A DNA stretch of 64,000 nt from Parasporobacterium sp. GTDB lineage: Bacteria; Bacillota; Clostridia; Lachnospirales; Lachnospiraceae. The notes below the pieces were generated by a model. The model had not been told where the DNA came from, searched no databases, and saw only the letters and a list, made by a program, of their open reading frames with translations. How positions within the stretch are numbered: the first letter of the stretch is position 1; each line of letters opens with the position of its first letter. The position numbers and the translations under genes were made by a program. Positions 1 to 64,000 of this stretch are shown piece after piece. Location of the stretch: contig JAFUBX010000030.1 in the NCBI GenBank assembly GCA_017459985.1, positions 1 to 64,000 on the forward strand, given 5' to 3'.

Positions 1-95
1 CCCACGGCCGCCACGGCTCCAAGCCCACAAGCCCATAGAGAATGACCTCTGAGGTTGGATTAATTCCGACCTCCGGGGTCTTTTTTTGTCCTCAT
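1..95 (+). repeat. Dispersed repeat, copy A, with terminator hairpin
   Basis: First of three related copies. The left part is rich in CCACGG words. A hairpin at 44-80 (GACC...GGTC outer pairs, GAGGT/ACCTC inner pairs) is followed by seven T at 81-87, the form of a rho-independent terminator for rightward transcription. Copy B lies exactly 412 bases downstream. Read on the minus strand, the CCACGG part encodes LYGLVGLEPWRPWG, which matches the tail of the AraC protein at 4567. The gene that this terminator would serve lies left of the window. Confidence 0.7.
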
Positions 96-412
96 TTTCA
101 GTGTTTTAATACGCCTTCCACGGCTGCCACGGCTCATGCCAGACCGCCAGCGGATGGCTTAAAATCAATATTTTTTGAAGTTCGAAAGAAGTCTGCCACG
201 GCCAACACGGCATTGAAGCCTTGGGAGCCGTGGAAGCCGTCGGGATGGCTCTTCCGGGCGACTCCCGGGAGGCACTTTAAATGCAAAATAAGAATGAATA
301 CAGCCCGCCCTGAAGGAAAAATGAAATCGAATTTTGGAGGGGAGAGGTGTGCTAAGCATCAGAACTTGATGAGTCGTAACCGCCGCCCCGCGGAAATTCG
401 AAATTAGATTTC
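96..412. other. Spacer between repeat copies A and B, no gene seen
   Basis: No open frame here has a ribosome site or a recognisable product. The stretch contains further short words of the repeat (CCACGGCTGCCACGGCTC at about 119-136, and GGAGCCGTGGAAGCCG near 227), so it may be an older, degraded array of the same repeat rather than unique sequence. Confidence 0.4.
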
Positions 413-500
413 CCCACGGCCGCCACGGCTCCAGGCCCACAAGCCCATAGAGAATGACCTCTGAGGTTGGATTTATTCCGACCTCCGGGGTCTTTTTTTT
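413..500 (+). repeat. Dispersed repeat, copy B, with terminator hairpin
   Basis: Nearly identical to the first 87 bases of the window: only a few differences, such as AGGCCC for AAGCCC and TTTATT for TTAATT in the loop. The hairpin is at 456-492, followed by eight T. The mutation in the loop with a preserved stem suggests that the hairpin matters, or simply recent duplication. Confidence 0.7.
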
Positions 501-639
501 GAGCGAATAGATGCAGATGATGACTTAATAATATTTTGAAACCAGGCGGCATTTCGGATTGTTCAAACAATTCTATTGATTTCAAAATATGAACGATTTA
601 CATTATATCTTAAGAATGGAAATATCTAAATGAAACAGC

Positions 640-1000
640 TATTAATCCCCCAACGGTAGCTGGGGAGACTAACAGATGCCGGAGGAGATGCCCGGGGTAA
701 TAAAATCCCGTGCTAAACTTTGAGTAGTTTTAGATAACTATACTTTTCTCACAGAAGAGGCGTTTCGGAGGTCTTTTGTGAGAAAGGCTCCAGGTTTTCT
801 TATGAAAGCTAGGGGTGCGGAGGAAATATCAGAATAGCAGGATCAAGAGAGATACATAAAATGTTAGAAGAGCCGCCTTTCAGGCGGCAATCCAGTAACA
901 CGACGATGGCTCCTCAAACCGCCTTTAGGTGGAGAAACAATAGTGCCCCGGATGGGCGTAATCAAACCACCAGCATATCGGGTGGTCGTGAATTTAGGGA
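640..1000 (+). ncRNA. Chain of hairpins resembling an IS200/IS605 right end (omega-RNA-like), transposase absent
   Basis: Five simple hairpins follow one another: CCCCA/TGGGG at about 646-663, GCCGCCT/AGGCGGC at 872-888, CCGCC/GGTGG at 919-932, GCCC/GGGC at 945-956 and ACCACC/GGTGGT at 966-986, the last followed by GTGAATTTAGGG. TnpB-encoding IS200/IS605 elements carry such a run of stems at their right end, where the guide RNA scaffold is made. I see no TnpB or TnpA reading frame, so this would be an element remnant or a solo right end. The assignment rests on overall appearance, not on a covariance search. It could also be an unrelated structured RNA. Confidence 0.4.
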
Positions 1001-1086
1001 TTTTGCTGAATAAGAAAAAAGCACAAACAAAATATATTGCTTTAGAAGAATGCAAAAATATCATCGCAGAAAAGTATTAAATCACT

Positions 1087-1284
1087 TTGACGAGATCAGG
1101 ATGCCTTTCCCCGGGACATAAGACCTGTAAAAACTTTGCAGCCACCGGGGCATTTACAATCAGCATGGCCGATGCAGATCATGTAGCAGCCTGTGATTAT
1201 GTTGGGATTGCTACCGGAAATAAGACAGAAGACAAATTTGCCAAAGCAGGATTTACCGCAACAAAAAGCGAATTGGGAGAGAGG
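1087..1284 (+). pseudogene. Flavin reductase (FMN-binding split-barrel) fragment
   Basis: The 60-odd codons before the GNAT start read as the middle of a flavin reductase family protein: CKNFAATGAFTIS, then DYVGIATGNKTEDKFAKAGF, which is the conserved G-x-x-S/T-G-N-K-x-x-D-K-F-x-K-x-G segment of that family. Both ends of the about 190-residue family are missing. The frame begins directly after the hairpin chain at 640-1000 and runs without a stop into the GNAT gene. It therefore looks like a gene relic left at a rearrangement breakpoint, not a fused functional domain. Confidence 0.65.
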
Positions 1285-1287
1285 TTA

Positions 1288-1767
1288 ATGCTAAGGTTAC
1301 AGACAGTTCAGAAAAAGGACAGAGATTTGCTTTGGAACATCAATCAGAAATATCTGTATGAGATGACAAATTTCTATGATGATCCGATGGATGAAAACGG
1401 AAACTATCATTATGGGTATTTTGATGATTATTTCTCGGATCCGGTAAGAGTGGCTTATTTCATATTTGATGATGAAGTGCTTGTGGGATTTGCGATGATC
1501 TGCCCATACTCAAATATAGAGCAGAATCCTGATTACACAATGGCAGAGTTCACAGTATTTCCGGCTTATCGAAGAAAGCATATTGCTTTTGATGCCGTAG
1601 AAATGATCCTGGATAAGCATCCGGGGAAGTGGGAGATCAAATATAACGAGAAAAATGGTGGCGCAAAGAAGTTATGGAATACAGTGGCAGCTCCGTATGG
1701 ACCGGAAGTGCATCATCTGAATGAAGAGGAAACGGTTCTCGTATTCGAGGTGAAAGACGAGTCATGA
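1288..1767 (+). CDS. GNAT family N-acetyltransferase
   Basis: 159 residues. The start at 1288 (MLRLQTVQ) is preferred over the longer open frame because GGGAGAGAGG lies just upstream and because the preceding codons belong to a different family. The fold signature is visible: an N-terminal helix region, beta strands YFIFDDEVLVGFAMI, then the acetyl-CoA loop FTVFPAYRRKHIA (R/Q-x-x-G/A-like) and a C-terminal LVFEV strand. The family transfers an acetyl group from acetyl-CoA to an amine; the substrate cannot be told. It overlaps the next gene by four bases (ATGA), so the two are translated together. Confidence 0.8.
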   Translation: MLRLQTVQKKDRDLLWNINQKYLYEMTNFYDDPMDENGNYHYGYFDDYFSDPVRVAYFIFDDEVLVGFAMICPYSNIEQNPDYTMAEFTVFPAYRRKHIAFDAVEMILDKHPGKWEIKYNEKNGGAKKLWNTVAAPYGPEVHHLNEEETVLVFEVKDES

Positions 1768-2600
1768 AAAAAGTTGGTATTGTGGCATGTTCAGATGCTC
1801 AAAAGGAAGAGTATCGCAAGCAGAATGAGGAATTGATCAGATTCCTTGAATCGAATGGTATTCAGCCAGTGATGAGCTCATGCATATATGAAAAACATGA
1901 CAGCGTTTTCTCCGGCTCTCCCAAAGAGAAGGCAAGCCAGCTGATGAGAATGTTCGCAAAGCCTGATATTGAAGAGATTTATGATATTTCAGGCGGAGAT
2001 ATGGCAAACCAGATTTTGGATGATCTTGATTATGAGATAATAGCTGAAAGCAAGGCTGTTTTCTGGGGTTATAGTGATCTGACTACAGTCATCAATGCCA
2101 TCTATACAATGACTGGAAAGGCAAGCGTATTATACCAGGTAAAGTTTATGACGAGTTTCGGCACTTCAGCAGAATTGCAAAGAGAGAGGTTTCAAAACCG
2201 TGATGAACTGTTTTCACCAACATTTGAGTTTGTTCAAAAGGATGTTATGAGCGGCATAGTAGTCGGAGGAAATATACGATGCTTTCTGAAACTGGCAGGC
2301 ACCCGGTATTTTCCTGCTCTTGAAAACAAGATTCTACTCCTGGAAGCTCTGGGAGGGGAGGTGCCCCAGATGGCAACATACCTTGCCTCGTTAAAGCAAA
2401 TAGGGGCATTTGAGAAGGTGAATGGAATTATACTTGGTACTTTTACTACAATGGAAAAGAATCATTGTGTTCCGGATATTATAACTCTGATAAAGGAATA
2501 CGCTCATCCGGAAACACCAATAGCAGTTACAAAGGAAATTGGTCATGGAGATAATGCTAAGGCGATTTTTATAGGAAAAGAAATTGAAATTTCAGTTTGA
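1764..2600 (+). CDS. S66 family LD-carboxypeptidase / MccF-like serine peptidase
   Basis: 278 residues, complete. The S66 family cleaves the terminal D-amino acid of murein tetrapeptide in peptidoglycan recycling, or detoxifies peptidyl-nucleotide antibiotics such as microcin C (MccF branch). The nucleophile elbow GYSD gives Ser104, the acidic residue lies in LLLEALGGE (about Glu194) and the His in GHGD is His261, so the Ser-Glu-His triad is intact. There is no signal peptide, so it acts in the cytoplasm. It shares an ATGA overlap with the GNAT gene; co-occurrence of an acetyltransferase and an MccF-like enzyme fits self-protection from an aminoacyl-nucleotide toxin, but that is inference. 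Confidence 0.85.
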   Translation: MKKVGIVACSDAQKEEYRKQNEELIRFLESNGIQPVMSSCIYEKHDSVFSGSPKEKASQLMRMFAKPDIEEIYDISGGDMANQILDDLDYEIIAESKAVFWGYSDLTTVINAIYTMTGKASVLYQVKFMTSFGTSAELQRERFQNRDELFSPTFEFVQKDVMSGIVVGGNIRCFLKLAGTRYFPALENKILLLEALGGEVPQMATYLASLKQIGAFEKVNGIILGTFTTMEKNHCVPDIITLIKEYAHPETPIAVTKEIGHGDNAKAIFIGKEIEISV

Positions 2601-2633
2601 GCATATAATCTGGGGTTCATCGGAGGAATAGTA

Positions 2634-2957
2634 ATGGGAGACTTTAGCATTAATGAGATGCTTGAAATGCAGCAAGCTTTGCAGGAGAAATATAAAGATA
2701 TCTGGGAAGGTATATCGCCGGAAGTCGGAAAGAACAAGTTATTATGGATGATAGGAGAAATTGGTGAAATTATAGATATCATGAAGAAGCATGGTGGAGA
2801 AACGGCCTGCAAGGATGCAGAACTGCGCAAGCAGCTTGTTGAAGAACTGGCAGACGTCCTCATGTATTATAATGATGTACTGCTTTGCTATGATTTATTC
2901 AGGAGTAATCCGGACGGACACGATGCTAATCACTCAATAAGGGTATTTGATATATGA
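2634..2957 (+). CDS. MazG-like nucleotide pyrophosphohydrolase, altered C-terminus
   Basis: 107 residues, with a good ribosome site GGAGGAATAGTA before the ATG. The MazG signature is present: MIGEIGEIIDIMKK followed by EELADVLMYYNDV, i.e. the E-x-x-E and E-x-x-D helices that bind magnesium. The family hydrolyses nucleoside triphosphates to monophosphates and pyrophosphate. After LLCYDL the usual tail of the short MazG-like proteins is missing and is replaced by FRSNPDGHDANHSIRVFDI, so the 3' end was probably lost at a breakpoint just before the 118-bp repeats. It may still be active because the catalytic helices are intact. Confidence 0.75.
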   Translation: MGDFSINEMLEMQQALQEKYKDIWEGISPEVGKNKLLWMIGEIGEIIDIMKKHGGETACKDAELRKQLVEELADVLMYYNDVLLCYDLFRSNPDGHDANHSIRVFDI

Positions 2958-3013
2958 GATATCCCATGGCAATCAAAAGAGATATCCGACGATGATTGCG
3001 GAAGATAGTCACC

Positions 3014-3045
3014 CACCCAAGGTACAGTAGTGCCGTCTTTGGGTG
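3014..3045. other. Hairpin ahead of the 118-bp repeats
   Basis: CACCCAA at 3014-3020 pairs with TTGGGTG at 3039-3045, extended inside by GGTA/TGCC. No T-run follows, so it is not a standard terminator for the MazG-like gene. It precedes the tandem repeats and may belong to the same structured block. Confidence 0.5.
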
Positions 3046-3054
3046 ATCAGCGAA

Positions 3055-3410
3055 ATAATTGTCAATTACTATCCCTGCGCTGATCCGGAAAACAGGGATA
3101 GCAGATGGCAGTTTTCTTATATATAGTCCAATTTGCGAGGTGGGAGAAGCCCCTAACCGGACCATATATAAAATTATCAGAAAAACTTATCCCTGTTTCG
3201 ATTTTGAAAACAGGGATAGAAAACAGCGATTTTTCAAAATATGGTCCAATATGAAGGCTCTGAGAAGGCCTGTACTGGACTATATATGAAATTATTGGGA
3301 AATGATATCCCTGTTTTCGCAGAAATGACAGGGATAGTGAATGGCAATTATTTCCTGGATGGCCCAAATGGCATGATGGAAGCAAGTACGGATGAAGCCG
3401 CCGACGGCAT
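3055..3410. repeat. Three imperfect 118-bp tandem repeats, each with two stem-loops
   Basis: The inverted repeat TATCCCTG...CAGGGATA occurs at 3070-3100, 3188-3218 and 3306-3336, exactly 118 bases apart, and the word GTCCA/GCCCA occurs at 3126, 3244 and 3362 with the same period. A second potential stem in each unit pairs ATATNGTCC with GGACNATAT. Sequence between the arms has diverged while the arms are kept. As 118 is not a multiple of three, the repeats are not a protein repeat, and open frames crossing them are accidental. The role is unknown. Confidence 0.8.
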
Positions 3411-3456
3411 TGCATATGATATAGTGACATTGGAATAAAGGGTTAGGAGAGTATTT

Positions 3457-4542
3457 ATGAACATCGAACAGCTGATCAATCAGATGACTGTGGAAGAAAA
3501 AACAGCGCTCGTCAGCGGCACTGACTTTATGTATACCAACCCGATCCCGCGGCTGGGGATTCCTTCCTTGTGTATGTCGGATGGACCTCACGGACTTCGC
3601 AGGCAAATCGGGGATGGCGATAACGGAGTGAGTCAGTCGGAACCTGCGACTGCATTTCCGACGGCGGCAACCACGGCATCAAGCTGGAATCCTGAAAATG
3701 TTCGGAAAATGGGAGAAGCGATTGCTGGGGAGTGCCGTTATTACGGCGTCCATACATTGCTTGGACCCGGTGTCAATATCAAACGCAACCCCCTGTGCGG
3801 AAGGAACTTTGAATATTTCTCCGAGGACCCGTATCTTTCCGGCGTGATGGGTGCAGCCGAGGTAGAAGGTATACAGAGCAAGGGAGTAGGCGTTGCACTG
3901 AAACACTTCGCATTGAATAATTCCGAACACTTCCGTTTTATGGGAAATTCTGTCGCTTCTGAGAAAGCCGTCCGGGAGATCTATCTGAAAGCATTTGAAT
4001 ACGTCGTAAAGAACGCAAAACCTGCGACCGTGATGTGCGCTTATAACCAGATTAATGGGACTTACTGCTCCGAGAATAAATGGCTGCTGACGGATGTCCT
4101 GCGTAAGGAGTGGGGATTTGACGGCGTCGTGATGACAGACTGAGGCGCGATGCATGACCGGGTCCGGAGTCTGCAGGCAGGACTCGACCTCGAAATGCCA
4201 GGTGATACTGCCATCTGCCGCCGATGGATCCTGGATGGTATTGCAGATGGTATAGGCAGGATTCTTTTCAAGGCCGTGCTGAGCGTAGCAGAGAAGCAGG
4301 CCAAGGAGGCAGAGAAGCTCCCAGACGGTCCGGAAAAGGAAAACAAAAGGAAGGGTGCGCTGTTTTTGAAACGGATTCTGGAATCGAATTCCCTGCGTTC
4401 AATGTCGATGACAGCAGGCACATCCCTGCCTTATAACTATGCCGAGGGATTTATTGCCCTGACGAATCGCAGGCTGATTCGTGGCGTCCTGTGCTTCCTG
4501 AAAAAGATCAAGGTTCCAGAGCTTCCCAAAAACCAAAAATGA
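3457..4542 (+). pseudogene. Broken GH3 beta-glycosidase, duplicate of the gene at 11060
   Basis: Near-identical copy of the intact GH3 gene at 11060-13195, including about 28 bases upstream with the same ribosome site (GGTTAGGAGAG). Two lesions are visible. Codon 229 is TGA at 4141-4143 where the intact gene has TGG, directly after the catalytic nucleophile Asp228 (VMTD). In addition, 1050 bases (350 codons) are missing after the words GIADG, joining directly to GRILFKAVLS; the frame is kept across this deletion. The rest of the catalytic domain, the C-terminal sandwich and the fibronectin-like part are gone. No active enzyme is expected. Confidence 0.9.
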
Positions 4543-4562
4543 GCGGAAACTTGGTTTTAGAT

Positions 4563-4612
4563 TCCCCTACGGCCGCTTCGGCTCCAAGCCCACCAGCCCA
4601 TAGAGAGTATTA
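4563..4612. repeat. Dispersed repeat, copy C, at the end of the AraC gene
   Basis: CCCCTACGGCCGCTTCGGCTCC and the AAGCCCA..AGCCCATAGAGAG part match copies A and B at the left edge. Only the left half is present; the hairpin half diverges into the AraC coding sequence. On the minus strand it encodes the last residues LYGLVGLEPKRP of the AraC protein and its stop codon, so the repeat forms the 3' end of a gene. Confidence 0.65.
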
Positions 4613-5739
4613 CTCCGAGGTGCTGGTAAGGTTGTTTTTCGATATTCTCCTGGTGTCATTCCGACGTATTTCCGGAACATGCGGGAGAAATGATTTAAGG
4701 ACTCATATCCTGCAAGAGAGGCGATCTCAGCAATTCGTTTGTTGGTTTTTCGCAGATACTCTTTTGCGTGGCTTATCCGGATCTCTGTAACAATTTCAGA
4801 GAAGGTTTTTTGAAAATGCTGGTGAATGAATCGTGACAGATAGGTGCGATTGTAATGAAATTGCCGGGCGATCTGGTCCAGCGTAATAGTCTGGTAATTC
4901 AGCTGTATATAACGGTAAAGCCAGGCGACATCCATAGTTTCAACCGGATTCTGCTGGTAAAAAGAAATGGAATCCTGGTACTTTCGAAATGCCCGGGCAA
5001 GAAGTAATTTCAGTAGACTGATGGCGCAGGAATTGAAATAGTCCGTTTGCTTATCCATACATTCTGCAGCAAAGGACTGGATGTAAAAGCGGATTTCAGA
5101 GTCTTCCGGATCTGTGCGGATAACACAATAATTACCAATGGATTTATCAACCGAGTATCTGCGGAAAAACCGGGAGAGAGACAGATCGGAAGTCAGAAAA
5201 TCATGAAAGAGGATCTCAAAGGCAGAAGCTCGAACCACTGCTTCGATGGCAAAGGCATCCGCTGTTGTATGAACATAGTGAAGCAATCCAGGGGAAGCAA
5301 TAAACAGGTCTCCGGGATGCAGTTCAATCAGAGCTGTATCAAACATGATGCTGCAGATACCCTGATAAATATATGTGAAAGCATAAACATTTTGATAACT
5401 TTGACTCGTAAAACCATGAGCATGGATGTGCTGCGCACAGGCAACGTCCACGTGATCGGCCAGTGCAATCTGATTGCGTTCTTCCCGCTCTTTACGCAGT
5501 ACTTCAAGCACTCGCTTCACTTCGAATGGAATCCGGTCGTATGCAATCATAAAATCTTCCGGAGACATCTGTCCATTTAGTACAGGATTGGGCAATGCAT
5601 AATCCGAAAGAAGCCCTTTCTCCTCCATCTGAATCAAAGCTTCCGGAAATTCCGGGAGTTCCCGGCATCCTTCTCTGGCCAATTGTTTATGGTAGTTTTT
5701 CACCATTTCGGGTGTTGCGTAATAGGTCTTCTCTTTCAT
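4567..5739 (-). CDS. AraC family transcriptional regulator with cupin sensor domain
   Basis: 390 residues. The N-terminal half has a cupin-like sugar-sensing region (FDTALIELHPGDLFIASPGLLHYVH at about 130-160). The C-terminal hundred residues hold two helix-turn-helix motifs: TLDQIARQFHYNRTYLSRFIH, then IAEIASLAGYESLNHFSRMFRKYVGMTPGEYR. The last 12-15 residues come from the dispersed repeat, so the native C-terminus was altered without touching the DNA-binding part. It is divergent from the SGNH hydrolase gene with 158 bases between, and it probably controls the surrounding glycan genes in response to a sugar. Confidence 0.85.
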   Translation of the reverse strand: MKEKTYYATPEMVKNYHKQLAREGCRELPEFPEALIQMEEKGLLSDYALPNPVLNGQMSPEDFMIAYDRIPFEVKRVLEVLRKEREERNQIALADHVDVACAQHIHAHGFTSQSYQNVYAFTYIYQGICSIMFDTALIELHPGDLFIASPGLLHYVHTTADAFAIEAVVRASAFEILFHDFLTSDLSLSRFFRRYSVDKSIGNYCVIRTDPEDSEIRFYIQSFAAECMDKQTDYFNSCAISLLKLLLARAFRKYQDSISFYQQNPVETMDVAWLYRYIQLNYQTITLDQIARQFHYNRTYLSRFIHQHFQKTFSEIVTEIRISHAKEYLRKTNKRIAEIASLAGYESLNHFSRMFRKYVGMTPGEYRKTTLPAPRSNTLYGLVGLEPKRP

Positions 5740-5897
5740 ATTCTATTTCCCCGATGCAATAATTATTACCATAAATACTATAAAATGTAAACATTTGCAT
5801 AATTATGGAAAAGTAACATCCTATGGAGGTACTGATCAGTCTGATATTATAAAAATGGAAATGATAAATAACTCAAATATTTCAAGGAGGAGAAAAC
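5740..5897. promoter_or_regulatory. Divergent AraC / SGNH control region
   Basis: 158 AT-rich bases between the two divergent genes. The short palindrome ATGTAAACAT sits near 5786 and related TAATTAT words occur on both sides (near 5760 and 5800), a plausible arrangement for regulator binding. A strong ribosome site AAGGAGGAG precedes the SGNH start. No promoter hexamers could be assigned with confidence. Confidence 0.35.
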
Positions 5898-6665
5898 ATG
5901 AAACGACTGATCGCACTTATCATTTGTGCAGTAACTGCTATTACGCTGACAATGCCCTTTACGGCTTCCGCTGCAAGGGAAATGAGTGAGCTTGCACAGG
6001 AAATTAAAGGAAGAGACGATATCGATAATAACTGGAAAGGTGCCATTTCCAATATTGCGAATGCCTATGATCCGGCACTTAGAAATCATGATACGATATT
6101 CTATGGGGCTTCCAATTTTTATCGCTGGAAAACCATGGAAGAGGATCTTGCTCCATATTCGGTTCAGAACCATGCATTTGGTGGTTCTGCTGACAAAGAT
6201 CTTGCTGTCTGGGCAGAATATATGCTGTATCTTTATGATCCGGTGATTGTATTCTTCCAGACCGGTTCCAATGATTATGTAGCAAGTCAAGCGGAAACGG
6301 ATGAGGAGAAGATTCAGGAAGCAATGGATTTCAAAAAAGAAATGTTTGCAGAATTCCATGAACATTTGCCGGATGCCACTTTTGTAGTCATGAGCGGAAT
6401 CCTCCTTCCCGGCCGTACCGAATATGTGGATATGACACTGGAGATCAACGATCAGCTGAAAGCACTCTGCGAAGAAACCGATTATATGGAATTCGTTGAT
6501 GCAGAAGCATTGACATATAACCGGGAGACCCATGAATTTGTGGACGATGTTGAGTCTCTGTTTATTGAAGATCAGATTCATCTGACAGAAGAGGCCAGAA
6601 TTACCTGGGCGGAAAACTGGATCCTTCCGATGCTGGAAGAACTGGATGCTCCGAAGGCAGAATAA
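5898..6665 (+). CDS. Secreted SGNH/GDSL-family hydrolase
   Basis: 255 residues with a clear signal peptide (MKRLIALIICAVTAITLTMP, cleavage after TASA). SGNH blocks are visible: block I FYGASNFY with nucleophile Ser72, the Gly of GGSADKD in block II, GSND at 123-126 for block III, and block V DQIHL with Asp225 and His228. These enzymes hydrolyse esters, commonly acetyl groups on xylan, mannan or pectin side chains, or lipids. As it sits beside GH39-like, GH3 and GH43 genes, a carbohydrate esterase role outside the cell is most likely. Its specificity cannot be read from the sequence. A terminator follows at 6680. Confidence 0.8.
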   Translation: MKRLIALIICAVTAITLTMPFTASAAREMSELAQEIKGRDDIDNNWKGAISNIANAYDPALRNHDTIFYGASNFYRWKTMEEDLAPYSVQNHAFGGSADKDLAVWAEYMLYLYDPVIVFFQTGSNDYVASQAETDEEKIQEAMDFKKEMFAEFHEHLPDATFVVMSGILLPGRTEYVDMTLEINDQLKALCEETDYMEFVDAEALTYNRETHEFVDDVESLFIEDQIHLTEEARITWAENWILPMLEELDAPKAE

Positions 6666-6679
6666 AATAATTATCGTAA

Positions 6680-6713
6680 CAGCCCCGCACAAATGAAAGT
6701 GCGGGGCTGTTTT
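6680..6713 (+). terminator. Rho-independent terminator after the SGNH gene
   Basis: CAGCCCCGCAC at 6680-6690 pairs perfectly with GTGCGGGGCTG at 6699-6709 across an eight-base loop and is followed by TTTT. Confidence 0.85.
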
Positions 6714-6826
6714 GGCAGATAGAGACCCGGAAGATTCTGTTGCGAATCTGTTGCGGTTTTTTTTCTATAATGTATCTGGTATCGGAGTATACATTTTCAA
6801 GTGAGTTTAGAAAAGGAGAGGAAACG

Positions 6827-9800
6827 ATGAACAGAAAACATATTTTTTCTTTATTGTTGATTCTTTGTATGATAGTTTCGTTCAGTTTTCATACAATGGC
6901 CGGTGAGAGTGGCAGTGAGGAAGGAGCTTCCGATTCAGCCGGTGCTGCCGCAATGGAGACAGAAGTGTATATTGATGGAAACATCATAAGGAATTGTAAG
7001 GTTGAGGATACAATTTATCTGGCGATCCAGGATCTTACAAGCTATGGATTTGGATTCGTGACAGATAATGGCGATGAAGAGATCGTCTGGGCTGGTACGG
7101 ATTATTACTACGATGAAGACACTCTTCCGGGCACATTGCCGGATATTGAAGGCGACCTGCAGGAAACAGGAACGGTTGTAAGCGGAACGGAAGAAATTCC
7201 TGTTTACAGTATTAATGATTTGGAATTGATTGAAGCATCCGCTTTGGATGCCTTTGGTTATTCGGAATACGATGAAGCATATGACACGCTGAATATTTAT
7301 GTAAAGGAAGCAGGATATGATGACAGTGTATATGATCATCGTACAATAACAGTAGATGCAGCAGGTACAGGAACGGAAATTAAGAATCTGTTGGGTGTAC
7401 ACTGGGATCCCGGCACACCGGGGACCGACCGCAGTAATGTTTATCTGGAACTGGGAGTCAGCAATGTGCGTACGCACCAGAGTGGAAGCTGGGAACCATA
7501 TTATACAGACCCGGAAACCGGGACCACCAGCAATGAGGTTCTTTCTCTGATTTCTGAAGAACATCGCGGACGAGGTGATGTTTATGGAATCTTCAAAGAT
7601 CCGGATGCAGATCCTGATGACTGGGAGAGCTATGATTTTACAAGTACTGATGAGCTGATCGATCATATTCTGGCAATCGGAGCCACGATCACATTCCGTT
7701 TCAGCGGAATTGAAGAACCATGCCCGGATGATCCGGAAGAATTTGATGCTTTCTGCAACAAGTATGCGCAGGTAGCCTCGCATATCATTGATCATTATAA
7801 TAATGGAGCCGATGGCAGCAAATATCATGATGCAATAACTTTCTTTGAGATCTGGAATGAGCCGGATATTCACGGAGGTTGGGCAGGCAGGGATGGCACT
7901 TCCGGAGAGAGTACCGGGAATGCAGAGCAATTCTGCGACTTCTATGGGGCAGTGACGAAAGCTGCAAAAGAAACGGATCCGGATTTAATTGTAGGCGGTT
8001 ACGCCTTTACAACGCACCATGATACATATGGATATGGGGAAACTTTAATTAACAGTATTGTTGAAAAAGGATATGTAATGGATCGTTTTTCATTCCACTA
8101 TTATCCTTCCGTACACAAGGATCCGCTCAGCTATGCTACATTAGCCCGGATGTACACTAATATGTGGAATGCTGCGGCGGAAAAATACAATAAACCGGAA
8201 TATGCTGACATGCCTTTGGCAATTACAGAGTGGGATTATCTGGAAACAACCGGTTTCACTGCTCTTACAGAAGAAGAGCGTCCAGGTGAAATGATGGCTT
8301 CCTATCTCATAAACGCTCTGACCTATATGCAGGATACGGCTCTTGTTGAAGCAGATATGTGGATTCCTACATATAATGATGCGCGCCTTCATGACAATGA
8401 TTATCATGTAACTACGAAAGGCGAAGCATTTGTCGCAATGAACAAGCTTGCAGATACGGAACGTCTGGCTGTAACCGGCGCAGATAGAAACGGCTTCAGT
8501 GTTCTTGCAGGCAAGGAAGATGATGTTGTTCATATCCTTATCAGCAATTATCAGACAGATGAAAGCGAGATGGTTCCATATGATATCATTTCCCAGTTCC
8601 ATCCGCTGGTATCAGAAGATGGAAAATTCTCCGTTCCAAATGTTGCTGACTGGAAAATGACCACACCAAGGAAACTTACCTACGCACGCAACGCTGGTTA
8701 CGATCTGACGGTTACGAATCTTCCTTTTGAAACAGAATTTGCGCAGGTTGAGCTGTACCGTATTGATGCAGAGCATGATCTGGAACTGATAGAAACAGAA
8801 ATATTACCGGTCAATGACGGAACTGTTAGTTTTTCTTCAGATCTTGATAACTATAATGCCGATCTGCTGACATTTACTCCAGCACGGGACGGAGTGAGAG
8901 AATCCGTTTCTGATATTTATATTAACGGAAATATTATACGCAGTTATTCTGTAGATGATATTCCTTATATCATAGCTGAAGATCTGGTTGATTATGGATT
9001 TTCTTCAGAAGAAAGCGAAGAAGGGATCAGTCTGCAGTGGGCTGGAACAGACTATATCTATAATGCTGAAACAGTTCCTTCTGTATATAGAAATTCTGCA
9101 AAAACACTGAGCACAGATGATAATGATAATTATATTATTGACGGCAAAATTGCAGTTCCTGCTGAAATATTGTCCGAGTTTGGATACAGCTATACAGACA
9201 GTGAAACTGACAATATAAATTATTATGTTGCCCAGGCCGGATATGGGAAAAGCGATCATGATGATTACAGAACTGTGAGCGTAGACGCTGGGGAAAGTCA
9301 GGGGATCATAAAAAATATGCTTGGAACGCACTGGGATCCCGGCTATAAAGATGGTCCGATCAGCAAAGACTATATTGATATGGGAATCAGTATTATCCGG
9401 ACTCATCAAAATGGATCCTGGGAACCATATACTGAAAACGGTCAGATAACGCAGGCAAACAAAGGCAGAGGAGATATTTATGGGATATATCCTGATCCGT
9501 CTGCAGATCCTGATGATCCTGAAAGCTATGTGTGGGAGGCGACAGATGATTTGATAAGGAATATCCTTGATACAGGAGCTGACGTATTGTTCAGATTTGG
9601 CGGTATTGCAGAGGCTGCACCGGAAGACGAGGAGGAATTTATTGAATTTTGCGAGAAATATTCAAAGGTAGCTGCGGCTATTGTAGATCATTATGCGGAA
9701 TTTGATGATGGAAAACAGGCCATTTCATGGTTTGAAATTTGGAATGAACCGGATATTCATGGTGGATGGGCCAGCGCAGATGAAAATGGAAATCCGACAG

Positions 9801-10765
9801 GAACGGATGAACAGTTTGCTCAGTTCTATGGAACTGTTGCTGCAACAGTAAAGGCGGCTGCGCCAGATATGATGGTAGGAGGATATGCATTTACTACAGA
9901 ACATGATGATCATGGCTTTGGCAAAAGCATGATCGACCGCATTGTCAGAAACGGCTATGTAATGGATTTCTTTTCCTATCATTACTATCCATCTGTACAG
10001 AGGGATCCCCTCAGCATTCCGATGTTTGCCGAAGAGTATCGCAAATTTTTTGCTGATGCTGCTTCAGAGTATGACAGACCGGAATATGCTGATATGCCAA
10101 TGGCTGTCACGGAATGGGATTGCAACCCGGATGGATTTACACCAAATGATCTTGACCTCGGAGGAAGTGTTGCAGCTTATTTTGTAAATAACTTCACATA
10201 TATGCAGGATACTCCGATCATAGCATCAATGACTTGGCTTCCATGGAATGGTGAGGCTATGCTGTATGATGAAAATACTTATGAGCTGACCAGTAAAGGG
10301 CTTGTTTATGTGGCAATGAATCATCTGACAGACAATGAGAGGCTGAGTGTTACAGGTAACGACAAAAATGGCTTCAGTGTGCTGGCAGGAAAAGATGGGC
10401 AGACTATCAATATCATAATAGGAAATTATGAAATTCCATCAGATCAGATGACTCCTTATGAGATTATTGCTAAATTCCACCCCTTGGTAACAGCAGACGG
10501 TAAATTTGCAGTTCCCGGCGTTGCCGAATGGCGCATGGCACCTGCACGCCAGATAACGTATTCCCGTAATGCAGGATACGAACTAACGGTTAATCATCTT
10601 GGAACAGACGCTGATACCGTTCAGATTGATCAGTATCGGATCGATGATATGCATAATTTTGAACTGGTTGATACACAGATAGTCGAAATACAGGATAATT
10701 CAATCACATTTGAAGCAGCTATGCCGACAGAAACAGTTGATCTGTTAGTGATCAATCCTGCATAA
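6827..10765 (+). CDS. Secreted protein with two tandem GH39-like glycosidase modules
   Basis: 1312 residues. The start at 6827 is chosen because AAAGGAGAGG precedes it and it opens a signal peptide (MNRKHIFSLLLILCMIVSFS). Two homologous modules of about 650 residues follow, each with a small N-terminal domain (VYIDGNIIR / IYINGNIIR), then a clan GH-A barrel. Module 1 has the acid/base in WNEPD (Glu345) and the nucleophile in ITEWD (Glu468); module 2 has Glu974 and Glu1096, so both sites keep both carboxylates. WNEPDIHGGWA resembles GH39-like beta-xylosidase/arabinosidase families. No anchor motif is seen, so it is likely released. The N-terminal domain resembles copper-amine-oxidase-like N-domains used as cell-surface modules, but this is weak. 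Confidence 0.75.
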   Translation: MNRKHIFSLLLILCMIVSFSFHTMAGESGSEEGASDSAGAAAMETEVYIDGNIIRNCKVEDTIYLAIQDLTSYGFGFVTDNGDEEIVWAGTDYYYDEDTLPGTLPDIEGDLQETGTVVSGTEEIPVYSINDLELIEASALDAFGYSEYDEAYDTLNIYVKEAGYDDSVYDHRTITVDAAGTGTEIKNLLGVHWDPGTPGTDRSNVYLELGVSNVRTHQSGSWEPYYTDPETGTTSNEVLSLISEEHRGRGDVYGIFKDPDADPDDWESYDFTSTDELIDHILAIGATITFRFSGIEEPCPDDPEEFDAFCNKYAQVASHIIDHYNNGADGSKYHDAITFFEIWNEPDIHGGWAGRDGTSGESTGNAEQFCDFYGAVTKAAKETDPDLIVGGYAFTTHHDTYGYGETLINSIVEKGYVMDRFSFHYYPSVHKDPLSYATLARMYTNMWNAAAEKYNKPEYADMPLAITEWDYLETTGFTALTEEERPGEMMASYLINALTYMQDTALVEADMWIPTYNDARLHDNDYHVTTKGEAFVAMNKLADTERLAVTGADRNGFSVLAGKEDDVVHILISNYQTDESEMVPYDIISQFHPLVSEDGKFSVPNVADWKMTTPRKLTYARNAGYDLTVTNLPFETEFAQVELYRIDAEHDLELIETEILPVNDGTVSFSSDLDNYNADLLTFTPARDGVRESVSDIYINGNIIRSYSVDDIPYIIAEDLVDYGFSSEESEEGISLQWAGTDYIYNAETVPSVYRNSAKTLSTDDNDNYIIDGKIAVPAEILSEFGYSYTDSETDNINYYVAQAGYGKSDHDDYRTVSVDAGESQGIIKNMLGTHWDPGYKDGPISKDYIDMGISIIRTHQNGSWEPYTENGQITQANKGRGDIYGIYPDPSADPDDPESYVWEATDDLIRNILDTGADVLFRFGGIAEAAPEDEEEFIEFCEKYSKVAAAIVDHYAEFDDGKQAISWFEIWNEPDIHGGWASADENGNPTGTDEQFAQFYGTVAATVKAAAPDMMVGGYAFTTEHDDHGFGKSMIDRIVRNGYVMDFFSYHYYPSVQRDPLSIPMFAEEYRKFFADAASEYDRPEYADMPMAVTEWDCNPDGFTPNDLDLGGSVAAYFVNNFTYMQDTPIIASMTWLPWNGEAMLYDENTYELTSKGLVYVAMNHLTDNERLSVTGNDKNGFSVLAGKDGQTINIIIGNYEIPSDQMTPYEIIAKFHPLVTADGKFAVPGVAEWRMAPARQITYSRNAGYELTVNHLGTDADTVQIDQYRIDDMHNFELVDTQIVEIQDNSITFEAAMPTETVDLLVINPA

Positions 10766-10850
10766 CGACACAACACGGATCAGGATATGTGATCATAGAT
10801 GAAGCAAAAGGGCAGCACAACAGCTGTACTGTTTCGTCGGCAGCAGAGCG

Positions 10851-10884
10851 AGAAGCCTGTCAGAGTTGGCAGGCTTCTTTTTTG
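10851..10884 (+). terminator. Rho-independent terminator after the GH39-like gene
   Basis: AGAAGCCTGtC pairs with GgCAGGCTTCT and is followed by TTTTTT at about 10878-10883. Confidence 0.85.
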
Positions 10885-11059
10885 ATTTTGAAGTTATACA
10901 TTGGAGGAGATTTATGAATTACAGATTACTTGCGCATGCCGGTTTTTCTCGAGATCATATTTCATGATGTGAATATTTTTCCCGATCTTCTCCACATATA
11001 TGTAATGTTAAGACGATTATGATATAGTAAACTTGGAATAAAGGGTTAGGAGAGTATTT
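10885..11059 (+). other. Leader of the GH3 gene, with a possible 17-codon reading frame
   Basis: A strong ribosome site GGAGGAG lies seven bases before ATG at 10914, opening a frame of 17 codons (MNYRLLAHAGFSRDHIS) that ends at 10967. It may be the stump of a deleted gene or a leader peptide; no homology is recognised. From about 11031 the sequence is shared with the region before the broken GH3 copy at 3431, marking the left border of the duplication. Confidence 0.3.
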
Positions 11060-13195
11060 ATGAACATCGAACAGCTGATCAATCAGATGACTGTGGAAGA
11101 AAAAACAGCGCTCGTCAGCGGCACTGACTTCATGTATACCAACCCGATCCCGCGGCTGGGGATTCCTTCCTTGTGTATGTCGGATGGACCTCACGGACTT
11201 CGCAAGCAGATCGGGGATGGCGATAACGGAGTGAGTCAGTCGGAACCTGCGACCGCATTCCCGACAGCGGCGACTACGGCATCAAGCTGGAATCCTGAAA
11301 ATGTTCGAAAAATGGGTGAAGCGATCGCCGGGGAGTGCCGTTATTACGGCGTCCATACATTGCTCGGACCTGGTATCAACATCAAGCGCAACCCTCTGTG
11401 CGGAAGGAACTTTGAATACTTCTCCGAGGACCCGTATCTTTCCGGCGTGATGGGTGCAGCCGAGGTAGAGGGCGTACAGAATATGGGAGTAGGTGTTTCA
11501 CTGAAACACTTCGCATTGAATAATTCCGAAAACTTCCGCTTTATGGGAAATTCTGTCGCTTCTGAGAAGGCCGTCCGGGAGATCTATCTGAAAGCATTTG
11601 AATACGTCGTAAAGAATGCAAAGCCTGCGGCCCTGATGTGCGCTTATAACCAGATTAATGGGACTTACTGCTCCGAGAATCAATGGCTGTTAACAGATGT
11701 CCTTCGTAAGGAGTGGGGATTTGACGGCGTCGTGATGACAGACTGGGGCGCGATGCATGACCGGATTCGGAGTCTGCAGGCAGGACTTGATCTGGAAATG
11801 CCAGGCGATACTGCCATTTGCCGCCGATGGGTCCTGGACGGTATTGCAGACGGTACACTTTCGATGCATGATCTGGATAATGCCTGCTTAAATATTCTCC
11901 GCTGGGTTGACCGTTATGCGGTTCCAGCGTCGGATCAAAAGCCTGACTGGGAGGCGCATCATGCGCTCGCGGCAGAGATCGCTGCCGACAGCGCGGTGCT
12001 GATGAAAAACGATGGAACACTTCCTCTGTCGGGCAGGGAGAAGCTTCACATAGAGGGCGGCCTGTTCTGCAATATGCGGTATCAAGGCGCAGGCAGTTCC
12101 ATGATCAATCCTACAAGGGTAACTTCGCCAAAAGAAGCCTTTGAACAGCGCGGGATCAAGTTCGATCATAGTCTCTCCGAATGTGATACGATCCTCATTT
12201 TTACGGGACTGACCGACGAATATGAGAGCGAAGGAAGTGACCGGGAACATATGCGGCTTCCTGAAGATCAACTTCGTCTGATCGACAGGATGTGCCAAAC
12301 CGGTAAGAACGTGGTTGTGGTACTGTTCGGCGGATCCCCAGTGGAACTGCCGTTCAACGACAAGGTCTGCGCGATCCTTAATATGTATCTCCCCGGTCAG
12401 AATGGAGGTACAGCAGCCGCTGAGTTATTGTTCGGTGAGAAGAATCCTTCCGGAAAGCTGGCGGAGACCTGGCCGATTCGCTATGAGGATGTACCAAATC
12501 ACGAAAGCTTTGGGCAGAGTGTCAATGAGATTTATCGAGAAGGCGTTGAAGTAGGCTACCGGTATTATCAAAAGCACGATATCCCGGTTCGGTATCCCTT
12601 TGGACATGGACTGAGTTATACGACCTTTGAGCATACCGAATGGGAATGTAGCGGAAATATTTATACACAAACCATTACCAATACAGGAAACTGCTTTGGA
12701 GGCGAGGTAGCACAGCTCTACATCGATGGCGAACTGAGAGGCTTCAAAAAGGTCTATCTTGAACCCGGTGAGAGCAGGACTGTTTCGATCATGGTGGAAA
12801 CAAAAGAGAAGAGCAGTTATTCTGACGAATTGGTGATCCCTGAAGAACCGGCGAAGTTTCCCGTCACCCTGGAATCCCGCTTTACGGACCTCAGGCAGAC
12901 CTTTATGGGCCGGATTCTTTTCAAGGCTGTGCTGAGCGTAGCAGAGAAGCAGGCAAAGGAGGCGGAAAAGCTTCCTGACGGTCCGGAAAAGGAAAACAAA
13001 CGAAAAGGCGCGCTGTTTTTGAAACGGATTCTGGAATCAAATTCCCTGCGTTCGATGTCAATGACAGCCGGCGCATCTCTGCCTTATAACTACGCCGAGG
13101 GCTTTGTTGCACTGACGAATCGCAGGCTGATCCGTGGCGCACTGTGCTTTCTGAAGAAGATCAAGGTTCCAGAGCTTCCGAAAAACCAAAAATGA
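11060..13195 (+). CDS. GH3 family beta-glycosidase (beta-glucosidase/beta-xylosidase type)
   Basis: 711 residues, complete, no signal peptide, so it works on imported oligosaccharides in the cytoplasm. The N-terminal (beta/alpha)8 domain carries GPGINIKRNPLCGRNFEYFSEDP and KHFALNN, and the nucleophile Asp228 in GVVMTDWGA. The second alpha/beta domain carries SDREHMRLPEDQ with the likely acid/base Glu389 or Glu391 in YESEGSD. A fibronectin III-like region follows (GHGLSYTTFEH; ITNTGNCFGGEVAQLY), then an unusual basic 90-residue tail of unknown role. GH43 follows 27 bases downstream, which fits cleavage of xylo- or arabino-oligosaccharides. Its truncated twin is at 3457. Confidence 0.9.
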   Translation: MNIEQLINQMTVEEKTALVSGTDFMYTNPIPRLGIPSLCMSDGPHGLRKQIGDGDNGVSQSEPATAFPTAATTASSWNPENVRKMGEAIAGECRYYGVHTLLGPGINIKRNPLCGRNFEYFSEDPYLSGVMGAAEVEGVQNMGVGVSLKHFALNNSENFRFMGNSVASEKAVREIYLKAFEYVVKNAKPAALMCAYNQINGTYCSENQWLLTDVLRKEWGFDGVVMTDWGAMHDRIRSLQAGLDLEMPGDTAICRRWVLDGIADGTLSMHDLDNACLNILRWVDRYAVPASDQKPDWEAHHALAAEIAADSAVLMKNDGTLPLSGREKLHIEGGLFCNMRYQGAGSSMINPTRVTSPKEAFEQRGIKFDHSLSECDTILIFTGLTDEYESEGSDREHMRLPEDQLRLIDRMCQTGKNVVVVLFGGSPVELPFNDKVCAILNMYLPGQNGGTAAAELLFGEKNPSGKLAETWPIRYEDVPNHESFGQSVNEIYREGVEVGYRYYQKHDIPVRYPFGHGLSYTTFEHTEWECSGNIYTQTITNTGNCFGGEVAQLYIDGELRGFKKVYLEPGESRTVSIMVETKEKSSYSDELVIPEEPAKFPVTLESRFTDLRQTFMGRILFKAVLSVAEKQAKEAEKLPDGPEKENKRKGALFLKRILESNSLRSMSMTAGASLPYNYAEGFVALTNRRLIRGALCFLKKIKVPELPKNQK

Positions 13196-13222
13196 TAAAG
13201 AAGGAACAGATGGAGGTGCTGA

Positions 13223-14737
13223 ATGGAAGAAATCTATAACCCATATTTACCATTAACAGAGTATATCCCCGACGGAGAACCACATGTCTTTGGCGACAGG
13301 CTCTATATCTATGGCTCCCATGACGCCATCGGGGCAACAAACTATTGTCCGGGAGATTATGAAGTCTGGTCGGCACCGATTACAGACCTTAAAAACTGGA
13401 GAAGGGAAGGCATTTCTTATCGTAAGGATCAGGACCCGTCGAATGCGGATGGGCGGATGCAGCTTTGGGCTCCGGATGTTACCCGGGGACCGGATGGAAG
13501 ATACTATTTGTATTACTGCTTATCCTTCTATCCGGAAATCGGCGTGGCAGTCAGTGATGTGCCGGAAGGTCCCTTCTCCTTCTATGGACATGTTCATTAC
13601 CCGGAAACGATCCAGGGCGGTGAGACTCTGCGGGAATTCATGCCTTTCGATCCGGCGGTGCTGACAGACCAGGACGGGAGAGTCTTTCTGTACTACGGCT
13701 TTGCTCCTGGCGGGGAAAAGGAACTGACGATCCCGGATCCGGACAGTATGGAGATTCCGGAGGAGGAGAAGGAAAAACTGAAGGCGATGGCGGAACAGCT
13801 TTCCAAAACACAGTTTGGTGAGGATTGTATGGTGGCGGAGCTGGAACCGGATATGTTGACACTGAAGGAGATTCCGAGACCGCTGATTCCCGGTGGACAC
13901 CATGAACAGGGAAGCGGATTCGAAGGTCATGCTTTTTTTGAAGCATCCTCCATTCGACGGGTTCAGGAAAAGTACTATTTCGTTTACTCAAGCTATAAAA
14001 GCCATGAGCTTTGCTATGCTGTCAGTGAATACCCGGATAGAGATTTTCAGTATGGCGGCACGATCATCTCAAATGGCAACATCGGGCTGCATGGCAACGC
14101 GAAGCCTTCCTATCCCCTGAGCAATAACCATGGTGGAATGGTTCAGGTGGGAGATGACTGGTATATCTTTTATCACCGGGCGACAGACGGAACGGAATTT
14201 TCCCGGCAGGGATGTGCAGAGAAGATCTGTATCCAGGAAGATGGAAGGATCGAACAGGTAGAGATGACCAGCTGTGGATTGAATGGAGAACCGTTGAAGG
14301 CCCTTGGATCATTTCCTGCATCTATCTGCTGCCACGTGAGTTCCACGGACACGTTGGATCATATCGATTACAGCAATCCGGTGATGAAGACACAGACCCG
14401 GGTGACCGAACAGCAGAATGTGTCTTTTGTTACAGATATAAAAGACGATACCGTGATCGGCTATAAGTATTTCATTGTTCCGGAGCCGGTCAGGATGCTG
14501 CTCCTGGAACTTCGGGGTAACTTTCAAGGCAGAGTGTCCATAGCGGAATCCTCAGATACCGAAAAGATGGAATATGGGACAGCATTTCTGAACCTGGCTT
14601 CAGAGCACTGGCGGGCAGTGAAAGTGCCGGTAGATATGAGCCAAAAAGAGAAAACAGCGCTTTACCTGAAATTCTGCGGAGAAGGGAAATTGGATTTGAA
14701 GACATTTATCTTTGTTTCCTCAATGATGGATGATTAA
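13223..14737 (+). CDS. GH43 family glycosidase (arabinofuranosidase/beta-xylosidase type)
   Basis: 504 residues. The five-bladed propeller signatures of GH43 are visible: NPYLPLTEYIPDGEPHVFGDRLYIYGSHD at the start (base Asp17), WAPDV then FDPAVLTDQDG (pKa-modulating Asp, about 147) and GHAFFEASSIR (acid Glu, about 240). The last 130 residues form a beta-sandwich such as a CBM6-like or GH43-associated domain. No signal peptide, so it is cytoplasmic. It is translated from GGAGGTGCTGA and follows GH3 in an operon; together they would strip arabinose or xylose units from imported oligomers. A convergent shikimate kinase gene ends 13 bases away. Confidence 0.88.
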   Translation: MEEIYNPYLPLTEYIPDGEPHVFGDRLYIYGSHDAIGATNYCPGDYEVWSAPITDLKNWRREGISYRKDQDPSNADGRMQLWAPDVTRGPDGRYYLYYCLSFYPEIGVAVSDVPEGPFSFYGHVHYPETIQGGETLREFMPFDPAVLTDQDGRVFLYYGFAPGGEKELTIPDPDSMEIPEEEKEKLKAMAEQLSKTQFGEDCMVAELEPDMLTLKEIPRPLIPGGHHEQGSGFEGHAFFEASSIRRVQEKYYFVYSSYKSHELCYAVSEYPDRDFQYGGTIISNGNIGLHGNAKPSYPLSNNHGGMVQVGDDWYIFYHRATDGTEFSRQGCAEKICIQEDGRIEQVEMTSCGLNGEPLKALGSFPASICCHVSSTDTLDHIDYSNPVMKTQTRVTEQQNVSFVTDIKDDTVIGYKYFIVPEPVRMLLLELRGNFQGRVSIAESSDTEKMEYGTAFLNLASEHWRAVKVPVDMSQKEKTALYLKFCGEGKLDLKTFIFVSSMMDD

Positions 14738-14750
14738 GACGCCAGGGCGG

Positions 14751-15326
14751 TTAAAGTCCCTGAACAGCCAGGCATCCGCACACGGCTGTCACGGATTCTT
14801 CTACTGTCAGGCCATCACAGTCAATGATGATATCAGCATACTTCCGGTACAATGGCTCCCGGGCAGTATACATATCCTGGATCGTCTCACCATCGTGCAG
14901 GAGAATGCCCCGGGTGGTGATATTCCGGATCCGGGAGAGCATCACGTCAAAGCTGATCCGGAGGTAGATTACGGTTCCGTTTTCCTTCAGATGTTTCATT
15001 GCATCTTCATAATATACGGCGCTGCCGCCGGTGGAGATAATGCTGTTTTCTGCTTCCAACTCCTGCAGGACACGGGATTCTGCCTGTGAGAAGTATTCGT
15101 ATCCCCTGGTGTTCAGGATCTCCTGCAGATTATTTCCGTGCGCGGTGCGTGTGGCGCTTGCGCCTCGCGGTGCGCGCGCGACTCCATATTCCTGCTGCTG
15201 GATCAGCAGGTCGGTGTCGATGAAGCTTTTACAGAGTGCTTTAGCAGCCAGGACGCCGCATGTGCTTTTTCCGCAGCCTGGCATGCCGATCAGTATGAGA
15301 TTGCTTTTCAGAGATTCTTTCATCAT
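14751..15326 (-). CDS. aroK: Shikimate kinase with an in-frame insertion
   Basis: 191 residues; the family is usually about 165-175. It phosphorylates shikimate with ATP in the aromatic amino acid pathway. Walker A is GMPGCGKST, the DTD shikimate-binding motif is in FIDTDLLI, and STGGSAV is the GGG-like shikimate loop; RGILL..AREPLYRKYAD forms the lid and adenine-binding part. Between IQQQE and LQEIL, where homologues have about three residues (such as GRT), there are twenty residues (YGVARAPRGASATRTAHGNN) encoded by a GC-rich palindromic segment at about 15129-15188. The upstream TIGR04076 gene overlaps it by four bases. Confidence 0.88.
   Translation of the reverse strand: MMKESLKSNLILIGMPGCGKSTCGVLAAKALCKSFIDTDLLIQQQEYGVARAPRGASATRTAHGNNLQEILNTRGYEYFSQAESRVLQELEAENSIISTGGSAVYYEDAMKHLKENGTVIYLRISFDVMLSRIRNITTRGILLHDGETIQDMYTAREPLYRKYADIIIDCDGLTVEESVTAVCGCLAVQGL
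15129..15188. repeat. GC-rich palindromic insertion inside shikimate kinase
   Basis: Twenty codons long. The centre GGCGC-TT-GCGCC at 15153-15164 is a perfect palindrome, flanked by the direct repeat CGCGGTGCG at 15141-15149 and 15166-15174. Base composition is far more GC-rich than the rest of the gene. It keeps the frame and contains no stop in the coding direction, like the palindromic elements known to insert in-frame in Rickettsia genes, although the sequence is not the same. Confidence 0.6.
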
Positions 15327-15739
15327 TCACAGTCAATTCGTTCGATCCTGAAGATTACCGGTCTCGTTCCGTCATTGCAGCAGGCGATCATGACTTTATC
15401 ATCCTTTGTCCAGCCATGCATGATGCTGCCGCCTTGCAGCGCTGTATATATGTACCGGCTGATGGCATCCCATGCTTCCGAGCAGAATGGAACTCCTTTC
15501 GTTCCGCAGTGTGCAGTTCCGGGAGACTGAAGACATCCTTCGTCTGGCTTTCCGGATCTCACAAGGGTGCCTTCCCCACAATGCCAATAATCATCCCGCT
15601 CATCATTGCGGTAGAACAAAAATTCATCCCCCACGTTGTAACAGGGACATTTTCCGCTGTCCGGAACGGCACAGTACTGTGCCTGCAGTTCCGGGAAGAG
15701 TTTCTTATCAATTACGGTTACTTTGCATCTATATTCCAT
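15323..15739 (-). CDS. TIGR04076 family protein
   Basis: 138 residues. The start at 15739 (MEYRCKVTVID) has AGGAGAAGG upstream; the longer open frame reads through a GC-rich palindromic stretch and is rejected. Conserved features are the N-terminal KVTVIDKKLFPELQAQYC strand, CPCYNVGDEF and the Cys pair CPC, and the C-terminal MIACCNDGTRPVIFRIER. Members are small Clostridia proteins of unknown function, often annotated only by the family number. It overlaps the shikimate kinase start by four bases, so the two are coupled. Confidence 0.75.
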   Translation of the reverse strand: MEYRCKVTVIDKKLFPELQAQYCAVPDSGKCPCYNVGDEFLFYRNDERDDYWHCGEGTLVRSGKPDEGCLQSPGTAHCGTKGVPFCSEAWDAISRYIYTALQGGSIMHGWTKDDKVMIACCNDGTRPVIFRIERIDCE

Positions 15740-15951
15740 TTCCTTCTCCTGTAAACTGGAATTTGCGCGTTTGCATGAGCCGTGCGCGTACGGAGCATAA
15801 TGCTCGCTGGGAGCTTGCTCACATAAGAGCATTTATGCGAACGGACGCATACGGCGAAGCCGCGACAGTGAGTAGCTCTGCTGCGAACCTGTCGGCACGG
15901 CTATTCAACAAATCCCGATTCTGTTGTTTCTAAGAATCCAAAGTAAATATT
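15740..15951. other. GC-rich intergenic block with several short palindromes
   Basis: No gene seen. Short palindromes crowd here: GAGCATAATGCTC near 15797, GAGC-TT-GCTC near 15812, and CGGC-GAA-GCCG near 15851. It shares the word GCGCACGG (minus strand) with the insertion in shikimate kinase, so both may be members of one palindromic repeat family. It lies directly upstream of the TIGR04076 gene and could carry its promoter. Confidence 0.4.
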
Positions 15952-16104
15952 TTAATCTTCTGATTTATCCTGTACGAACCCTTCTGCCATGATCTGGTTC
16001 CATATTTCATCAGCCACATCCTCTATGGAGGGATTATAGCTGAAATGATAGCTGGAGGGAAGAGAAGAAGTGAAGCTTTCCGGATATTCAGGAAAGAGCA
16101 GACG
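15952..16104 (-). pseudogene. C-terminal fragment of an unidentified gene
   Basis: Fifty codons are open up to a stop and end with IEDVADEIWNQIMAEGF then a charged tail. A TAG precedes them in frame and there is no start codon or ribosome site, so only the 3' end of a gene remains. The family is not recognised. The word FSYNP at its centre has a close DNA match near 20868-20905, upstream of the minus-strand MBL-fold gene, where it is also out of context. Confidence 0.35.
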
Positions 16105-16273
16105 CTAAAAAGTGAAGTTGAATGGAACACATCTACAATCATATATTAAACTGTGATAAACTAATAAAAAATATATGATTGTCCGGTAGTTTTATTTGAA
16201 GGAAAACCATGATTTTTGAGAAGAAACCGCAAGCTGTTACAACCGGCGTGTATGAACTGAAGAAGGAATACTG

Positions 16274-16508
16274 ATGAAGAAGGAAACAATCCGGCAGCTG
16301 TTTGAACGGAAGTCCGTCAGGGCTTACCTGGATAAGGAAATACCGGAATCCGGAACCTGTGGATTTACAGGAAATGCTGCAGAAAGAAACTGCAAAAGAG
16401 GGATTTTCGGACTGGATCAGGAAGTTTTGCGAAAGGAAATATGAATCCTGGTTTGCCAGGGAAATGTCCCGGTCGGTAAAGGCATTCCTGAATACGCTGG
16501 GGGAATAA
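16274..16508 (+). pseudogene. Nitroreductase family remnant (both ends, middle deleted)
   Basis: The ATG at 16274 opens MKKETIRQLFERKSVRAYL, the classical N-terminus of FMN-dependent nitroreductases (R-x-S-x-R-x-Y). After DKEIP the frame shifts, and the +1 frame gives FSDWIRKFCERKYESWF then MSRSVKAFLNTLGE, the classical C-terminus. About 190 residues of the FMN-binding middle are missing. An upstream 21-codon frame (16210-16275) ends in TGATG overlapping this start, so the remnant was the second gene of an operon. Confidence 0.75.
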
Positions 16509-16795
16509 TATGGGTTACTGCTACCAGAGAATCAATGAGGTGCATCCAACAGTGATGAAACGCCGGGATCACGAAGTGAGATGGATGAATGTAACAGAGA
16601 GGAAAGCCCCTGCAGCCATGAAACAGTCAACTAACGGTGATGGGGAGAATTCCCGGTATTTGAGGGGGAAGATGACCTGTATGAGGACTTTCGTAACAAA
16701 AGGAAATATTGAGTGCTGAAACTTCCCATACCTAAAGATGTGATGAACATTAATGAATCACTATTTCTGAATATAAAAATGAGGGAAATGCGGTA
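16509..16795. other. Debris region, no intact gene
   Basis: One short frame (about 16640-16716) reads PVFEGEDDLYEDFRN and ends in a stop, resembling the tail of a gene, but no start is found. Other open frames lack ribosome sites and recognisable families. It continues the decayed stretch that began near 15950. Confidence 0.35.
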
Positions 16796-17021
16796 AAATG
16801 CATCGTATGCGAAAAAAGTGTTCTTGTACGAGAAAACTAGGATATGAGATGCATCTGCAATGCTCTCAAAATGATACTTTTGCTGTCCGCGTGACATATT
16901 TTGTTCTTGAAATCAGGTTTTTCTGTACACGTGACAAAAAAGTATCTTGTATGGGAAAAGCAGAATCTGAGAATAAACGGAAATGTTCTCCAATTTCGTT
17001 TTTTTCATACAAGATGCATTT
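16796..17021. repeat. MITE-like element with terminal inverted repeats
   Basis: AAATGCATC-GTATG followed by six A at 16796-16817 is the inverted counterpart of six or more T, CATAC, AGATGCATTT at about 17000-17021. Inside, the block AAAAAAGTNTTCTTGTA...GAAAA at 16812 recurs at 16936 (124 bases on), and GTNCNCGTGAC occurs twice (about 16885 and 16925). No coding frame is convincing. It may be a small non-autonomous element or a structured repeat. Confidence 0.45.
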
Positions 17022-17112
17022 GATGACTTTATAATGGTTCAAAGCCTATTTTGAGTATGGGAAGTTTTAGTTGTATGATCGCAGATGCTGACGCAGCAGA
17101 AATAAAAAAAGG

Positions 17113-18954
17113 ATGAACATAAATATGACCCCGAATGAAGCAATCTTATATATTGAAAATTATGGCTGGAGCACCACACGCCTGGGACTTGACAGAACCA
17201 GAGCACTTCTTCAAGCCCTGGATCATCCGGAAAGGGAACTGAAGTTTGTTCACGTGGCAGGGAGCAATGGAAAAGGCAGCACCTGTGCAATGCTGGCTTC
17301 TATCTTATGTGCAGCGGGTTACAAAACAGGCCTTTATATCTCACCCTATATTCAGGAATTTGCAGAGAGAATTCAGATCAATGGAGAATACATTCCCGGC
17401 TCCCGGCTTGCAAAAATAACCGAAAGGGTAAAGAACATTGCAGATGCGATGGAAGACCACCCCAGCCAGTTTGAATTGGTTACGGCCATTGCCATACAGT
17501 ATTACCGGGAAGAAGGCTGTGACGTCGTTGTGCTGGAAGTCGGGATGGGAGGACTTCTCGACAGCACCAATGCCATTGATGCGCCGGAAGTGGCGGTGAT
17601 TACCAATATTGGCCTGGAGCATACCGAATACCTGGGCGACACCCTGGAGGAAATCGCACAGACGAAGGGTGGTATTATAAAACCGGGCTGTCATTGTGTA
17701 TGCTATGACGCACTTCCGGAGGTGACGGAAACTATAAGAGATATCTGTCGGGAAAAGGAGGTTCCTTTTTCCATTGCAGATTTCTCCCGGATCACACCTG
17801 TGAAATCGGACCTGGATGGACAAAGCTTCCTTTATGATAGCGGGGAGGCACAGCCGCTTCCATTCACAATCCCACTTCTTGGGATCCATCAGCTGCATAA
17901 TGTGTCGGTTGTCCTGGAAACGGTACACGCCCTGCGAAGCAGAGGCTGGCAGATTACGGAGGAAGCTCTGCGGGAGGGACTGCAAAAGGTCTTCTGGCCA
18001 GCCCGTTTTGAAGTGCTCAATAAAGATCCGGTCTTTATTCTGGATGGCGGACATAATCCCCAATGCGCACAGGCTATGGCAGAGTCTGTAAAAGAGTATT
18101 TTCCGGAAGAGAAAATCACCTTCCTTTTAGGGGTTCTTGCGGACAAAGACTATGAAAGCATTCTGGATCTGATCATGCCCTATGCAGCTGATTTTATCTG
18201 TGTTACGCCCCTGAGCGACCGGGCCTTAACGGGAGATGCACTTGCCCGGTTTATCCGGAACAAGGGTGGACATGCAGTCGCTGCGCAGGATATTTCCAGG
18301 GGAATCATCGCTGCCTTGAAAACCAGAAGGCCGGTGATCGCTTTTGGCTCTCTTTATCTTGCCGGGGCTGTCCGGACAGAATTTTTGGCTTCCCTGCGAA
18401 AATATCTGCGTTCTACCGCTATACAGGCAAGAGATGCTTTGACGGAAGCAGAACGCATCGAAAAATCAGCCAGGATCTGCGAGCGTATTGCAGCGCTCCC
18501 TGCGTATCAAAACGCGAAAACGGTCATGATTTATAAATGGACCCGCGGCGAAGTGAAACTGGATGAACTGGAACCTGGCGGAAGATTTTATGATCCGCAA
18601 AAGACCTTTCTCTATCCCCTTTGTGAAGGACAGGGGGTCATGATCGCCATAAAACCCGGAGAGGGAGCCGATTCCTGGCAGTCCGGGGCTTTCGGTATCC
18701 GGGAACCGGTGAAAGACCGGGGAGAAGTGATCTCCCCGGAAACAATCGACCTGGTGCTTTGCCCTTTGGCTGGATTTGACGAAAATCGGAACCGGCTGGG
18801 CAAGGGAGGAGGCTATTATGACAGGTTCCTGCCCTTATGCGCAAAGGCAGTTAAAATCGGAGTTGCCTTTGAAGAGCAAAAGCTTTCCCGGGTTCCTTCG
18901 GAGCCTCATGATTTCAAAATGGATATGATTATCACGGAACATCCAATGGATTGA
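17113..18954 (+). CDS. folC: FolC folylpolyglutamate/dihydrofolate synthase fused to 5-formyltetrahydrofolate cyclo-ligase
   Basis: 613 residues. Residues 1 to about 425 are FolC: the P-loop HVAGSNGKGST, the omega-loop region EVGMGGLLDSTNA, and the C-terminal DGGHNPQ, which adds glutamate to (dihydro)folate using ATP. From about 430 the protein is a 5-formyl-THF cyclo-ligase: an N-terminal RKYLRSTAIQARDALT helix, YPLCEGQGVMIAI, FGIREP and the signature NRLGKGGGYYDRFL, which converts 5-formyl-THF to methenyl-THF. Both enzymes act on one-carbon folates and are normally separate. Both active regions look intact. It starts from AAAAAAAGGATG with weak ribosome binding. Confidence 0.92.
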   Translation: MNINMTPNEAILYIENYGWSTTRLGLDRTRALLQALDHPERELKFVHVAGSNGKGSTCAMLASILCAAGYKTGLYISPYIQEFAERIQINGEYIPGSRLAKITERVKNIADAMEDHPSQFELVTAIAIQYYREEGCDVVVLEVGMGGLLDSTNAIDAPEVAVITNIGLEHTEYLGDTLEEIAQTKGGIIKPGCHCVCYDALPEVTETIRDICREKEVPFSIADFSRITPVKSDLDGQSFLYDSGEAQPLPFTIPLLGIHQLHNVSVVLETVHALRSRGWQITEEALREGLQKVFWPARFEVLNKDPVFILDGGHNPQCAQAMAESVKEYFPEEKITFLLGVLADKDYESILDLIMPYAADFICVTPLSDRALTGDALARFIRNKGGHAVAAQDISRGIIAALKTRRPVIAFGSLYLAGAVRTEFLASLRKYLRSTAIQARDALTEAERIEKSARICERIAALPAYQNAKTVMIYKWTRGEVKLDELEPGGRFYDPQKTFLYPLCEGQGVMIAIKPGEGADSWQSGAFGIREPVKDRGEVISPETIDLVLCPLAGFDENRNRLGKGGGYYDRFLPLCAKAVKIGVAFEEQKLSRVPSEPHDFKMDMIITEHPMD

Positions 18955-18980
18955 TGGATTAAGGAGGACGCTGAGATCCT

Positions 18981-19200
18981 GTGGAAGACGTAAAACGTCT
19001 AGGCGAAGCGCTGTCCCCGGAAGAACTGGTGACAGATAATTTCTATGAGATCTGCCAGCTGTCGGCTGATAAGGCTGCACATTTGCCGAAGGGAATGCTG
19101 GACGCCGCGGAGGAAAGCGTGAAGATCCGGCAGCAATCCGTTTATTGTGCCATAGATAGAAGATGTGGTATCATTTCTCCTGAAAAAGACTTGATAAGGA
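18981..19200 (+). other. Open stretch before the MBL-fold gene, possible short upstream gene
   Basis: A GTG at 18981 with AAGGAGG at 18961 opens a frame that runs into the MBL gene (EALSPEELVTDNFYEICQLS..). It is not similar to known MBL N-termini. Near 19144-19172 TTGTGC and TATCAT, 18 bases apart, look like a promoter for the MBL start at 19209, in which case the upstream codons would be a relic or a separate small gene that has lost its stop. Confidence 0.35.
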
Positions 19201-19208
19201 GTACGGAA

Positions 19209-20087
19209 ATGTACGAATTAATACAGGTTGCAGACCGCTGTTTTTATATACAGTGTCCTGCAAAAATTGGGGTCGTCCTGACCGGAGATGGGGAAGTCTG
19301 CCTGATTGACAGCGGAAATGACAAAGATGCAGGAAAAAAGGTCAAAAAGCATCTTGACGCAAAAGGTTGGAAATTGAAGGCCATCTATAATACCCATTCC
19401 CATGCGGATCATATCGGAGGAAACAAATATCTGCAGGCACAGACAGGGTGCAACGTGTTTGCACCGGGAATCGAACGGGATTTCACAGAACATCCGGTAT
19501 TGGAGCCGTCTTATTTGTATGGAGGGAATCCTCCCAAAGAACTGAAACATAAGTTCCTGATGGCGCAGGAGTGTGAAGTGAAGCCGCTTTCAGCTGACTG
19601 CCTGCCTGACGGCTGGTCTGTCGTACCCCTGCCTGGGCATTCTTTCGATATGACTGGTTTCAGGGTTCCGGGTGATGTTGTATTTCTTGCCGACTGCCTG
19701 TCCAGCCGGGAAACTTTAGAGAAATACCAGGTCAGCTTTCTGACCGATGTAGAAAGATCCCTTGAAACATTGGAAAAAGTGAAATCCATGCAGGCAGAGA
19801 TGTTTATCCCGTCCCATGCAGACGCAGCATCCGAGATTGCTCCGCTGGCACAGGCTAATATTGACAAGATGCTTGAAATTGCCGGGAAGATCACAGACTT
19901 CTGCCGGGAACCCTTATGCTTTGAGCAGATTCTGAAAAAAGTGTTCGAGGAATATAATCTTCTTATGACTTTTGAACAACATGCCCTGATCGGCAGTACC
20001 GTAAGGTCCTATCTTTCCTGGCTGTCGGAAACAGGCAGATTGCGTATGAAAATAGAAGAGAATCTGTTGTTGTGGGAAAGAGCCTGA
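19209..20087 (+). CDS. Metallo-beta-lactamase fold hydrolase with C-terminal winged helix
   Basis: 292 residues. The start at 19209 (MYELIQVADRCFYIQ) is chosen because AAGGAG precedes it and the beta-lactamase fold begins here. The metal motif is THSHADHIGG (H-x-H-x-D-H), a second His lies in LPGHSFD and a third in IPSHAD, with Asp in VFLADCL. The C-terminal 70 residues (TFEQHALIGSTVRSYLSWLSETGRLRMKI) resemble the helical end seen in MBL proteins that act on thioesters or RNA. Substrate unknown. It converges with the MBL gene on the other strand. Confidence 0.8.
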   Translation: MYELIQVADRCFYIQCPAKIGVVLTGDGEVCLIDSGNDKDAGKKVKKHLDAKGWKLKAIYNTHSHADHIGGNKYLQAQTGCNVFAPGIERDFTEHPVLEPSYLYGGNPPKELKHKFLMAQECEVKPLSADCLPDGWSVVPLPGHSFDMTGFRVPGDVVFLADCLSSRETLEKYQVSFLTDVERSLETLEKVKSMQAEMFIPSHADAASEIAPLAQANIDKMLEIAGKITDFCREPLCFEQILKKVFEEYNLLMTFEQHALIGSTVRSYLSWLSETGRLRMKIEENLLLWERA

Positions 20088-20110
20088 AAACTCTCGGCCA
20101 TCCGACAGGA

Positions 20111-20830
20111 CTACCTTTCATGCTTCAGCGGATAGAGCCGGATCCGGTCAAGGGAAGGAAGAAATTTCTTCAGATCCGCGGTCGGAAATGGCTTGCCATG
20201 GGCGGGGTAGAGCATGGTCGGGCTGATTTTCAGAACCGTTTCCCAGGACCTACGGAACTGGGGAAGATTCTCAATCCAGATGATCACTCTGCGGATACTC
20301 GGGAAATTATTCATGGCCGCATCACCGCAGAACATGATGCCGTCTTTCAGCATAGAAATATGATCGCTGGTGTGTCCAGGGGTTTCAATGACCTGAAAGG
20401 GAACATGCATTTTCCGGAAGGCTTCGGAATCAATCGGGATCAGACGGTCCAGGAATTCTTCCCGGAGTGGAGAATACCGGTGTGCGCCTTTGCCGAACAT
20501 TGCGAGAACCAGACAGAAGAAATATGCGAGGCGACTGGAGCAGCCTCCCTCAAAGGAATTCTGCCCGCGCTTTAAACCTTCGATTGCCTTCGGGTGAAGG
20601 ATGACCCGGGCGCCGGTCAGCTCCAGGACCTCATTCAGGAATCCGGCATGATCATCATGGGCATGGGTCAGAAACAGAATTTTTATCTCCTTTGGATCGA
20701 TCCCGGCTTTCCGGATCCTGCGCAAAAAGCGCCGGAATCCATTCGGATAACCCGTATCGATCAGGATATACCCCTCATCTCCGGGGATCAGATAATTGTT
20801 TACAACACGGTTTCCCAGATTGATTATCAT
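20111..20830 (-). CDS. Metallo-beta-lactamase fold hydrolase
   Basis: 239 residues, complete. Motifs: FLTHAHDDHAGF (H-x-H-x-D-H), ETPGHTSDH and MFCGDAAM, YPAHGKPF, giving the usual set of zinc ligands. It resembles the glyoxalase II / lactonase-like group of small cytosolic MBL enzymes; no substrate can be named. It is not closely similar to its convergent neighbour at 19209. Confidence 0.8.
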   Translation of the reverse strand: MIINLGNRVVNNYLIPGDEGYILIDTGYPNGFRRFLRRIRKAGIDPKEIKILFLTHAHDDHAGFLNEVLELTGARVILHPKAIEGLKRGQNSFEGGCSSRLAYFFCLVLAMFGKGAHRYSPLREEFLDRLIPIDSEAFRKMHVPFQVIETPGHTSDHISMLKDGIMFCGDAAMNNFPSIRRVIIWIENLPQFRRSWETVLKISPTMLYPAHGKPFPTADLKKFLPSLDRIRLYPLKHER

Positions 20831-20936
20831 TTGTACAGCTCCAGATTCATTATATGTTTTTCACGAATGGATTATAGCTGAAAAGAAAGCTGCGGGGAAG
20901 AGGAGGGATTGCCGAAATATAGAATTTCTCATAATA

Positions 20937-20962
20937 AAAATACCCGCCAGGGGCGGGCAGGA
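20937..20962 (-). terminator. Rho-independent terminator of the 50-residue gene
   Basis: On the minus strand CCCGCC-CCT-GGCGGG is followed by TATTTTTATT, directly after the stop codon at 20963. Confidence 0.8.
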
Positions 20963-21115
20963 TTATGCAAACAGCTGTGTGAATTTTCTGAAGATTCTGC
21001 CAAACAGATTGCCGGCATCCTCTTTTTCCATGATCACATCACAGTAATCATATCTCTCGCTGTCCCACCACTCAGGTGCATGGGCTACTTTGTTTTCCGG
21101 AACGTATAATCTCAT
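20963..21115 (-). CDS. Small protein of 50 residues, unknown function
   Basis: Not in usual gene-length range but well framed: the ribosome site AGGAGG lies nine bases before the ATG at 21115, and a terminator follows the stop. The product begins MRLYVPENKVAHAPEWWDSE and is rich in acidic and aromatic residues, with no membrane span or cysteine motif (one Cys in YCDV). I do not recognise a family. Its own terminator and divergent position next to the PucR regulator suggest an independent unit. Confidence 0.7.
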   Translation of the reverse strand: MRLYVPENKVAHAPEWWDSERYDYCDVIMEKEDAGNLFGRIFRKFTQLFA

Positions 21116-21265
21116 CTTTCTATCCTCCTGCTTTTCGCGTTATCTTCTTAATTGTCTTTGACGGTTGTAATGATAGCATATAAAACAACTCTTTCTATGG
21201 GTTGATAGATGAAATAATCCTGATAAAATATGTGCTGTGAGCACATAAAATGCGGGGGCAGAGAA

Positions 21266-22444
21266 ATGGCATTTACAATTGAAGATATGATGGTGGCATC
21301 CAGAGATAAATACAGGATGAAACTGGTGGCCGGTAAAAATGGCTGGTCAAACTCGATCAACTGGATCATTATGATCGAGGATCTGACGATCATCAACAAT
21401 TTCTCCGGCAAGGAACTGGCTGTGACGACGGGACTGGGGTTTCAGTCAGAAGAACGTCTGATGGAACTGGTGAGCAGCCTGGTCCGACGTGACTCTTCCG
21501 GCTTGATCATTAACACGGGGAAGTATGTGATGGAGATACCCGGGGCAGTCAGGAAATACTGCGAGGAGCATGATTTTCCGCTGCTCTCTGTGCCATGGAG
21601 TGTATATCTGGTAGAAATGATCAAGGATCTGAGCATCCGCGTGTTTCTGCAGGGAACCGCGGACGAGCAGATTTCGGATGCGCTGATTCATGCGATTGAG
21701 CAGCCGGAGGCCAGAAATCTGTATGCCAATGTTCTTCTTCCGGTATTTGATACAGACGGGACATTTCAGGTGTTTCTGATCACTGCGGAAGATCTGGATA
21801 AAATGGACACGGTGGAAAGAAGAAGGCTTGGATACCGGATCCAGATTTATCTGAAAAATCTGACCCACAATGCCCATTTCTTCTACTATAACGGTAATTT
21901 TGTTCTGGTGATCAATGCCCTGGAAGAGGAACTGTCCATGGGGATCATCAGGGATTTTATGGATCGGGCCAGACTGATCATGACACAGGAATTGTATGTC
22001 GGCTGCGGATCTTTGGTGTCCGATATCACAAATCTTCACCGGTCTTATCAAAGGGCTCTGGCAGCGGTTTCCATGGCAAAGGAAACCGGAAGCTATTTGA
22101 CCGTATTTGATGAAATGGGCGTGTACCGGATTCTGTATTCCGTTCAGGACCGGACTCTGCTCAGACAGATCTACTGTGAATGTCTGGAGCCGCTGGTCCT
22201 GCATGATGCGAAACACGGCACCGAATATACCAGAACCCTGGAGCTGTATTTAAAATACAGCGGAAGCATCCAGGCGGTGGCAGAGGCGATGTTCACACAC
22301 CGCAATACAGTTACCTACCGGATCAGAAATATCAAACAGATGCTCGGATGCGATCTGGAAACGGCGGATGAGAAACTGCCCTACCAGATTGCATGCCTGA
22401 TCCTGCATATGCTGGAGGAGTCCGGTATTTCCGGGGATAATTAA
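21266..22444 (+). CDS. PucR family transcriptional regulator
   Basis: 392 residues. The start at 21266 follows GGGGGCAGAG; MAFTIEDMMVAS begins the PucR N-terminal domain, which contains the conserved NSINWIIMIED and ELAVTTGLGF segments. A GGDEF-like linker domain follows in the middle. The C-terminal HTH_30 motif is LYLKYSGSIQAVAEAMFTHRNTVTYRIRNIKQMLG. Such regulators typically sense a purine, amino acid or similar metabolite and control a nearby catabolic operon, but no obvious target is adjacent here. Intergenic repeats follow the stop codon. Confidence 0.88.
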   Translation: MAFTIEDMMVASRDKYRMKLVAGKNGWSNSINWIIMIEDLTIINNFSGKELAVTTGLGFQSEERLMELVSSLVRRDSSGLIINTGKYVMEIPGAVRKYCEEHDFPLLSVPWSVYLVEMIKDLSIRVFLQGTADEQISDALIHAIEQPEARNLYANVLLPVFDTDGTFQVFLITAEDLDKMDTVERRRLGYRIQIYLKNLTHNAHFFYYNGNFVLVINALEEELSMGIIRDFMDRARLIMTQELYVGCGSLVSDITNLHRSYQRALAAVSMAKETGSYLTVFDEMGVYRILYSVQDRTLLRQIYCECLEPLVLHDAKHGTEYTRTLELYLKYSGSIQAVAEAMFTHRNTVTYRIRNIKQMLGCDLETADEKLPYQIACLILHMLEESGISGDN

Positions 22445-22883
22445 TGTACCGGCATGAAACTCACATCACCACGGCATGATATGCCGGAACTCTGACAAAA
22501 TACCTCGTTCGTGACACGTTTTTTACGTTTACGTTTGACGTTCCTTAGCGGTAACCGCATATTTTGTGCGGAGTTCCAACCGTAACCGCAGATTATGTGT
22601 AGAATTTCAAACGCAACCGACATTTTTGTGCAGCCTGCTGTTTTCCGGTCAACCGTAATCGACATTTTGTGTTTGAAACAGCTCCTGAATGACAGCACAT
22701 CCAAGTTTTATACATAAACTGTATGAGATTGAGGAAAGCAAACAACGAAAAATCAGGACTGGCAGGTATCGATCTTCCGGTTATCGTACTTACAGAAAAC
22801 GGGCGGTTGTGATATTATCTAAGCACGAACATGATCCGGGCACGGGCGACCTTTGGCCTATGAAATGATAAAGGAGGGGAATA
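22445..22883. other. Intergenic region without a gene, carries 31-bp repeats
   Basis: No supported gene in 439 bases. The left half holds the repeat described separately at 22551. The right half up to AAAGGAGGGG (22871) holds the promoter and ribosome site of the next gene; no hexamers could be set with confidence. Confidence 0.5.
22551..22685. repeat. Short tandem repeats, 31-bp unit
   Basis: Units start GTAACCGCATATTTTGTG at 22551, GTAACCGCAGATTATGTG at 22582, GCAACCGACATTTTTGTG at 22613 and GTAATCGACATTTTGTG at 22655. The first two steps are exactly 31 bases; the third is 42. The core GNAA(C/T)CG(A/C)(C/A)...TTNTGTG is kept and the rest varies. They do not resemble a CRISPR array, because the spacers are too short and the repeats degenerate. 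Confidence 0.7.
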
Positions 22884-23369
22884 ATGGCTGACCAGACACG
22901 AAGAAAAACAAAAAAAGATCTGCTTCTGCTGATTGCCATTCTGGTCGTGGTGGGGGTTGCAGCCGCCGCGCTGATCCCTGCGATTTCTGCCGGTGTCATA
23001 AGCGGGCAGTATAAAACGTTTGTCAGCCGTTACACAGACAGTATGAATCTGTCCCGGAAAATGGGTAAGGTAACTGTAGTTACCGATTCCGGAGAAGAGA
23101 AGACATCCGTTGATGGGGCCAGCCAGATTTATTCACTGATCCTGGATGCCGGAATGGGAAAACCCCAGTCCCAGACTCCGGAATCTCCGGGAAAGGAGAT
23201 CCGTTTTGCGGATGGCGCAGTGATGCAGTTCTGGGGCGTTGAGATCCCGGAGGCATCTGCCAGAAGGCAGGACGGACTGTTTGTCAGATATCAGGCTACA
23301 GATGGATACATTTACCAATATGATACGGATAAACTGACAATGGATTCGATCACTGTCAGACTAAACTAA
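22884..23369 (+). CDS. Membrane-anchored protein, unknown function
   Basis: 161 residues from a strong ribosome site (AAAGGAGGGGAATA). A basic N-terminus (TRRKTKKD) is followed by one membrane span LLLLIAILVVVGVAAAALIPAI, then an exported domain that ends with strands FVRYQATDGYIYQYDTDKL. The exported part is rich in T, S and D and contains no Cys. It has no recognised family. The macro-domain gene follows by 10 bases, so they may be co-transcribed. Confidence 0.65.
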   Translation: MADQTRRKTKKDLLLLIAILVVVGVAAAALIPAISAGVISGQYKTFVSRYTDSMNLSRKMGKVTVVTDSGEEKTSVDGASQIYSLILDAGMGKPQSQTPESPGKEIRFADGAVMQFWGVEIPEASARRQDGLFVRYQATDGYIYQYDTDKLTMDSITVRLN

Positions 23370-23379
23370 CGAGGCGGTC

Positions 23380-24489
23380 ATGTCTCTTCGGATTATTCGA
23401 AATGATATTACAAAAATGCGCTGTGATGCTATCGTCAACACAGCCAATGCACGTCCGGTTGTTGGCCGGGGGTGTGATACTGCAGTCTATGAAGCGGCCG
23501 GATACCGGGAACTTCTGGATTACAGAAAAACAAAAATCGGGAGAAGGGAAGAAGGGGAAGCCTTTCTCACACCTGGATTTCGTCTGAACGCCCGGTATAT
23601 TATCCATACGGTGAGTCCTGCTTACCGGGGAGGGAATGAAGAAGAGGAACTGCGTCTGCGGGCCTGCTACCGCAACAGTCTGGCCCTTGCCCGGGAATAT
23701 CATCTGAAATCCATTGCGTTTCCGCTGATTGCCACCGGGAGCTTTCAATATCCCAAGGAGGAAGGAATGCGGATCGCCGTGGATGAGATCCATGCATTTC
23801 TGCTGCAGTATGAGATGGAAGTTTTCCTGGTGGTCTTTGATGACCAGGCAGTCCGTCTGGGAAGAAGAATTGATCCGAAGCTGGAGTCCTATATAGACGA
23901 TCATTATTACCGGCTGAGGGAACAGGAACTGACTTCTGCTGCGCGGGAACCTCTCGCAAGGCCGGAAGCCTCTGCTGTACGGGGACCTCTGTCAAGGCCG
24001 AAAGCCTCTGCCTCCAGGAAAATAGAAGATACGGCCAGGATCGAGCTGTCTCAGATGCCGCCGCCCTCCTTTTTGAATGGGAAGCCTGCAGAGGCGCCGT
24101 CCTTTTATGCCGGACATGAATCGAGGCTGGCGGAGCGGATGAATCATCTGTCGGATACATTTTCAGAATATCTGATGTATCTGATTGAATCCAAAGGGAT
24201 GTCCAATGCAGAGGTTTATAAAAGGGCAATCGTGGATAAAAAGGTGTTTTCCAAGATCAAGAACAACAAAGATGCCCATCCGCAGAAGATGACAGCCATG
24301 TGCCTGTGCATCGGTGCGAAGCTGAACATTGATGAGACCCGGGATCTTCTTGCCAGAGCCGGATACGCCCTTTCCCCCAGCAGCAGGACAGACGTGATCT
24401 TTTCCTATTTTATTGAGAACCGGATCTACGATATGATCGAGCTGGATATTCAACTTGAAGAATATGGATTGCCCTGCTTGATTTCCTGA
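23380..24489 (+). CDS. Macro-domain (ADP-ribose-binding/hydrolase) protein with helical C-terminal domain
   Basis: 369 residues. Residues 1-165 are a macro domain: DITKMRCDAIVNTANARPVVGRGCDTAVY (loop 1, with Asn20-Asn23 type binding residues), FPLIATGSFQYPK (loop 2) and FLVVFDD. Such domains bind or remove ADP-ribose. A proline- and alanine-rich linker (REPLARPEAS repeated as RGPLSRPKAS) leads to a 120-residue helical domain that contains KVFSKIKNNKDAHPQKMTAM, reminiscent of an HTH. The same macro-plus-HTH form is seen in Clostridia next to vWA proteins, and a broken vWA gene follows here. Confidence 0.85.
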   Translation: MSLRIIRNDITKMRCDAIVNTANARPVVGRGCDTAVYEAAGYRELLDYRKTKIGRREEGEAFLTPGFRLNARYIIHTVSPAYRGGNEEEELRLRACYRNSLALAREYHLKSIAFPLIATGSFQYPKEEGMRIAVDEIHAFLLQYEMEVFLVVFDDQAVRLGRRIDPKLESYIDDHYYRLREQELTSAAREPLARPEASAVRGPLSRPKASASRKIEDTARIELSQMPPPSFLNGKPAEAPSFYAGHESRLAERMNHLSDTFSEYLMYLIESKGMSNAEVYKRAIVDKKVFSKIKNNKDAHPQKMTAMCLCIGAKLNIDETRDLLARAGYALSPSSRTDVIFSYFIENRIYDMIELDIQLEEYGLPCLIS

Positions 24490-24492
24490 TAT

Positions 24493-24520
24493 GGTCGCCC
24501 CCGCGGCGACCTTTCTTTTT
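24493..24520 (+). terminator. Rho-independent terminator after the macro-domain gene
   Basis: GGTCGCC at 24493-24499 pairs with GGCGACC at 24505-24511 and is followed by TTTCTTTTT. Confidence 0.75.
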
Positions 24521-24582
24521 GCCTTCTGTGATATGCTCCTGTCAGCCAATAATCCAATAAATAAAGAAAGGCAGGAGAAATT

Positions 24583-25060
24583 ATGAGAAACGATTTGACA
24601 GAACTGGTATTTATTCTTGACCGGAGCGGATCCATGAGTGGTCTGGAGGCGGATACGATCGGCGGGTTCAATTCCCTGGTGGAAAAGCAGAAGAAAGAAG
24701 AGGGGGAAGACGCTTTTCGTCATCACCACCGATGGAATGGAAAACGCCAGTAAATGGTATTCCTATGAGAACGTCAAAAAGATGGTGGAACGGCAGAAGG
24801 AAAAATATGGCTGGGAATTTCTGTTCCTCGGAGCAAATATCGATGCGGTCACTGTTGCGGAACGATTCGGCATCAGTGCGGACCGGGCCGTCCGGTATGA
24901 ATGTGACCGGGAGGGAACACTCCTGAATTATCAGGAGCTCAGCAGTTCCATTTCCATGATGCGGGAATGCAGCGCGCCTTCCGCGTCAAAAGCCTTCGCC
25001 TGCGCGGCTCCCGATTGGGCTGAAAAGATCAAAAGGGATTATAAGCGCAGACACCGGTAA
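24583..25060 (+). pseudogene. von Willebrand A domain gene broken by internal deletion
   Basis: The ATG at 24583, after GCAGGAGAAATT, opens MRNDLTELVFILDRSGSMSG, with the MIDAS motif DRSGSMS. After EKQKKEEGE the expected 55-60 residues holding the second MIDAS Thr are missing, and the frame changes; the remaining tail (KTLFVITTDGMENAS..WEFLFLGANIDA..) continues in another frame to 25060. The intact family has about 230 residues. Loss of the MIDAS Thr and the frame shift mean no functional metal-dependent adhesion site is made. Confidence 0.85.
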
Positions 25061-25162
25061 GAGAACACGCAACCGGGCAGATTGCTATTTGAGAAAAGCG
25101 ATGTTATAGTATCAGAAAAATACAACAATTCAGGAAGAACCCTGAAATCGCAGGAGGCAGGA

Positions 25163-26359
25163 TTGATTGCAGCTGAAGAAATTACAATCGAAGAACTGGC
25201 GGATCTGCACCCATCGGATTATATTCTGGTGGATATCCGGGATGAGATCAGTTTTCAGTATGGAACGATTCCCGGAGCCCGCCGGATTCCGGACCTGATA
25301 CAACAGGCGCTGTCCAAAGAACTGGAAAAGAACATGTCTTATGTTCTTTTCTGCATGCATGGGATCCAGAGCAGGGATGCGGCAGAGATCCTGCGGGACG
25401 CCGGGTATGACTGTGTCAGTCTGAAGGGGGGATACGGCCAGTGGGTCCTGTCGTCCTGCCAGAGTCCTTCGGAGGAAAAGCAGCAGGAGGTGGAACTGAG
25501 TATTCGGAAGAAATTCCACAAGCAGCTGTTTACGCCCTTTGCGAAAGCCATCAATACCTATGATCTGTTAAAGCCCGGGGACAGGGTGGCGGTCTGTATT
25601 TCCGGCGGAAAGGATTCGATGCTGATGGCGAAACTGTTTCAGGAATTATCCCGCCACCGGAAATTCGAATTTGAGCTGGTCTTTCTGGTGATGGACCCGG
25701 GATACAGCGAGCTGAACCGGATGGTCATCGAGAAGAATGCCCGAATGCTGGGGGTTCCGGTGACGATTTTTGAGTCAGAGATCTTTGATATCGTTTATGA
25801 GATCGAGAAATCCCCCTGCTATCTGTGCGCCAGGATGCGCCGGGGATATCTTTACAGCCAGGCAAAGAAACTGGGCTGCAACAAGATCGCCCTGGGACAT
25901 CATTACGACGATGTGATCGAGACCATCCTGATGGGAATGCTCTATGGCGGGCAGATCCAGACCATGATGCCCAAGCTCCACAGTACGAATTTTGAAGGAA
26001 TGGAACTGATCCGTCCTATGTATCTGATCCGGGAGAAGGATATCATGCACTGGCGGGATTACAATCAGCTGCATTTTATTCAGTGCGCCTGCCATTTTAC
26101 CGATACCTGCTCCTCCTGCCGGGAGGACGGAGTCAGTGTTTCCAAACGGATGGAGACCAAGAAACTGATCGAACAGCTGAAGAAGACCAATCCTTATGTG
26201 GAAGGCAATATTTTCCGCAGTGTGGAGAATGTGAATCTGAGTACGATCATCGCCTACAAACAGGCGGGGATCGTGCACCGGTTTACAGATACCTATGATA
26301 AGGAGTCCGGAGCGTTTTCCGGCGAAAATGCCGAAAGAGATACCCCGGAAGGAGAATGA
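25163..26359 (+). CDS. Rhodanese domain fused to a TtcA-like PP-loop ATPase
   Basis: 398 residues from a TTG at 25163 with AGGAGG five bases upstream; a longer frame from 25082 has no ribosome site. Residues about 10-95 are a rhodanese (DIRDEISFQYGTIPGARRI, catalytic Cys in FCMHG). The rest is a PP-loop ATPase: SGGKDS, the pair CYLC, and GHHYDDVIETILM, followed by the TtcA-type pair CACHF..CSSC. TtcA thiolates cytidine 32 of tRNA; here the sulfur donor domain is on the same chain. The AraC gene downstream overlaps by four bases. Confidence 0.85.
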   Translation: MIAAEEITIEELADLHPSDYILVDIRDEISFQYGTIPGARRIPDLIQQALSKELEKNMSYVLFCMHGIQSRDAAEILRDAGYDCVSLKGGYGQWVLSSCQSPSEEKQQEVELSIRKKFHKQLFTPFAKAINTYDLLKPGDRVAVCISGGKDSMLMAKLFQELSRHRKFEFELVFLVMDPGYSELNRMVIEKNARMLGVPVTIFESEIFDIVYEIEKSPCYLCARMRRGYLYSQAKKLGCNKIALGHHYDDVIETILMGMLYGGQIQTMMPKLHSTNFEGMELIRPMYLIREKDIMHWRDYNQLHFIQCACHFTDTCSSCREDGVSVSKRMETKKLIEQLKKTNPYVEGNIFRSVENVNLSTIIAYKQAGIVHRFTDTYDKESGAFSGENAERDTPEGE

Positions 26360-27291
26360 CGCAGATGGAAGGGAAGAAGCATACAGTCGGATATACTGAA
26401 AGCGAAGGCTTCCGGTGCCTGGAGGATCTGCAGGAATCCCGGTTTGTGGAAAGCAGCAAGCCGATCCGGCTGGATTATTGCGGAACGGAGCGGTGCAAAG
26501 CAGGGTATTCCTTCGGCCCGTATACCAGGCAGAATTATGTGATCCATCTGGTCCTGGAGGGAAAAGGGTATCTCCATGTGGGAGAAAAAGTCTATGAGAT
26601 CACGGCCAACCAGGCGTTTCTGCTCCGGCCCGGCGTGGAAACGTTCTATCAGGCGGATAATGATACGCCCTGGGAATATGCCTGGGTCGGATTTCACGGC
26701 CCCCAGAGCGAAAAGATCATTGCCAGGATGGGATTTGCCCGGGACCGGGATGTGGTGAGGGTCGGAGATGCCAGAGTGCTGGCGGGTTATATCAACAATA
26801 TGCTGGATCACCGGGACCTGACCTATGTGAATTATCTGAAGCGGGGAGCCTACCTGGATCTTCTTGTGGCGGATATCATTCAGTTCGCGGATATTCCGGA
26901 ACAGACCCCGCAGTTCAGCGAGGAAGCTTACGTGGATCTGGCCATCGAAAACATTATTTCCAATTATGACCGTCCGGTCAGGATCGCCAAAGTCGCTGAC
27001 CGGATCGGGATCAACCGGAGCTATCTGTCTATTATTTTCAAGAAAAAGACCGGAGTGTCTCCGCAGCAGTATCTGATCCGCTACCGGATGGAAAAGTCCG
27101 CGGAGCTGCTGACGGAAACCGAACTGTCCATCCGGGCGGTTGCCATGGCGGTGGGGTATTCGGATCCGCTGACCTTTTCCAAGGCATTTAAGCAGCACTA
27201 CGGGGTAAGTCCCACCATCTTCCGGGAGAACCGGCCGGAGCTGTTCCGGACCCGGGAAAAGGGGGATTATACCGGAAACTACGATCTGTGA
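26356..27291 (+). CDS. AraC family regulator of the oligosaccharide operon
   Basis: 311 residues, overlapping the preceding stop (ATGA). The N-terminal half is a cupin sensor (VIHLVLEGKGYLHVGEKVYEI..ANQAFLLRPG). The C-terminal half has two helix-turn-helix units, RIAKVADRIGINRSYLSIIFKKKTG and SIRAVAMAVGYSDPLTFSKAFKQHYGVSPT, like MsmR/RafR-type activators. It reads toward a sugar ABC operon that starts 240 bases away. It most likely activates that operon when raffinose or melibiose is present; sugar identity is inference. Confidence 0.88.
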   Translation: MTQMEGKKHTVGYTESEGFRCLEDLQESRFVESSKPIRLDYCGTERCKAGYSFGPYTRQNYVIHLVLEGKGYLHVGEKVYEITANQAFLLRPGVETFYQADNDTPWEYAWVGFHGPQSEKIIARMGFARDRDVVRVGDARVLAGYINNMLDHRDLTYVNYLKRGAYLDLLVADIIQFADIPEQTPQFSEEAYVDLAIENIISNYDRPVRIAKVADRIGINRSYLSIIFKKKTGVSPQQYLIRYRMEKSAELLTETELSIRAVAMAVGYSDPLTFSKAFKQHYGVSPTIFRENRPELFRTREKGDYTGNYDL

Positions 27292-27534
27292 TTGTGTAAA
27301 CTGCTTTATAAATCCTGCTGTCAATAGGCAGTATTGCATGAAATTTCCTTACATTTTTTCTGTGACAATTCAACAAAAAAACTTTGTGTTCCGGCGGAGG
27401 GATTGGTCACAACTCACAAAAATACTTAACATTAAGCAAGTATTAAATAACATTTTTCCATATTGAATCCAACAGAAAACAAGTAAAATCTTCCTGTATC
27501 TTTATGTACAAATATGTATACGGGAGGAATTGAA
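27292..27534 (+). promoter_or_regulatory. Leader of the oligosaccharide ABC operon
   Basis: AT-rich leader with an inverted repeat AATACTT (27421-27427) / AAGTATT (27438-27444), a possible AraC- or LacI-type binding site. GGGAGGAATTG precedes the SBP start at 27535. No reliable -35/-10 pair could be fixed. Confidence 0.4.
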
Positions 27535-28833
27535 ATGAAACTGAGAAAACTTATTGCTGTTCTTCTTTGCGCAACACTGGTTCTTGGCTTTGGCGCCATG
27601 TCCGCAAGTGCATATGAGGTAACAGAAATCAACGTGAACATCTGGGACAACAACCAGCTGGCAGGTCTTCAGACCATCGCCGACAAATGGTCTGAGACTT
27701 CAGGCGTGAAGGTCAATATCAACGTAATTGACTGGGACAACTACTGGACCCTTCTGGCCGCAGGCGCACAGGGCGGTACCATGCCGGATGTATTCTGGAT
27801 GCACTCCAACACTGCTTCCATGTATATGGAGGAAGGACTTCTCCTGAACCTGGATGAGTATATTGCAGCCGATGAATCCATGGATCTGTCCAGATACTAT
27901 GAAGGCATCACCACACTGTACAGCATGGACGGCAGCCAGTATGCGATCCCGAAGGATCATGACACTATCGCTCTGCTTTACAATGAGGCAATCTTCAATG
28001 AGTATGGCGTGGATGTTCCGACAGACGACTGGAACTGGGGCGATGTTGCAGCCGCAACCAAGGCCATCACTGAAGCTTCCGGCGGCAAGGTATACGGCTA
28101 TGCCATGAATACCTCCAATAACCAGGACGGCTGGTACAACCTGATCGAAGGCTATGGCGGCAAGGTCATCACCGAAGATCATAAGGGAACCACCATCGGC
28201 AGCGACGAAGGCAAGGCCGGCATGGAAATGATGCGTCAGATTCTGGAGTATGGCGTTCCGCAGACCTCTCTTTCCGAATCCGGAACAGATCAGCAGTTCA
28301 TCTCCGGAACCGCTGCTATGATCTCCCAGGGATCCTGGATGATCAACGCATTCTACACCGCTGACAATGCAGCAGATTTCAAGTGGGTAATGCTTCCGTA
28401 CTGTGATGCCAACGGAAACGGCCAGGAAGATCCGGGCGAAAGAGTTTCCGCTTACAACGGACTTGGCTGGGCAGCTGCATACAATGTTGCTGATCCGCAG
28501 GCATGCTACGATCTGATCTCCTACTTCTGCTCTGAAGAGGGCCAGAAGATGCAGGCAGAACTGGGCGTTACCATGGCAGGTATGCCGGGGATCTCCGATG
28601 CATTTGCAAGCGCATTTGAGGGAATGGATGTTTCCGCATTCACCAAGATTGAAGAAACAGGAACCCTGTTCTTCCGTCCTTACACACAGAACACTCCGGT
28701 ATGGGAAGATGCAATCCAGCAGCAGGGCGCATTCCTGGATGCATGGCTTGATCCGACCAATCCGGAAGCAATGGCAACCGCATGCGACAATGCACAGGCT
28801 ATTATCGAGAATGCGATCGCTCAGGAATGGTAA
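27535..28833 (+). CDS. Sugar ABC transporter solute-binding protein (family 1)
   Basis: 432 residues from ATG at 27535 (ribosome site GGGAGGAATTG). It has a signal peptide of the ordinary kind, MKLRKLIAVLLCATLVLGFG ending ASA; the only Cys is inside the membrane span, so it is not a lipoprotein of the usual kind. Family-1 binding features include WDNYWTLLAAGAQGGTMPDVFWMHS, PKDHDTIALLYNEAIFNEYGV and EGQKMQAELGVTMAGMPG. It would capture oligosaccharides such as raffinose or sucrose, judged by the enzymes that follow. It heads the transport operon with the two permeases. Confidence 0.9.
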   Translation: MKLRKLIAVLLCATLVLGFGAMSASAYEVTEINVNIWDNNQLAGLQTIADKWSETSGVKVNINVIDWDNYWTLLAAGAQGGTMPDVFWMHSNTASMYMEEGLLLNLDEYIAADESMDLSRYYEGITTLYSMDGSQYAIPKDHDTIALLYNEAIFNEYGVDVPTDDWNWGDVAAATKAITEASGGKVYGYAMNTSNNQDGWYNLIEGYGGKVITEDHKGTTIGSDEGKAGMEMMRQILEYGVPQTSLSESGTDQQFISGTAAMISQGSWMINAFYTADNAADFKWVMLPYCDANGNGQEDPGERVSAYNGLGWAAAYNVADPQACYDLISYFCSEEGQKMQAELGVTMAGMPGISDAFASAFEGMDVSAFTKIEETGTLFFRPYTQNTPVWEDAIQQQGAFLDAWLDPTNPEAMATACDNAQAIIENAIAQEW

Positions 28834-28866
28834 TTATCATTCAGTCTTAATGCGATAAGTTTCCGC

Positions 28867-28900
28867 AGGGCAGGCGGCGTTTGGCCTCCTGTCCTGCAAT
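28867..28900 (+). terminator. Intercistronic hairpin between SBP and permeases
   Basis: GCAGG...CCTGC arms with CAGG/CCT inner pairs between 28867 and 28900, without a following T-run. Such partial terminators after the binding-protein gene usually raise its mRNA level relative to the permeases. Confidence 0.45.
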
Positions 28901-28915
28901 CAGAGGGAGACTGTT

Positions 28916-29812
28916 ATGGAAAAAGTCAAAAAGAAAAAGAAATCCGCGGCGCTCCGAAGTGAGGCCCGGTGGGCCTGGTTTTTTGTGGCACCGACCATGA
29001 TCGGACTGATCATTCTGAACTTTTATCCGATAATCAGCACGATCGTACAGTCCTTCTACAGAACCAAGGGACTGACAGGTCAGACTTTTGCAGGATTCCA
29101 GAATTATGTGACAGCCTTTCAGGATTCCACAACCTGGCAGGCACTTCTGAATACGATCAAATATGCGATCATCGAAGTGCCGTTCTCTGTGGTGATCGCC
29201 CTGATCCTGGCTGTATTCCTGAACCGGAAGATGATCGGCAGATCTGTATACCGGACGATCTTCTTTCTGCCGATGGTCTGTGCTCCGGCAGCCGTGGCCA
29301 TGGTATGGAAATGGCTCTACAACCAGAATTTCGGTCTGATCAACAACCTGTTCGGATCCAATGTGGCCTGGGTCAATGATCCGAATATCACCTGGATCTC
29401 CATCGGTATCATCGGTGTGTGGTCGGTTCTGGGTTATAACATCGTGTTGTTTATTTCCGGACTCCAGGAGATTCCGGGAGACTACTACGAAGCAGCCCAG
29501 ATCGACGGAGCAGGCGGAATCCGCCAGTTCTTCAACATCACGGTACCGCTTCTGTCACCCACCACATTCTTTATTGTACAGACCCGTATTATCGGTGCCC
29601 TGACTGTATTCGACCTGATGTTCATGGTATTGGATAAGACCAGTCAGGCACTGCAGAAGACCCAGTCTATGGTGTATATCTTCTATCAGTACGCGTTCAC
29701 CAATAACAATAAAGGTATGGGTGCCACCATTGTCGTAATCCTGCTGGTGTTTATCCTGCTGGTGACCTTTATCCTGCAGCGGCTGGAAAAGAAAGTAGTA
29801 TTCTATAACTAA
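28916..29812 (+). CDS. Sugar ABC permease, MalF/UgpA type
   Basis: 298 residues with six predicted spans, a basic N-terminus (KVKKKKKSAALRSE) and the permease signature EAAQIDGAGGIRQFFNITVPLLSP (the EAA loop that docks to the ATPase). Spans include APTMIGLIILNFYPI and VVILLVFILLVTFI. It forms the channel with the next gene product and pairs with the SBP. Ribosome site GAGGGAGACTGTT. Confidence 0.93.
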   Translation: MEKVKKKKKSAALRSEARWAWFFVAPTMIGLIILNFYPIISTIVQSFYRTKGLTGQTFAGFQNYVTAFQDSTTWQALLNTIKYAIIEVPFSVVIALILAVFLNRKMIGRSVYRTIFFLPMVCAPAAVAMVWKWLYNQNFGLINNLFGSNVAWVNDPNITWISIGIIGVWSVLGYNIVLFISGLQEIPGDYYEAAQIDGAGGIRQFFNITVPLLSPTTFFIVQTRIIGALTVFDLMFMVLDKTSQALQKTQSMVYIFYQYAFTNNNKGMGATIVVILLVFILLVTFILQRLEKKVVFYN

Positions 29813-29826
29813 GAAAGGAGGACTAT

Positions 29827-30669
29827 ATGGAAAGCGTAAGAGCAAAACAACGTTTAACACGCATCGTCATCCATGTGATCCTGATCATTGTGTCTATCAT
29901 CATGATCGTTCCTTTTCTTTGGATGATTATTACTGCGTTAAAAACAAATCAGGAAGCCATCTCCATCAATCCGTTCTATATTTTCCCGCAGGCAGGCCTG
30001 CATTGGGAGAACTTTTCAACGGTATGGAAATCCTATAACTTCCTGCTGCTGTATATCAACACCCTGCTGCTGATCGTACTGCGTGTCATCTGTGCGTGCC
30101 TGACCGCCACCATGGCAGGCTACGCCTTCGGACGTCTGCGGTTCCCGGGCAAGAAATTCCTCTTTACCCTGGTACTCATTCAGATGATGGTGCCGTCACA
30201 GATCTTCATTATTCCGCAGTACGTCATGATCTCCAAACTGGGAGCCGTGGATACCATGTTCGGCCTTCTGTTCCCGGGTATCGTAACTGCGTTCGGTACC
30301 TATCTGCTGAAGACCGGATACCAGGGACTTCCGATGGATCTGGAGGAAGCCGCGGGAATTGACGGATGCAATACCGGCCAGAAGTTCCTTAGGATCATGA
30401 TGCCTCTTACCAGGTCATCCATGGTCTCCCTGGGCATCTTTACGGCGGTATTTGCGTTCAAGGATCTGATGTGGCCGATGATCGTGTGTCCGACCATCAC
30501 TAAGACCACCCTGTCCGCTGCACTGGCCAAGATGCAGGGGCAGTTCTCCAGCGATTATCCGTCCATGATGGCCGGAGCGGTGCTTGCCGTTATCCCGATG
30601 GTCATCATCTATGTGATCTTCCAGAAACAGTTCGTGGAAGGTATTGCAACATCCGGCGGAAAGCTGTAA
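29827..30669 (+). CDS. Sugar ABC permease, MalG/UgpE type
   Basis: 280 residues, six spans, with the EAA loop LEEAAGIDGCNTGQKFLRIMMPLT. It begins from AAGAAAGGAGGACTAT, 14 bases after the first permease. It completes the transmembrane heterodimer of the transporter. The needed ATPase is encoded at 34837 rather than directly beside it, which fits the MsmX-like shared ATPase type. Confidence 0.93.
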   Translation: MESVRAKQRLTRIVIHVILIIVSIIMIVPFLWMIITALKTNQEAISINPFYIFPQAGLHWENFSTVWKSYNFLLLYINTLLLIVLRVICACLTATMAGYAFGRLRFPGKKFLFTLVLIQMMVPSQIFIIPQYVMISKLGAVDTMFGLLFPGIVTAFGTYLLKTGYQGLPMDLEEAAGIDGCNTGQKFLRIMMPLTRSSMVSLGIFTAVFAFKDLMWPMIVCPTITKTTLSAALAKMQGQFSSDYPSMMAGAVLAVIPMVIIYVIFQKQFVEGIATSGGKL

Positions 30670-30710
30670 GATGACCGGGGTTTATCCGTTTCCATCAGAT
30701 ATTTCGATTA

Positions 30711-30738
30711 GCTGGGGCTGAACGGTCAGCCCCAGCTA
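30711..30738 (+). terminator. Hairpin before the alpha-galactosidase gene
   Basis: GCTGGGGCTGA and TCAGCCCCAGC form an 11-bp stem around ACGG. No T-run follows (TATATTG), so it may be an attenuator or mRNA stability element rather than a strong terminator. Confidence 0.55.
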
Positions 30739-30806
30739 TATTGTCATCAGGACGCAATTTCTCTGCTTCCCGATGAGAGTATTATGAAATCATGAAGGAG
30801 CGAATG

Positions 30807-33077
30807 ATGAGCATTATTGTAAATGGATCCGGAACCTTATTCACGCTGAAAACCCTGCATTCGGTGTATCAGATGAAGGTGGATGACCGGGGATTTCTGA
30901 GACATCTGTATTATGGAAATGAGATCGGCGAAGAGGACATGAGCTTCATGCATGTGGATTATGACCGGAGCTTCAGTCCGAATCCCAACTGTGCCTTCCC
31001 GGTCCGGGGGTATTCCCTGGACGTGATTCCGCAGGAGTACACCAGCTGCGGTCTGTCGGATTACCGTGTCAGCAGCTTTGGCGTGATCAATGGGGACGGC
31101 AGCAGTGCCGCAGAGTTTCATTTTGTGTCCTATGAGATCCGGAAGGGAAAATATCAGATTCCGGCCCAGCCGGCGGTATTCGATGAGGGAGGAGAGAGTG
31201 AGACCCTCGCGATCACTCTGGAAGATCCGGTGACCGGCCTTCAGATCGAGCTGCTGTATGGTGTATTTGAAGCGAAGGATGTGATCACCAGAGCTGTCCG
31301 GATCATAAATCATACGAAGGAACCCATATTTCTGACCAAAGCGGGATCCATGTCCATTGATTTCGCATACGGAACCTTTGATCTGATCGGATTCCACGGC
31401 CGGCATACCCTGGAACGGGTGGCGGAAAGGACACCGATCGAACACAATGTAAAGGTGATCCGCTCCCGCCGGGGACAGAGCAGCCATCAGCACAACCCCT
31501 TCGTCATTCTCTGCGGCAGGGATGCCACGGAGGATTTCGGCGAATGTTACGGATTTATGCTGGTGTACTCCGGGAACTTCCGGGCAGAAGCCGAGATGGA
31601 TCAGTTTGGGTCCACCCGGCTGACCCTGGGGATCGAACCGGAAAATTTCCGCTGGAAACTGGAACCGGAGGAAGTGTTTGATACTCCGGAAGTGATCCTG
31701 AGTTATTCTTCCCGGGGACTTGCACAGCTGTCCCGGAATTATCACCGGATCATCCGGCAGAATATCATCCGGAGCAAATACCGTTATGCCCGGAGGCCGG
31801 TGCTGTTAAACAGTTGGGAAGGATCCTATTTTGATTTCGATGAGAAAAGCCTTCTGAAGCTGGCGGAGGGGGCCAGAGATTTAGGCGCGGATCTGTTCGT
31901 ACTGGATGACGGCTGGTTCGGTGTCCGCAATGATGATAATTCCAGCCTTGGGGATTGGTTTGTAAATGAAGACAAGATTAAAGGCGGACTTCCTGCCCTG
32001 GTCGCTAAAGTCAATGACCTGGGCCTGAAATTCGGGATCTGGGTAGAGCCGGAAATGGTCAATGAAGACTCTGATCTGTTCCGGGAGCATCCGGACTGGG
32101 CCCTTCAGATTCCCGGAAGAGGTCCGGTACGGGGACGGAATCAGCTGGTCCTGAATATGTCCAAGCCGGAGGTCCGGGATCATATCTTCAACATGATCTC
32201 CAAGGTGCTGAAGGAATCCAATATCGAATATGTCAAATGGGATGTGAACCGCAATGTGGCGGATCTGTACAATGAGCAGCTGAGTCCGGACCGGCAGGGA
32301 GAGGTGGCCCATCGCCATATCCTGGGGGTCTACGAACTGCTGGAACGGTTTGTGACTGCGTTTCCGGATATCCTGTTTGAGGGCTGCTCCGGCGGCGGAG
32401 GCAGATTCGACGCAGCCATGATGTATTACTATCCGCAGATCTGGTGCTCGGATGATACGGATGCGATCCCCAGACTGGCGATCCAGCACGGCACTTCCTT
32501 CGGCTATCCGATCAGCACCATTGGCGCTCATGTCAGCGCTTCCCCGAATCATCAGACCGGACGGATTACCCCCATCAATACCAGGGCCGTTGTTGCCATG
32601 AACGGCACCTTCGGATATGAACTGGATCCGGCGAAACTGACAGAAGAGGAGAAGACGCAGGTCCGGGAGCAGATCCGGTTCTTCAAAGAGCATTACGAAC
32701 TGATTCAGAACGGATCCTATTACCGTCTGACCGGAATCGGAGAATCCTATTTTGAAGCCTGGGAGCAGGCGTCGGAGGATCAGGGGGAAGCTCTGTTAAG
32801 CATTGTGATCACGGATACCCAGCCAAACGCCCAGCTGATTCACGTGAAGCTGAAGGGGCTGGATCCGGCTGCGAGATATTCCATGGAAGTGCATGCGGAT
32901 GTGGATGAGAGAATCCTTGCGATCCCGGATTATCCGGGGACTTCCCAGCTGAAGGAGTTCCTGGACCAGGAGGGTAGATCCTATCAGGGCGCCGCCCTGA
33001 TGAGCGGAGGAGTGACCATCCCCTGGATCATGGGCAATTATCCGGCGCTGCAGCTGTATTTTAAGAAGGCGGAGTAA
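30807..33077 (+). CDS. GH36 family alpha-galactosidase
   Basis: 756 residues, cytoplasmic. Of two adjacent ATG codons the second, at 30807, gives better spacing from AAGGAG. GH36 signatures: DLFVLDDGWFGVRNDDNSSLGDW, FGIWVEPEMVN, KWDVNRN with the nucleophile Asp479, and GCSGGGGRFD..CSDDTDAIP with the acid/base Asp549. It removes alpha-1,6-linked galactose from raffinose, stachyose or melibiose, releasing sucrose or glucose. It follows the transporter genes that would import the substrates. Length matches the 720-760 residues of bacterial GH36. Confidence 0.93.
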   Translation: MSIIVNGSGTLFTLKTLHSVYQMKVDDRGFLRHLYYGNEIGEEDMSFMHVDYDRSFSPNPNCAFPVRGYSLDVIPQEYTSCGLSDYRVSSFGVINGDGSSAAEFHFVSYEIRKGKYQIPAQPAVFDEGGESETLAITLEDPVTGLQIELLYGVFEAKDVITRAVRIINHTKEPIFLTKAGSMSIDFAYGTFDLIGFHGRHTLERVAERTPIEHNVKVIRSRRGQSSHQHNPFVILCGRDATEDFGECYGFMLVYSGNFRAEAEMDQFGSTRLTLGIEPENFRWKLEPEEVFDTPEVILSYSSRGLAQLSRNYHRIIRQNIIRSKYRYARRPVLLNSWEGSYFDFDEKSLLKLAEGARDLGADLFVLDDGWFGVRNDDNSSLGDWFVNEDKIKGGLPALVAKVNDLGLKFGIWVEPEMVNEDSDLFREHPDWALQIPGRGPVRGRNQLVLNMSKPEVRDHIFNMISKVLKESNIEYVKWDVNRNVADLYNEQLSPDRQGEVAHRHILGVYELLERFVTAFPDILFEGCSGGGGRFDAAMMYYYPQIWCSDDTDAIPRLAIQHGTSFGYPISTIGAHVSASPNHQTGRITPINTRAVVAMNGTFGYELDPAKLTEEEKTQVREQIRFFKEHYELIQNGSYYRLTGIGESYFEAWEQASEDQGEALLSIVITDTQPNAQLIHVKLKGLDPAARYSMEVHADVDERILAIPDYPGTSQLKEFLDQEGRSYQGAALMSGGVTIPWIMGNYPALQLYFKKAE

Positions 33078-33079
33078 AC

Positions 33080-33763
33080 TTGGCAGGCAAAGGCTTCGTG
33101 CGTTCCGAAAAAAAGAAGATCCGTGAGATCCCGGGATTCAGGGACAAGCTCCTTTATCTGTGGGATTATTACAAGCTGTGGATCATCGGGATCCTGGCCT
33201 TTATTGTGGTGCTGATCTACTGTCTGACGAAGCTGAACAGCACCAATGCGGATTACTGGTTCTATCTGATCCTTGCGAATACCTTTGAGGACGTGGGAAC
33301 GGATTCCGCCCTGTGCAGAGGCTATCAGGAATACACCGGCTATGATCTTTCGGAAAAGAAAATTGTGTTCAATAACCAGATCTATTTTGACTTTACCCTG
33401 AACACCACAGGCAATACCTACTTTGATTCGTTCATTGTATTTACGGAGGCCGGCACCCTGGATGCCATTACCATGGAGTCGGATTCCCTGATCGCCCTGG
33501 GGCAGACCGGGAGACTGATGGATCTGAATGATGAGCGGGCTGCATCACTGAAAGCAAAATACGAAGACCGGTTTTTATATTATGAAGGACAGGACGAGCA
33601 GGGGAATCCTGTGTCCTGGCCTGTGGGCATCGACATCTCCGACAGTATCCTGATGACGGAGTATCGGCTGTATGGCAGTACCTGCGCTCTGGGACTCGGA
33701 TATAAATCCGAACATCCCGAAGCGACAGAACAGTTTTTGGATTATATTCTGGAGCAGAAGTGA
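33080..33763 (+). CDS. Single-span membrane protein, unknown function
   Basis: 227 residues from TTG at 33080; the preceding GAAGGCGGAG acts as ribosome site. A cytosolic N-terminus is followed by one span WIIGILAFIVVLIYCL, then an outside domain of about 170 residues, rich in Asp and Tyr (NNQIYFDFTLNTTGNTYFDSFIVFTEAGTLDAITMES reminds of a truncated solute-binding domain). It sits between GH36 and the YesL-type gene, overlapping the latter by four bases. The role is unknown; a membrane partner of YesL is possible. Confidence 0.7.
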   Translation: MAGKGFVRSEKKKIREIPGFRDKLLYLWDYYKLWIIGILAFIVVLIYCLTKLNSTNADYWFYLILANTFEDVGTDSALCRGYQEYTGYDLSEKKIVFNNQIYFDFTLNTTGNTYFDSFIVFTEAGTLDAITMESDSLIALGQTGRLMDLNDERAASLKAKYEDRFLYYEGQDEQGNPVSWPVGIDISDSILMTEYRLYGSTCALGLGYKSEHPEATEQFLDYILEQK

Positions 33764-34485
33764 ATCGGCTGGTAGCGGGATTTTTAAATAACGAGAGTTT
33801 CTTCGGAAGGCTGATGACGAAGATCGCCATTGTGGTGGGTGCGAACCTGATGTTTCTGGTGTTCTGCATCCCGGTGGTGACCATCGGTCCTTCCCTGGCG
33901 GCGCTGTATTATGTCATGATGGAGACTCTGTACAGAAATCATGCCCTGAATCCTTTCAAAACCTTCTGGAAGGGATTTAAGATGAACCTGAAGCAGGGGA
34001 TCCTGACCTGGCTGATCTTCCTGGCCATTGCAGTTCTGGCCTATTTCGATATCCGGTTCAGCTCCTGGGCCGGGGGGATCTTCTCGGTATTTCTGGTGGG
34101 GATCTACATCGTTCTGGCGGCCGCGATCATTCTGTACAGCTACCTGTATCCGGTGATGGCTGCCTTTAACGGGAAGATCCGGGACCTGTTTGCCAATTCC
34201 ATTTATTTTGCCTTTAAAAAACCGCTCCGGATGATCCTGCTGGTGGGAGTCGAAGCGGGGGCGGCCTTTCTGACCTACGGATTTCTGGAAATGCTTCCGC
34301 TCTGGGCATTCTGCTGGTTCTTCTTCGGATTCGGTGCAATCGCCATGCTGGGAGCCAAACTGTTGCTTCCTCTGTTTAAGCCCTTCCAGGAACAGCAATC
34401 CTCCGGTCAGACAAAGGAGATGGAGCCCCGGCTGTCCGATGACGATGAGGATTCCCTGGAGGATCTGGAAAAGCTGGATCTGTAG
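33760..34485 (+). CDS. YesL family (DUF624) membrane protein
   Basis: 241 residues. It starts at GTG (33760) overlapping the previous stop. The YesL/DUF624 form is seen in the N-terminal LVAGFLNNESFFGRLMTKIAIVVGANLMFLVFCIPVVTIGPSLAALYYVM, followed by four or five more spans and an acidic tail (SDDDEDSLEDLEKLDL). These proteins recur beside sugar ABC systems of the Bacillus yes/Clostridia msm type, where the function is not established. It may stabilise or couple permease components. Confidence 0.85.
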   Translation: MNRLVAGFLNNESFFGRLMTKIAIVVGANLMFLVFCIPVVTIGPSLAALYYVMMETLYRNHALNPFKTFWKGFKMNLKQGILTWLIFLAIAVLAYFDIRFSSWAGGIFSVFLVGIYIVLAAAIILYSYLYPVMAAFNGKIRDLFANSIYFAFKKPLRMILLVGVEAGAAFLTYGFLEMLPLWAFCWFFFGFGAIAMLGAKLLLPLFKPFQEQQSSGQTKEMEPRLSDDDEDSLEDLEKLDL

Positions 34486-34726
34486 ACATTCGGAAACACC
34501 AGTCAGTGCGGCTGGCAGGTGATTGTCAAAACAGCACAAAAATCAAAGCGGAATTTTGACATCAAATGGTGAAAAGTTACAAGAACAAACAAATTCACTG
34601 ATTCAATAAACATTCTGCCATATTCGAAAACAGGGTGGATTGATAAAATTATATCATCTAAAACTATGGCGCCTTTCCACTCCACTCCTTGGCAGGCGTA
34701 CATAAAAGAAAAGGAGAAGCTCCCTT
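34486..34726. other. Intergenic, no recognisable gene
   Basis: About 240 bases with no terminator-like hairpin I could define. A ribosome site AAGGAG at 34711 belongs to the short leader frame that follows. A promoter for the ATPase probably lies here. Confidence 0.4.
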
Positions 34727-34837
34727 ATGATTCAGGGTGCGGCAGTGTGGAGACCTGTCGTAATGCGTTCCGGGTTCTGCTCCCGGATCCGTGAGGCATT
34801 CGTTAGCGGTTGCTGGGATGCCGGAATCAGAAATTGA
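34727..34837 (+). CDS. Leader peptide of 36 residues, coupled to the ABC ATPase
   Basis: ATG at 34727 with AAGGAG ten bases upstream opens 36 codons (MIQGAAVWRPVVMRSGFCSR...) that end in TGA at 34835-34837. That stop shares its A with the ATPase start (TGATG). The ATPase itself has no ribosome site, so ribosomes finishing the leader could start it. The peptide has no recognised homologue, so this is a structural inference. Confidence 0.5.
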   Translation: MIQGAAVWRPVVMRSGFCSRIREAFVSGCWDAGIRN

Positions 34838-35991
34838 TGGCTGAAGTAAGTATCAGAAACTTGTTGAAGGTGTATGACAACAACATCACGTCGGTACATA
34901 ACTTTAACCTTGAGATCAAGGACAAAGAGTTCATTGTACTGGTCGGACCTTCCGGATGCGGCAAATCGACCTCACTGCGTATGATTGCCGGACTGGAAGA
35001 CATCACAGACGGCGAGCTGTATATTGACGGCAAGCTGGTGAATGACATTGCGCCGAAGGACAGGGATATCGCCATGGTATTCCAGAACTATGCTCTGTAT
35101 CCCCATATGTCCGTATATGACAACATGGCATTCGCACTGAAGCTGAAAAAGACACCAAGAGCGGATATCGACAAGAAGGTGAAGGAAGTCGCCGAGATCC
35201 TCGATATCACCCAGTACCTTGACCGGAAGCCGAAAGCACTTTCCGGCGGACAGAGACAGCGTGTGGCGATTGGCCGTGCCATGGTCCGTGATCCAAAGGT
35301 GTTCCTTATGGATGAGCCGCTTTCCAACCTGGATGCCAAGCTCAGGAACCAGATGAGAGCCGAGATCATCAAGCTGCGCAAGAAGATTGACACCACATTC
35401 ATGTATGTGACTCACGACCAGACCGAGGCCATGACCCTGGGCGACCGGATCGTTATCATGAAGGATGGTTATGTCAATCAGATCGGAACGCCCCAGGAGC
35501 TGTTCGACTGCCCGGTGAATCTGTTTGTTGCCGGATTTATCGGTATGCCGGTCATGAACTTCTTTGACGGAAGCAAACTGGAACTGAAGGACGGCAAGTA
35601 TTATGCCAATATCAAAGGCGCTGTGTTCGAACTCAGTGAATTCCAGCAGAAGGCACTGGCCCAGAACGGACAGCAGCCCTGCGATATCATTGCAGGCGTC
35701 CGTCCGCAGTACATTACCGTCGGAGAAGGTGATCTTCACGGAGAAGTGGAAGTTTCCGAGATGCTGGGAAGCGAAGTGGACCTTCATGTCAACTGCGGTG
35801 GCGACGATGTGGTGATGGTTCTTCAGACCATGAATCTGGAGGAGGACGTTTCCATCGGCGCACAGCTTGATTTCACCGTACAGCCGAGACTGATCCAGCT
35901 GTTTGACAAGGCAAGCGGAAACAATCTGATCTGGTATGACCAGGAGTCCGTGGACCGGCATGAAGCACATTGCAAACGGTACGATTTCTAG
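34837..35991 (+). CDS. msmX: MsmX/UgpC-type sugar ABC ATPase
   Basis: 384 residues. Walker [10 protein letters not shown], the Q-loop [13 protein letters not shown], signature [15 protein letters not shown], Walker [14 protein letters not shown] and the H-loop in [10 protein letters not shown] are all intact. The C-terminal 140 residues are the MOBE/OB regulatory domain of MalK-type ATPases ([23 protein letters not shown]). It energises the permeases at 28916 and 29827. Start chosen at 34837, overlapping the leader frame stop, as no ribosome site is near. Confidence 0.92.
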
Positions 35992-36040
35992 GTACAATAG
36001 TCCTGCCGGAAATCATTTCAACTGTCAATAATTTTTATCA

Positions 36041-36070
36041 CTGCTCCGGCAATCAGCCGGAGCAGTTTAT
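36041..36070 (+). terminator. Terminator-like hairpin after msmX
   Basis: CTGCTCCGGC-AATCA-GCCGGAGCAG, a 10-bp perfect stem, then TTTAT. Confidence 0.65.
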
Positions 36071-36085
36071 CTGATAGGACCCTAC

Positions 36086-38032
36086 ATGGACAAGAATTAC
36101 TATCCGCTGGCACTGAAGGCGGGGCAGAAACAGTATAAAGAAGACCTGGCCAGGAAAGAGTCTGCCTTTCTTCCTGCCCTGGACGAGATGCTCACCATGG
36201 AGCAGATGGCCCGGAAGGTCGATCTGGGACTGGTGCAGATCCCTGCAGAGCTGATTGTCGGCACCAAATCCGTCGGAAGAACCGCCTCCTTTGCCTCCAA
36301 TTTCATGCCGCTGGCGGAGGATGGCAGCGAGTTCGCTTCGAAATGGAAGAATCTGTGCAGCAGCCATCTGGAGGAGGGGATCCGGGATCCCATCAAGGCC
36401 TGGGAATACAGGAATCGGTTCTATGTGGAGGAAGGCAATAAGCGGGTCAGTGTCCTGAAGTTCTTCGAGGCCGTCAGCATTCCCGGTCTGGTTACAAGAA
36501 TCCTTCCGGAGCCAGATGGCAGCGAAGAAACGGAGCTTTATTATGAATTCCTGGATTTCTATCAGATCACGAAGGTGAATTTTATCGAATTCTCCAGGAA
36601 AGGATCCTACAAAAAGTTTCTTCAGTTGATGGGACGGGAGGACCGCTCCGGCTGGGACGAAGAGGTCGTCAAGAAGCTGCGGACGGACTTTTTCTATTTC
36701 CGCAGAGCCTTTTCCGAACTGGGCGGTGATAAACTGGAGATCACCGCAGCGGATGCCATGCTGCAGTATATGAGCATCTATGGATATGATGCCATCCGGG
36801 GATCCTCCCATGAGGAGATTCGAGGTGTCCTTTCCAAGGTGTGGCAGGAGATCACCCTGATTCAGGAGCCGCAGCCCATCAGTATCATTGAAGATCCGGA
36901 GAAGGACAGTACTCCGGGGATCTTATCCCGGATCATTCCGGCAATTCCCTGGCCCAGGACGGTGGTGAAGGTATTGTTCCTGTACAGCCGCCGGCCGGAG
37001 GATTCCAACTGGGTTTCCGGACATGAAAAGGGCAGGCTTGAGGTCCAGGAACGCCTGCAGGGCCGGGTGGAAACGGAAACGGCGGTGTGTTCCGGGGAGG
37101 AAGAGGCCGAACAGGTGATGCAAAAGGCCATTGAACAGGGCGTTCATGTGATCTTTGCCACCGCGTCGGAGATGCTGAACGCCTGCCTGAAGGTGGCGAT
37201 CGACCATCCCCAGACGTCGATCCTCAATTGTTCGCTGAATGTCTCCCACCGGTATCTGCGGACCTATTATCCCAGAATGTACGAGGCCAAGTTCATCTCG
37301 GGAGCCATTGCCGGGGCGATGTGCAGCAATGACAGGATCGGGTACATCAACAATTATCCGGTCTATGGGAATATTGCGGAAGTCAACGCCTTCGCCAGGG
37401 GGGTGCAGCTGTCCAATGCCCACGCCAGGGTTTATCTGGAATGGGCGGATGATTCTTCCATCAATGAGAAGGCCCGGCAGCTTCTTGATCAGGGAATCAG
37501 CCTGATCTCCGTGCGGAACCGGAGCCGTTCCGACGGGAAAGAAAAGGACCTGTTCGGTCTGCAGCTGGTGGAAGATCACAAGGTGACGGAACTGGTCTCT
37601 CCGGTCTGGAACTGGGGCGCTTATTATGAGCAGATTCTCCGGAGCATTCTGGATGGCAGTTTCTTCGGAAAGGAAACGAAACAGACGAAATCCCTCAATT
37701 ATTACTGGGGGATGTCCTCCAATGTGGTGGGAATCGAATTTTCCGAATCCCTTCCCCGGGGCATCCGGTATCTGGGAGAACTGATCCACAAGGCCATCCG
37801 TATGGGAGTCTGCCGGCCGTTCTATGATCCGCAGCTGGATGAACAGGGCAACATGCAGTGGCATAATATCAAGGCGACCATCAGTATGGAGGAGATCATC
37901 CGGATGGACTGGCTGGAGCCCAATATCGTCGGATCCATTCCGACCTACGAGCAGCTGGATGAAAAGGCGAAGAAACTGGTGGACGTGATCGGCGTCCGGA
38001 CCGCCAGAAAGGATCAGGACGAAACCATATGA
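36086..38032 (+). CDS. Cytosolic BMP-domain protein with a ParB/sulfiredoxin-like N-terminus
   Basis: 648 residues. There is no signal peptide or membrane span, although the C-terminal half (about 290-640) is a BMP/Med family solute-binding domain: KVLFLYSRRPEDSNWVSGHEKGR, then EAKFISGAIAGAMCSNDRIGYI. The N-terminal 250 residues contain WEYRNRFYVEEGNKRVSVLKFFEAVSIPG, which resembles the ParB/sulfiredoxin nucleoside-binding fold, plus a helical middle. BMP proteins elsewhere bind nucleosides or sugars outside the cell; here the domain would act inside as a sensor. It overlaps the metallophosphoesterase by four bases. It is likely a co-transcribed regulator of sugar use, which is inference. Confidence 0.75.
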   Translation: MDKNYYPLALKAGQKQYKEDLARKESAFLPALDEMLTMEQMARKVDLGLVQIPAELIVGTKSVGRTASFASNFMPLAEDGSEFASKWKNLCSSHLEEGIRDPIKAWEYRNRFYVEEGNKRVSVLKFFEAVSIPGLVTRILPEPDGSEETELYYEFLDFYQITKVNFIEFSRKGSYKKFLQLMGREDRSGWDEEVVKKLRTDFFYFRRAFSELGGDKLEITAADAMLQYMSIYGYDAIRGSSHEEIRGVLSKVWQEITLIQEPQPISIIEDPEKDSTPGILSRIIPAIPWPRTVVKVLFLYSRRPEDSNWVSGHEKGRLEVQERLQGRVETETAVCSGEEEAEQVMQKAIEQGVHVIFATASEMLNACLKVAIDHPQTSILNCSLNVSHRYLRTYYPRMYEAKFISGAIAGAMCSNDRIGYINNYPVYGNIAEVNAFARGVQLSNAHARVYLEWADDSSINEKARQLLDQGISLISVRNRSRSDGKEKDLFGLQLVEDHKVTELVSPVWNWGAYYEQILRSILDGSFFGKETKQTKSLNYYWGMSSNVVGIEFSESLPRGIRYLGELIHKAIRMGVCRPFYDPQLDEQGNMQWHNIKATISMEEIIRMDWLEPNIVGSIPTYEQLDEKAKKLVDVIGVRTARKDQDETI

Positions 38033-38634
38033 ACATCCTTGTGCTGGCGGATCTGGAAAGCAAACGGTTCTATGATTACTATACCCCGGGCAGACTGGAC
38101 GGATTTGACCTGATCATCTCCTGCGGGGATCTTTCCAGGGAATATCTGGAATTTCTGGTAACCATGGCCAGGTGTCCCTTGCTCTATGTTCACGGAAATC
38201 ACGATGATGCCTTTGACAAGGATCCTCCGGGCGGATGCATCTGTATCGAAGACGACATCTTTGTGTACCGGGGCGTGAGATTCTTCGGTCTGGGAGGGTC
38301 CTACCGGTATAAGGATTCCGGGGAGCATATGTATACGGAACTGCAGATGCGGTGGCGGGTCTGGAAATGCGGATTCCGGATCCGGAAGAACAAAGGGTTT
38401 GACGTTCTGGTCACCCATGCCCCGGCCTTCGGGATCGGGGACAGCGAACACATTTCCCACCGGGGATTCAAGACCTTCGTGCATCTGATGGAGAAATACC
38501 GGCCGAAATATCTGCTGCATGGACATATGCACCGGAACTACGGACCCGGGATCCCCCAGGTCAGGTCCTATCAGAATACGACGGTAGTGAATGCATTTGA
38601 ATATTATCAGTTGAATTATCAGGAGCAGACATGA
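38029..38634 (+). CDS. Metallophosphoesterase
   Basis: 201 residues, translationally coupled on both sides (ATGA at 38029 and at 38631). The calcineurin-type motifs are GDLSREY, GNHDD, THAPAFG and HGHMHRN. The first motif, normally D-x-H, reads ADLES: the Asp is present and the usual His is replaced by Glu. That is tolerated in some members. The substrate could be a cyclic nucleotide, a phosphosugar or a nucleotide; none can be chosen from the sequence. Confidence 0.8.
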   Translation: MNILVLADLESKRFYDYYTPGRLDGFDLIISCGDLSREYLEFLVTMARCPLLYVHGNHDDAFDKDPPGGCICIEDDIFVYRGVRFFGLGGSYRYKDSGEHMYTELQMRWRVWKCGFRIRKNKGFDVLVTHAPAFGIGDSEHISHRGFKTFVHLMEKYRPKYLLHGHMHRNYGPGIPQVRSYQNTTVVNAFEYYQLNYQEQT

Positions 38635-39038
38635 TCTTTTATTTAGCGCTATTTTTACTGATGTGGAGCATGATCTTCAGTGCGGCAAGGTTCCTGCAGT
38701 ATTTCCGGATCCTGCGGAATTATAAGGAACATGCGGTTGCAACTGTGGTCAATGTGACAAAACGGATGGCCATGAGAAAGCATGAGAAAAAGGCCGTCAA
38801 TGTCACATTGGAATATGAGATCGACGGCAAACCGGGACGCAGCGAAGTTCCGGTGGAATCGAAATATGCGGAGAATTTCGCCCTGGGGAAGGAAGTTCCC
38901 ATACGGTATTATGTTGCGGAGAACGGAGCGGTTCATATTGCTTCCGATAATGATTCCATAAAGAAATTCATGATCGGGCATCTGGCCGCGGTCATACTGG
39001 AAATCACAGCGTTTGTATTGATCTGGATCTATATGTAG
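38631..39038 (+). CDS. DUF3592-like small membrane protein
   Basis: 135 residues: an N-terminal span FYLALFLLMWSMIFSAARFL, an exposed middle domain (ATVVNVTKRMAMRKHEKKAVNVTLEYEIDG..RSEVPVESKYAENFALGKEVPIRYY) and a C-terminal span AAVILEITAFVLIWIYM. The domain resembles DUF3592, whose function is unknown. It is coupled to the metallophosphoesterase stop. Confidence 0.65.
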   Translation: MIFYLALFLLMWSMIFSAARFLQYFRILRNYKEHAVATVVNVTKRMAMRKHEKKAVNVTLEYEIDGKPGRSEVPVESKYAENFALGKEVPIRYYVAENGAVHIASDNDSIKKFMIGHLAAVILEITAFVLIWIYM

Positions 39039-39047
39039 GAGACGGCT

Positions 39048-40892
39048 ATGGAAATGAAAAACACGGAAGAGATGTATCAGGAAAGACTGGCACGGCATAT
39101 TGACGAGATCAAATGGCTCTATATGGAGCTGTATGATAACGAGGCAATGCTGCAGGAGCTGCTGCAGCAGATGCACGTGTTCTATGAGCAGCGGGGCATC
39201 GCCCTGCGCGGCAGCGATGAGCGCCGGGAAAGCAATCCCGCCTGGTATAAGGGCAATGAGATGCTGGGCATGATGCTGTATATCGAGAACTTTGCGGGGA
39301 CGCTCCGGGGCGTCCGGGACAAGATCGGGTATCTTAGGGAGAGCAATGTCAACTATATTCATCTGATGCCGTTTCTGGATACCCCGGAAGGACGTTCCGA
39401 CGGAGGGTACGCGGTTTCGGATTTCCGGAAGGTCCGGGAGGATCTGGGAACCATCGAGGATCTGCGGGATCTGGCGGAGGCCTGTCATGAACAGGGCATC
39501 AATCTCTGCATGGATTTCGTCATGAACCACACTTCGGAAGATCATGAATGGGCGGTGAAAGCCCGGCAGGGGGACGGAGAGTATATGTCCCGGTATTTTT
39601 TCTTCGATCATTATGATATTCCGGCTCAGTATGAACAGACCGTGCCTCAGGTGTTCCCGACGACCGCGCCGGGGAACTTCACCTGGTGCGAAGAGGTCCG
39701 GCATTATGTGATGACCACCTTCTATCCCTATCAGTGGGATCTGAATTATAAGAATCCCAGAGTCTTCAATGAGATGATGTACAATTTCCTGTTCCTGGCT
39801 AACTGCGGCATCGACATCATGCGGATCGACGCGGTTCCTTACATCTGGAAGGAACTGGGAACCAGCTGCCGGAACCTGCCGAAGGTCCATACCATTGTCC
39901 GGATCATGCGCATGATTTCGGAGGTGGTGTGTCCGGGGGTTCTGCTTTTAGGCGAGGTAGTGATGGAGCCCCGGAAGGTCGTTCCCTATTTCGGTACTCT
40001 GGAAAAACCGGAATGCCATATGCTGTACAATGTGACCACCATGGCGACGACCTGGCATACGGTGGCCACCCGCGACACCAGGCTGTTGAAGCGGCAGCTG
40101 GATATCGTGAATGATCTTCCCAAGGACTATGTGTTCCTGAATTATCTGCGCTGCCATGATGACATCGGCTGGGGCCTGGACTATGAAACCCTGAAAACGG
40201 AGGGATTTGAGGAGATTCCCCATAAGCGGTATCTGAACAATTATTTTCTGGGATTGGACGGATACAGCGACAGCCGGGGACGGCTGTACAATGACGATCC
40301 GGTGACCCAGGATGCCCGGATGTGCGCCACCACGGCGTCCCTGTGCGGTCTGGAGCAGGCCCTGAAAGAAGAGGATGAAGAGAAGATCACGGAATCCGTG
40401 AACATGATTCTGACGCTGCATGCCTTTATGTTCCTGTTGTCCGGGATCCCGGTGATCTACAGCGGAGACGAGATTGGCCAGCTGAATGATTACAGTTACG
40501 AACAGGATCCGAAGAAAGCGGATGATTCCCGCTATGTGCACCGGGGAGCCTTCCAATGGGAGCAGGCGTCCTTAAGAACGGATCCGGATACACCTCAGGG
40601 CAGGATCTTTCAGGAAATCTCCCGGATGGAGACCATCCGCAGAACCGAGGAACTGTTCCGCAGTGAGGCGGCGGTCTGGACCATAGATACCGGAGAGAAG
40701 GAACTGCTTTCCATTGGCCGGTATCTCAATAAAGAGAAGCTGATCGGGATCTTCAATTTCAGCGAACGGGCCAAAGTGGCCCATTACTCCGAGGATGGCC
40801 TGTTTACGGACCTGATGACCTCAAAGATTCAGGCGCTGGAAGAGCCGGAGATCCCTGCCCACAGTTTTGTGTGGCTGAAAAAGACATTTTAA
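39048..40892 (+). CDS. GH13 amylosucrase/sucrose-hydrolase type enzyme
   Basis: 614 residues, cytoplasmic, with AGGAGACGGCT before the ATG. The 90-residue helical N-terminal domain and the Tyr-Lys-Gly pattern (NPAWYKGNEMLGMMLYIENFAG) resemble the amylosucrase branch of GH13 (subfamily 4). Catalytic residues are Asp261 in MRIDAVP (nucleophile), Glu303 in LLLGEVVM (acid/base) and the Asp of RCHDDIGWG (stabiliser). Its products would be fructose plus either glucose, glucose-1-phosphate or glucan; a fructokinase follows in the operon, so sucrose as substrate is likely. Confidence 0.9.
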   Translation: MEMKNTEEMYQERLARHIDEIKWLYMELYDNEAMLQELLQQMHVFYEQRGIALRGSDERRESNPAWYKGNEMLGMMLYIENFAGTLRGVRDKIGYLRESNVNYIHLMPFLDTPEGRSDGGYAVSDFRKVREDLGTIEDLRDLAEACHEQGINLCMDFVMNHTSEDHEWAVKARQGDGEYMSRYFFFDHYDIPAQYEQTVPQVFPTTAPGNFTWCEEVRHYVMTTFYPYQWDLNYKNPRVFNEMMYNFLFLANCGIDIMRIDAVPYIWKELGTSCRNLPKVHTIVRIMRMISEVVCPGVLLLGEVVMEPRKVVPYFGTLEKPECHMLYNVTTMATTWHTVATRDTRLLKRQLDIVNDLPKDYVFLNYLRCHDDIGWGLDYETLKTEGFEEIPHKRYLNNYFLGLDGYSDSRGRLYNDDPVTQDARMCATTASLCGLEQALKEEDEEKITESVNMILTLHAFMFLLSGIPVIYSGDEIGQLNDYSYEQDPKKADDSRYVHRGAFQWEQASLRTDPDTPQGRIFQEISRMETIRRTEELFRSEAAVWTIDTGEKELLSIGRYLNKEKLIGIFNFSERAKVAHYSEDGLFTDLMTSKIQALEEPEIPAHSFVWLKKTF

Positions 40893-40901
40893 GGAGCTGG
40901 T

Positions 40902-43900
40902 ATGAGTACTTTGATTCAGTTGTTAAGCGATCCGCAGTATTTTCAGGAAAACCGGATGGACGCCCATTCCGATCACATCGCCTGTGCGCCGGAAGATAAA
41001 GGCTGCACCAGCCTCCGAAGTTCTTTAAACGGACTCTGGAAATTTCATTACAGCAAGGATCTGCGGCATCTGCCGGAGGGGTTTGAACAGCCGGAGGCGG
41101 ATCTGTCCAAATGGGATGAGATCCGGGTTCCCGGGCATATCCAGCTGCAGGGCTATGATATCCCGCAGTATGTCAATGTCCAGTACCCCTGGGATGGAAA
41201 GGAAGCTCTGGAGCCGGGACAGGCGCCGGAACGACTGAATCCTACCGGCAGCTATATGAAGGAATTTACGCTTCCGGAGTCTTTCGCGGGAAAGCGTATC
41301 TTCGTGTCTTTTCAGGGTGTGGAAAGCAGTTTCCGGGTCTGGCTGAACGGAACGTATATCGGATTTTCCTCCGACAGCTTCACCCCCTCGGAATTCGAAC
41401 TGACCGATGCGCTGATCTCCGGCAGTAACCGGCTGTGCGTCCAGGTGTATAAATGGTATTCCGGCAGCTGGCTGGAGGACCAGGATTTCTTCCGTTTTTC
41501 CGGAATCTTCCGGGATGTGTATCTCTATGCGGTTCCGGAACATCATATTTATAACCTGAAGGTGGATGCAGATTATGATCAGGGACAAAGGCCGGAAGAA
41601 GATCTGACCGGCAGGATCCGTGTGTGTATGGAATTTCTGGAAACAGCGGCGGATGTCCGGATGGAGCTGACGGATCCGGATGGCACGGTCCTGGAAACCC
41701 GGACGGTGCAGGCACCGAAGGAAGGCCGGGAAAGTACAGGAGACTTCACTGTCCCTCATCCGAAACTCTGGAGCGCTGAGGATCCGAACCTTTATCAGCT
41801 GCGGCTTACGGTCCTGGATCCGGAGGGCAGGGAAGAAGAGATCATTACCCAGAAGGTGGGGATCCGGCATTTTGAGATGGACGGAACGGTCATGAAGCTC
41901 AACGGAAAGCGGATCGTATTCAAAGGCGTCAATCGTCATGAATTCAGTACAGATCACGGAAGGGTTGTCTCCCGGGAGGAACTGCTCAAGGATCTGTATA
42001 CCATGAAACGGCATAATATTAATGCCATCAGGCTGTGTCATTATCCCAATTCCTCCGGAATCTATCAGCTGGCGGACGAGCTGGGGTTTTATCTGATCGA
42101 TGAGTGCAATATGGAGACCCATGGCAGCTGGGATGTGGTGGAGAGGGGGATCCGTCCCCGTTCCCATGCAGTTCCGGGAGACCATATGGAGTATCAGGCG
42201 ATGCTTCTGGATCGGGTAGATTCCATGTATCAGCGGGACAAAAACCATCCTTCGATCCTGATCTGGTCCTGCGGGAATGAATCCTTCGGAGGCCCGGTGA
42301 TCCATGCCATGAGCCGCCGGTTCAAAGAACTGGATCCTTCAAGGCTGGTGCATTATGAAGGGATTTTCCATGACCGTTCTTTCCCGGATACCAGCGACAT
42401 GGAAAGCCAGATGTATACTCCGGTGGCGGGAATCCGGCAGTTTCTGAAGGAACACCGGGACAAACCCTTTATCTGCTGCGAATATATGCACGCCATGGGC
42501 AATTCCTGCGGAGCTCTGTATAAATATACGGATCTTACGGAGGAAGAAGAGCTGTATCAGGGCGGATTTATCTGGGATTATATTGATCAGGCCATCCGCC
42601 GGAAGGACCGTTACGGAAAGGAATATTTCGCCTATGGCGGCGATCTGGGAGACCGGCCGAACGACGGGGATTTCTCCGGGGACGGGATCGTGGACGGCAA
42701 CCGGAATCCTACTCCCAAGACCTTCGAAGTGAAAGCCTGTTATCAGAATATAGAGGCACAGATCAGCGAAACCCGGTTCCGGGTGATCAACAAAAGTCTG
42801 TTTACCAATACCGACCGCTATGACTGCGTTATTTCTTTATACAAGGAAGGGATCCTTCAGCGGGAGGAAATAGTGGAAACGGCGGTTCCGGCCGGGGAAT
42901 CCGGCTGGTATACGCTGCCCTTCGGCATCCCGGCCGAGCCGGGGGAATACTGTGTGAATGCGGCATTCTGCCTGAAAGAAGATCAGCCCTGGGCACAGAA
43001 GGGATATGAGATCGCCTTTTCCCAGAAGGTGTTCCCGATGGCTGATTCTGAGCCGGCCGCTTCCGGACCGGATCTTCCGGAGGTGATCGAGGGCGATTAC
43101 AATCTCGGGATCCGGGGAGCGCAGTTTGAACTGCTGTTCTCCAGACTGTACGGAGGATTGGTTTCTTACCGGTATAAGGGAAGGGAACTGCTGGCAGGTC
43201 AGCCGCGGCCCAATTTCTGGCGGGCTCCGACGGATAATGACCGGGGAAATATGGGTCCCTTCCGTTCTGCCCAGTGGAAGATCGCCAGCCTCTATCAGGA
43301 CCACAAAAATGTCGCGGACCTTTCTGCCTTTGCGCGGCTGGAAAATCCTGCAGTCCGCATCGCAGGAAATAAGGTGGAGGTACTTTATACCTATTATCTG
43401 CCGACAATTCCGGCCCATTCCTGCGTTCTTCGGTATCTGGTGGACGGAAACGGCACGGTGGAGGTCTCATTGGAATATGAACCTCCGGAGAAGGGAACAC
43501 TCCCTGATTTTCCGGAATTTTCGGTCCAGTTCAAGCTGGATGCGGACTATCGCCGGATGGAATGGTACGGCTGTGGCCCGGCGGACTGCTATTGCGACCG
43601 GGAAAGAGGGGCCCGTCTGGGGATCTTCCGGTCTGACGCGGCGGAGCAGACGGCCAATTATCTGCTGCCCCAGGAAAGCGGAAATCATACGAAGGTACGC
43701 TGGATGGAGGTGACGGATGAGGCGGGATACGGCCTTCGGTTTGACTGCGGCGGAAAGGAAGTCTGTGTAAGTCCATGGTCTGTCCATGAGCTGGAAGAAG
43801 CACAGCATTCCTGCGAACTGCCTCCGGTCCATTTCACCTATGTCCGGATCGGCCGGCAGATGGGGATCGGCGGAGACGACAGCTGGGGGGCCATGACCCA

Positions 43901-43997
43901 TGAGGAATTTCTGTTGAAAAGCAGCACACCGCGTAAGGTAACGTTCCGGTTCCGGGGAATCGGAGGAACAGAGCAGGAAGGAGCCTGTGATGAATAA
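40902..43997 (+). CDS. lacZ: GH2 family beta-galactosidase (LacZ type)
   Basis: 1031 residues from AAGGAGCTGGT. Domain order: sugar-binding jelly roll (GKRIFVSFQGVESSFRVWLNGTYIG), immunoglobulin-like domains, then the TIM barrel with HEFSTDHGRV, CHYPNSSG, acid/base Glu460 in CGNESFGG and nucleophile Glu527 in CCEYMHAMGNS. The C-terminal LacZ-specific beta-sandwich is present (FWRAPTDND; QFELLFSRLYGGLVSY). It hydrolyses lactose and similar beta-galactosides to galactose and glucose. Being the same operon as the alpha-galactosidase, it widens the substrates to both anomers of galactose. Confidence 0.95.
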   Translation: MSTLIQLLSDPQYFQENRMDAHSDHIACAPEDKGCTSLRSSLNGLWKFHYSKDLRHLPEGFEQPEADLSKWDEIRVPGHIQLQGYDIPQYVNVQYPWDGKEALEPGQAPERLNPTGSYMKEFTLPESFAGKRIFVSFQGVESSFRVWLNGTYIGFSSDSFTPSEFELTDALISGSNRLCVQVYKWYSGSWLEDQDFFRFSGIFRDVYLYAVPEHHIYNLKVDADYDQGQRPEEDLTGRIRVCMEFLETAADVRMELTDPDGTVLETRTVQAPKEGRESTGDFTVPHPKLWSAEDPNLYQLRLTVLDPEGREEEIITQKVGIRHFEMDGTVMKLNGKRIVFKGVNRHEFSTDHGRVVSREELLKDLYTMKRHNINAIRLCHYPNSSGIYQLADELGFYLIDECNMETHGSWDVVERGIRPRSHAVPGDHMEYQAMLLDRVDSMYQRDKNHPSILIWSCGNESFGGPVIHAMSRRFKELDPSRLVHYEGIFHDRSFPDTSDMESQMYTPVAGIRQFLKEHRDKPFICCEYMHAMGNSCGALYKYTDLTEEEELYQGGFIWDYIDQAIRRKDRYGKEYFAYGGDLGDRPNDGDFSGDGIVDGNRNPTPKTFEVKACYQNIEAQISETRFRVINKSLFTNTDRYDCVISLYKEGILQREEIVETAVPAGESGWYTLPFGIPAEPGEYCVNAAFCLKEDQPWAQKGYEIAFSQKVFPMADSEPAASGPDLPEVIEGDYNLGIRGAQFELLFSRLYGGLVSYRYKGRELLAGQPRPNFWRAPTDNDRGNMGPFRSAQWKIASLYQDHKNVADLSAFARLENPAVRIAGNKVEVLYTYYLPTIPAHSCVLRYLVDGNGTVEVSLEYEPPEKGTLPDFPEFSVQFKLDADYRRMEWYGCGPADCYCDRERGARLGIFRSDAAEQTANYLLPQESGNHTKVRWMEVTDEAGYGLRFDCGGKEVCVSPWSVHELEEAQHSCELPPVHFTYVRIGRQMGIGGDDSWGAMTHEEFLLKSSTPRKVTFRFRGIGGTEQEGACDE

Positions 43998-44982
43998 GGA
44001 ATTGAAACAGATCGATGTAACCGCACTGGGAGAACTGTTGATCGATTTTACGGAATCCGGCATGAGTTCCCAGGGGAACCGGATGCTGGAGGTTAATCCG
44101 GGAGGAGCCCCCTGCAATGTCCTTTCCATGCTGACGAAGCTGGGCCATTCCACCGCTTTCATCGGAAAGGTGGGAAAGGATATGTTCGGAGATCTTCTGG
44201 AGGATACTCTGAAGGAGGTGGGAATCGGCACGGAAGGACTGCTCCGGGACGATACGGTCCATACGACCCTGGCCTTCGTCCATACGAAGGCAGGCGGGGA
44301 CAGGGAGTTTTCCTTTTACCGGAATCCCGGGGCGGATATGATGCTGACCCGGGCGGATGTGAATGAGGAACTGATCCACAGGGCCAGGATTTTCCATTTC
44401 GGAACGCTGTCCATGACTCACGAAGCCTGCCGGGAAGCAACGAAGGCGGCGATCCGGACGGCCCGGGAAGCAGACTGCCTGATCTCCTTTGATCCTAATC
44501 TGAGGGAACCGCTGTGGGACAGCCTGGAGGATGCCCGGCAGCAGGTGGATTACGGACTGAGGCAGTGTGAGATTCTGAAGATCTCGGATAATGAGATCCA
44601 GTGGTTTACCGGGGAAACGGATTTTGACCGGGGACTGGAAAAGCTGCAGGCGGAGTATCGGATTTCGCTGATCCTGCTGTCCCTGGGAAGGGAAGGCAGC
44701 AGAGCCGTATGCGGGGAAGCAGATGTCTTTGTACCGGCGGTTCTGAATCCGGCTACAGTGGAGACCACTGGAGCGGGAGATACCTTCGGGGCCTGTGTCC
44801 TTCATTATGTTCTGGACCACTGCTCCGGACGGGAGGATCTGTCTTTTACAGGGGATCAGCTCAGGGAAATGCTGCAGTTTGCCAATGCGGCGGCTTCCAT
44901 CATTACGACCCGGAAGGGGGCGTTGAAGGTGATGCCCTCCCGGCAGGAGATCGAAGAGGTTCTGGCCGCGGCGTATCTGTAA
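43990..44982 (+). CDS. scrK: Fructokinase, PfkB family
   Basis: 330 residues; the start at 43990 follows the ribosome site GGAAGGAGC and overlaps the lacZ end by eight bases. PfkB signatures are NPGGAPCNVLSMLTKLGH at the N-terminus and TTGAGDTFGACVLHYV, with the anion hole GAGD and its catalytic Asp, near the C-terminus. A related GDREFSFYRNPGADMML block marks fructokinases. It phosphorylates fructose with ATP, closing the route from sucrose to glycolysis after the GH13 enzyme. Confidence 0.9.
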   Translation: MNKELKQIDVTALGELLIDFTESGMSSQGNRMLEVNPGGAPCNVLSMLTKLGHSTAFIGKVGKDMFGDLLEDTLKEVGIGTEGLLRDDTVHTTLAFVHTKAGGDREFSFYRNPGADMMLTRADVNEELIHRARIFHFGTLSMTHEACREATKAAIRTAREADCLISFDPNLREPLWDSLEDARQQVDYGLRQCEILKISDNEIQWFTGETDFDRGLEKLQAEYRISLILLSLGREGSRAVCGEADVFVPAVLNPATVETTGAGDTFGACVLHYVLDHCSGREDLSFTGDQLREMLQFANAAASIITTRKGALKVMPSRQEIEEVLAAAYL

Positions 44983-45032
44983 CAGAAGTTTCTGACTTCA
45001 GGTAAGAACCATACCACGAAAGAGAGAACAGG

Positions 45033-46631
45033 ATGAAAAAACTGATTTATCTGGCAGCAGTATTGTTAATGACCGCCCTTTTGTCCGGGACCTTTGTTTA
45101 TGCCGGCGAGGAAAGTGCTGACCCGGCATCGGCGGCAGGAGATCTCTCCGGAGCACCGGGCATGGAACTCAGGAAGGTGGATGTGCCATTGAGCCCGGAG
45201 GGGGAGATGACCATGGCGGATCTGTCGACGCTCAGCATCAGCAGGAAAGAAATCGAACTGAGCGATGAGGAACTGAACAATATTCTTGACAATCTCCGCT
45301 ATGTCGGATCGGAGGAAGAGCAGATCACGGAAGGGATCCTTAAAGAAGGGGATGCGGTCTGTATCGAATATACGACTCCGCTTCTGGAGGAACCGCAGAT
45401 CTGGATGCTTCTTTTGGGAGAACACGAGTTTGGGGAAGCTCTGGATCAGGCACTGATCGGAAGTGAGATCGGGACCTCTCTCGATATCACCTGTTTCTTC
45501 CCGGATTACGTTGGAGAGATCGGCGGACAGAAGACCCAGGTACATGTGACGGCTTTGTATAAGAGTGAGACCCGGCTTCCGGAGATGAATGATGAATTTG
45601 CCCGGGAATATTCTTCCCAATACATGGATACCCAGCTTGATACGGTGGAAGAGCTCTCTGCCTATATCCGGGAAGAGTTCGGACGGCAGCTGAAGGAAGG
45701 GGCGATCTGGTCCAGGCTGCAGAGTATGCAGAAGATTATTTCCTATCAGGAGACCCACTTTGAAGTAGCGAAGGATTTTATTCTCCAGGGACTTCAGATG
45801 CAGGTGGATTCCTATCAGGAAATGGGCACGGAGGGACTGACAGCGGACTATCTTGCTCAGGTCTACGGGTATGCCACAGCAGAGGATTATGCGGCGGAAA
45901 CAGCCCTGGACTACGTGAAGGATCTGATGCTGGTGGATTATCTGGCGGAGGAACTGCACATCACCTGTACGCAGCAGGATGTGGAACAGGCCATCACCGA
46001 GAACCTTCTTGATGACGAATTGAATGAACTGACTCTGGAAGATTACAAAGAAATGAACGGAGGCGACTGGATCTACCTGTATGAACGGCTCAGTGTAAAA
46101 TATTCCAGGATCATGGAAACGCTGGTACAGCAGGTGCAGGTGTTGGATGATACGGACGCTGGGGATGCCGGATCCAATACCGTGGATGCAGGGGGATTTC
46201 CGGACCTTCGGCAGTTTACGGCAACCACCATCGACGGAGAAGAATTCACCCAGGCGGATCTGATGCAGAAGGATCTGACCATACTGAATGTCTGGGGAAC
46301 CTACTGCGGTCCCTGTCTGAAGGAAATGCCTGCGCTGGCGGAATTTGCAGCCTCCCTACCGGAGAATGTCCAGCTGATCACGTATTGTGTGGATGCTTTC
46401 TATAAAGCAGAGGAGGCCGGGGCAATCCTGGAGGAGAATGGCCTTGATGCCATCGTGATTACCGGCGGAGACGGGGATTTCAGCAGGCTGGATGCCGTGC
46501 TGCAGTATGTTCCGACAACGCTGTTTTATAACAGTCACGGAGAGATCGCTGCCGATACAATCATCGGATCCCCGACGGATCTGATGGATGTCTATACACA
46601 GAGAATGAACAGCGCGCTGGGAAATAAGTAA
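45033..46631 (+). CDS. Exported trigger-factor-like chaperone fused to thioredoxin
   Basis: 532 residues with signal peptide MKKLIYLAAVLLMTALLSGT..AYA. Residues about 95-170 form an FKBP-like domain (EGDAVCIEYTTPL, LPEMNDEFAREYS), and about 175-385 the helical trigger-factor C-terminal chaperone arm. Residues about 395-532 are a TlpA-like thioredoxin with WGTYCGPC (Trp421, Cys425, Cys428) and a cis-Pro in VPTTLFYN. A trigger-factor-type folding arm combined with a disulfide-active domain outside the membrane is unusual. It is expected to fold secreted proteins and reduce or isomerise their cysteines. It has a paralogue without thioredoxin at 48745. Confidence 0.8.
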   Translation: MKKLIYLAAVLLMTALLSGTFVYAGEESADPASAAGDLSGAPGMELRKVDVPLSPEGEMTMADLSTLSISRKEIELSDEELNNILDNLRYVGSEEEQITEGILKEGDAVCIEYTTPLLEEPQIWMLLLGEHEFGEALDQALIGSEIGTSLDITCFFPDYVGEIGGQKTQVHVTALYKSETRLPEMNDEFAREYSSQYMDTQLDTVEELSAYIREEFGRQLKEGAIWSRLQSMQKIISYQETHFEVAKDFILQGLQMQVDSYQEMGTEGLTADYLAQVYGYATAEDYAAETALDYVKDLMLVDYLAEELHITCTQQDVEQAITENLLDDELNELTLEDYKEMNGGDWIYLYERLSVKYSRIMETLVQQVQVLDDTDAGDAGSNTVDAGGFPDLRQFTATTIDGEEFTQADLMQKDLTILNVWGTYCGPCLKEMPALAEFAASLPENVQLITYCVDAFYKAEEAGAILEENGLDAIVITGGDGDFSRLDAVLQYVPTTLFYNSHGEIAADTIIGSPTDLMDVYTQRMNSALGNK

Positions 46632-46720
46632 GCCAAGAGCGATCTGCAGTCCCGGGCTATTACGACTTGCAGCCCGGACGATTACGGCTTGCAGCCCGGG
46701 GAATAGATTGGAGCAGACAG
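46632..46720. repeat. Short 22-bp tandem repeat in a small gap
   Basis: TTACGACTTGCAGCCCGGACGA and TTACGGCTTGCAGCCCGGGG, preceded by the partial AGTCCCGGGCTA, repeat the word GNTTACGNCTTGCAGCCCG. The inverted CGGGCT/AGCCCG pairs could form small hairpins. No gene lies in the gap. Confidence 0.5.
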
Positions 46721-47476
46721 ATGTATCATTTCTTTATCAGACCGGAAAATGTCCTGAATGATTTTATTGTGATCGATGGGACCGATGTCAACCATATTAG
46801 GAATGTCCTGCGGATGAAGCCTGGAGAAGAGCTTCTGTTAAGCGACGGAGAAGGACATGATTATACCTGTCGTATCGATACGATGCTTCATGACGAAATC
46901 CGGTGCGGGATACTGTCTGCTTCGTCCACGGGGACGGAACCGTCGGTGAAGGTGTATCTGTTTCAGGGACTTCCCAAATCCGACAAACTGGAGCATATCA
47001 TCCAGAAATCCGTGGAGCTCGGGGTTCATGAGATCATTCCGGTGCAGACCGCCCGAAGCATTGTAAAATACGCCCCCCAGAAGCTGGGATCCAAACAGGA
47101 GCGCTGGCAGAAGATCTCGGAAAGCGCCGCAAAGCAAAGCCGCAGAGGGATTATTCCCCGGGTTATGCCTGTCATGAACTTTGAGGAAGCCCTGGCCTGC
47201 GCGGCAGGGCTGGATCTGGTCCTGATCCCGTACGAAAATTATAAGGATATCAAAACGACGAAGCAGATTCTTGCAGGAATCCGCCCGGGCAGTACCCTGG
47301 GAATCTTTGTCGGCCCGGAGGGAGGATTCGAGCAGAAAGAGGTGGAGCGGGCCTGCGCACCGAAGGAGAAACATGGGGCGGATGCGCGGCAGATCTCTCT
47401 GGGCGCCAGGATCCTGAGAACGGAAACCGCTCCGTTAATGCTTCTTTCTGTGATTCTATTCGGCCTGGAAGAGTAG
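46721..47476 (+). CDS. rsmE: 16S rRNA (uracil1498-N3)-methyltransferase RsmE
   Basis: 251 residues; start at 46721 (MYHFFIRPENV). The N-terminal PUA-like domain (DVNHIRNVLRMKPGEELLLSDGEGHDYTC) is followed by the SPOUT domain: QGLPKSDKLEHIIQKSVELGVHEIIPVQT, FVGPEGGFEQKEVE, and ISLGARILRTETAPL, the knot that binds S-adenosylmethionine. It methylates U1498 in helix 44 of 16S rRNA. The gene is complete; it is housekeeping and not linked functionally to its neighbours. Confidence 0.95.
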   Translation: MYHFFIRPENVLNDFIVIDGTDVNHIRNVLRMKPGEELLLSDGEGHDYTCRIDTMLHDEIRCGILSASSTGTEPSVKVYLFQGLPKSDKLEHIIQKSVELGVHEIIPVQTARSIVKYAPQKLGSKQERWQKISESAAKQSRRGIIPRVMPVMNFEEALACAAGLDLVLIPYENYKDIKTTKQILAGIRPGSTLGIFVGPEGGFEQKEVERACAPKEKHGADARQISLGARILRTETAPLMLLSVILFGLEE

Positions 47477-47583
47477 CTTTCCGGCTGTCTGCCGTTCTTT
47501 TCCATATTTTATCGATATTTTTTTAACTTAAGTTTCTGTTAAGGTTAATGGGGTATTATATGGTACAAAGAAAGGAGCAGACG

Positions 47584-48261
47584 ATGAATTTAGTTCATGA
47601 ATCGATCCACCGGATTAATAAGACTGATGTTCTGACTCTGGAACACAGACTGTCTACTGTAACCAGGCTCGATGTAAAAGCTCCTTCAGGTTACAATCGG
47701 GTGTTTTGCCTGTACTTTGACCGGAATCGTGATTTTTCCATGATCGAAGGTACAATGGGAGCCTACAAGAGAGACGAGTACCGGATCTGCTATTACAATC
47801 AGAATCCCAATGTGCTGTTTCTCTCCAGAAAATCAGAAATGAACGGGATGTCCAGCATTGACACCTGTGAAGTAACCGCCCAGTTTGTAGATACCATTCT
47901 CCGGGGAGACTTCAGTGCAGCGATCAGTGATCCCATGGGAAGGACCGGAGATGATCTGGATCCGCTGATCCAGGAGTTTTACTGGGAAGTGGTCGGAAAA
48001 GGCCTGAGACCGAAGGTCCTGGTAGACTATGACAGCAAGTCATATCTGTACTCCAGGGGCGACGCACAGATCACGATCAATTACAATCCGCGATCCAGCA
48101 GCAATATTCTGTCTTTCCTGAATCCCTGCCACGCCAGCGTCCCGGTGAATGACGACAAAGTGATCGTTCACATCAAATGGAACAATTATCTTCCGGATGT
48201 GATCCGAAGCGCCGTCACCATGTCCGGCTATGCCGCCGGCACCTATTCCTACATGATGTAG
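47584..48261 (+). CDS. VTC-domain (polyphosphate polymerase-like) protein
   Basis: 225 residues from ATG at 47584, with AAAGGAG upstream. The VTC tunnel pattern is recognisable: RVFCLYFDRNRDFSM, DEYRICYYNQN, LFLSRKSEMNG, LRPKVLVDYDSKSYLYS, and VHIKWNNYLPDVI. Compared with polyphosphate polymerases, the beta-strand residue pair Arg-x-Arg reads R-I-C, and the E-x-K of the last strand reads HIK. The tunnel is partly altered, so enzymatic synthesis is uncertain. It might bind polyphosphate or a triphosphate. No CotH or membrane partner is next to it. Confidence 0.7.
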   Translation: MNLVHESIHRINKTDVLTLEHRLSTVTRLDVKAPSGYNRVFCLYFDRNRDFSMIEGTMGAYKRDEYRICYYNQNPNVLFLSRKSEMNGMSSIDTCEVTAQFVDTILRGDFSAAISDPMGRTGDDLDPLIQEFYWEVVGKGLRPKVLVDYDSKSYLYSRGDAQITINYNPRSSSNILSFLNPCHASVPVNDDKVIVHIKWNNYLPDVIRSAVTMSGYAAGTYSYMM

Positions 48262-48330
48262 GCCGTTTCCTTTGATGTAGTTATCTTTTTAAGATGTCTA
48301 TATAGAATTGCAACTCCTCTCTTTTTGCGG

Positions 48331-48365
48331 AACAAGCCATACCTGACCGGTATGGCTTGTTCTAT
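48331..48365 (+). terminator. 13-bp stem after the VTC-like gene
   Basis: AACAAGCCATACC at 48331-48343 pairs with GGTATGGCTTGTT at 48349-48361; only a weak T-rich tail (TCTATGTT). Confidence 0.55.
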
Positions 48366-48427
48366 GTTGGGATATTTGTGCGGTGTGGTATGACGGACTC
48401 CTGAAATACCGTTTCTGACAGCCATAG

Positions 48428-48610
48428 TGTTGAATACCGCAATGCTTGCAGTTTCTGACAGCGTCTGCCGAAAAAATGCAGCATTGCGTGAGATTTCCGG
48501 CAGAATCGCCCCCTGCAGAGGCACTTTGACGAAAATTTGCAGCAATGCGTGAGTTTTTTGACAACGCCTGCCGAAAAGTTGCAGCATTGCGGTAAATCAC
48601 CGGACATCCG
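48428..48610. repeat. Irregular short repeats with GCAGCATTGCG core
   Basis: GCCGAAAAAATGCAGCATTGCG (from 48467), GACGAAAATTTGCAGCAATGCG (from 48528) and GCCGAAAAGTTGCAGCATTGCG (from 48570) are three versions of one block, with steps of 61 and 42 bases, and TCTGACAGCGTCTGCC / TTGACAACGCCTGCC precede two of them. The core GCAN(C/T)ATTGC is itself nearly palindromic. They are not CRISPR-like: too short and unevenly spaced. Confidence 0.6.
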
Positions 48611-48694
48611 TGAATGAACGTCATGCGGAAAAGAAAAATCTGAAAAACGCATGACTCCTTGATACATGGCCTTACGAACAGTTCCGTTAAAACA

Positions 48695-48727
48695 AAAAGA
48701 AGCCGTCGCTGAGTGCGGCGGCTTCTT
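48695..48727 (-). terminator. Rho-independent terminator of the minus-strand isomerase gene
   Basis: On the minus strand GAAGCCGCCGC...GCGACGGCTTC is followed by TTTTTG; plus-strand arms are 48699-48709 and 48715-48725. Confidence 0.8.
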
Positions 48728-48744
48728 CAATAAAAGCAGTTTTT

Positions 48745-50034
48745 TTATTTTGATGTGTCGGAAACTTCTTCGACAGCCTCTTCGACTGCTTCGGACGCTT
48801 CTTCAACCACTTCTTCGGCGGTTTCGGAAACTTCTTCAATCGCATCCTCGACAGCCTCAGACACTTCCTCAGATGCTTCTTCCTTCGGGGTCTCAATGAT
48901 GGTGACGTTCTGCTTCAGATAATCAAGTACCTTAGGACCGAGGACTTCTGTTTCCCGGATCAGGAACAGGTATGCATCCCCGGACTGTGCCTTGAATTCC
49001 TCCAGAGTGCCGGAGAAACCTTCAGATTCCATATATCCGGTGAGGGCTTCATCAATCTCCTCGTCAGATACGGTAATGTTCTGTTCTTCGGCAACGATGT
49101 CATACATCATGGTCTGGTTCAGAAGTTCCTTGGATTCTTCTTCCGCATAGGCAGCAACGCTGTCATAGCCCATCATGGAGGCGTAGGTAGCGCCGTCCAC
49201 CCCGAACATGGAACCATAATAATTGACGGCGGAGGTGTTGTAGTTTGTCAGAGCTGCCAGATCCGCTTCGTTATAATACTTGACATGGGTTTTATCGAGC
49301 ATCCGGGAAACGATGGCGGACTCCAGACGGTTGTTGTAGGTACGCTCTTTATAGTAGTCTTCCAGTTCTTCGACCGTGTTGAAGGTCTCATCCAGATTGG
49401 CCTCGGAATACTGTTTTACAAGCTCGTCTGTCATCTCAGGAACATGAGCGACATGAATGCTGTTGACAGTGACGGTGAAGGTGGCATTCTTGCCGGCCAG
49501 ATCTTCGGTGGAGTAGTCCTCCGGGAAGGTCACATCGATATCAAATGTTTCTCCGGCTTCATGACCGATGATCTGGGATTCAAATCCGTCAATCATCGTA
49601 CCGGAACCGATGGTCAGGGACTGTCCCTGAGCGGTACCGCCGTCAAAGGGTTCTTCTTCGCCCTCCAGAACCCCGCTGTAATCCAAGTTGATCGTATCGC
49701 CATCGGCAACGGTTCCTTCTGTGACATCTTCATAAGTGGTCTCCGCGGAGATTACGCTGTCCAGATAACTCTGTACCTGAAGATCTGTGACTTCCACGTC
49801 CGTATCTGCGATTTCAATGACAGAGTAGTCATCCAGGGTTGCTTTGCCGTTGATCATGTCTTTGGTCTTGAACCAGCCGTTGCTGCCGCCGATGATGGCA
49901 AGAATGCCGAGAACGATCACGGCGCACACGATGACCCAGATGGTGGTCTTTTTGGTCCATTTACTTTTTGCTTTAATGTGATCCGGCTGAGAATAAGCGG
50001 AACCCTTGGATTTCTTTGTAGTATTGTTTTCCAT
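48745..50034 (-). CDS. Membrane-anchored FKBP/trigger-factor-like peptidyl-prolyl isomerase
   Basis: 429 residues. A cytosolic basic segment and one span (TIWVIVCAVIVLGILAIIGG) anchor it facing outward. Residues about 60-160 hold the FKBP domain (DGDTINLDYSGVLEGEEEPFDGGTAQGQSLTIGSGTMIDGFE..GHEAGETFDIDVTFPEDY), which is the complete, classical active site. A trigger-factor C-terminal arm follows. The last 50 residues are an acidic repeat of EEVSEA-type units. It would assist folding of exported proteins. It is a clear relative of the thioredoxin fusion at 45033; here the FKBP active site is better preserved. Confidence 0.85.
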   Translation of the reverse strand: MENNTTKKSKGSAYSQPDHIKAKSKWTKKTTIWVIVCAVIVLGILAIIGGSNGWFKTKDMINGKATLDDYSVIEIADTDVEVTDLQVQSYLDSVISAETTYEDVTEGTVADGDTINLDYSGVLEGEEEPFDGGTAQGQSLTIGSGTMIDGFESQIIGHEAGETFDIDVTFPEDYSTEDLAGKNATFTVTVNSIHVAHVPEMTDELVKQYSEANLDETFNTVEELEDYYKERTYNNRLESAIVSRMLDKTHVKYYNEADLAALTNYNTSAVNYYGSMFGVDGATYASMMGYDSVAAYAEEESKELLNQTMMYDIVAEEQNITVSDEEIDEALTGYMESEGFSGTLEEFKAQSGDAYLFLIRETEVLGPKVLDYLKQNVTIIETPKEEASEEVSEAVEDAIEEVSETAEEVVEEASEAVEEAVEEVSDTSK

Positions 50035-50336
50035 TCCATTTCCTCTTTTCTGTTCCTGAAACGAATCTGTTCTTCGCTTGCAGAACTTGATTTACATACG
50101 AATTGCATTTTAGCATATTAAAATATGAATATAAAGTAATTTATCTGATCAGCCTGAAAATTACCTTAAATATCCGAAAAAAGATGCACAAATATTAGGG
50201 GGGATATTGGTACAAGAACACAATAATCCACAGAGGGAATTGTATTCTTATGTGAAATATGTTACAAAATAAGCGGCGTTAATAAGGTTGGTTGGATACA
50301 TTTTTGTAGTAACTCTGACTGATTGGGAGGATATAA
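50035..50336. promoter_or_regulatory. Divergent region between the isomerase and the ribose-type ABC operon
   Basis: 302 AT-rich bases with promoters for both directions. A ribosome site GGGAGGATATAA lies before 50337. A GGGGGGATATTGG word and TTGTATTCTTATG near 50237 are possible promoter parts, but no consensus pair could be fixed. No open gene seen. Confidence 0.35.
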
Positions 50337-51833
50337 ATGAGCTCAGAATTAATTCGTGCTGAGAAGATCGTCAAGAATTTCGGCTTGACCAAGGCACTGC
50401 AGGGAGTTGATTTCACCCTGAACTCCGGAGAGATCCGGGGGCTGATCGGAGAAAACGGATCCGGGAAATCAACGATCTGCTCCATTATCTCCGGTATCTA
50501 TGGCTGTGATTCCGGAGAGTTGTTTCTTAAGGGAGAACCCTATAAACCGGTGAACATGGTGGATGCCCAGAAAAAGGGAGTTGCCATGATCATGCAGGAG
50601 ATGGGAACGATTTCCTCAATCAAGGTATGCGATAATATCTTTATCGGCAAGGAAGCTCTGTTCACGAAGAACGGAGTGGTGAACCGCCGCGCCATGCGCA
50701 AGGCGGCCGGAAAGATCCTGGAGGACCTGGGGGCAGGGGATATTGATCCCTGGGCATCTATCGATACGCTGAATTTTGAGAACCGGAAACTGGTGGAGAT
50801 TGCCAGAGCCATGTATGATGATCCGGATATTCTGATCGTCGATGAGACAACAACCGCCCTCTCCCAGAGAGGTCGTGACATCATCTATCAGCTGTGCGAC
50901 CGAATGTCTTCCCAGGGCAAAGGAGTCATCTTCATTTCCCACGACCTGGATGAGATCATGGAACATTGTACCGCGCTGACCGTCCTTCGTGACGGTGTTC
51001 TGATCGATACCCTGGACAAGGAGCAGATGGAGCCGTCCCTGATCAAATCCCTGATGGTCGGCCGCGAGATGGTGGGCGATTATTACAGAAGCGATTACGA
51101 CGGCAGTTATTCGGAGGAAGTGGTCCTTTCCATGAAGGAGATCTATGACGGCCGGGAACTGAAGAATTTCAATCTGGAGCTTCATAAAGGCGAGATCCTC
51201 GGCATCGGAGGCCTCTCCGAATGCGGAATGCACGAAGTCGGACGTCTGGCTTTCGGAATTGAGAAACCGCTCAGGGGCAGTGTGAAGCTGGCAGACGGTA
51301 CGGATGTCAGTCAGCCCTATATCGCCACCCGGCACCGGGTCGGATATATTTCCAAGAACCGTGACCAGGAATCCCTGATGATTACCGCCACGATCCTGGA
51401 GAATATCGAACTTCCGTCCCTGAAGGATATCACCCGTCACGGACTGCTGTTCCGCAAAGACGAGAAAGCACTGGCGGAGGAGCAGAGAAAGCTTCTTTCC
51501 ATCAAATGCAATACCGTGGATCAGCCGGTGAAGAGCCTGTCCGGCGGTAATAAACAGAAAGTCGTTTTCGGACGATGGATCGGCAACAAATCCGAGATCC
51601 TGATCCTGGACTGCCCGACCCGTGGTGTGGATATCGGCGTGAAGCAGTCCATGTATCAGCTCATTTATCAGCTGAAGAAGGAAGGCAAATCCGTGATTCT
51701 GATCTCCGAAGAGTTAGCGGAGATCATCGGTATGAGCGACCGCATCATCATCATGAAAGACGGAGAAGTCAGCGGCGAATTTGCAAGATCGGAAGAGATT
51801 ACAGAGCACAAGCTCATTGAGTACATGATCTGA
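50337..51833 (+). CDS. Simple-sugar ABC transporter ATPase, tandem (RbsA/MglA type)
   Basis: 498 residues containing two nucleotide-binding domains in one chain. Domain 1: Walker A GENGSGKST, signature-like NRKLVEIARAMYDDPDILIVDETTTAL, H-loop FISHDLDEI. Domain 2 has the usual degenerate P-loop GIGGLSECGMHEV, with LSGGNKQKVVFGRWIG and LDCPTRGVDIGVKQ; both carry the family's typical feature set. Members import ribose, galactose or similar pentoses/hexoses. It is the first gene of a four-gene ABC operon. Confidence 0.93.
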   Translation: MSSELIRAEKIVKNFGLTKALQGVDFTLNSGEIRGLIGENGSGKSTICSIISGIYGCDSGELFLKGEPYKPVNMVDAQKKGVAMIMQEMGTISSIKVCDNIFIGKEALFTKNGVVNRRAMRKAAGKILEDLGAGDIDPWASIDTLNFENRKLVEIARAMYDDPDILIVDETTTALSQRGRDIIYQLCDRMSSQGKGVIFISHDLDEIMEHCTALTVLRDGVLIDTLDKEQMEPSLIKSLMVGREMVGDYYRSDYDGSYSEEVVLSMKEIYDGRELKNFNLELHKGEILGIGGLSECGMHEVGRLAFGIEKPLRGSVKLADGTDVSQPYIATRHRVGYISKNRDQESLMITATILENIELPSLKDITRHGLLFRKDEKALAEEQRKLLSIKCNTVDQPVKSLSGGNKQKVVFGRWIGNKSEILILDCPTRGVDIGVKQSMYQLIYQLKKEGKSVILISEELAEIIGMSDRIIIMKDGEVSGEFARSEEITEHKLIEYMI

Positions 51834-51844
51834 GGAGGGAAACG

Positions 51845-52780
51845 ATGGAATTTATCAGGAAAAACGCAAGAACCATACTTCCTTTTGTCGGGCTGGCTGC
51901 TGTCATTATCATACTTCTGATCATTTCCGGCGGAAGCATTTTTGCACCGGGCAACTTAAGCAATATCCTTGATCAGAGCTATACCGTGGTGCTTCTTTCT
52001 GTGGGATGTACCTTCCTGTATTCCCACGGCGGATTCGATCTGGCGGTCGGCGGTATTTACGGACTGTCCATGATGGTCTCCGGTATGATCTATCTGGGGG
52101 GCAGCATGAGCATCTGGGTGGCCCTGCCGCTCTGTATCCTGGTGTCTCTGGTCTGCTACCTGATCATGGGAGTTGTGACCGTCAAATTACAGCTGCCTGC
52201 ATTTATCACATCCTTATGTATGCAGTTTATCTGCCGCGGTATCGTAACCACTATTTCCAAGGGCAATATCAATCTTCCCGGTGAATTCTCCGCAGGAGAC
52301 AGCTGGGTAATCAAGATCATCGTGCTGGTGATTCTGTTGGGCGGCGCATACATTCTGCTGCACCGTACCGCCTTCGGCAAAAATAACCGGGCTATTGGCG
52401 AGAATCCGGTGGCAGCCAGACAGAGCGGCATCAATATTGACAAAGTTCGGCTCCTGGCATACGTGATCGTAGCGGTTCTGGTCGGCGTAGCGGGATTCTT
52501 CTCCATGTGCTCCGCAAGAACGGTCGCCACACTGGCCGGCTCCGGATTTGAAATGGATGTCATCGTGGCCATCGTATTGGGCGGTATGAGCCTGAATGGC
52601 GGCATGGACAGCTCTGTCAGGGCTGCGATCATCGGTACCCTGATCGTGAAGCTCCTGGAAAACGGACTGGTGATCATCGGCGTGTCCAGCACCTGGAGCG
52701 ATTTTGTTATCGGCGCCGTGTTCCTGATCGTAATCCTCTTCAATTACAAGAGAAATAAACTGGGATTCCTCCCCAGATAA
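51845..52780 (+). CDS. Sugar ABC permease 1 (RbsC type)
   Basis: 311 residues, eight to ten spans typical of RbsC, with VGCTFLYSHGGFDLAVGGIYGLS and FGKNNRAIGENPVAARQSGINIDKVRLLAYVIVAVLVGVAGFF (the inner loop docking the ATPase). It begins at ATG from GAGGAGGGAAACG, 12 bases after the ATPase. A second, different permease lies at 54052. Confidence 0.9.
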   Translation: MEFIRKNARTILPFVGLAAVIIILLIISGGSIFAPGNLSNILDQSYTVVLLSVGCTFLYSHGGFDLAVGGIYGLSMMVSGMIYLGGSMSIWVALPLCILVSLVCYLIMGVVTVKLQLPAFITSLCMQFICRGIVTTISKGNINLPGEFSAGDSWVIKIIVLVILLGGAYILLHRTAFGKNNRAIGENPVAARQSGINIDKVRLLAYVIVAVLVGVAGFFSMCSARTVATLAGSGFEMDVIVAIVLGGMSLNGGMDSSVRAAIIGTLIVKLLENGLVIIGVSSTWSDFVIGAVFLIVILFNYKRNKLGFLPR

Positions 52781-52861
52781 TCACAACTGGTTCATAAAAG
52801 CCGGAACGCATTACAGGAATGACAGATGGCTTTTATATAAAAAGAAAAGGAGAGTTATAAC

Positions 52862-53956
52862 ATGAAAAAAGTAGTAGCATTGATCCTTGCTGCAGTTCTG
52901 TGCATCGGAATGTTTTCCACTCTTGCTTATGCAGGGGAAGCACAGGAAGGCTACAAAGTCGGCGTAATTCTGTATGATACAGAATGCCAGTGGGCAAAGG
53001 ACATCATGGGCAGTTTAAGATCCATCGGAGAGCCTCTGGGCGTAACCTTTGAAACCGCCATCGGCGGAACTGATCCGGATACGACCATTGCAGACGTGCA
53101 GAACTTCGGCGCTGCAGGCTATAACGGAATTATCAACCTGCATCCGGGTACGATCATGTCCAAGCTGGTGGATATCTGCGAGCAGTACGGCATGTACATC
53201 GTCACCTCCAACGATCCTTCCAGCGCAAGCTCCGATTATGCGGAATTTTCTGCAAAAGAGTATTTTGCCGGAGAAGTCTGGGAAGATGAGAAGGAGATCG
53301 CAGGCGAGATCATCCAGGATATGGTTGACAAAGGCGCTACCGAATTCGGCCTTCACGGATTCCCCTATGGTCTGTCCTCTCAGATGGATGCCAGATTAGA
53401 CGGCGCAAGAGCAAAGATGGCTGAACTGGGTATCCCTGAAGATATGATCCATGAAGGACTGTCCTTTGATAAGGCAGGCGCTGCAGATGAGCTGATCGCT
53501 CAGTATCCGAATCTGAGTGCGATCTTCTCCTCTGTGGAGACCGTATCCACTGTATATCAGCCGCTGATCAACTCCGGAAAGAGCGGAGAGATCCTGCTGA
53601 ACTGCTACGATCCGAACGATGACGCACTGGCCGCATTCCAGGACGGAACTCTGTCCTATGCAACCACAGGTACCTGCGCTGACTCCATGATCGCATTTGT
53701 CCTTCTGTACAATGCCATGAGCGGCAACAAGATGGTACAGGAAGACGGAAGCGCTGCTTCCATCAACATGAAATACTTATTCTGCACCTCTGCAGAAGAT
53801 TTTGAGACCGCTATCAACAACTGCTCCGGAGATCATCCGGCATACACACTGGAAGAGCTTCAGCCCTTCATCGGCGCTGATGCTTCCTATGCGGATCTGA
53901 AAGCATTTGCTGAGCAGTTCTCCCTGGAAGACATTCTTGCACGCCACGCAGGCTGA
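52862..53956 (+). CDS. Ribose-type periplasmic-fold sugar-binding protein
   Basis: 364 residues from AAGGAGAGTTATAAC. The signal peptide (MKKVVALILAAVLCIGMFST..AYA) is of the ordinary kind; no lipobox is seen. The type-1 binding fold is recognised by YKVGVILYDTECQWAKDIMGSLRSIGEPLGVTF, PNLSAIFSSVETVSTVYQP, and GEILLNCYDPNDDALAAFQDG. It captures the sugar for the surrounding ATPase and permeases. The gene lies between the two permeases, a less common order. Confidence 0.9.
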   Translation: MKKVVALILAAVLCIGMFSTLAYAGEAQEGYKVGVILYDTECQWAKDIMGSLRSIGEPLGVTFETAIGGTDPDTTIADVQNFGAAGYNGIINLHPGTIMSKLVDICEQYGMYIVTSNDPSSASSDYAEFSAKEYFAGEVWEDEKEIAGEIIQDMVDKGATEFGLHGFPYGLSSQMDARLDGARAKMAELGIPEDMIHEGLSFDKAGAADELIAQYPNLSAIFSSVETVSTVYQPLINSGKSGEILLNCYDPNDDALAAFQDGTLSYATTGTCADSMIAFVLLYNAMSGNKMVQEDGSAASINMKYLFCTSAEDFETAINNCSGDHPAYTLEELQPFIGADASYADLKAFAEQFSLEDILARHAG

Positions 53957-54051
53957 GCACCCATGTCTGACTGATCAGAAACGGACAGAAGGCGTTATGC
54001 CTTCTGTCCGGCAGATTAAAAGTTTCACTCTTTAAGAAAGGTGTAAAGACC

Positions 54052-55089
54052 ATGACTTTTAAAAGAATTGCGGGAAATACCTGGAAAACGTTGATCTGGC
54101 CGGTTGCCATTTATGTGCTGTTTCTTGTGCTCTGCAAGATCTTCAGCCCGCAGGCCGCCTTCGGTACGACCCGAAGCCTGGAAGGGATTCTGAAGCAGGC
54201 CATTCTGAGCTCCAGCATCGCAATGGCAATGGCGTGCAATATGATCAATGACCGCTGGGATTTCTCCATGGGTATCATCTGCGTGTGTACCAGTTTCATC
54301 GCATCTCCGATTGCCAAATCGATCTGTGCCGGTATGATCGCTGAAAACGGCAAGACGACCGCACCCTCCTGGGTGCTGCTGGTGCTGTGCATCGTTATCT
54401 GCATGGCGCTGTGTATGATCAATGCCATTTTGTATCTGCTGCTCAAGGTTCCGACCCTGGTGATCAGTATCGGACTGATGCTGATCTACGAGACCATGGT
54501 CCGTATCGTGAACGGCGGTGCAGGCGCACAGCTGAGCGGACTGAATTATACCGTGTTCGGACGTTCCCCGTGGATCTATATTCTGGCAGTATTTACGATC
54601 CTGCTGTTTATGTTCCTGTATACCTTTACCCGGTTTGGCTATAATGTCCGGTCTCTCGGCAACAGCCAGCAGATTGCCAACAACATCGGTGTTAATGAGA
54701 AGAAAAACGTGATCCTCAGCTATCTCCTCTGCGGATTTATCCTGGGAATCGCAGCTGTGATCAATGTCGGACTTTCCGGCAAGATCGAGGCGTCTTCCAC
54801 CTTCAACAACAACACCGGTATGATGTTCCAGGCATTTCCGGCAGTTTTTATCGGTCTTTACCTTTCCCGGTATACCAATTTCTCCATCGGAATCTTCATC
54901 GGCGCGTTCTGCATCAAGATGATGACTGCCGGTGTGGTTGCCCTGGGACTTCCGTCAGCCGTACAGGATATCGGCGTCGGCGCCTTCCTGTTCTTCTTCA
55001 TCGCCCTGACCACGAACCAGGGCCGGTTCCTTGACTGGAGCGCACGCCGGACGGCCATGAAGATGGCCCGGGCCGGAGGAGAGAAGTAG
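54052..55089 (+). CDS. Sugar ABC permease 2 (RbsC type)
   Basis: 345 residues, about ten spans: VAIYVLFLVLCKIFSP, ILSSSIAMAMACNMINDRWDFSMGIICV, FGYNVRSLGNSQQIANNIGVNEKKNVILSYLLCGFILGIA. The NDR/NDRWDFS region stands where RbsC has the loop. Related only distantly to permease 1, so the channel is probably a heterodimer, as in LsrC/LsrD. A terminator follows. Confidence 0.88.
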   Translation: MTFKRIAGNTWKTLIWPVAIYVLFLVLCKIFSPQAAFGTTRSLEGILKQAILSSSIAMAMACNMINDRWDFSMGIICVCTSFIASPIAKSICAGMIAENGKTTAPSWVLLVLCIVICMALCMINAILYLLLKVPTLVISIGLMLIYETMVRIVNGGAGAQLSGLNYTVFGRSPWIYILAVFTILLFMFLYTFTRFGYNVRSLGNSQQIANNIGVNEKKNVILSYLLCGFILGIAAVINVGLSGKIEASSTFNNNTGMMFQAFPAVFIGLYLSRYTNFSIGIFIGAFCIKMMTAGVVALGLPSAVQDIGVGAFLFFFIALTTNQGRFLDWSARRTAMKMARAGGEK

Positions 55090-55117
55090 CAATCCTCATT
55101 CTAAAAGAATTCTGATT

Positions 55118-55163
55118 AAAAAAGCATCTCCATTCAGAACCTGTCTGAGTGAGATGCTTTTTT
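55118..55163 (+). terminator. Bidirectional terminator after the ribose-type operon
   Basis: AAAAAAGCATCTC at 55118-55130 and GAGATGCTTTTTT at 55151-55163 form a 13-bp stem with A and T ends, so it can stop either direction; inner pairs TCAG/CTGA add to it. Confidence 0.85.
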
Positions 55164-55200
55164 AAAAGGCTAAAACATTAAAAAGTGTACGATGAAACGC

Positions 55201-55236
55201 TTGAAAAGTGCGCAATGCTATGGTATCGTGCCGTAG
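55201..55236 (+). promoter_or_regulatory. Promoter of the NlpC/P60-like gene
   Basis: TTGAAA at 55201-55206, 17-base spacer, and TATCGT at 55224-55229 with an upstream TGG that resembles an extended -10. The transcript would start about 55236, very near the ATG at 55237, so translation may begin downstream at 55279 or be leaderless. Confidence 0.45.
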
Positions 55237-57252
55237 ATGGATTATCAGAAAGAAAGTATTTTCAGAAAGTTAAATCAGATGAGCAGTTCTATAAATTGGA
55301 AACAAACAGTCAAAAGAGCCTTGATCGTCGTTCTGGCGGCATCGTTCATGATGATGGTGTATCCGCAGCCCGTGCCGGCAACTGAAATCAGTACAGTGAA
55401 CACAGAGGATCTTTCCTACTGGTATCAGGGGATCGATGAAGGTGTCTATGCGGAACGCATCGTAAATGCAGCCTGGAATATGCCGACGCCCGGAAAAGGA
55501 TATTGCGCGGCCTGGGTCAGTTATGTTTATCAGGATGCAGGGCTGGGATTTTTGGAGCTGAATGCGAATGAAATGTGTTACAACTATGGGGTTAGTCGTG
55601 ACCTTTCCCACATCCGGGAGGGCATGGTCATCGCTGTTCCCCGTTCACCGTCCAGCGAATTGGGATGGCAGTATGGACATGCGGGGATCCTTGTAAAAAA
55701 TACTTCCTACACGGAACCTGATAATGAGGAGAACCGGCAGCTCGTTCAGGACATGAAGAAGGAACTCCTGGAAAAGGAGGCTGAGGCAAAGCTGCTGAAA
55801 GGCAGGCTGGGGGTCCGTTTTCTGACCGAGGGGGAAGAGAATCCGGAATATCAGGAACTGCAGAAGCAGATTTATTCTCTGACCTATGATCTCAATGTCC
55901 TGCAGCAGCAGATCAGCCAGAACTATGCTTATCTTGCGGAAATCAATGGTTTCGTGTTTCGATTTGACCGGAACAATCAGGAGGAATGGCTGGTTATCCA
56001 CAGTACAGACCGGATTGAGGTGACTCCCTTGAGTCAGTGGATCAGCTATTATAATATTACCGGAGAGGTTGCCTGGGGTTGGGGACATATCAACCCGGGT
56101 TCCCCAGTGGAGTTCAAAGGAGATCTGGCAAAAGCAGTCCCGTTCATTTATCACGAAGAGAATGAAAATAAGCTGAAAGAGATCTACGGGTTTGATCCGG
56201 CGGTCCTGACAGATGAAGAGTATTATAATGCCATTGCATATCACTGTGCTTCCGTGGAGGGGGCTCCCAATGCCATGAGGCTTTACGGAGGAGCGATTGT
56301 TGATACTCCGAAATTCTATGAATTATTAGGCAATATGACATCGACGGAATACGGGAGATGGTATGCGATCATAGAATATTACCGTTTGAAGGAAGAAGCC
56401 GAAGCTGCTGCAAAGGAAGCGGAGCAGGAGACGGAAACCGAAGAGGAAACGACCGAAGAAGAAACTTCAGAAGAAGATACGACGGAGGAGAATTCGACAG
56501 AAGAAACCACGGCACAAGAGACTACGGTGAATGAAACTGCCGCAGGCGAAACTCTGGCGGAACAACCTTCTGCGGAGGAAACTCCGGCGGAAGAACCCGA
56601 AGCGAACGAGACAACTGCGCAGGAAGCTGAGACTACACAGGAATCGGAATCCTTCCAGGAATCGGAACCTCAGACGGAGGCTGCAGCCGCAGAAGAACCG
56701 GAGGCACAGACAGAGCCAGCTGTTGCCGAAGAGCCGGAGACACAGACGGAGCCGGCTTCAGAACCGGTGGCTGAAGCTTCGACAGAAGGTACAACAGTAT
56801 CAGCCCCGGAAACAACCGCAGGGGCAGAGATTCAGGATACACCGGCGGATCCGGCTGTTTCGGAAACGGAGCCTATGCCGGTGATTGAAGAGCCGGCTGC
56901 AGCGGAGCCTGAGCCGACTCCGAAACCTGCCGCAACGGAGCCTGCACTGGAACCTGCAGTAACAGAGCCTGTTGTACCGGAGCCGGTGCCGGAGCCTGAA
57001 CCGGAACCGGTAATCGAACCTGCGGCTCCAGAGCCGGCAGCGGAGGAACCGGCAGCGCCGGTGCCTGTGGTGGAAGAATACTACGAGCCGGAACCTATAG
57101 TGGAAGAATATTATGAACCGGCGTCTGTGGTGGGAGAATACCATGAGCCGGCGGTGGAGGAATCCTATGTACCGGAACCGGTGGTGCAGGAGTATTATGA
57201 GCCGGTGATAGAAGAGTACTACGATCCGGCGGCGGATGAGGTCTGGGAGTAA
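55237..57252 (+). CDS. Secreted NlpC/P60-like protein with a long Glu/Thr/Pro tail
   Basis: 671 residues; start at 55237 or, less likely by length, 55279 (MSSSINWKQT). A hydrophobic segment ALIVVLAASFMMMVY leads to an exported enzyme domain: TPGKGYCAAWVSYVYQDAGLGF (Cys nucleophile), then WQYGHAGILV (His of the triad), in the CHAP/NlpC/P60 cysteine peptidase pattern. A coiled-coil region (KELLEKEAEAKLLKGR and QISQNYAYL) interrupts it. Residues about 395-630 are a low-complexity tail of E, T, P and A, ending in YYEP-type repeats (EEYYEPEPIV..). It has no visible LPXTG anchor. The role is probably peptidoglycan processing at the cell surface. Confidence 0.75.
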   Translation: MDYQKESIFRKLNQMSSSINWKQTVKRALIVVLAASFMMMVYPQPVPATEISTVNTEDLSYWYQGIDEGVYAERIVNAAWNMPTPGKGYCAAWVSYVYQDAGLGFLELNANEMCYNYGVSRDLSHIREGMVIAVPRSPSSELGWQYGHAGILVKNTSYTEPDNEENRQLVQDMKKELLEKEAEAKLLKGRLGVRFLTEGEENPEYQELQKQIYSLTYDLNVLQQQISQNYAYLAEINGFVFRFDRNNQEEWLVIHSTDRIEVTPLSQWISYYNITGEVAWGWGHINPGSPVEFKGDLAKAVPFIYHEENENKLKEIYGFDPAVLTDEEYYNAIAYHCASVEGAPNAMRLYGGAIVDTPKFYELLGNMTSTEYGRWYAIIEYYRLKEEAEAAAKEAEQETETEEETTEEETSEEDTTEENSTEETTAQETTVNETAAGETLAEQPSAEETPAEEPEANETTAQEAETTQESESFQESEPQTEAAAAEEPEAQTEPAVAEEPETQTEPASEPVAEASTEGTTVSAPETTAGAEIQDTPADPAVSETEPMPVIEEPAAAEPEPTPKPAATEPALEPAVTEPVVPEPVPEPEPEPVIEPAAPEPAAEEPAAPVPVVEEYYEPEPIVEEYYEPASVVGEYHEPAVEESYVPEPVVQEYYEPVIEEYYDPAADEVWE

Positions 57253-57296
57253 AACTGCAGAGAACAGAGATTTACAAAGAACAGAAATTGTAAAGC

Positions 57297-58583
57297 TCAG
57301 AGATATTTCTTCGGGATATATGCTTCGACATATATCCCGTTTTCTGTATAGCTTTCTGTGACCAGCTCTCCATATTTACGGATCAGCTGGATCTTTCCTG
57401 CATCGGCATAATCATACAGCCGCTCCACATAGATCTTGTCATTGCGAAGCAGCCGGACGATTGCGGAGCGGACCAGTTCACAGCCCTCTTCAGACAGAAG
57501 AGAGGTCCGGACGATTTCTCCGGCGTGACTGTCTGCGAATATACGGCTGCCGTTAAGGGGATCCGGCGAATCATCAGCTGTCAAGAGATCGAATTTGTTG
57601 AAGATCGTGATCACTGGTTTGTCTGTGACGCCTAAATCTGACAGGGTCTTATACGTGATCTCCATCTGACGTTCCATTTCCGGATCTGCAGAGTCCACGA
57701 CATGGATCAGGAAGTCGGCATATTTTGCCTCTTCCAGGGTACTTCGGAATGCATCGATCAGATGGTGGGGCAATTTTCGGACAAACCCTACAGTATCCGT
57801 CAGAAGAACCTGCTGCCCGTTTGGAAGAGACAAGGTTCTGGTCGTGGGATCCAGCGTGGCAAACAGTTTGTCTTCCTCCAGAACATCTGCGTTTGTCAGT
57901 TTGTTCAGAAGCGTGGATTTACCGGCATTGGTATATCCGATAATGGCTCCGACGGGGAACTCGGATTCGCTTCTGCGTTTTCTCTGTATCTGCCGGTTGC
58001 TTTCCATTTCGCGGATCTCCTCCCGGAGGGCAGTGATCCTGCGTCCAATCAGTCTTCGGTCCATTTCCAGCTTTTTCTCGCCGGGACCCTTTGTTCCGAT
58101 TCCGCCGCCCTGCCTGGACAAGTATTTGCGCATACCTGTCAGATGAGAAGCAGTGTAACGAAGCTGAGCCAGTTCCACCTGAAGCTTTCCCTCTCTGGAA
58201 GCTGCACGCTGCGCAAAGATATCCAGGATCACCATGGTGCGATCCATCACTTTAACATTCAGGGCGTCTGAAAGATTCTGCATCTGTGCAGGGGAGAGTT
58301 CATCGTCGCAAACGATTCCCGTGGCGTGCTGTTCTTCGATCAGCTCCAGGATCTCAAGTACCTTGCCGGAACCCACATATGTTCCGGGGTGCGGTTTGTC
58401 CCGGAACTGCATCACATAAAACAAAACCTCCGCCCCGGCGGTCCGGACCAGTTCTGCGAGCTCTTCCAGTGAAGCTTCCGCTTCGCTGCCCTGCGCCGAA
58501 GGAGACGGATCAATCCCGACCAGGATCACCCGCTCCGTCTCTTCCCCATATTCAATTAACATACCGGATTTCTTCTCTGTCAT
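57297..58583 (-). CDS. hflX: HflX GTPase (ribosome-associated)
   Basis: 428 residues from 58583. The N-terminal HflX domain (ILVGIDPSP; YVGSGKVLEILELIEEQHATGIVCDDELSPAQMQNL) with the VMDRTMVILDIFAQRAASREGKLQVELAQLRY segment is followed by the GTPase with G1 GYTNAGKST, G3 DTVGF and G4 NKFD. HflX splits stalled 70S ribosomes during stress. Ribosome binding before ATG is weak; the next ATG (58562) is an alternative start. It is convergent with the NlpC/P60-like gene. Confidence 0.93.
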   Translation of the reverse strand: MTEKKSGMLIEYGEETERVILVGIDPSPSAQGSEAEASLEELAELVRTAGAEVLFYVMQFRDKPHPGTYVGSGKVLEILELIEEQHATGIVCDDELSPAQMQNLSDALNVKVMDRTMVILDIFAQRAASREGKLQVELAQLRYTASHLTGMRKYLSRQGGGIGTKGPGEKKLEMDRRLIGRRITALREEIREMESNRQIQRKRRSESEFPVGAIIGYTNAGKSTLLNKLTNADVLEEDKLFATLDPTTRTLSLPNGQQVLLTDTVGFVRKLPHHLIDAFRSTLEEAKYADFLIHVVDSADPEMERQMEITYKTLSDLGVTDKPVITIFNKFDLLTADDSPDPLNGSRIFADSHAGEIVRTSLLSEEGCELVRSAIVRLLRNDKIYVERLYDYADAGKIQLIRKYGELVTESYTENGIYVEAYIPKKYL

Positions 58584-59132
58584 TGCTGCAAATGTATCAT
58601 GAAAAGCCGGAATTGTAAAACATTCTGATTGGAAAGCAGGCAAAATCAATCTTGCATTACCGATTCCGTTCCCCTATAACCTGAGCGTCATGCAAATCCA
58701 ATGTTTTTATTATTTACATGACGAAAAGCAGAATTTCATCATGTATAATTAATGCCTCCAGTTTTTTACATGACGAAAAGCAGAGTTTCATCATGTATAA
58801 TCAGTGCCTCCGGTTTTTTACATGACGAAAAGCAGAATTTCATCATGTATAATCAATGCCTCCAGTTTTTTACATGATAAAAAGCGGAATTTCATCATGT
58901 AAATCCAACATTCTTTATTTTATACATGAGGAGAAACCGGTATATATAATGTAAAAATGTGGATCCTTCGTTTATACATGATAAATAATGAATAACGATT
59001 ATGTACTAATGGCGGGAGAATTGATATCCCGCAATTGTTTTCGGATAATCCTTATTGATTACTTGATGAATAGTTCATATGATCCAAATATGTCATTTGA
59101 GCCTTCCGCAATAAATCAACGTTTTTTAAGAA
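58584..59132. other. Intergenic region dominated by 52-bp repeats
   Basis: No gene seen in 549 bases. From about 58688 to 59000 the 52-bp array described below occupies it. The stretch from 59001 to 59132 holds no identified feature and ends at the integrase terminator. Confidence 0.6.
58688..59004. repeat. 52-bp tandem repeat array, six and a half units
   Basis: The word ACATG starts at 58716, 58768, 58820, 58872, 58924 and 58976, always exactly 52 bases apart, and a matching half unit (GTCATGCAAATCC) precedes at 58688. In each of the first four units ACATGA and TCATGT face each other about 18 bases apart, forming an imperfect inverted repeat around the invariant GAAAAGC(A/G)GA(A/G)TTTCA. 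The last two units are degenerate. 52 is not a multiple of three and no frame is conserved. This is not a CRISPR array because the between-unit sequence is conserved too. Confidence 0.85.
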
Positions 59133-59170
59133 AAAAATAACCGGAACCGGCTATTTACAGCCGGTTCCGG
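59133..59170 (-). terminator. Terminator of the integrase gene
   Basis: CCGGAACCGGCT at 59141-59152 and AGCCGGTTCCGG at 59159-59170 form a perfect 12-bp stem; on the minus strand a T-rich run (TTATTTTTTT) follows. It is placed 92 bases beyond the integrase stop. It also lies at the left end of the integrated element. Confidence 0.8.
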
Positions 59171-59261
59171 AATCTCGATGCGGGCGACAGGACTGAATCC
59201 GGGAATATAAGGATATCAAGGCTTCCGGATCCGAATGACATGTAGGGTGATACTGTCCTGA

Positions 59262-60371
59262 TTACATGGCGATCGTGATCTCTTTCATCGCCTTTTCCCG
59301 TGTCTCCTTCATAACATGGGTGTAAAGATCCAAAGTGATCTTAGTATTCGAATGACCCAACAATTCAGAGAGGACTTTAAAGTCCTGTGGACGTTGCTCC
59401 ATAAACCTCGTAGCAAAAGTATCACGAAAAGCATGATTTGTAAAATGTTCAATGCCGGCGGCCTTTGAGATCCTCTTGATTTCCCGGTTACTTGTGTACT
59501 CCCTCAGCATATTCCCATTGGAAGAAGGGAAGAGCCAGGAACAGAATTTCATTCCGAACAGCATCTTATTGTTCCGCCTCTGGTTCTTTATGATTTCAGT
59601 AATCACATCATTCAGCGGGATATCCCTTTTCCCGGAATATGTCTTGGCAGAATCTCCAACCACATAGTTTCCATATTCATCTCGGGTGATCGTTTTTGTG
59701 ATATGGATACAGTTGTTCTTCTGGTCTATATCAGATTCCCGGAGCGCGGAAAGTTCTCCGATCCGGATCCCGGTCTGAATCATCATCCGGAAATGGTTCA
59801 GATAAAAGGAATCCTTTGCAGACTGGAAAAAAGCAGAAGTCTCTTCCTTCGTCAATGCCCTGTGATAAGTATCTCTGGCAGCAGGTTCGGTCCTCCGGAT
59901 GTTTTCGATGCATTTACAGGGATTTTTTTCTATCGTTTCATCCCTTACAGCGTAATTAAATACCTGGGACAAGTGAGACATGCAGTCGTTCACAGAATGG
60001 GAAGCCAGATTTGTATCTGCCAGCTTCATCTGGACTTCCTGGATATCTGCCGGTCGGATGTCGCGGATCCGGAGCTGTCCCAGGGTGAAACCACAGTCCA
60101 GGACTATAGAAGAGGTCTTTTTGTACCACTTTGCCTGATTTAGGAGAGTGCTGCCTTTGACCTTGCTCCTCCGGACTTCTTTGAACTTCTCATAATAATC
60201 ATTCAAAACAGGATTCTGATGATTCAGGGACATGAGCTGCAGCTGCTGGAGCCGCTCCAGCTTCTTTTCATTCAACTCCGTCAGAGATCTGGCATAGACC
60301 GTATACCTTTTTCCTTCGAATGTGAGGCTCGACTGGTAACGTCCGTCTGCCCGTTTCTTGATTCTTGCCAT
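59262..60371 (-). CDS. Tyrosine recombinase (integrase) of a mobile element
   Basis: 369 residues; start at 60371 (MARIKKRADGRYQSSL) with GAAAGGATGG upstream. The N-terminal AP2-like arm-binding region KRADGRYQSSLTFEGKRYTVYARS is followed by a SAM-like domain. The catalytic residues are Arg in TGIRIGELSAL, His and Arg in HAFRDTFATRF, His in LGHSNTKITLDLYTH and nucleophile Tyr in LDLYTH, so R-H-R-H-Y is intact. The length and the domain order fit ICE/phage integrases of the Tn916 and prophage type. The element lies to its right. Confidence 0.93.
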   Translation of the reverse strand: MARIKKRADGRYQSSLTFEGKRYTVYARSLTELNEKKLERLQQLQLMSLNHQNPVLNDYYEKFKEVRRSKVKGSTLLNQAKWYKKTSSIVLDCGFTLGQLRIRDIRPADIQEVQMKLADTNLASHSVNDCMSHLSQVFNYAVRDETIEKNPCKCIENIRRTEPAARDTYHRALTKEETSAFFQSAKDSFYLNHFRMMIQTGIRIGELSALRESDIDQKNNCIHITKTITRDEYGNYVVGDSAKTYSGKRDIPLNDVITEIIKNQRRNNKMLFGMKFCSWLFPSSNGNMLREYTSNREIKRISKAAGIEHFTNHAFRDTFATRFMEQRPQDFKVLSELLGHSNTKITLDLYTHVMKETREKAMKEITIAM

Positions 60372-60407
60372 AATAAATACCATCCTTTCTGAAAAATACT
60401 TTATATT

Positions 60408-60466
60408 CCAGGGAATGGATGGTATAATCACACTTGCTTGGAGCGGGATTATACCAGATTCCCTGG
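60408..60466. promoter_or_regulatory. Nested inverted repeats upstream of the integrase
   Basis: CCAGGGAAT (60408-60416) pairs with ATTCCCTGG (60458-60466), and inside it GGTATAATC (60421-60429) pairs with GATTATACC (60447-60455). The inner arms carry TATAAT on both strands, so promoters or a repressor/excisionase site may overlap here. The integrase ATG is 37 bases away. Confidence 0.65.
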
Positions 60467-60484
60467 TTGTTCTCTGATCCTCGG

Positions 60485-60515
60485 TACCGGCCTGCTGCAA
60501 CAGGCCGGTATTTTT
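60485..60515 (+). terminator. Plus-strand terminator in the integrase upstream region
   Basis: TACCGGCCTG (60485-60494) and CAGGCCGGTA (60501-60510) form a 10-bp stem followed by TTTTT. It points rightward; no plus-strand gene precedes it, so it may end a transcript starting from the nested inverted repeats. Confidence 0.7.
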
Positions 60516-60554
60516 AAATCTTATCTACCATGCATTGAAGAAGAAAAGCATCGA

Positions 60555-60717
60555 TTAGTGTCTATAATCCAATAATTTCTTCCAGTTATCCGGAAAACCA
60601 AGATGTTTTTTTTTTGCAAATTGATAATCATTAAATAATAATTCAATATCCCTTATAAAATTATATGCATTGACATAGTCAGATTGAAGATAATAAATTG
60701 TAATAATATAGCAGTTT
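60555..60717 (-). pseudogene. Abi-family (abortive infection) C-terminal fragment
   Basis: 53 codons open between an in-frame TGA and the stop, reading ..YLQSDYVNAYNFIRDIELLFNDYQ..HLGFPDNWKKLLD. The ending GFP-(D/E)-N-W-K-x-L-L and the preceding pattern of short helices are typical of the C-terminus of AbiD/AbiF-type (Abi_2) phage-defence proteins. No start codon or upstream body of the gene remains. The identification rests on motif memory, without a search. Confidence 0.55.
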
Positions 60718-60922
60718 TTTCAATTTCCATGATAACAAAATACTCACCATGTTACGCATAATGTCTTTCGACAACATAGGCTTGGTGAGTTCCGTTGTAT
60801 GAATTATATAGCCTAGCATCGAATAGTTCAATATTTTTAACTGATATTTAATAATATTTTATAATAATAATTATTTTTTAATGTTGTCGGCTTTTTCGTA
60901 TATTCAGTCATATATAAAATAT

Positions 60923-61060
60923 AAGGCCCAAGACACTGCTGATATCCCATTAAGGAGACAGCTTTTCGTCATTGGGCCTTTAAAAAAATGTCCCCCATTG
61001 GGTCACTGGCACGCCTAACGGCGGAGAAGTGCAGGGGGTCCTGTTGCCATTATATTAACA
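60923..61060 (+). ncRNA. Structured block with two stem systems, function unknown
   Basis: AAGGCCCAA (60923-60931) pairs with TTGGGCCTT (60972-60980), closing about 50 bases, with an A-run after. Next, GTCCCCC near 60990 and GGGGGTCC near 61035 face each other across CGCC-TAAC-GGCG. It may be a small RNA, an antitoxin-like RNA or the end of an inserted element; no family is recognised. Confidence 0.4.
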
Positions 61061-61194
61061 AAACCCAATTATGGAATCAATGTACAAAAGTTACAAAAAG
61101 TGTGACAAAGTAATGAAAAGTGGACTGAAATAACTGTTTATTGTTGCAATGCTTTATCCGGATCATCCATCAGTTGAAGCTGGCGAATCATCTG

Positions 61195-61740
61195 TTATTG
61201 TACTCTCTCATATATAAGCAGTATATAGCTTGTGCCGGTATCGAATTGTTTCTCATACAGTTTGCCATCGGATATTGTGATCGTACTCTCAACGTCTGAG
61301 GTCTTTTTTGTAACCTCAGAATAATATGTATAAGTATACTTATACAGATCCGGGGTCAGCTGAGACCATGAACCCTCATGAATGGTGGGGCTGCCATTTT
61401 CAATAAATGTATTCGCAGCAGTGTGATCTTCATTAAAAACAAAGTATGCCTCCAGGTTGGCATTGGCATCTTTTAGATTTTGAATCTCATCATCTGACAT
61501 AGAATCATAGAAAACCTCGATACCGGCATATTTCCACATACCTATGATATCTGTAGCCGGAATTTGTGAGGTCTCCGGCTCAGCGGCAGTGATCGGCTCG
61601 GTTTCGATCTGAACCGATTGCTCCTGCGTCATGGCAGCAGGGCGGCTGGAGGGATCCGATGCGAATTTTCCGCCAAATAAAAGAAGTGCAACAAAAACTC
61701 CACCAAGAAGAACAGCAAGTATAGCAGTTAATGCCTTCAT
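61195..61740 (-). CDS. Exported hypothetical protein of the mobile element
   Basis: 181 residues. The N-terminus MKALTAILAVLLGGVFVALLLFGG is one membrane span or an uncleaved signal; the Thr/Pro/Glu-rich linker (PSSRPAAMTQEQSVQIETEP) leads to a folded domain that starts IIGMWKYAGIEVFYDS and ends YILLIYERV, a small beta-barrel pattern like lipocalin-type stress or immunity proteins, where W-x-Y-x-x-I recurs. Family unknown. It is transcribed with the repressor gene upstream, 54 bases away. Confidence 0.65.
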   Translation of the reverse strand: MKALTAILAVLLGGVFVALLLFGGKFASDPSSRPAAMTQEQSVQIETEPITAAEPETSQIPATDIIGMWKYAGIEVFYDSMSDDEIQNLKDANANLEAYFVFNEDHTAANTFIENGSPTIHEGSWSQLTPDLYKYTYTYYSEVTKKTSDVESTITISDGKLYEKQFDTGTSYILLIYERVQ

Positions 61741-61794
61741 AATTATTTCTCCTTCACTGCCAAATCTATTTTTAATAAAGGAATTCTACAGATA

Positions 61795-62208
61795 TTATCC
61801 AGCGGCTGACCCTGAGGATCCTGTATCTTCTGTATATTTTTTCTGTTCGGTCAGATCAGAGGCATATTCACGGACCTTTGACCGGCCGGCTGTGTTCAGC
61901 TTCTGGTAATCATCCAGCAGGGCCGACTCTTCTGAGGAGAGGGGCCTTTGGGTTATGGAAGCAGATAATCTTGAGTGCATTTGTCCGTCTTCAGGAAGCT
62001 CCATGAGGTCCCTTCTTTTACAATTGAAAATAGTGCACATTGTATCAACTTTATCCATACGAGGAGTCTTCAACCCTTTGCACCAGTTTGAAACTGACGT
62101 AGTTCCAACCCCTAATTTTTTTGCAAGTTCTAATTGAGTCATATTATTAATAGATAAATAATAGCGTAATCTATTCGAAAAAATATCATTAAAAGTCGAA
62201 TTATTCAT
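61795..62208 (-). CDS. XRE/Cro-CI type repressor
   Basis: 137 residues; start at 62208 with GGAGG at the proper distance. The helix-turn-helix is MTQLELAKKLGVGTTSVSNWCKGLKTPRMDKVDTMCTIFNCKRRDLM, the classical XRE form. The C-terminal half (SAS..SSEESALLDDYQKLNTAGRSKVREYASDL) resembles the short tail of phage and ICE repressors. It diverges from the rightward operon. The operator array at 62237-62309 is therefore its likely target, including its own promoter. Confidence 0.9.
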   Translation of the reverse strand: MNNSTFNDIFSNRLRYYLSINNMTQLELAKKLGVGTTSVSNWCKGLKTPRMDKVDTMCTIFNCKRRDLMELPEDGQMHSRLSASITQRPLSSEESALLDDYQKLNTAGRSKVREYASDLTEQKKYTEDTGSSGSAAG

Positions 62209-62236
62209 GTTGTAAGACCTCCGCAGATCTAATATA

Positions 62237-62309
62237 CACCAAAAGTGTTTATTAAACAACACCGAAAGTGAAAATATTTTACTTTAAGTGTTGACATCCA
62301 CTTTAAGTG
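62237..62309. promoter_or_regulatory. Four repressor operators between the divergent genes
   Basis: The 11-bp palindromic pattern CAC(C/T)NNAAGTG occurs as CACCAAAAGTG (62237), CACCGAAAGTG (62260), TACTTTAAGTG (62280) and CACTTTAAGTG (62299), steps of 23, 20 and 19 bases, near two helix turns. Site 4 lies between the -35 and -10 of the rightward promoter, so binding would block it; sites 1 and 2 flank the leftward promoter side. Such graded arrays are typical of a lysis/lysogeny-type switch. Confidence 0.8.
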
Positions 62310-62319
62310 GATTTATAAT
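62291..62319 (+). promoter_or_regulatory. Consensus rightward promoter of the element operon
   Basis: Exact consensus: TTGACA (62291-62296), 17-base spacer, TATAAT (62314-62319). Operator site 4 is inside the spacer. The transcript would start about 62326 and reaches the ATG at 62352 after AAAGGAG. Confidence 0.9.
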
Positions 62320-62351
62320 AATGACATCAAACACGAAAGGAGAAAGCAAAG

Positions 62352-62471
62352 ATGAAAAGAAGGCCAATAAAAAAGAGTCACGAGCTCCTCGTTGCACAGG
62401 TTACACTCGTGACCGCCATTCTCGGACTCGCAGCACAGATCATTGAACTGATCATCAAACTGCTGGAGTAG
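62352..62471 (+). CDS. Small membrane peptide, 39 residues
   Basis: First gene of the rightward operon, with AAAGGAG before it and ended by TAG. A charged N-terminus (MKRRPIKKSHE) is followed by a hydrophobic helix (LLVAQVTLVTAILGLAAQII) and a short amphipathic end (ELIIKLLE). It is the pattern of holin-like or type I toxin-like peptides, but no family can be assigned. A G-rich hairpin (GGGGAGG..CCTCCCC, 62476-62494) follows. Confidence 0.6.
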   Translation: MKRRPIKKSHELLVAQVTLVTAILGLAAQIIELIIKLLE

Positions 62472-62559
62472 GAGAAGGGGAGGGAAACCTCCCCTCAGTC
62501 AGATTGTACTTTTCATCCTTTACTTTGTCAATAATGATATGCAGAAAGGAGGTACAGGT

Positions 62560-62643
62560 ATGTTAGCATTAGAGATTATTGAGGTTATCTGCAGCGTGAT
62601 TACAATAATTGGAATTATATACCTTATTCGTAAGCAAAAATAA
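62560..62643 (+). CDS. Very small membrane peptide, 27 residues
   Basis: MLALEIIEVICSVITIIGII then YLIRKQK, starting from a very strong site AAAGGAGGTACAGG. One transmembrane helix with a basic end; the type resembles small toxins or element-borne regulators of membrane proteins. Not recognised further. Confidence 0.5.
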   Translation: MLALEIIEVICSVITIIGIIYLIRKQK

Positions 62644-62686
62644 TAATTGCAGCTGGCCTATCGGCTATACGGGGGAAAGGGAAAGA

Positions 62687-62896
62687 ATGGAAGAATTGAA
62701 AATAAGTTTGGCAGCAGCCAGAGTAAATGCTGGATTAACTCAGGATGAAGTGGCAAATCAATTAGGAGTGTCAAATAAAACAGTAGGAAACTGGGAAAAA
62801 GGGGTAGTTATTCCCAATTCAGCGACAGTATTTATGTTATCAGATCTGTATAAGATTCCTAAAGATAATATTTTTTTGCCCGAAAAATCCACTTAA
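62687..62896 (+). CDS. XRE family DNA-binding protein (Cro-like)
   Basis: 69 residues; start at 62687 (MEELKISLAAARVNAG) where GGGAAAGGGAAAGA gives purine-rich binding. The full helix-turn-helix LTQDEVANQLGVSNKTVGNWEKGV is followed by a short end. As it sits in the early rightward operon opposite the CI-like repressor, it looks like the Cro counterpart or an excision regulator. Confidence 0.88.
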   Translation: MEELKISLAAARVNAGLTQDEVANQLGVSNKTVGNWEKGVVIPNSATVFMLSDLYKIPKDNIFLPEKST

Positions 62897-62957
62897 AGGG
62901 GATCACTTGCTAACCTACGGTCACCAGAACTGGAAAATAATTATGGAGGTAAACCAC

Positions 62958-63211
62958 ATGGATATAAAAAAATGCAGCAGCGGGCAGTAATATCCTGCCA
63001 AAAGATAGATGTAGTGATCTGTGATCATATAAGGATGTGCCAGCAGGAAGGGATCGATCCGGAGGAAACATTCGCTGAGATTGGTTCCGTACTGATGACC
63101 ATGCTGGACGAAACAGCCATTATGTTTGGCTTAAGAACGACAGAGGTCAGGACAAAGCTGTTACAGATAGGGAATGAGGTCGACCGGATCCTGGCTGAAT
63201 GGGAAGAATAA
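62958..63211 (+). CDS. Small phage/ICE-type protein, possibly made by -1 frameshift
   Basis: The ATG at 62958 has GGAGGT at the proper distance (62946), but its frame ends after 10 codons. The frame that codes the protein (MQQRAVISCQKIDVVICDHI..) begins at ATG 62972 with no ribosome site. The two are joined by seven consecutive A (62966-62972), so a -1 slip there would give a protein of 83 residues with sequence MDIKK-MQQRAV. No family known; many acidic residues and two Cys. Confidence 0.5.
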
Positions 63212-63224
63212 CAGGAGGGCAGAT

Positions 63225-63311
63225 ATGTATTCTACTAAAACCACGATAATACTATCGGTAATAACAAGTGTTCTAACATATATAGTATTACGGTTGTTAT
63301 TACCGATATAA
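63225..63311 (+). CDS. Very small membrane peptide, 28 residues, overlapping an antisense gene
   Basis: AGGAGGGCAGAT precedes ATG at 63225; the product MYSTKTTIILSVITSVLTYI then VLRLLLPI is one hydrophobic helix. Its whole length overlaps the antisense end of the gene at 63235-63582. The overlapped DNA has the inverted repeat described separately. Because the ribosome site is strong on this side, it is reported, at low weight. Confidence 0.4.
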   Translation: MYSTKTTIILSVITSVLTYIVLRLLLPI

Positions 63312-63582
63312 GGATTGGCAGCAAGACGCTTCTCATCTTCTGCCTGCGTGACCAGACCAGGAACCGGAGCCCCTTGTCAGAAATATGTGCAGTATTAAGG
63401 GGAATCGGCCGATTAAAAGCATCACGTTCCTTACTCTGATCCAGTTTTATCAGGTCTGCTTTATACAGGGCCTGAAAATACCGGCAGTTATCTTTTGTCA
63501 GAGTATGGTGTTTTGCCTTGCGAAGGGAACGCATCTCATCACGCAGCAGGACAATGTTATCAAAATTATATTCAAGATTCAC
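63235..63582 (-). CDS. Membrane-anchored element protein, 115 residues
   Basis: GTG start at 63582 preceded by GGAGGTGG. The N-terminal part (DEMRSLRKAKHHTLTKDNCRYFQALYKADLIKLDQ) resembles a winged helix-turn-helix; the C-terminus is a membrane helix (VLLPILISVITTVILYMLE then HLLLPIVLSWF). Such tail-anchored small proteins occur in Clostridia mobile elements. It runs opposite to the operon. Function unknown. Confidence 0.6.
   Translation of the reverse strand: MNLEYNFDNIVLLRDEMRSLRKAKHHTLTKDNCRYFQALYKADLIKLDQSKERDAFNRPIPLNTAHISDKGLRFLVWSRRQKMRSVLLPILISVITTVILYMLEHLLLPIVLSWF
63253..63307. other. 14-bp inverted repeat in overlapping genes
   Basis: ATCGGTAATAACAA (63253-63266) and TTGTTATTACCGAT (63294-63307) are complementary and could form a 14-bp stem with a 27-base loop. 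It codes hydrophobic residues on both strands. It might be a convergent terminator, but no T-run is at the end. Confidence 0.7.
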
Positions 63583-63600
63583 AGTACCACCTCCATAGGA

Positions 63601-63639
63601 GGGAGTATATCACAAAAGGAAAACCGGAGGGAATTATGA
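63601..63639 (+). repeat. Direct repeat of 39 bases around a ribosome site, copy 1
   Basis: GGGAGTATATCACAAAAGGA with the following AAACCGGAGGGAATTATGA is repeated at 63811-63849 with one to two differences (CACAAAAGG versus CAGAAAAGG). Both copies carry the ribosome site CCGGAGGG and the ATG of a small gene. Confidence 0.8.
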
Positions 63640-63851
63640 AAGAAGAGAATGTAATTATCAGAGGGATAGCGATTGATATCAGTGAAGAAAAACTAAATGA
63701 AATATTCCAGAGGCTGTATGAGGCGGAAAAGCAGATCCGTGAGTGTTATACCGAGCTGCAGTATCTGGGGGTAGTAAGGATAATAAAAGCCCCCACTGAT
63801 GAAAACAGTGAGGGGAGTATATCAGAAAAGGAAAACCGGAGGGAATTATGA
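63636..63851 (+). CDS. Small acidic protein, 71 residues, unknown
   Basis: Starts at 63636 after CCGGAGGGAATT. The product is MKEENVIIRGIAIDISEEKL then NEIFQRLYEAEKQIRECYTELQ.., with a helical middle and the last 14 residues encoded in the second copy of the direct repeat. It ends in ATGA overlapping the next gene. Not recognised. Confidence 0.6.
   Translation: MKEENVIIRGIAIDISEEKLNEIFQRLYEAEKQIRECYTELQYLGVVRIIKAPTDENSEGSISEKENRREL
63811..63849 (+). repeat. Direct repeat of 39 bases around a ribosome site, copy 2
   Basis: Second copy of the module at 63601. It is inside the 3' end of the 71-residue gene and gives the ribosome site of the next gene. The 210-base shift equals 70 codons, consistent with a small duplication of one gene plus its leader. 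Confidence 0.8.
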
Positions 63852-64000
63852 CAATAAGAGATCTGTTGGAAACACAAATGATCAATGATGAAACAAAGAT
63901 CAGTGTGGACAAACCGTATCATACATACGGAGCCGAATTGCGGAGGAATGGATCCTGGCCAGTTTACGAGGGCCAGATCGTGGATCTGATGGACGAGGAG
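63848..64000 (+). CDS. Element gene running off the right edge (partial)
   Basis: ATG at 63848 overlapping the previous stop (ATGA). The visible 51 codons read MTIRDLLETQMINDETKISV then DKPYHTYGAELRRNG..., not recognised, with no stop before the end of the window. It belongs to the same operon. Confidence 0.6.
   Translation, partial: MTIRDLLETQMINDETKISVDKPYHTYGAELRRNGSWPVYEGQIVDLMDEE

Follow-up and report, generated by a model that had tools for sequence, protein, structure and literature searches.

The closest described relatives of the system analyzed here are the ParB-CTPase-fold fusion proteins surveyed in PNAS in 2025, in which, according to the main text of that survey, a ParB fold with the GxxR phosphate-binding (P) motif is joined to a lineage-specific domain (PMC12704722). 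The same text, which gives PF02195 as the query of the survey, describes the ParB fold as binding CTP, ATP, or GTP, with neither the sequence nor AlphaFold3 telling which of them (PMC12704722). The protein considered here, encoded on the forward strand of the window (the whole 64,000-nucleotide stretch of Parasporobacterium sp. DNA that was analyzed), is likewise a fusion of a ParB fold, including the GxxR motif, with a second domain, but PF02195 (ParB_N, cut-off 26.3 bits) has no match in it up to E 1. A search of the main text of the survey (PMC12704722) for the terms BMP, substrate-binding, phosphoesterase, ferredoxin, and DUF4032 found none of them.

The second domain resembles the BMP/PnrA-type binders of purines and nucleosides (3s99, AtzT, PnrA, and RfuA), from which the fusion protein differs in having no visible signal peptide and in carrying an additional domain, and any one ABC transporter gene family occurs beside the fusion gene in 8 of 67 loci at the most. 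The Med-type comK activator (2hqb) also has the BMP fold and is named as a regulator; its likeness is distant and confined to the BMP part (profile E 8.4e-9). The free serine kinases SerK and SbnI have the ParB fold as well, and the stand-alone relatives of the N-terminal domain discussed below match the SerK model weakly, the relative L062 scoring 18.9 bits, far below the cut-off of 380 bits. The partner enzyme of the fusion protein keeps the GD, GNHD, H, and GHxH motifs of the calcineurin-like metallophosphoesterases and differs in motif I, which is usually D-x-H in these enzymes and is here D-x-E. The domains are individually known, while the unit of fusion protein and metallophosphoesterase (MPE) appears to be undescribed in the literature searched, where no account of the pair was found and the term 'DUF4032' returned no paper.

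The open reading frame at 36086–38032 (+ strand) encodes a protein of 648 amino acids that is predicted to be cytosolic. That it is a real gene, as the preliminary description had assumed, is borne out by its conservation: a full-length relative of 73% identity is present in a Parasporobacterium MAG, and four further full-length relatives show 36–44% identity. Such relatives are also found in Oscillospiraceae MAGs, and a putative one occurs in a single MAG of the Anaerolineaceae. The N-terminal domain of the fusion occurs in 162 of 397 genomes of the family, apparently Lachnospiraceae. By inspection, the N-termini of the homologues (the starts having been chosen by a script as those nearest to the start of the window protein) are short and polar, without a hydrophobic leader, and no signal peptide or lipobox for export is visible in them, in agreement with the initial view of a BMP-type domain that lacks a signal peptide. 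A Pfam scan of the whole protein at E ≤ 1 returned only Bmp, above its cut-off, and PHP (0.21); no helix-turn-helix DNA-binding domain following the ParB fold was detected in that scan. One genome (G243) has a fusion gene copy that is split into several frames and adjoins an intact MPE gene, and further matches of the N-terminal domain lie elsewhere in the same genome.

The N-terminal ParB/sulfiredoxin (Srx)-fold domain, together with the following segment that is common to its stand-alone relatives, extends over residues 24–206 in the hhalign alignment (36155–36703, + strand). Its ParB-like motif is EGNKRVSV at residues 116–123, of which EGNKR (residues 116–120; 36431–36445, + strand) constitutes the GxxR phosphate-binding motif. 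The block around these residues is near-invariant in 38 relatives, Gly117 and Arg120 being identical in 38/38, and in the wider set GxxR is kept in all 67 loci, as EGNKR in 66 and EGHKR in one. The alignments of 38 loci omit L004 (a near-copy of L003), L006 (a match to the BMP domain only), L007 (the window itself), and L037–L052 (from genomes shared with some of L008–L036).

The assignment of the fold relies on intermediates. Profile–profile comparison by hhalign of the 38 fusion N-termini with 11 stand-alone relatives gives a probability of 98.9 over 172 columns (E 3e-17), and the comparison with eight of them a probability of 98.7 (E 2.1e-16); the intermediates carry DGNHR at the motif. When the profile of the eight intermediates is searched against the PDB, the 22 best sequences all belong to the ParB/Srx superfamily (sulfiredoxin, Noc, ParB, SerK, and SbnI), with sulfiredoxin first at E 0.0026 and the remainder at 0.02–0.44, such that the matches are weak singly, yet all of one superfamily. 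Among them is 1vk1, named 'conserved hypothetical', which we take to be a SerK relative. When the profile of the 38 fusion N-termini was itself run against the PDB by hmmsearch, nothing significant came up, sulfiredoxin 6ky4 appearing at E 2.2 in the register of the motif; two toxin-subunit matches of the same profile (E 1.8–1.9) were disregarded as chance. None of the curated Pfam and NCBIfam models recognizes the N-terminal domain of the window protein, the NCBIfam SerK model having no match up to E 1, and among the 38 relatives Pfam ParB_N matches two (best E 0.0036) and the Noc model three (best 0.011). On the basis of the invariant GxxR, the hhalign probabilities, and the PDB matches of the intermediates, we consider it established at the level of sequence profiles that the domain is a member of the ParB/Srx superfamily, as initially suggested; the profiles do not place it in ParB proper.

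Structure prediction had been proposed as a check of the fold. The full-length AlphaFold model, built from six sequences, has a mean pLDDT of 57.4, with the N-terminal part at or under ~60, and shows a strand–strand–helix arrangement around GxxR at low confidence. A single-sequence model of the N-terminal 158 residues (pLDDT 38) was discarded. Among the Foldseek matches of the full-length model are Noc (7ol9, 1.1e-5) and CDP-bound ParB (7bnk, 1.5e-4), which speaks for the fold, but these matches fall in a low-confidence region and have a TM of only ~0.1 and an rmsd of 14–21. VIA-align covers residues 288–604 in most rows and is thus uninformative on the N-terminal domain.

The BMP/PnrA-type ligand-binding domain comprises residues 288–619 (36947–37942, + strand), and Pfam PF02608 matches residues 294–470 with 59.3 bits (cut-off 24.1). 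Its nearest solved relatives, 3s99 (7.8e-27) and AtzT (6pi5, 3.6e-23), both bind purines. In AtzT, the guanine is sandwiched by Tyr45 and Trp194 (PMC6834077). Trp309 of the fusion protein aligns with Tyr45 and is a tryptophan in 38/38 sequences, and Trp453, equally invariant (38/38), is the candidate counterpart of Trp194 in a region where the alignment is uncertain. Glu165 of AtzT, in contrast, is replaced by a glycine (Gly428) in 38/38, with the loss of that contact, and Asn218 and Asn220 are unconserved in the fusion alignment, which is uncertain at those sites. Since the glutamate has become glycine throughout and the two asparagines do not appear to be kept, the ligand is likely to be different from, or larger than, guanine, and guanine itself may not be the one bound.

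The MPE gene (38029–38634, + strand) starts with a 4-nt overlap with the stop of the fusion gene. Its product matches PF00149 with 40.1 bits (cut-off 21.5) and PF12850 also above the cut-off. The metal motifs GD, GNHD, H130, and GHxH are invariant in all 26 of the 38 MPEs that were aligned for this purpose, and motif I is D-x-E in 37/38, with other residues in the wider family.

The coupling to a metallophosphoesterase, noted from the window alone in the preliminary description, recurs in nearly all fusion loci. In 65 of 67 (the window, L001, L002, L003, L005, 60 of the family sample, and two of the class, with L004 and L006 omitted), the MPE gene follows directly on the same strand, the gap never exceeding 104 nt in these 65; the two exceptions belong to one genus, and their genomes have an intact MPE at another site. 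Apart from the MPE, clustering of the neighbors in these loci revealed no recurrent gene, the commonest family occurring in 8/67. From the complete lists of genomes with a match, 160 of the 397 family genomes have both the fusion domain and the MPE, two the fusion domain only, one the MPE only (161 with MPE in total), and 234 neither, which corresponds to a Fisher p of 2.9e-109, a value that overstates independence because the genomes are related. The unlinked loci that keep both genes are a better argument than this p-value. Both fusion-only genomes are 83–84% complete: in one (G334) the contig ends within reach of the gene, which extends up to its edge, and in the other (G348) an intact fusion gene lies on a 6.2-kb contig with no MPE in the 2.5 kb downstream. 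The sole MPE-only match is weak (1.8e-40, all others being 9.9e-64 or better). In G030 and G175 the MPE is close by on the opposite strand. These counts show, at the level of gene content and order, that one orthologous MPE family is a near-obligate genomic partner of the fusion protein.

A phylum sample of 398 genomes, searched with the profile of the 38 fusion N-termini, gave matches in 21, namely five full-length fusions and 16 shorter proteins of 125–361 amino acids, too small to include the BMP domain (in one of them, from G736, the match covers 40 positions only). A C-terminal CxxCxxC cluster of the 4Fe-4S type is present in 13 of these 16, and ferredoxin models match five of the 11 that were scanned; one example, L070 (YYIVDGNHRVAAAR), matches DUF4032 at 2e-6 and 4Fe-4S models at 2.5e-13. 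Pfam was run on six of the 16. The same 13 genes that encode the cysteine cluster have an MPE just upstream on the same strand, 42–115 nt away as measured from match to match. Two minimal ParB-fold proteins of 201–208 amino acids (L181 and L183), which fall below the threshold of the profile search, also adjoin an MPE. The sampled loci accordingly display other architectures than that of the window, with the MPE beside a ParB-fold protein with a cysteine cluster in L081–L087 and beside one with no extra domain in L181 and L183.

The MPE is found in 19 of the 21 phylum genomes that have the N-terminal profile. In G681 and G736, which have a ParB-fold gene, the MPE goes unmatched even at 1e-10; in G412 the two genes lie on different contigs. 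Conversely, six of the 25 phylum genomes with an MPE have no match to the N-terminal profile at 1e-6; in two of these (G668 and G735) a divergent ParB-fold gene is adjacent to the MPE, and in the other four (G397, G695, G717, and G785) no ParB-fold gene occurs within the 9–12 kb examined around it. The presence of the MPE beside 13 of the 16 BMP-less proteins, all with the cysteine cluster, indicates that the ParB-fold protein and the MPE form a core that is older than the BMP fusion, in which the sensor is exchangeable and the BMP domain is one of several attached parts.

Some of these loci have neighbors worth recording. In G397 and G695, which represent one genus (L180 and L179), the MPE adjoins an adenine deaminase (TIGR01178), a hint toward purine metabolism. 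In L085 and L087, the MPE and ParB/cysteine-cluster genes stand between a gene for a nagA-type amidohydrolase (above the cut-off in L085, just below it in L087) and a gene whose B12-related match is clear in L087 but weak in L085.

We propose, with a probability of roughly 0.45, that the fusion protein and the MPE constitute a two-protein cytosolic signaling unit, in which a ligand-gated nucleotide-binding switch of the ParB fold controls its own MPE or is reversed by it. The BMP domain would bind a small, flat, aromatic metabolite in the cytosol, probably one resembling a nucleobase or nucleoside, given that purines are the ligands of the nearest solved relatives and that the two invariant tryptophans fit ring-stacking positions. 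Ligand binding would alter the binding or hydrolysis of a nucleotide, or phosphotransfer, at the ParB-fold domain. CTP chemistry, raised in the preliminary description, is possible at this domain, the GxxR motif not being diagnostic of the nucleotide. The MPE may then be the output, an enzyme gated by the fusion protein, or alternatively the reset, a phosphatase that would undo the phosphorylation carried out by a ParB-fold kinase of the SerK type. The core found in other lineages has a cysteine-cluster (4Fe-4S type) domain, or nothing, in place of the BMP domain. A broader and more tentative reading, to which we give clearly less weight, is that these proteins represent an undescribed class in which a cytosolic NTP-binding ParB-fold switch has an exchangeable sensor, a BMP domain for a nucleoside-like metabolite or a 4Fe-4S-type domain for the redox or iron state, and an MPE output acting on a nucleotide-type messenger or a phosphorylated target.

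A metabolic enzyme pair has to be considered as well, in which the ParB-fold domain is a small-molecule kinase similar to SerK or SbnI, the MPE is a phosphatase or phosphodiesterase of the same short pathway, and the role of the BMP domain is to supply or detect the substrate. This scenario draws on the stand-alone relatives, whose E-values are better for the SerK model than for the ParB ones (of the 11 of 16 compared with NCBIfam, 10 match SerK, with a best value of 1.9e-6, and all 11 match parB_part, with a best value of 2.9e-4), and on the adenine deaminase and nagA-type genes that adjoin the MPE in one genus and in L085 and L087, respectively. However, no metabolic gene recurs in the 67 fusion loci, where the commonest neighbor after the MPE reaches 8/67, and the fusion family has EGNKR where SerK has a motif of the DGHHR type. 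We consider it unlikely that the pair is of this kind.

The patchy occurrence (162/397 genomes) and variable genomic position of the fusion gene would also fit an anti-phage or conflict system, in which infection would be sensed by the BMP/ParB protein through a nucleotide or nucleoside signal, with the MPE as effector, and the MPE matches the PADLOC candidate PDC-S10 at 9.8e-19. The latter is perhaps a general phosphoesterase match, the fusion protein itself has no credible match in PADLOC (best 0.046), no gene family recurs beside the pair when the neighbors are clustered, and a scan of IMG/VR yielded three loci with matches to the BMP domain only, which together make such a function improbable. 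Still more doubtful is a ParB-fold domain that is a structural remnant, in a protein that acts as a BMP carrier or buffer with an incidental MPE partner: the divergence from ParB_N and the low-confidence model would be in line with it, but GxxR is kept in 67/67, and the part that accompanies the MPE in other lineages is the ParB-fold domain, not the BMP domain.

In the window, the fusion gene is surrounded by sugar genes, which include an ABC permease and a malK-type ATPase by Pfam and, judged by eye alone, alpha-galactosidase-, amylase-, beta-galactosidase-, and fructokinase-like reading frames. A malK-I RNA (RF03069, 110 bits) is located at 34662–34842, where the gene for the malK-type transporter ATPase begins. 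A terminator-like hairpin of 27 nt (36040–36066, + strand), with an 11-bp GC-rich stem and a T-rich tail, separates the fusion gene from the transporter ATPase gene upstream of it. The fold of 36026–36076 has an energy of −22.6 kcal/mol (z −7.2), with none of 200 shuffles as good, and the hairpin is not listed in the pattern scan of the window. The small membrane protein that follows the MPE (38631–39038, + strand) had been labeled DUF3592, a name that finds no support, as the window ORF has no Pfam match to E 1 and its L001 homologue none to E 0.001. The search for the same triplet in other genomes retrieves this third gene in two of the 67 loci only, the window and the 73%-identical L001. 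Further downstream, at 45033–46631, an exported-looking ORF combines a weak trigger-factor C-terminal match (0.003) with a redoxin/thioredoxin domain.

That the fusion protein regulates the surrounding sugar operon, as its flanking sugar genes in the window and in L001 might suggest, is scarcely tenable, given that this context is found in those 2/67 loci (in L049, three related genes lie on the opposite strand), that the hairpin separates the upstream genes from the fusion gene, and that Pfam finds no DNA-binding domain. The sugar-operon link and the triplet were hence rejected on synteny, the regulation of the operon being largely refuted by the lack of conservation. The preliminary description had named the absence of a conserved link with sugar operons as an observation that would refute its proposal; that absence is seen here, yet the finding holds up in a different form, the conserved unit being the ParB-fold domain with its phosphoesterase. 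An upstream riboswitch was also considered as a clue to the ligand and set aside: Rfam matched no family in the 20 scanned of 29 small loci, and the malK-I RNA of the window precedes a different gene.

The occurrence of the pair in 160 of 397 apparently Lachnospiraceae genomes, and of the core with the same MPE in other lineages of the phylum sample, points to a large regulatory or metabolic function. The exchange of a BMP domain for a 4Fe-4S-type domain on one core offers a direct test of the role of the ParB fold outside DNA segregation. If the broader, more tentative reading is correct, Lachnospiraceae would read an internal metabolite by means of a binding fold of the periplasmic type.
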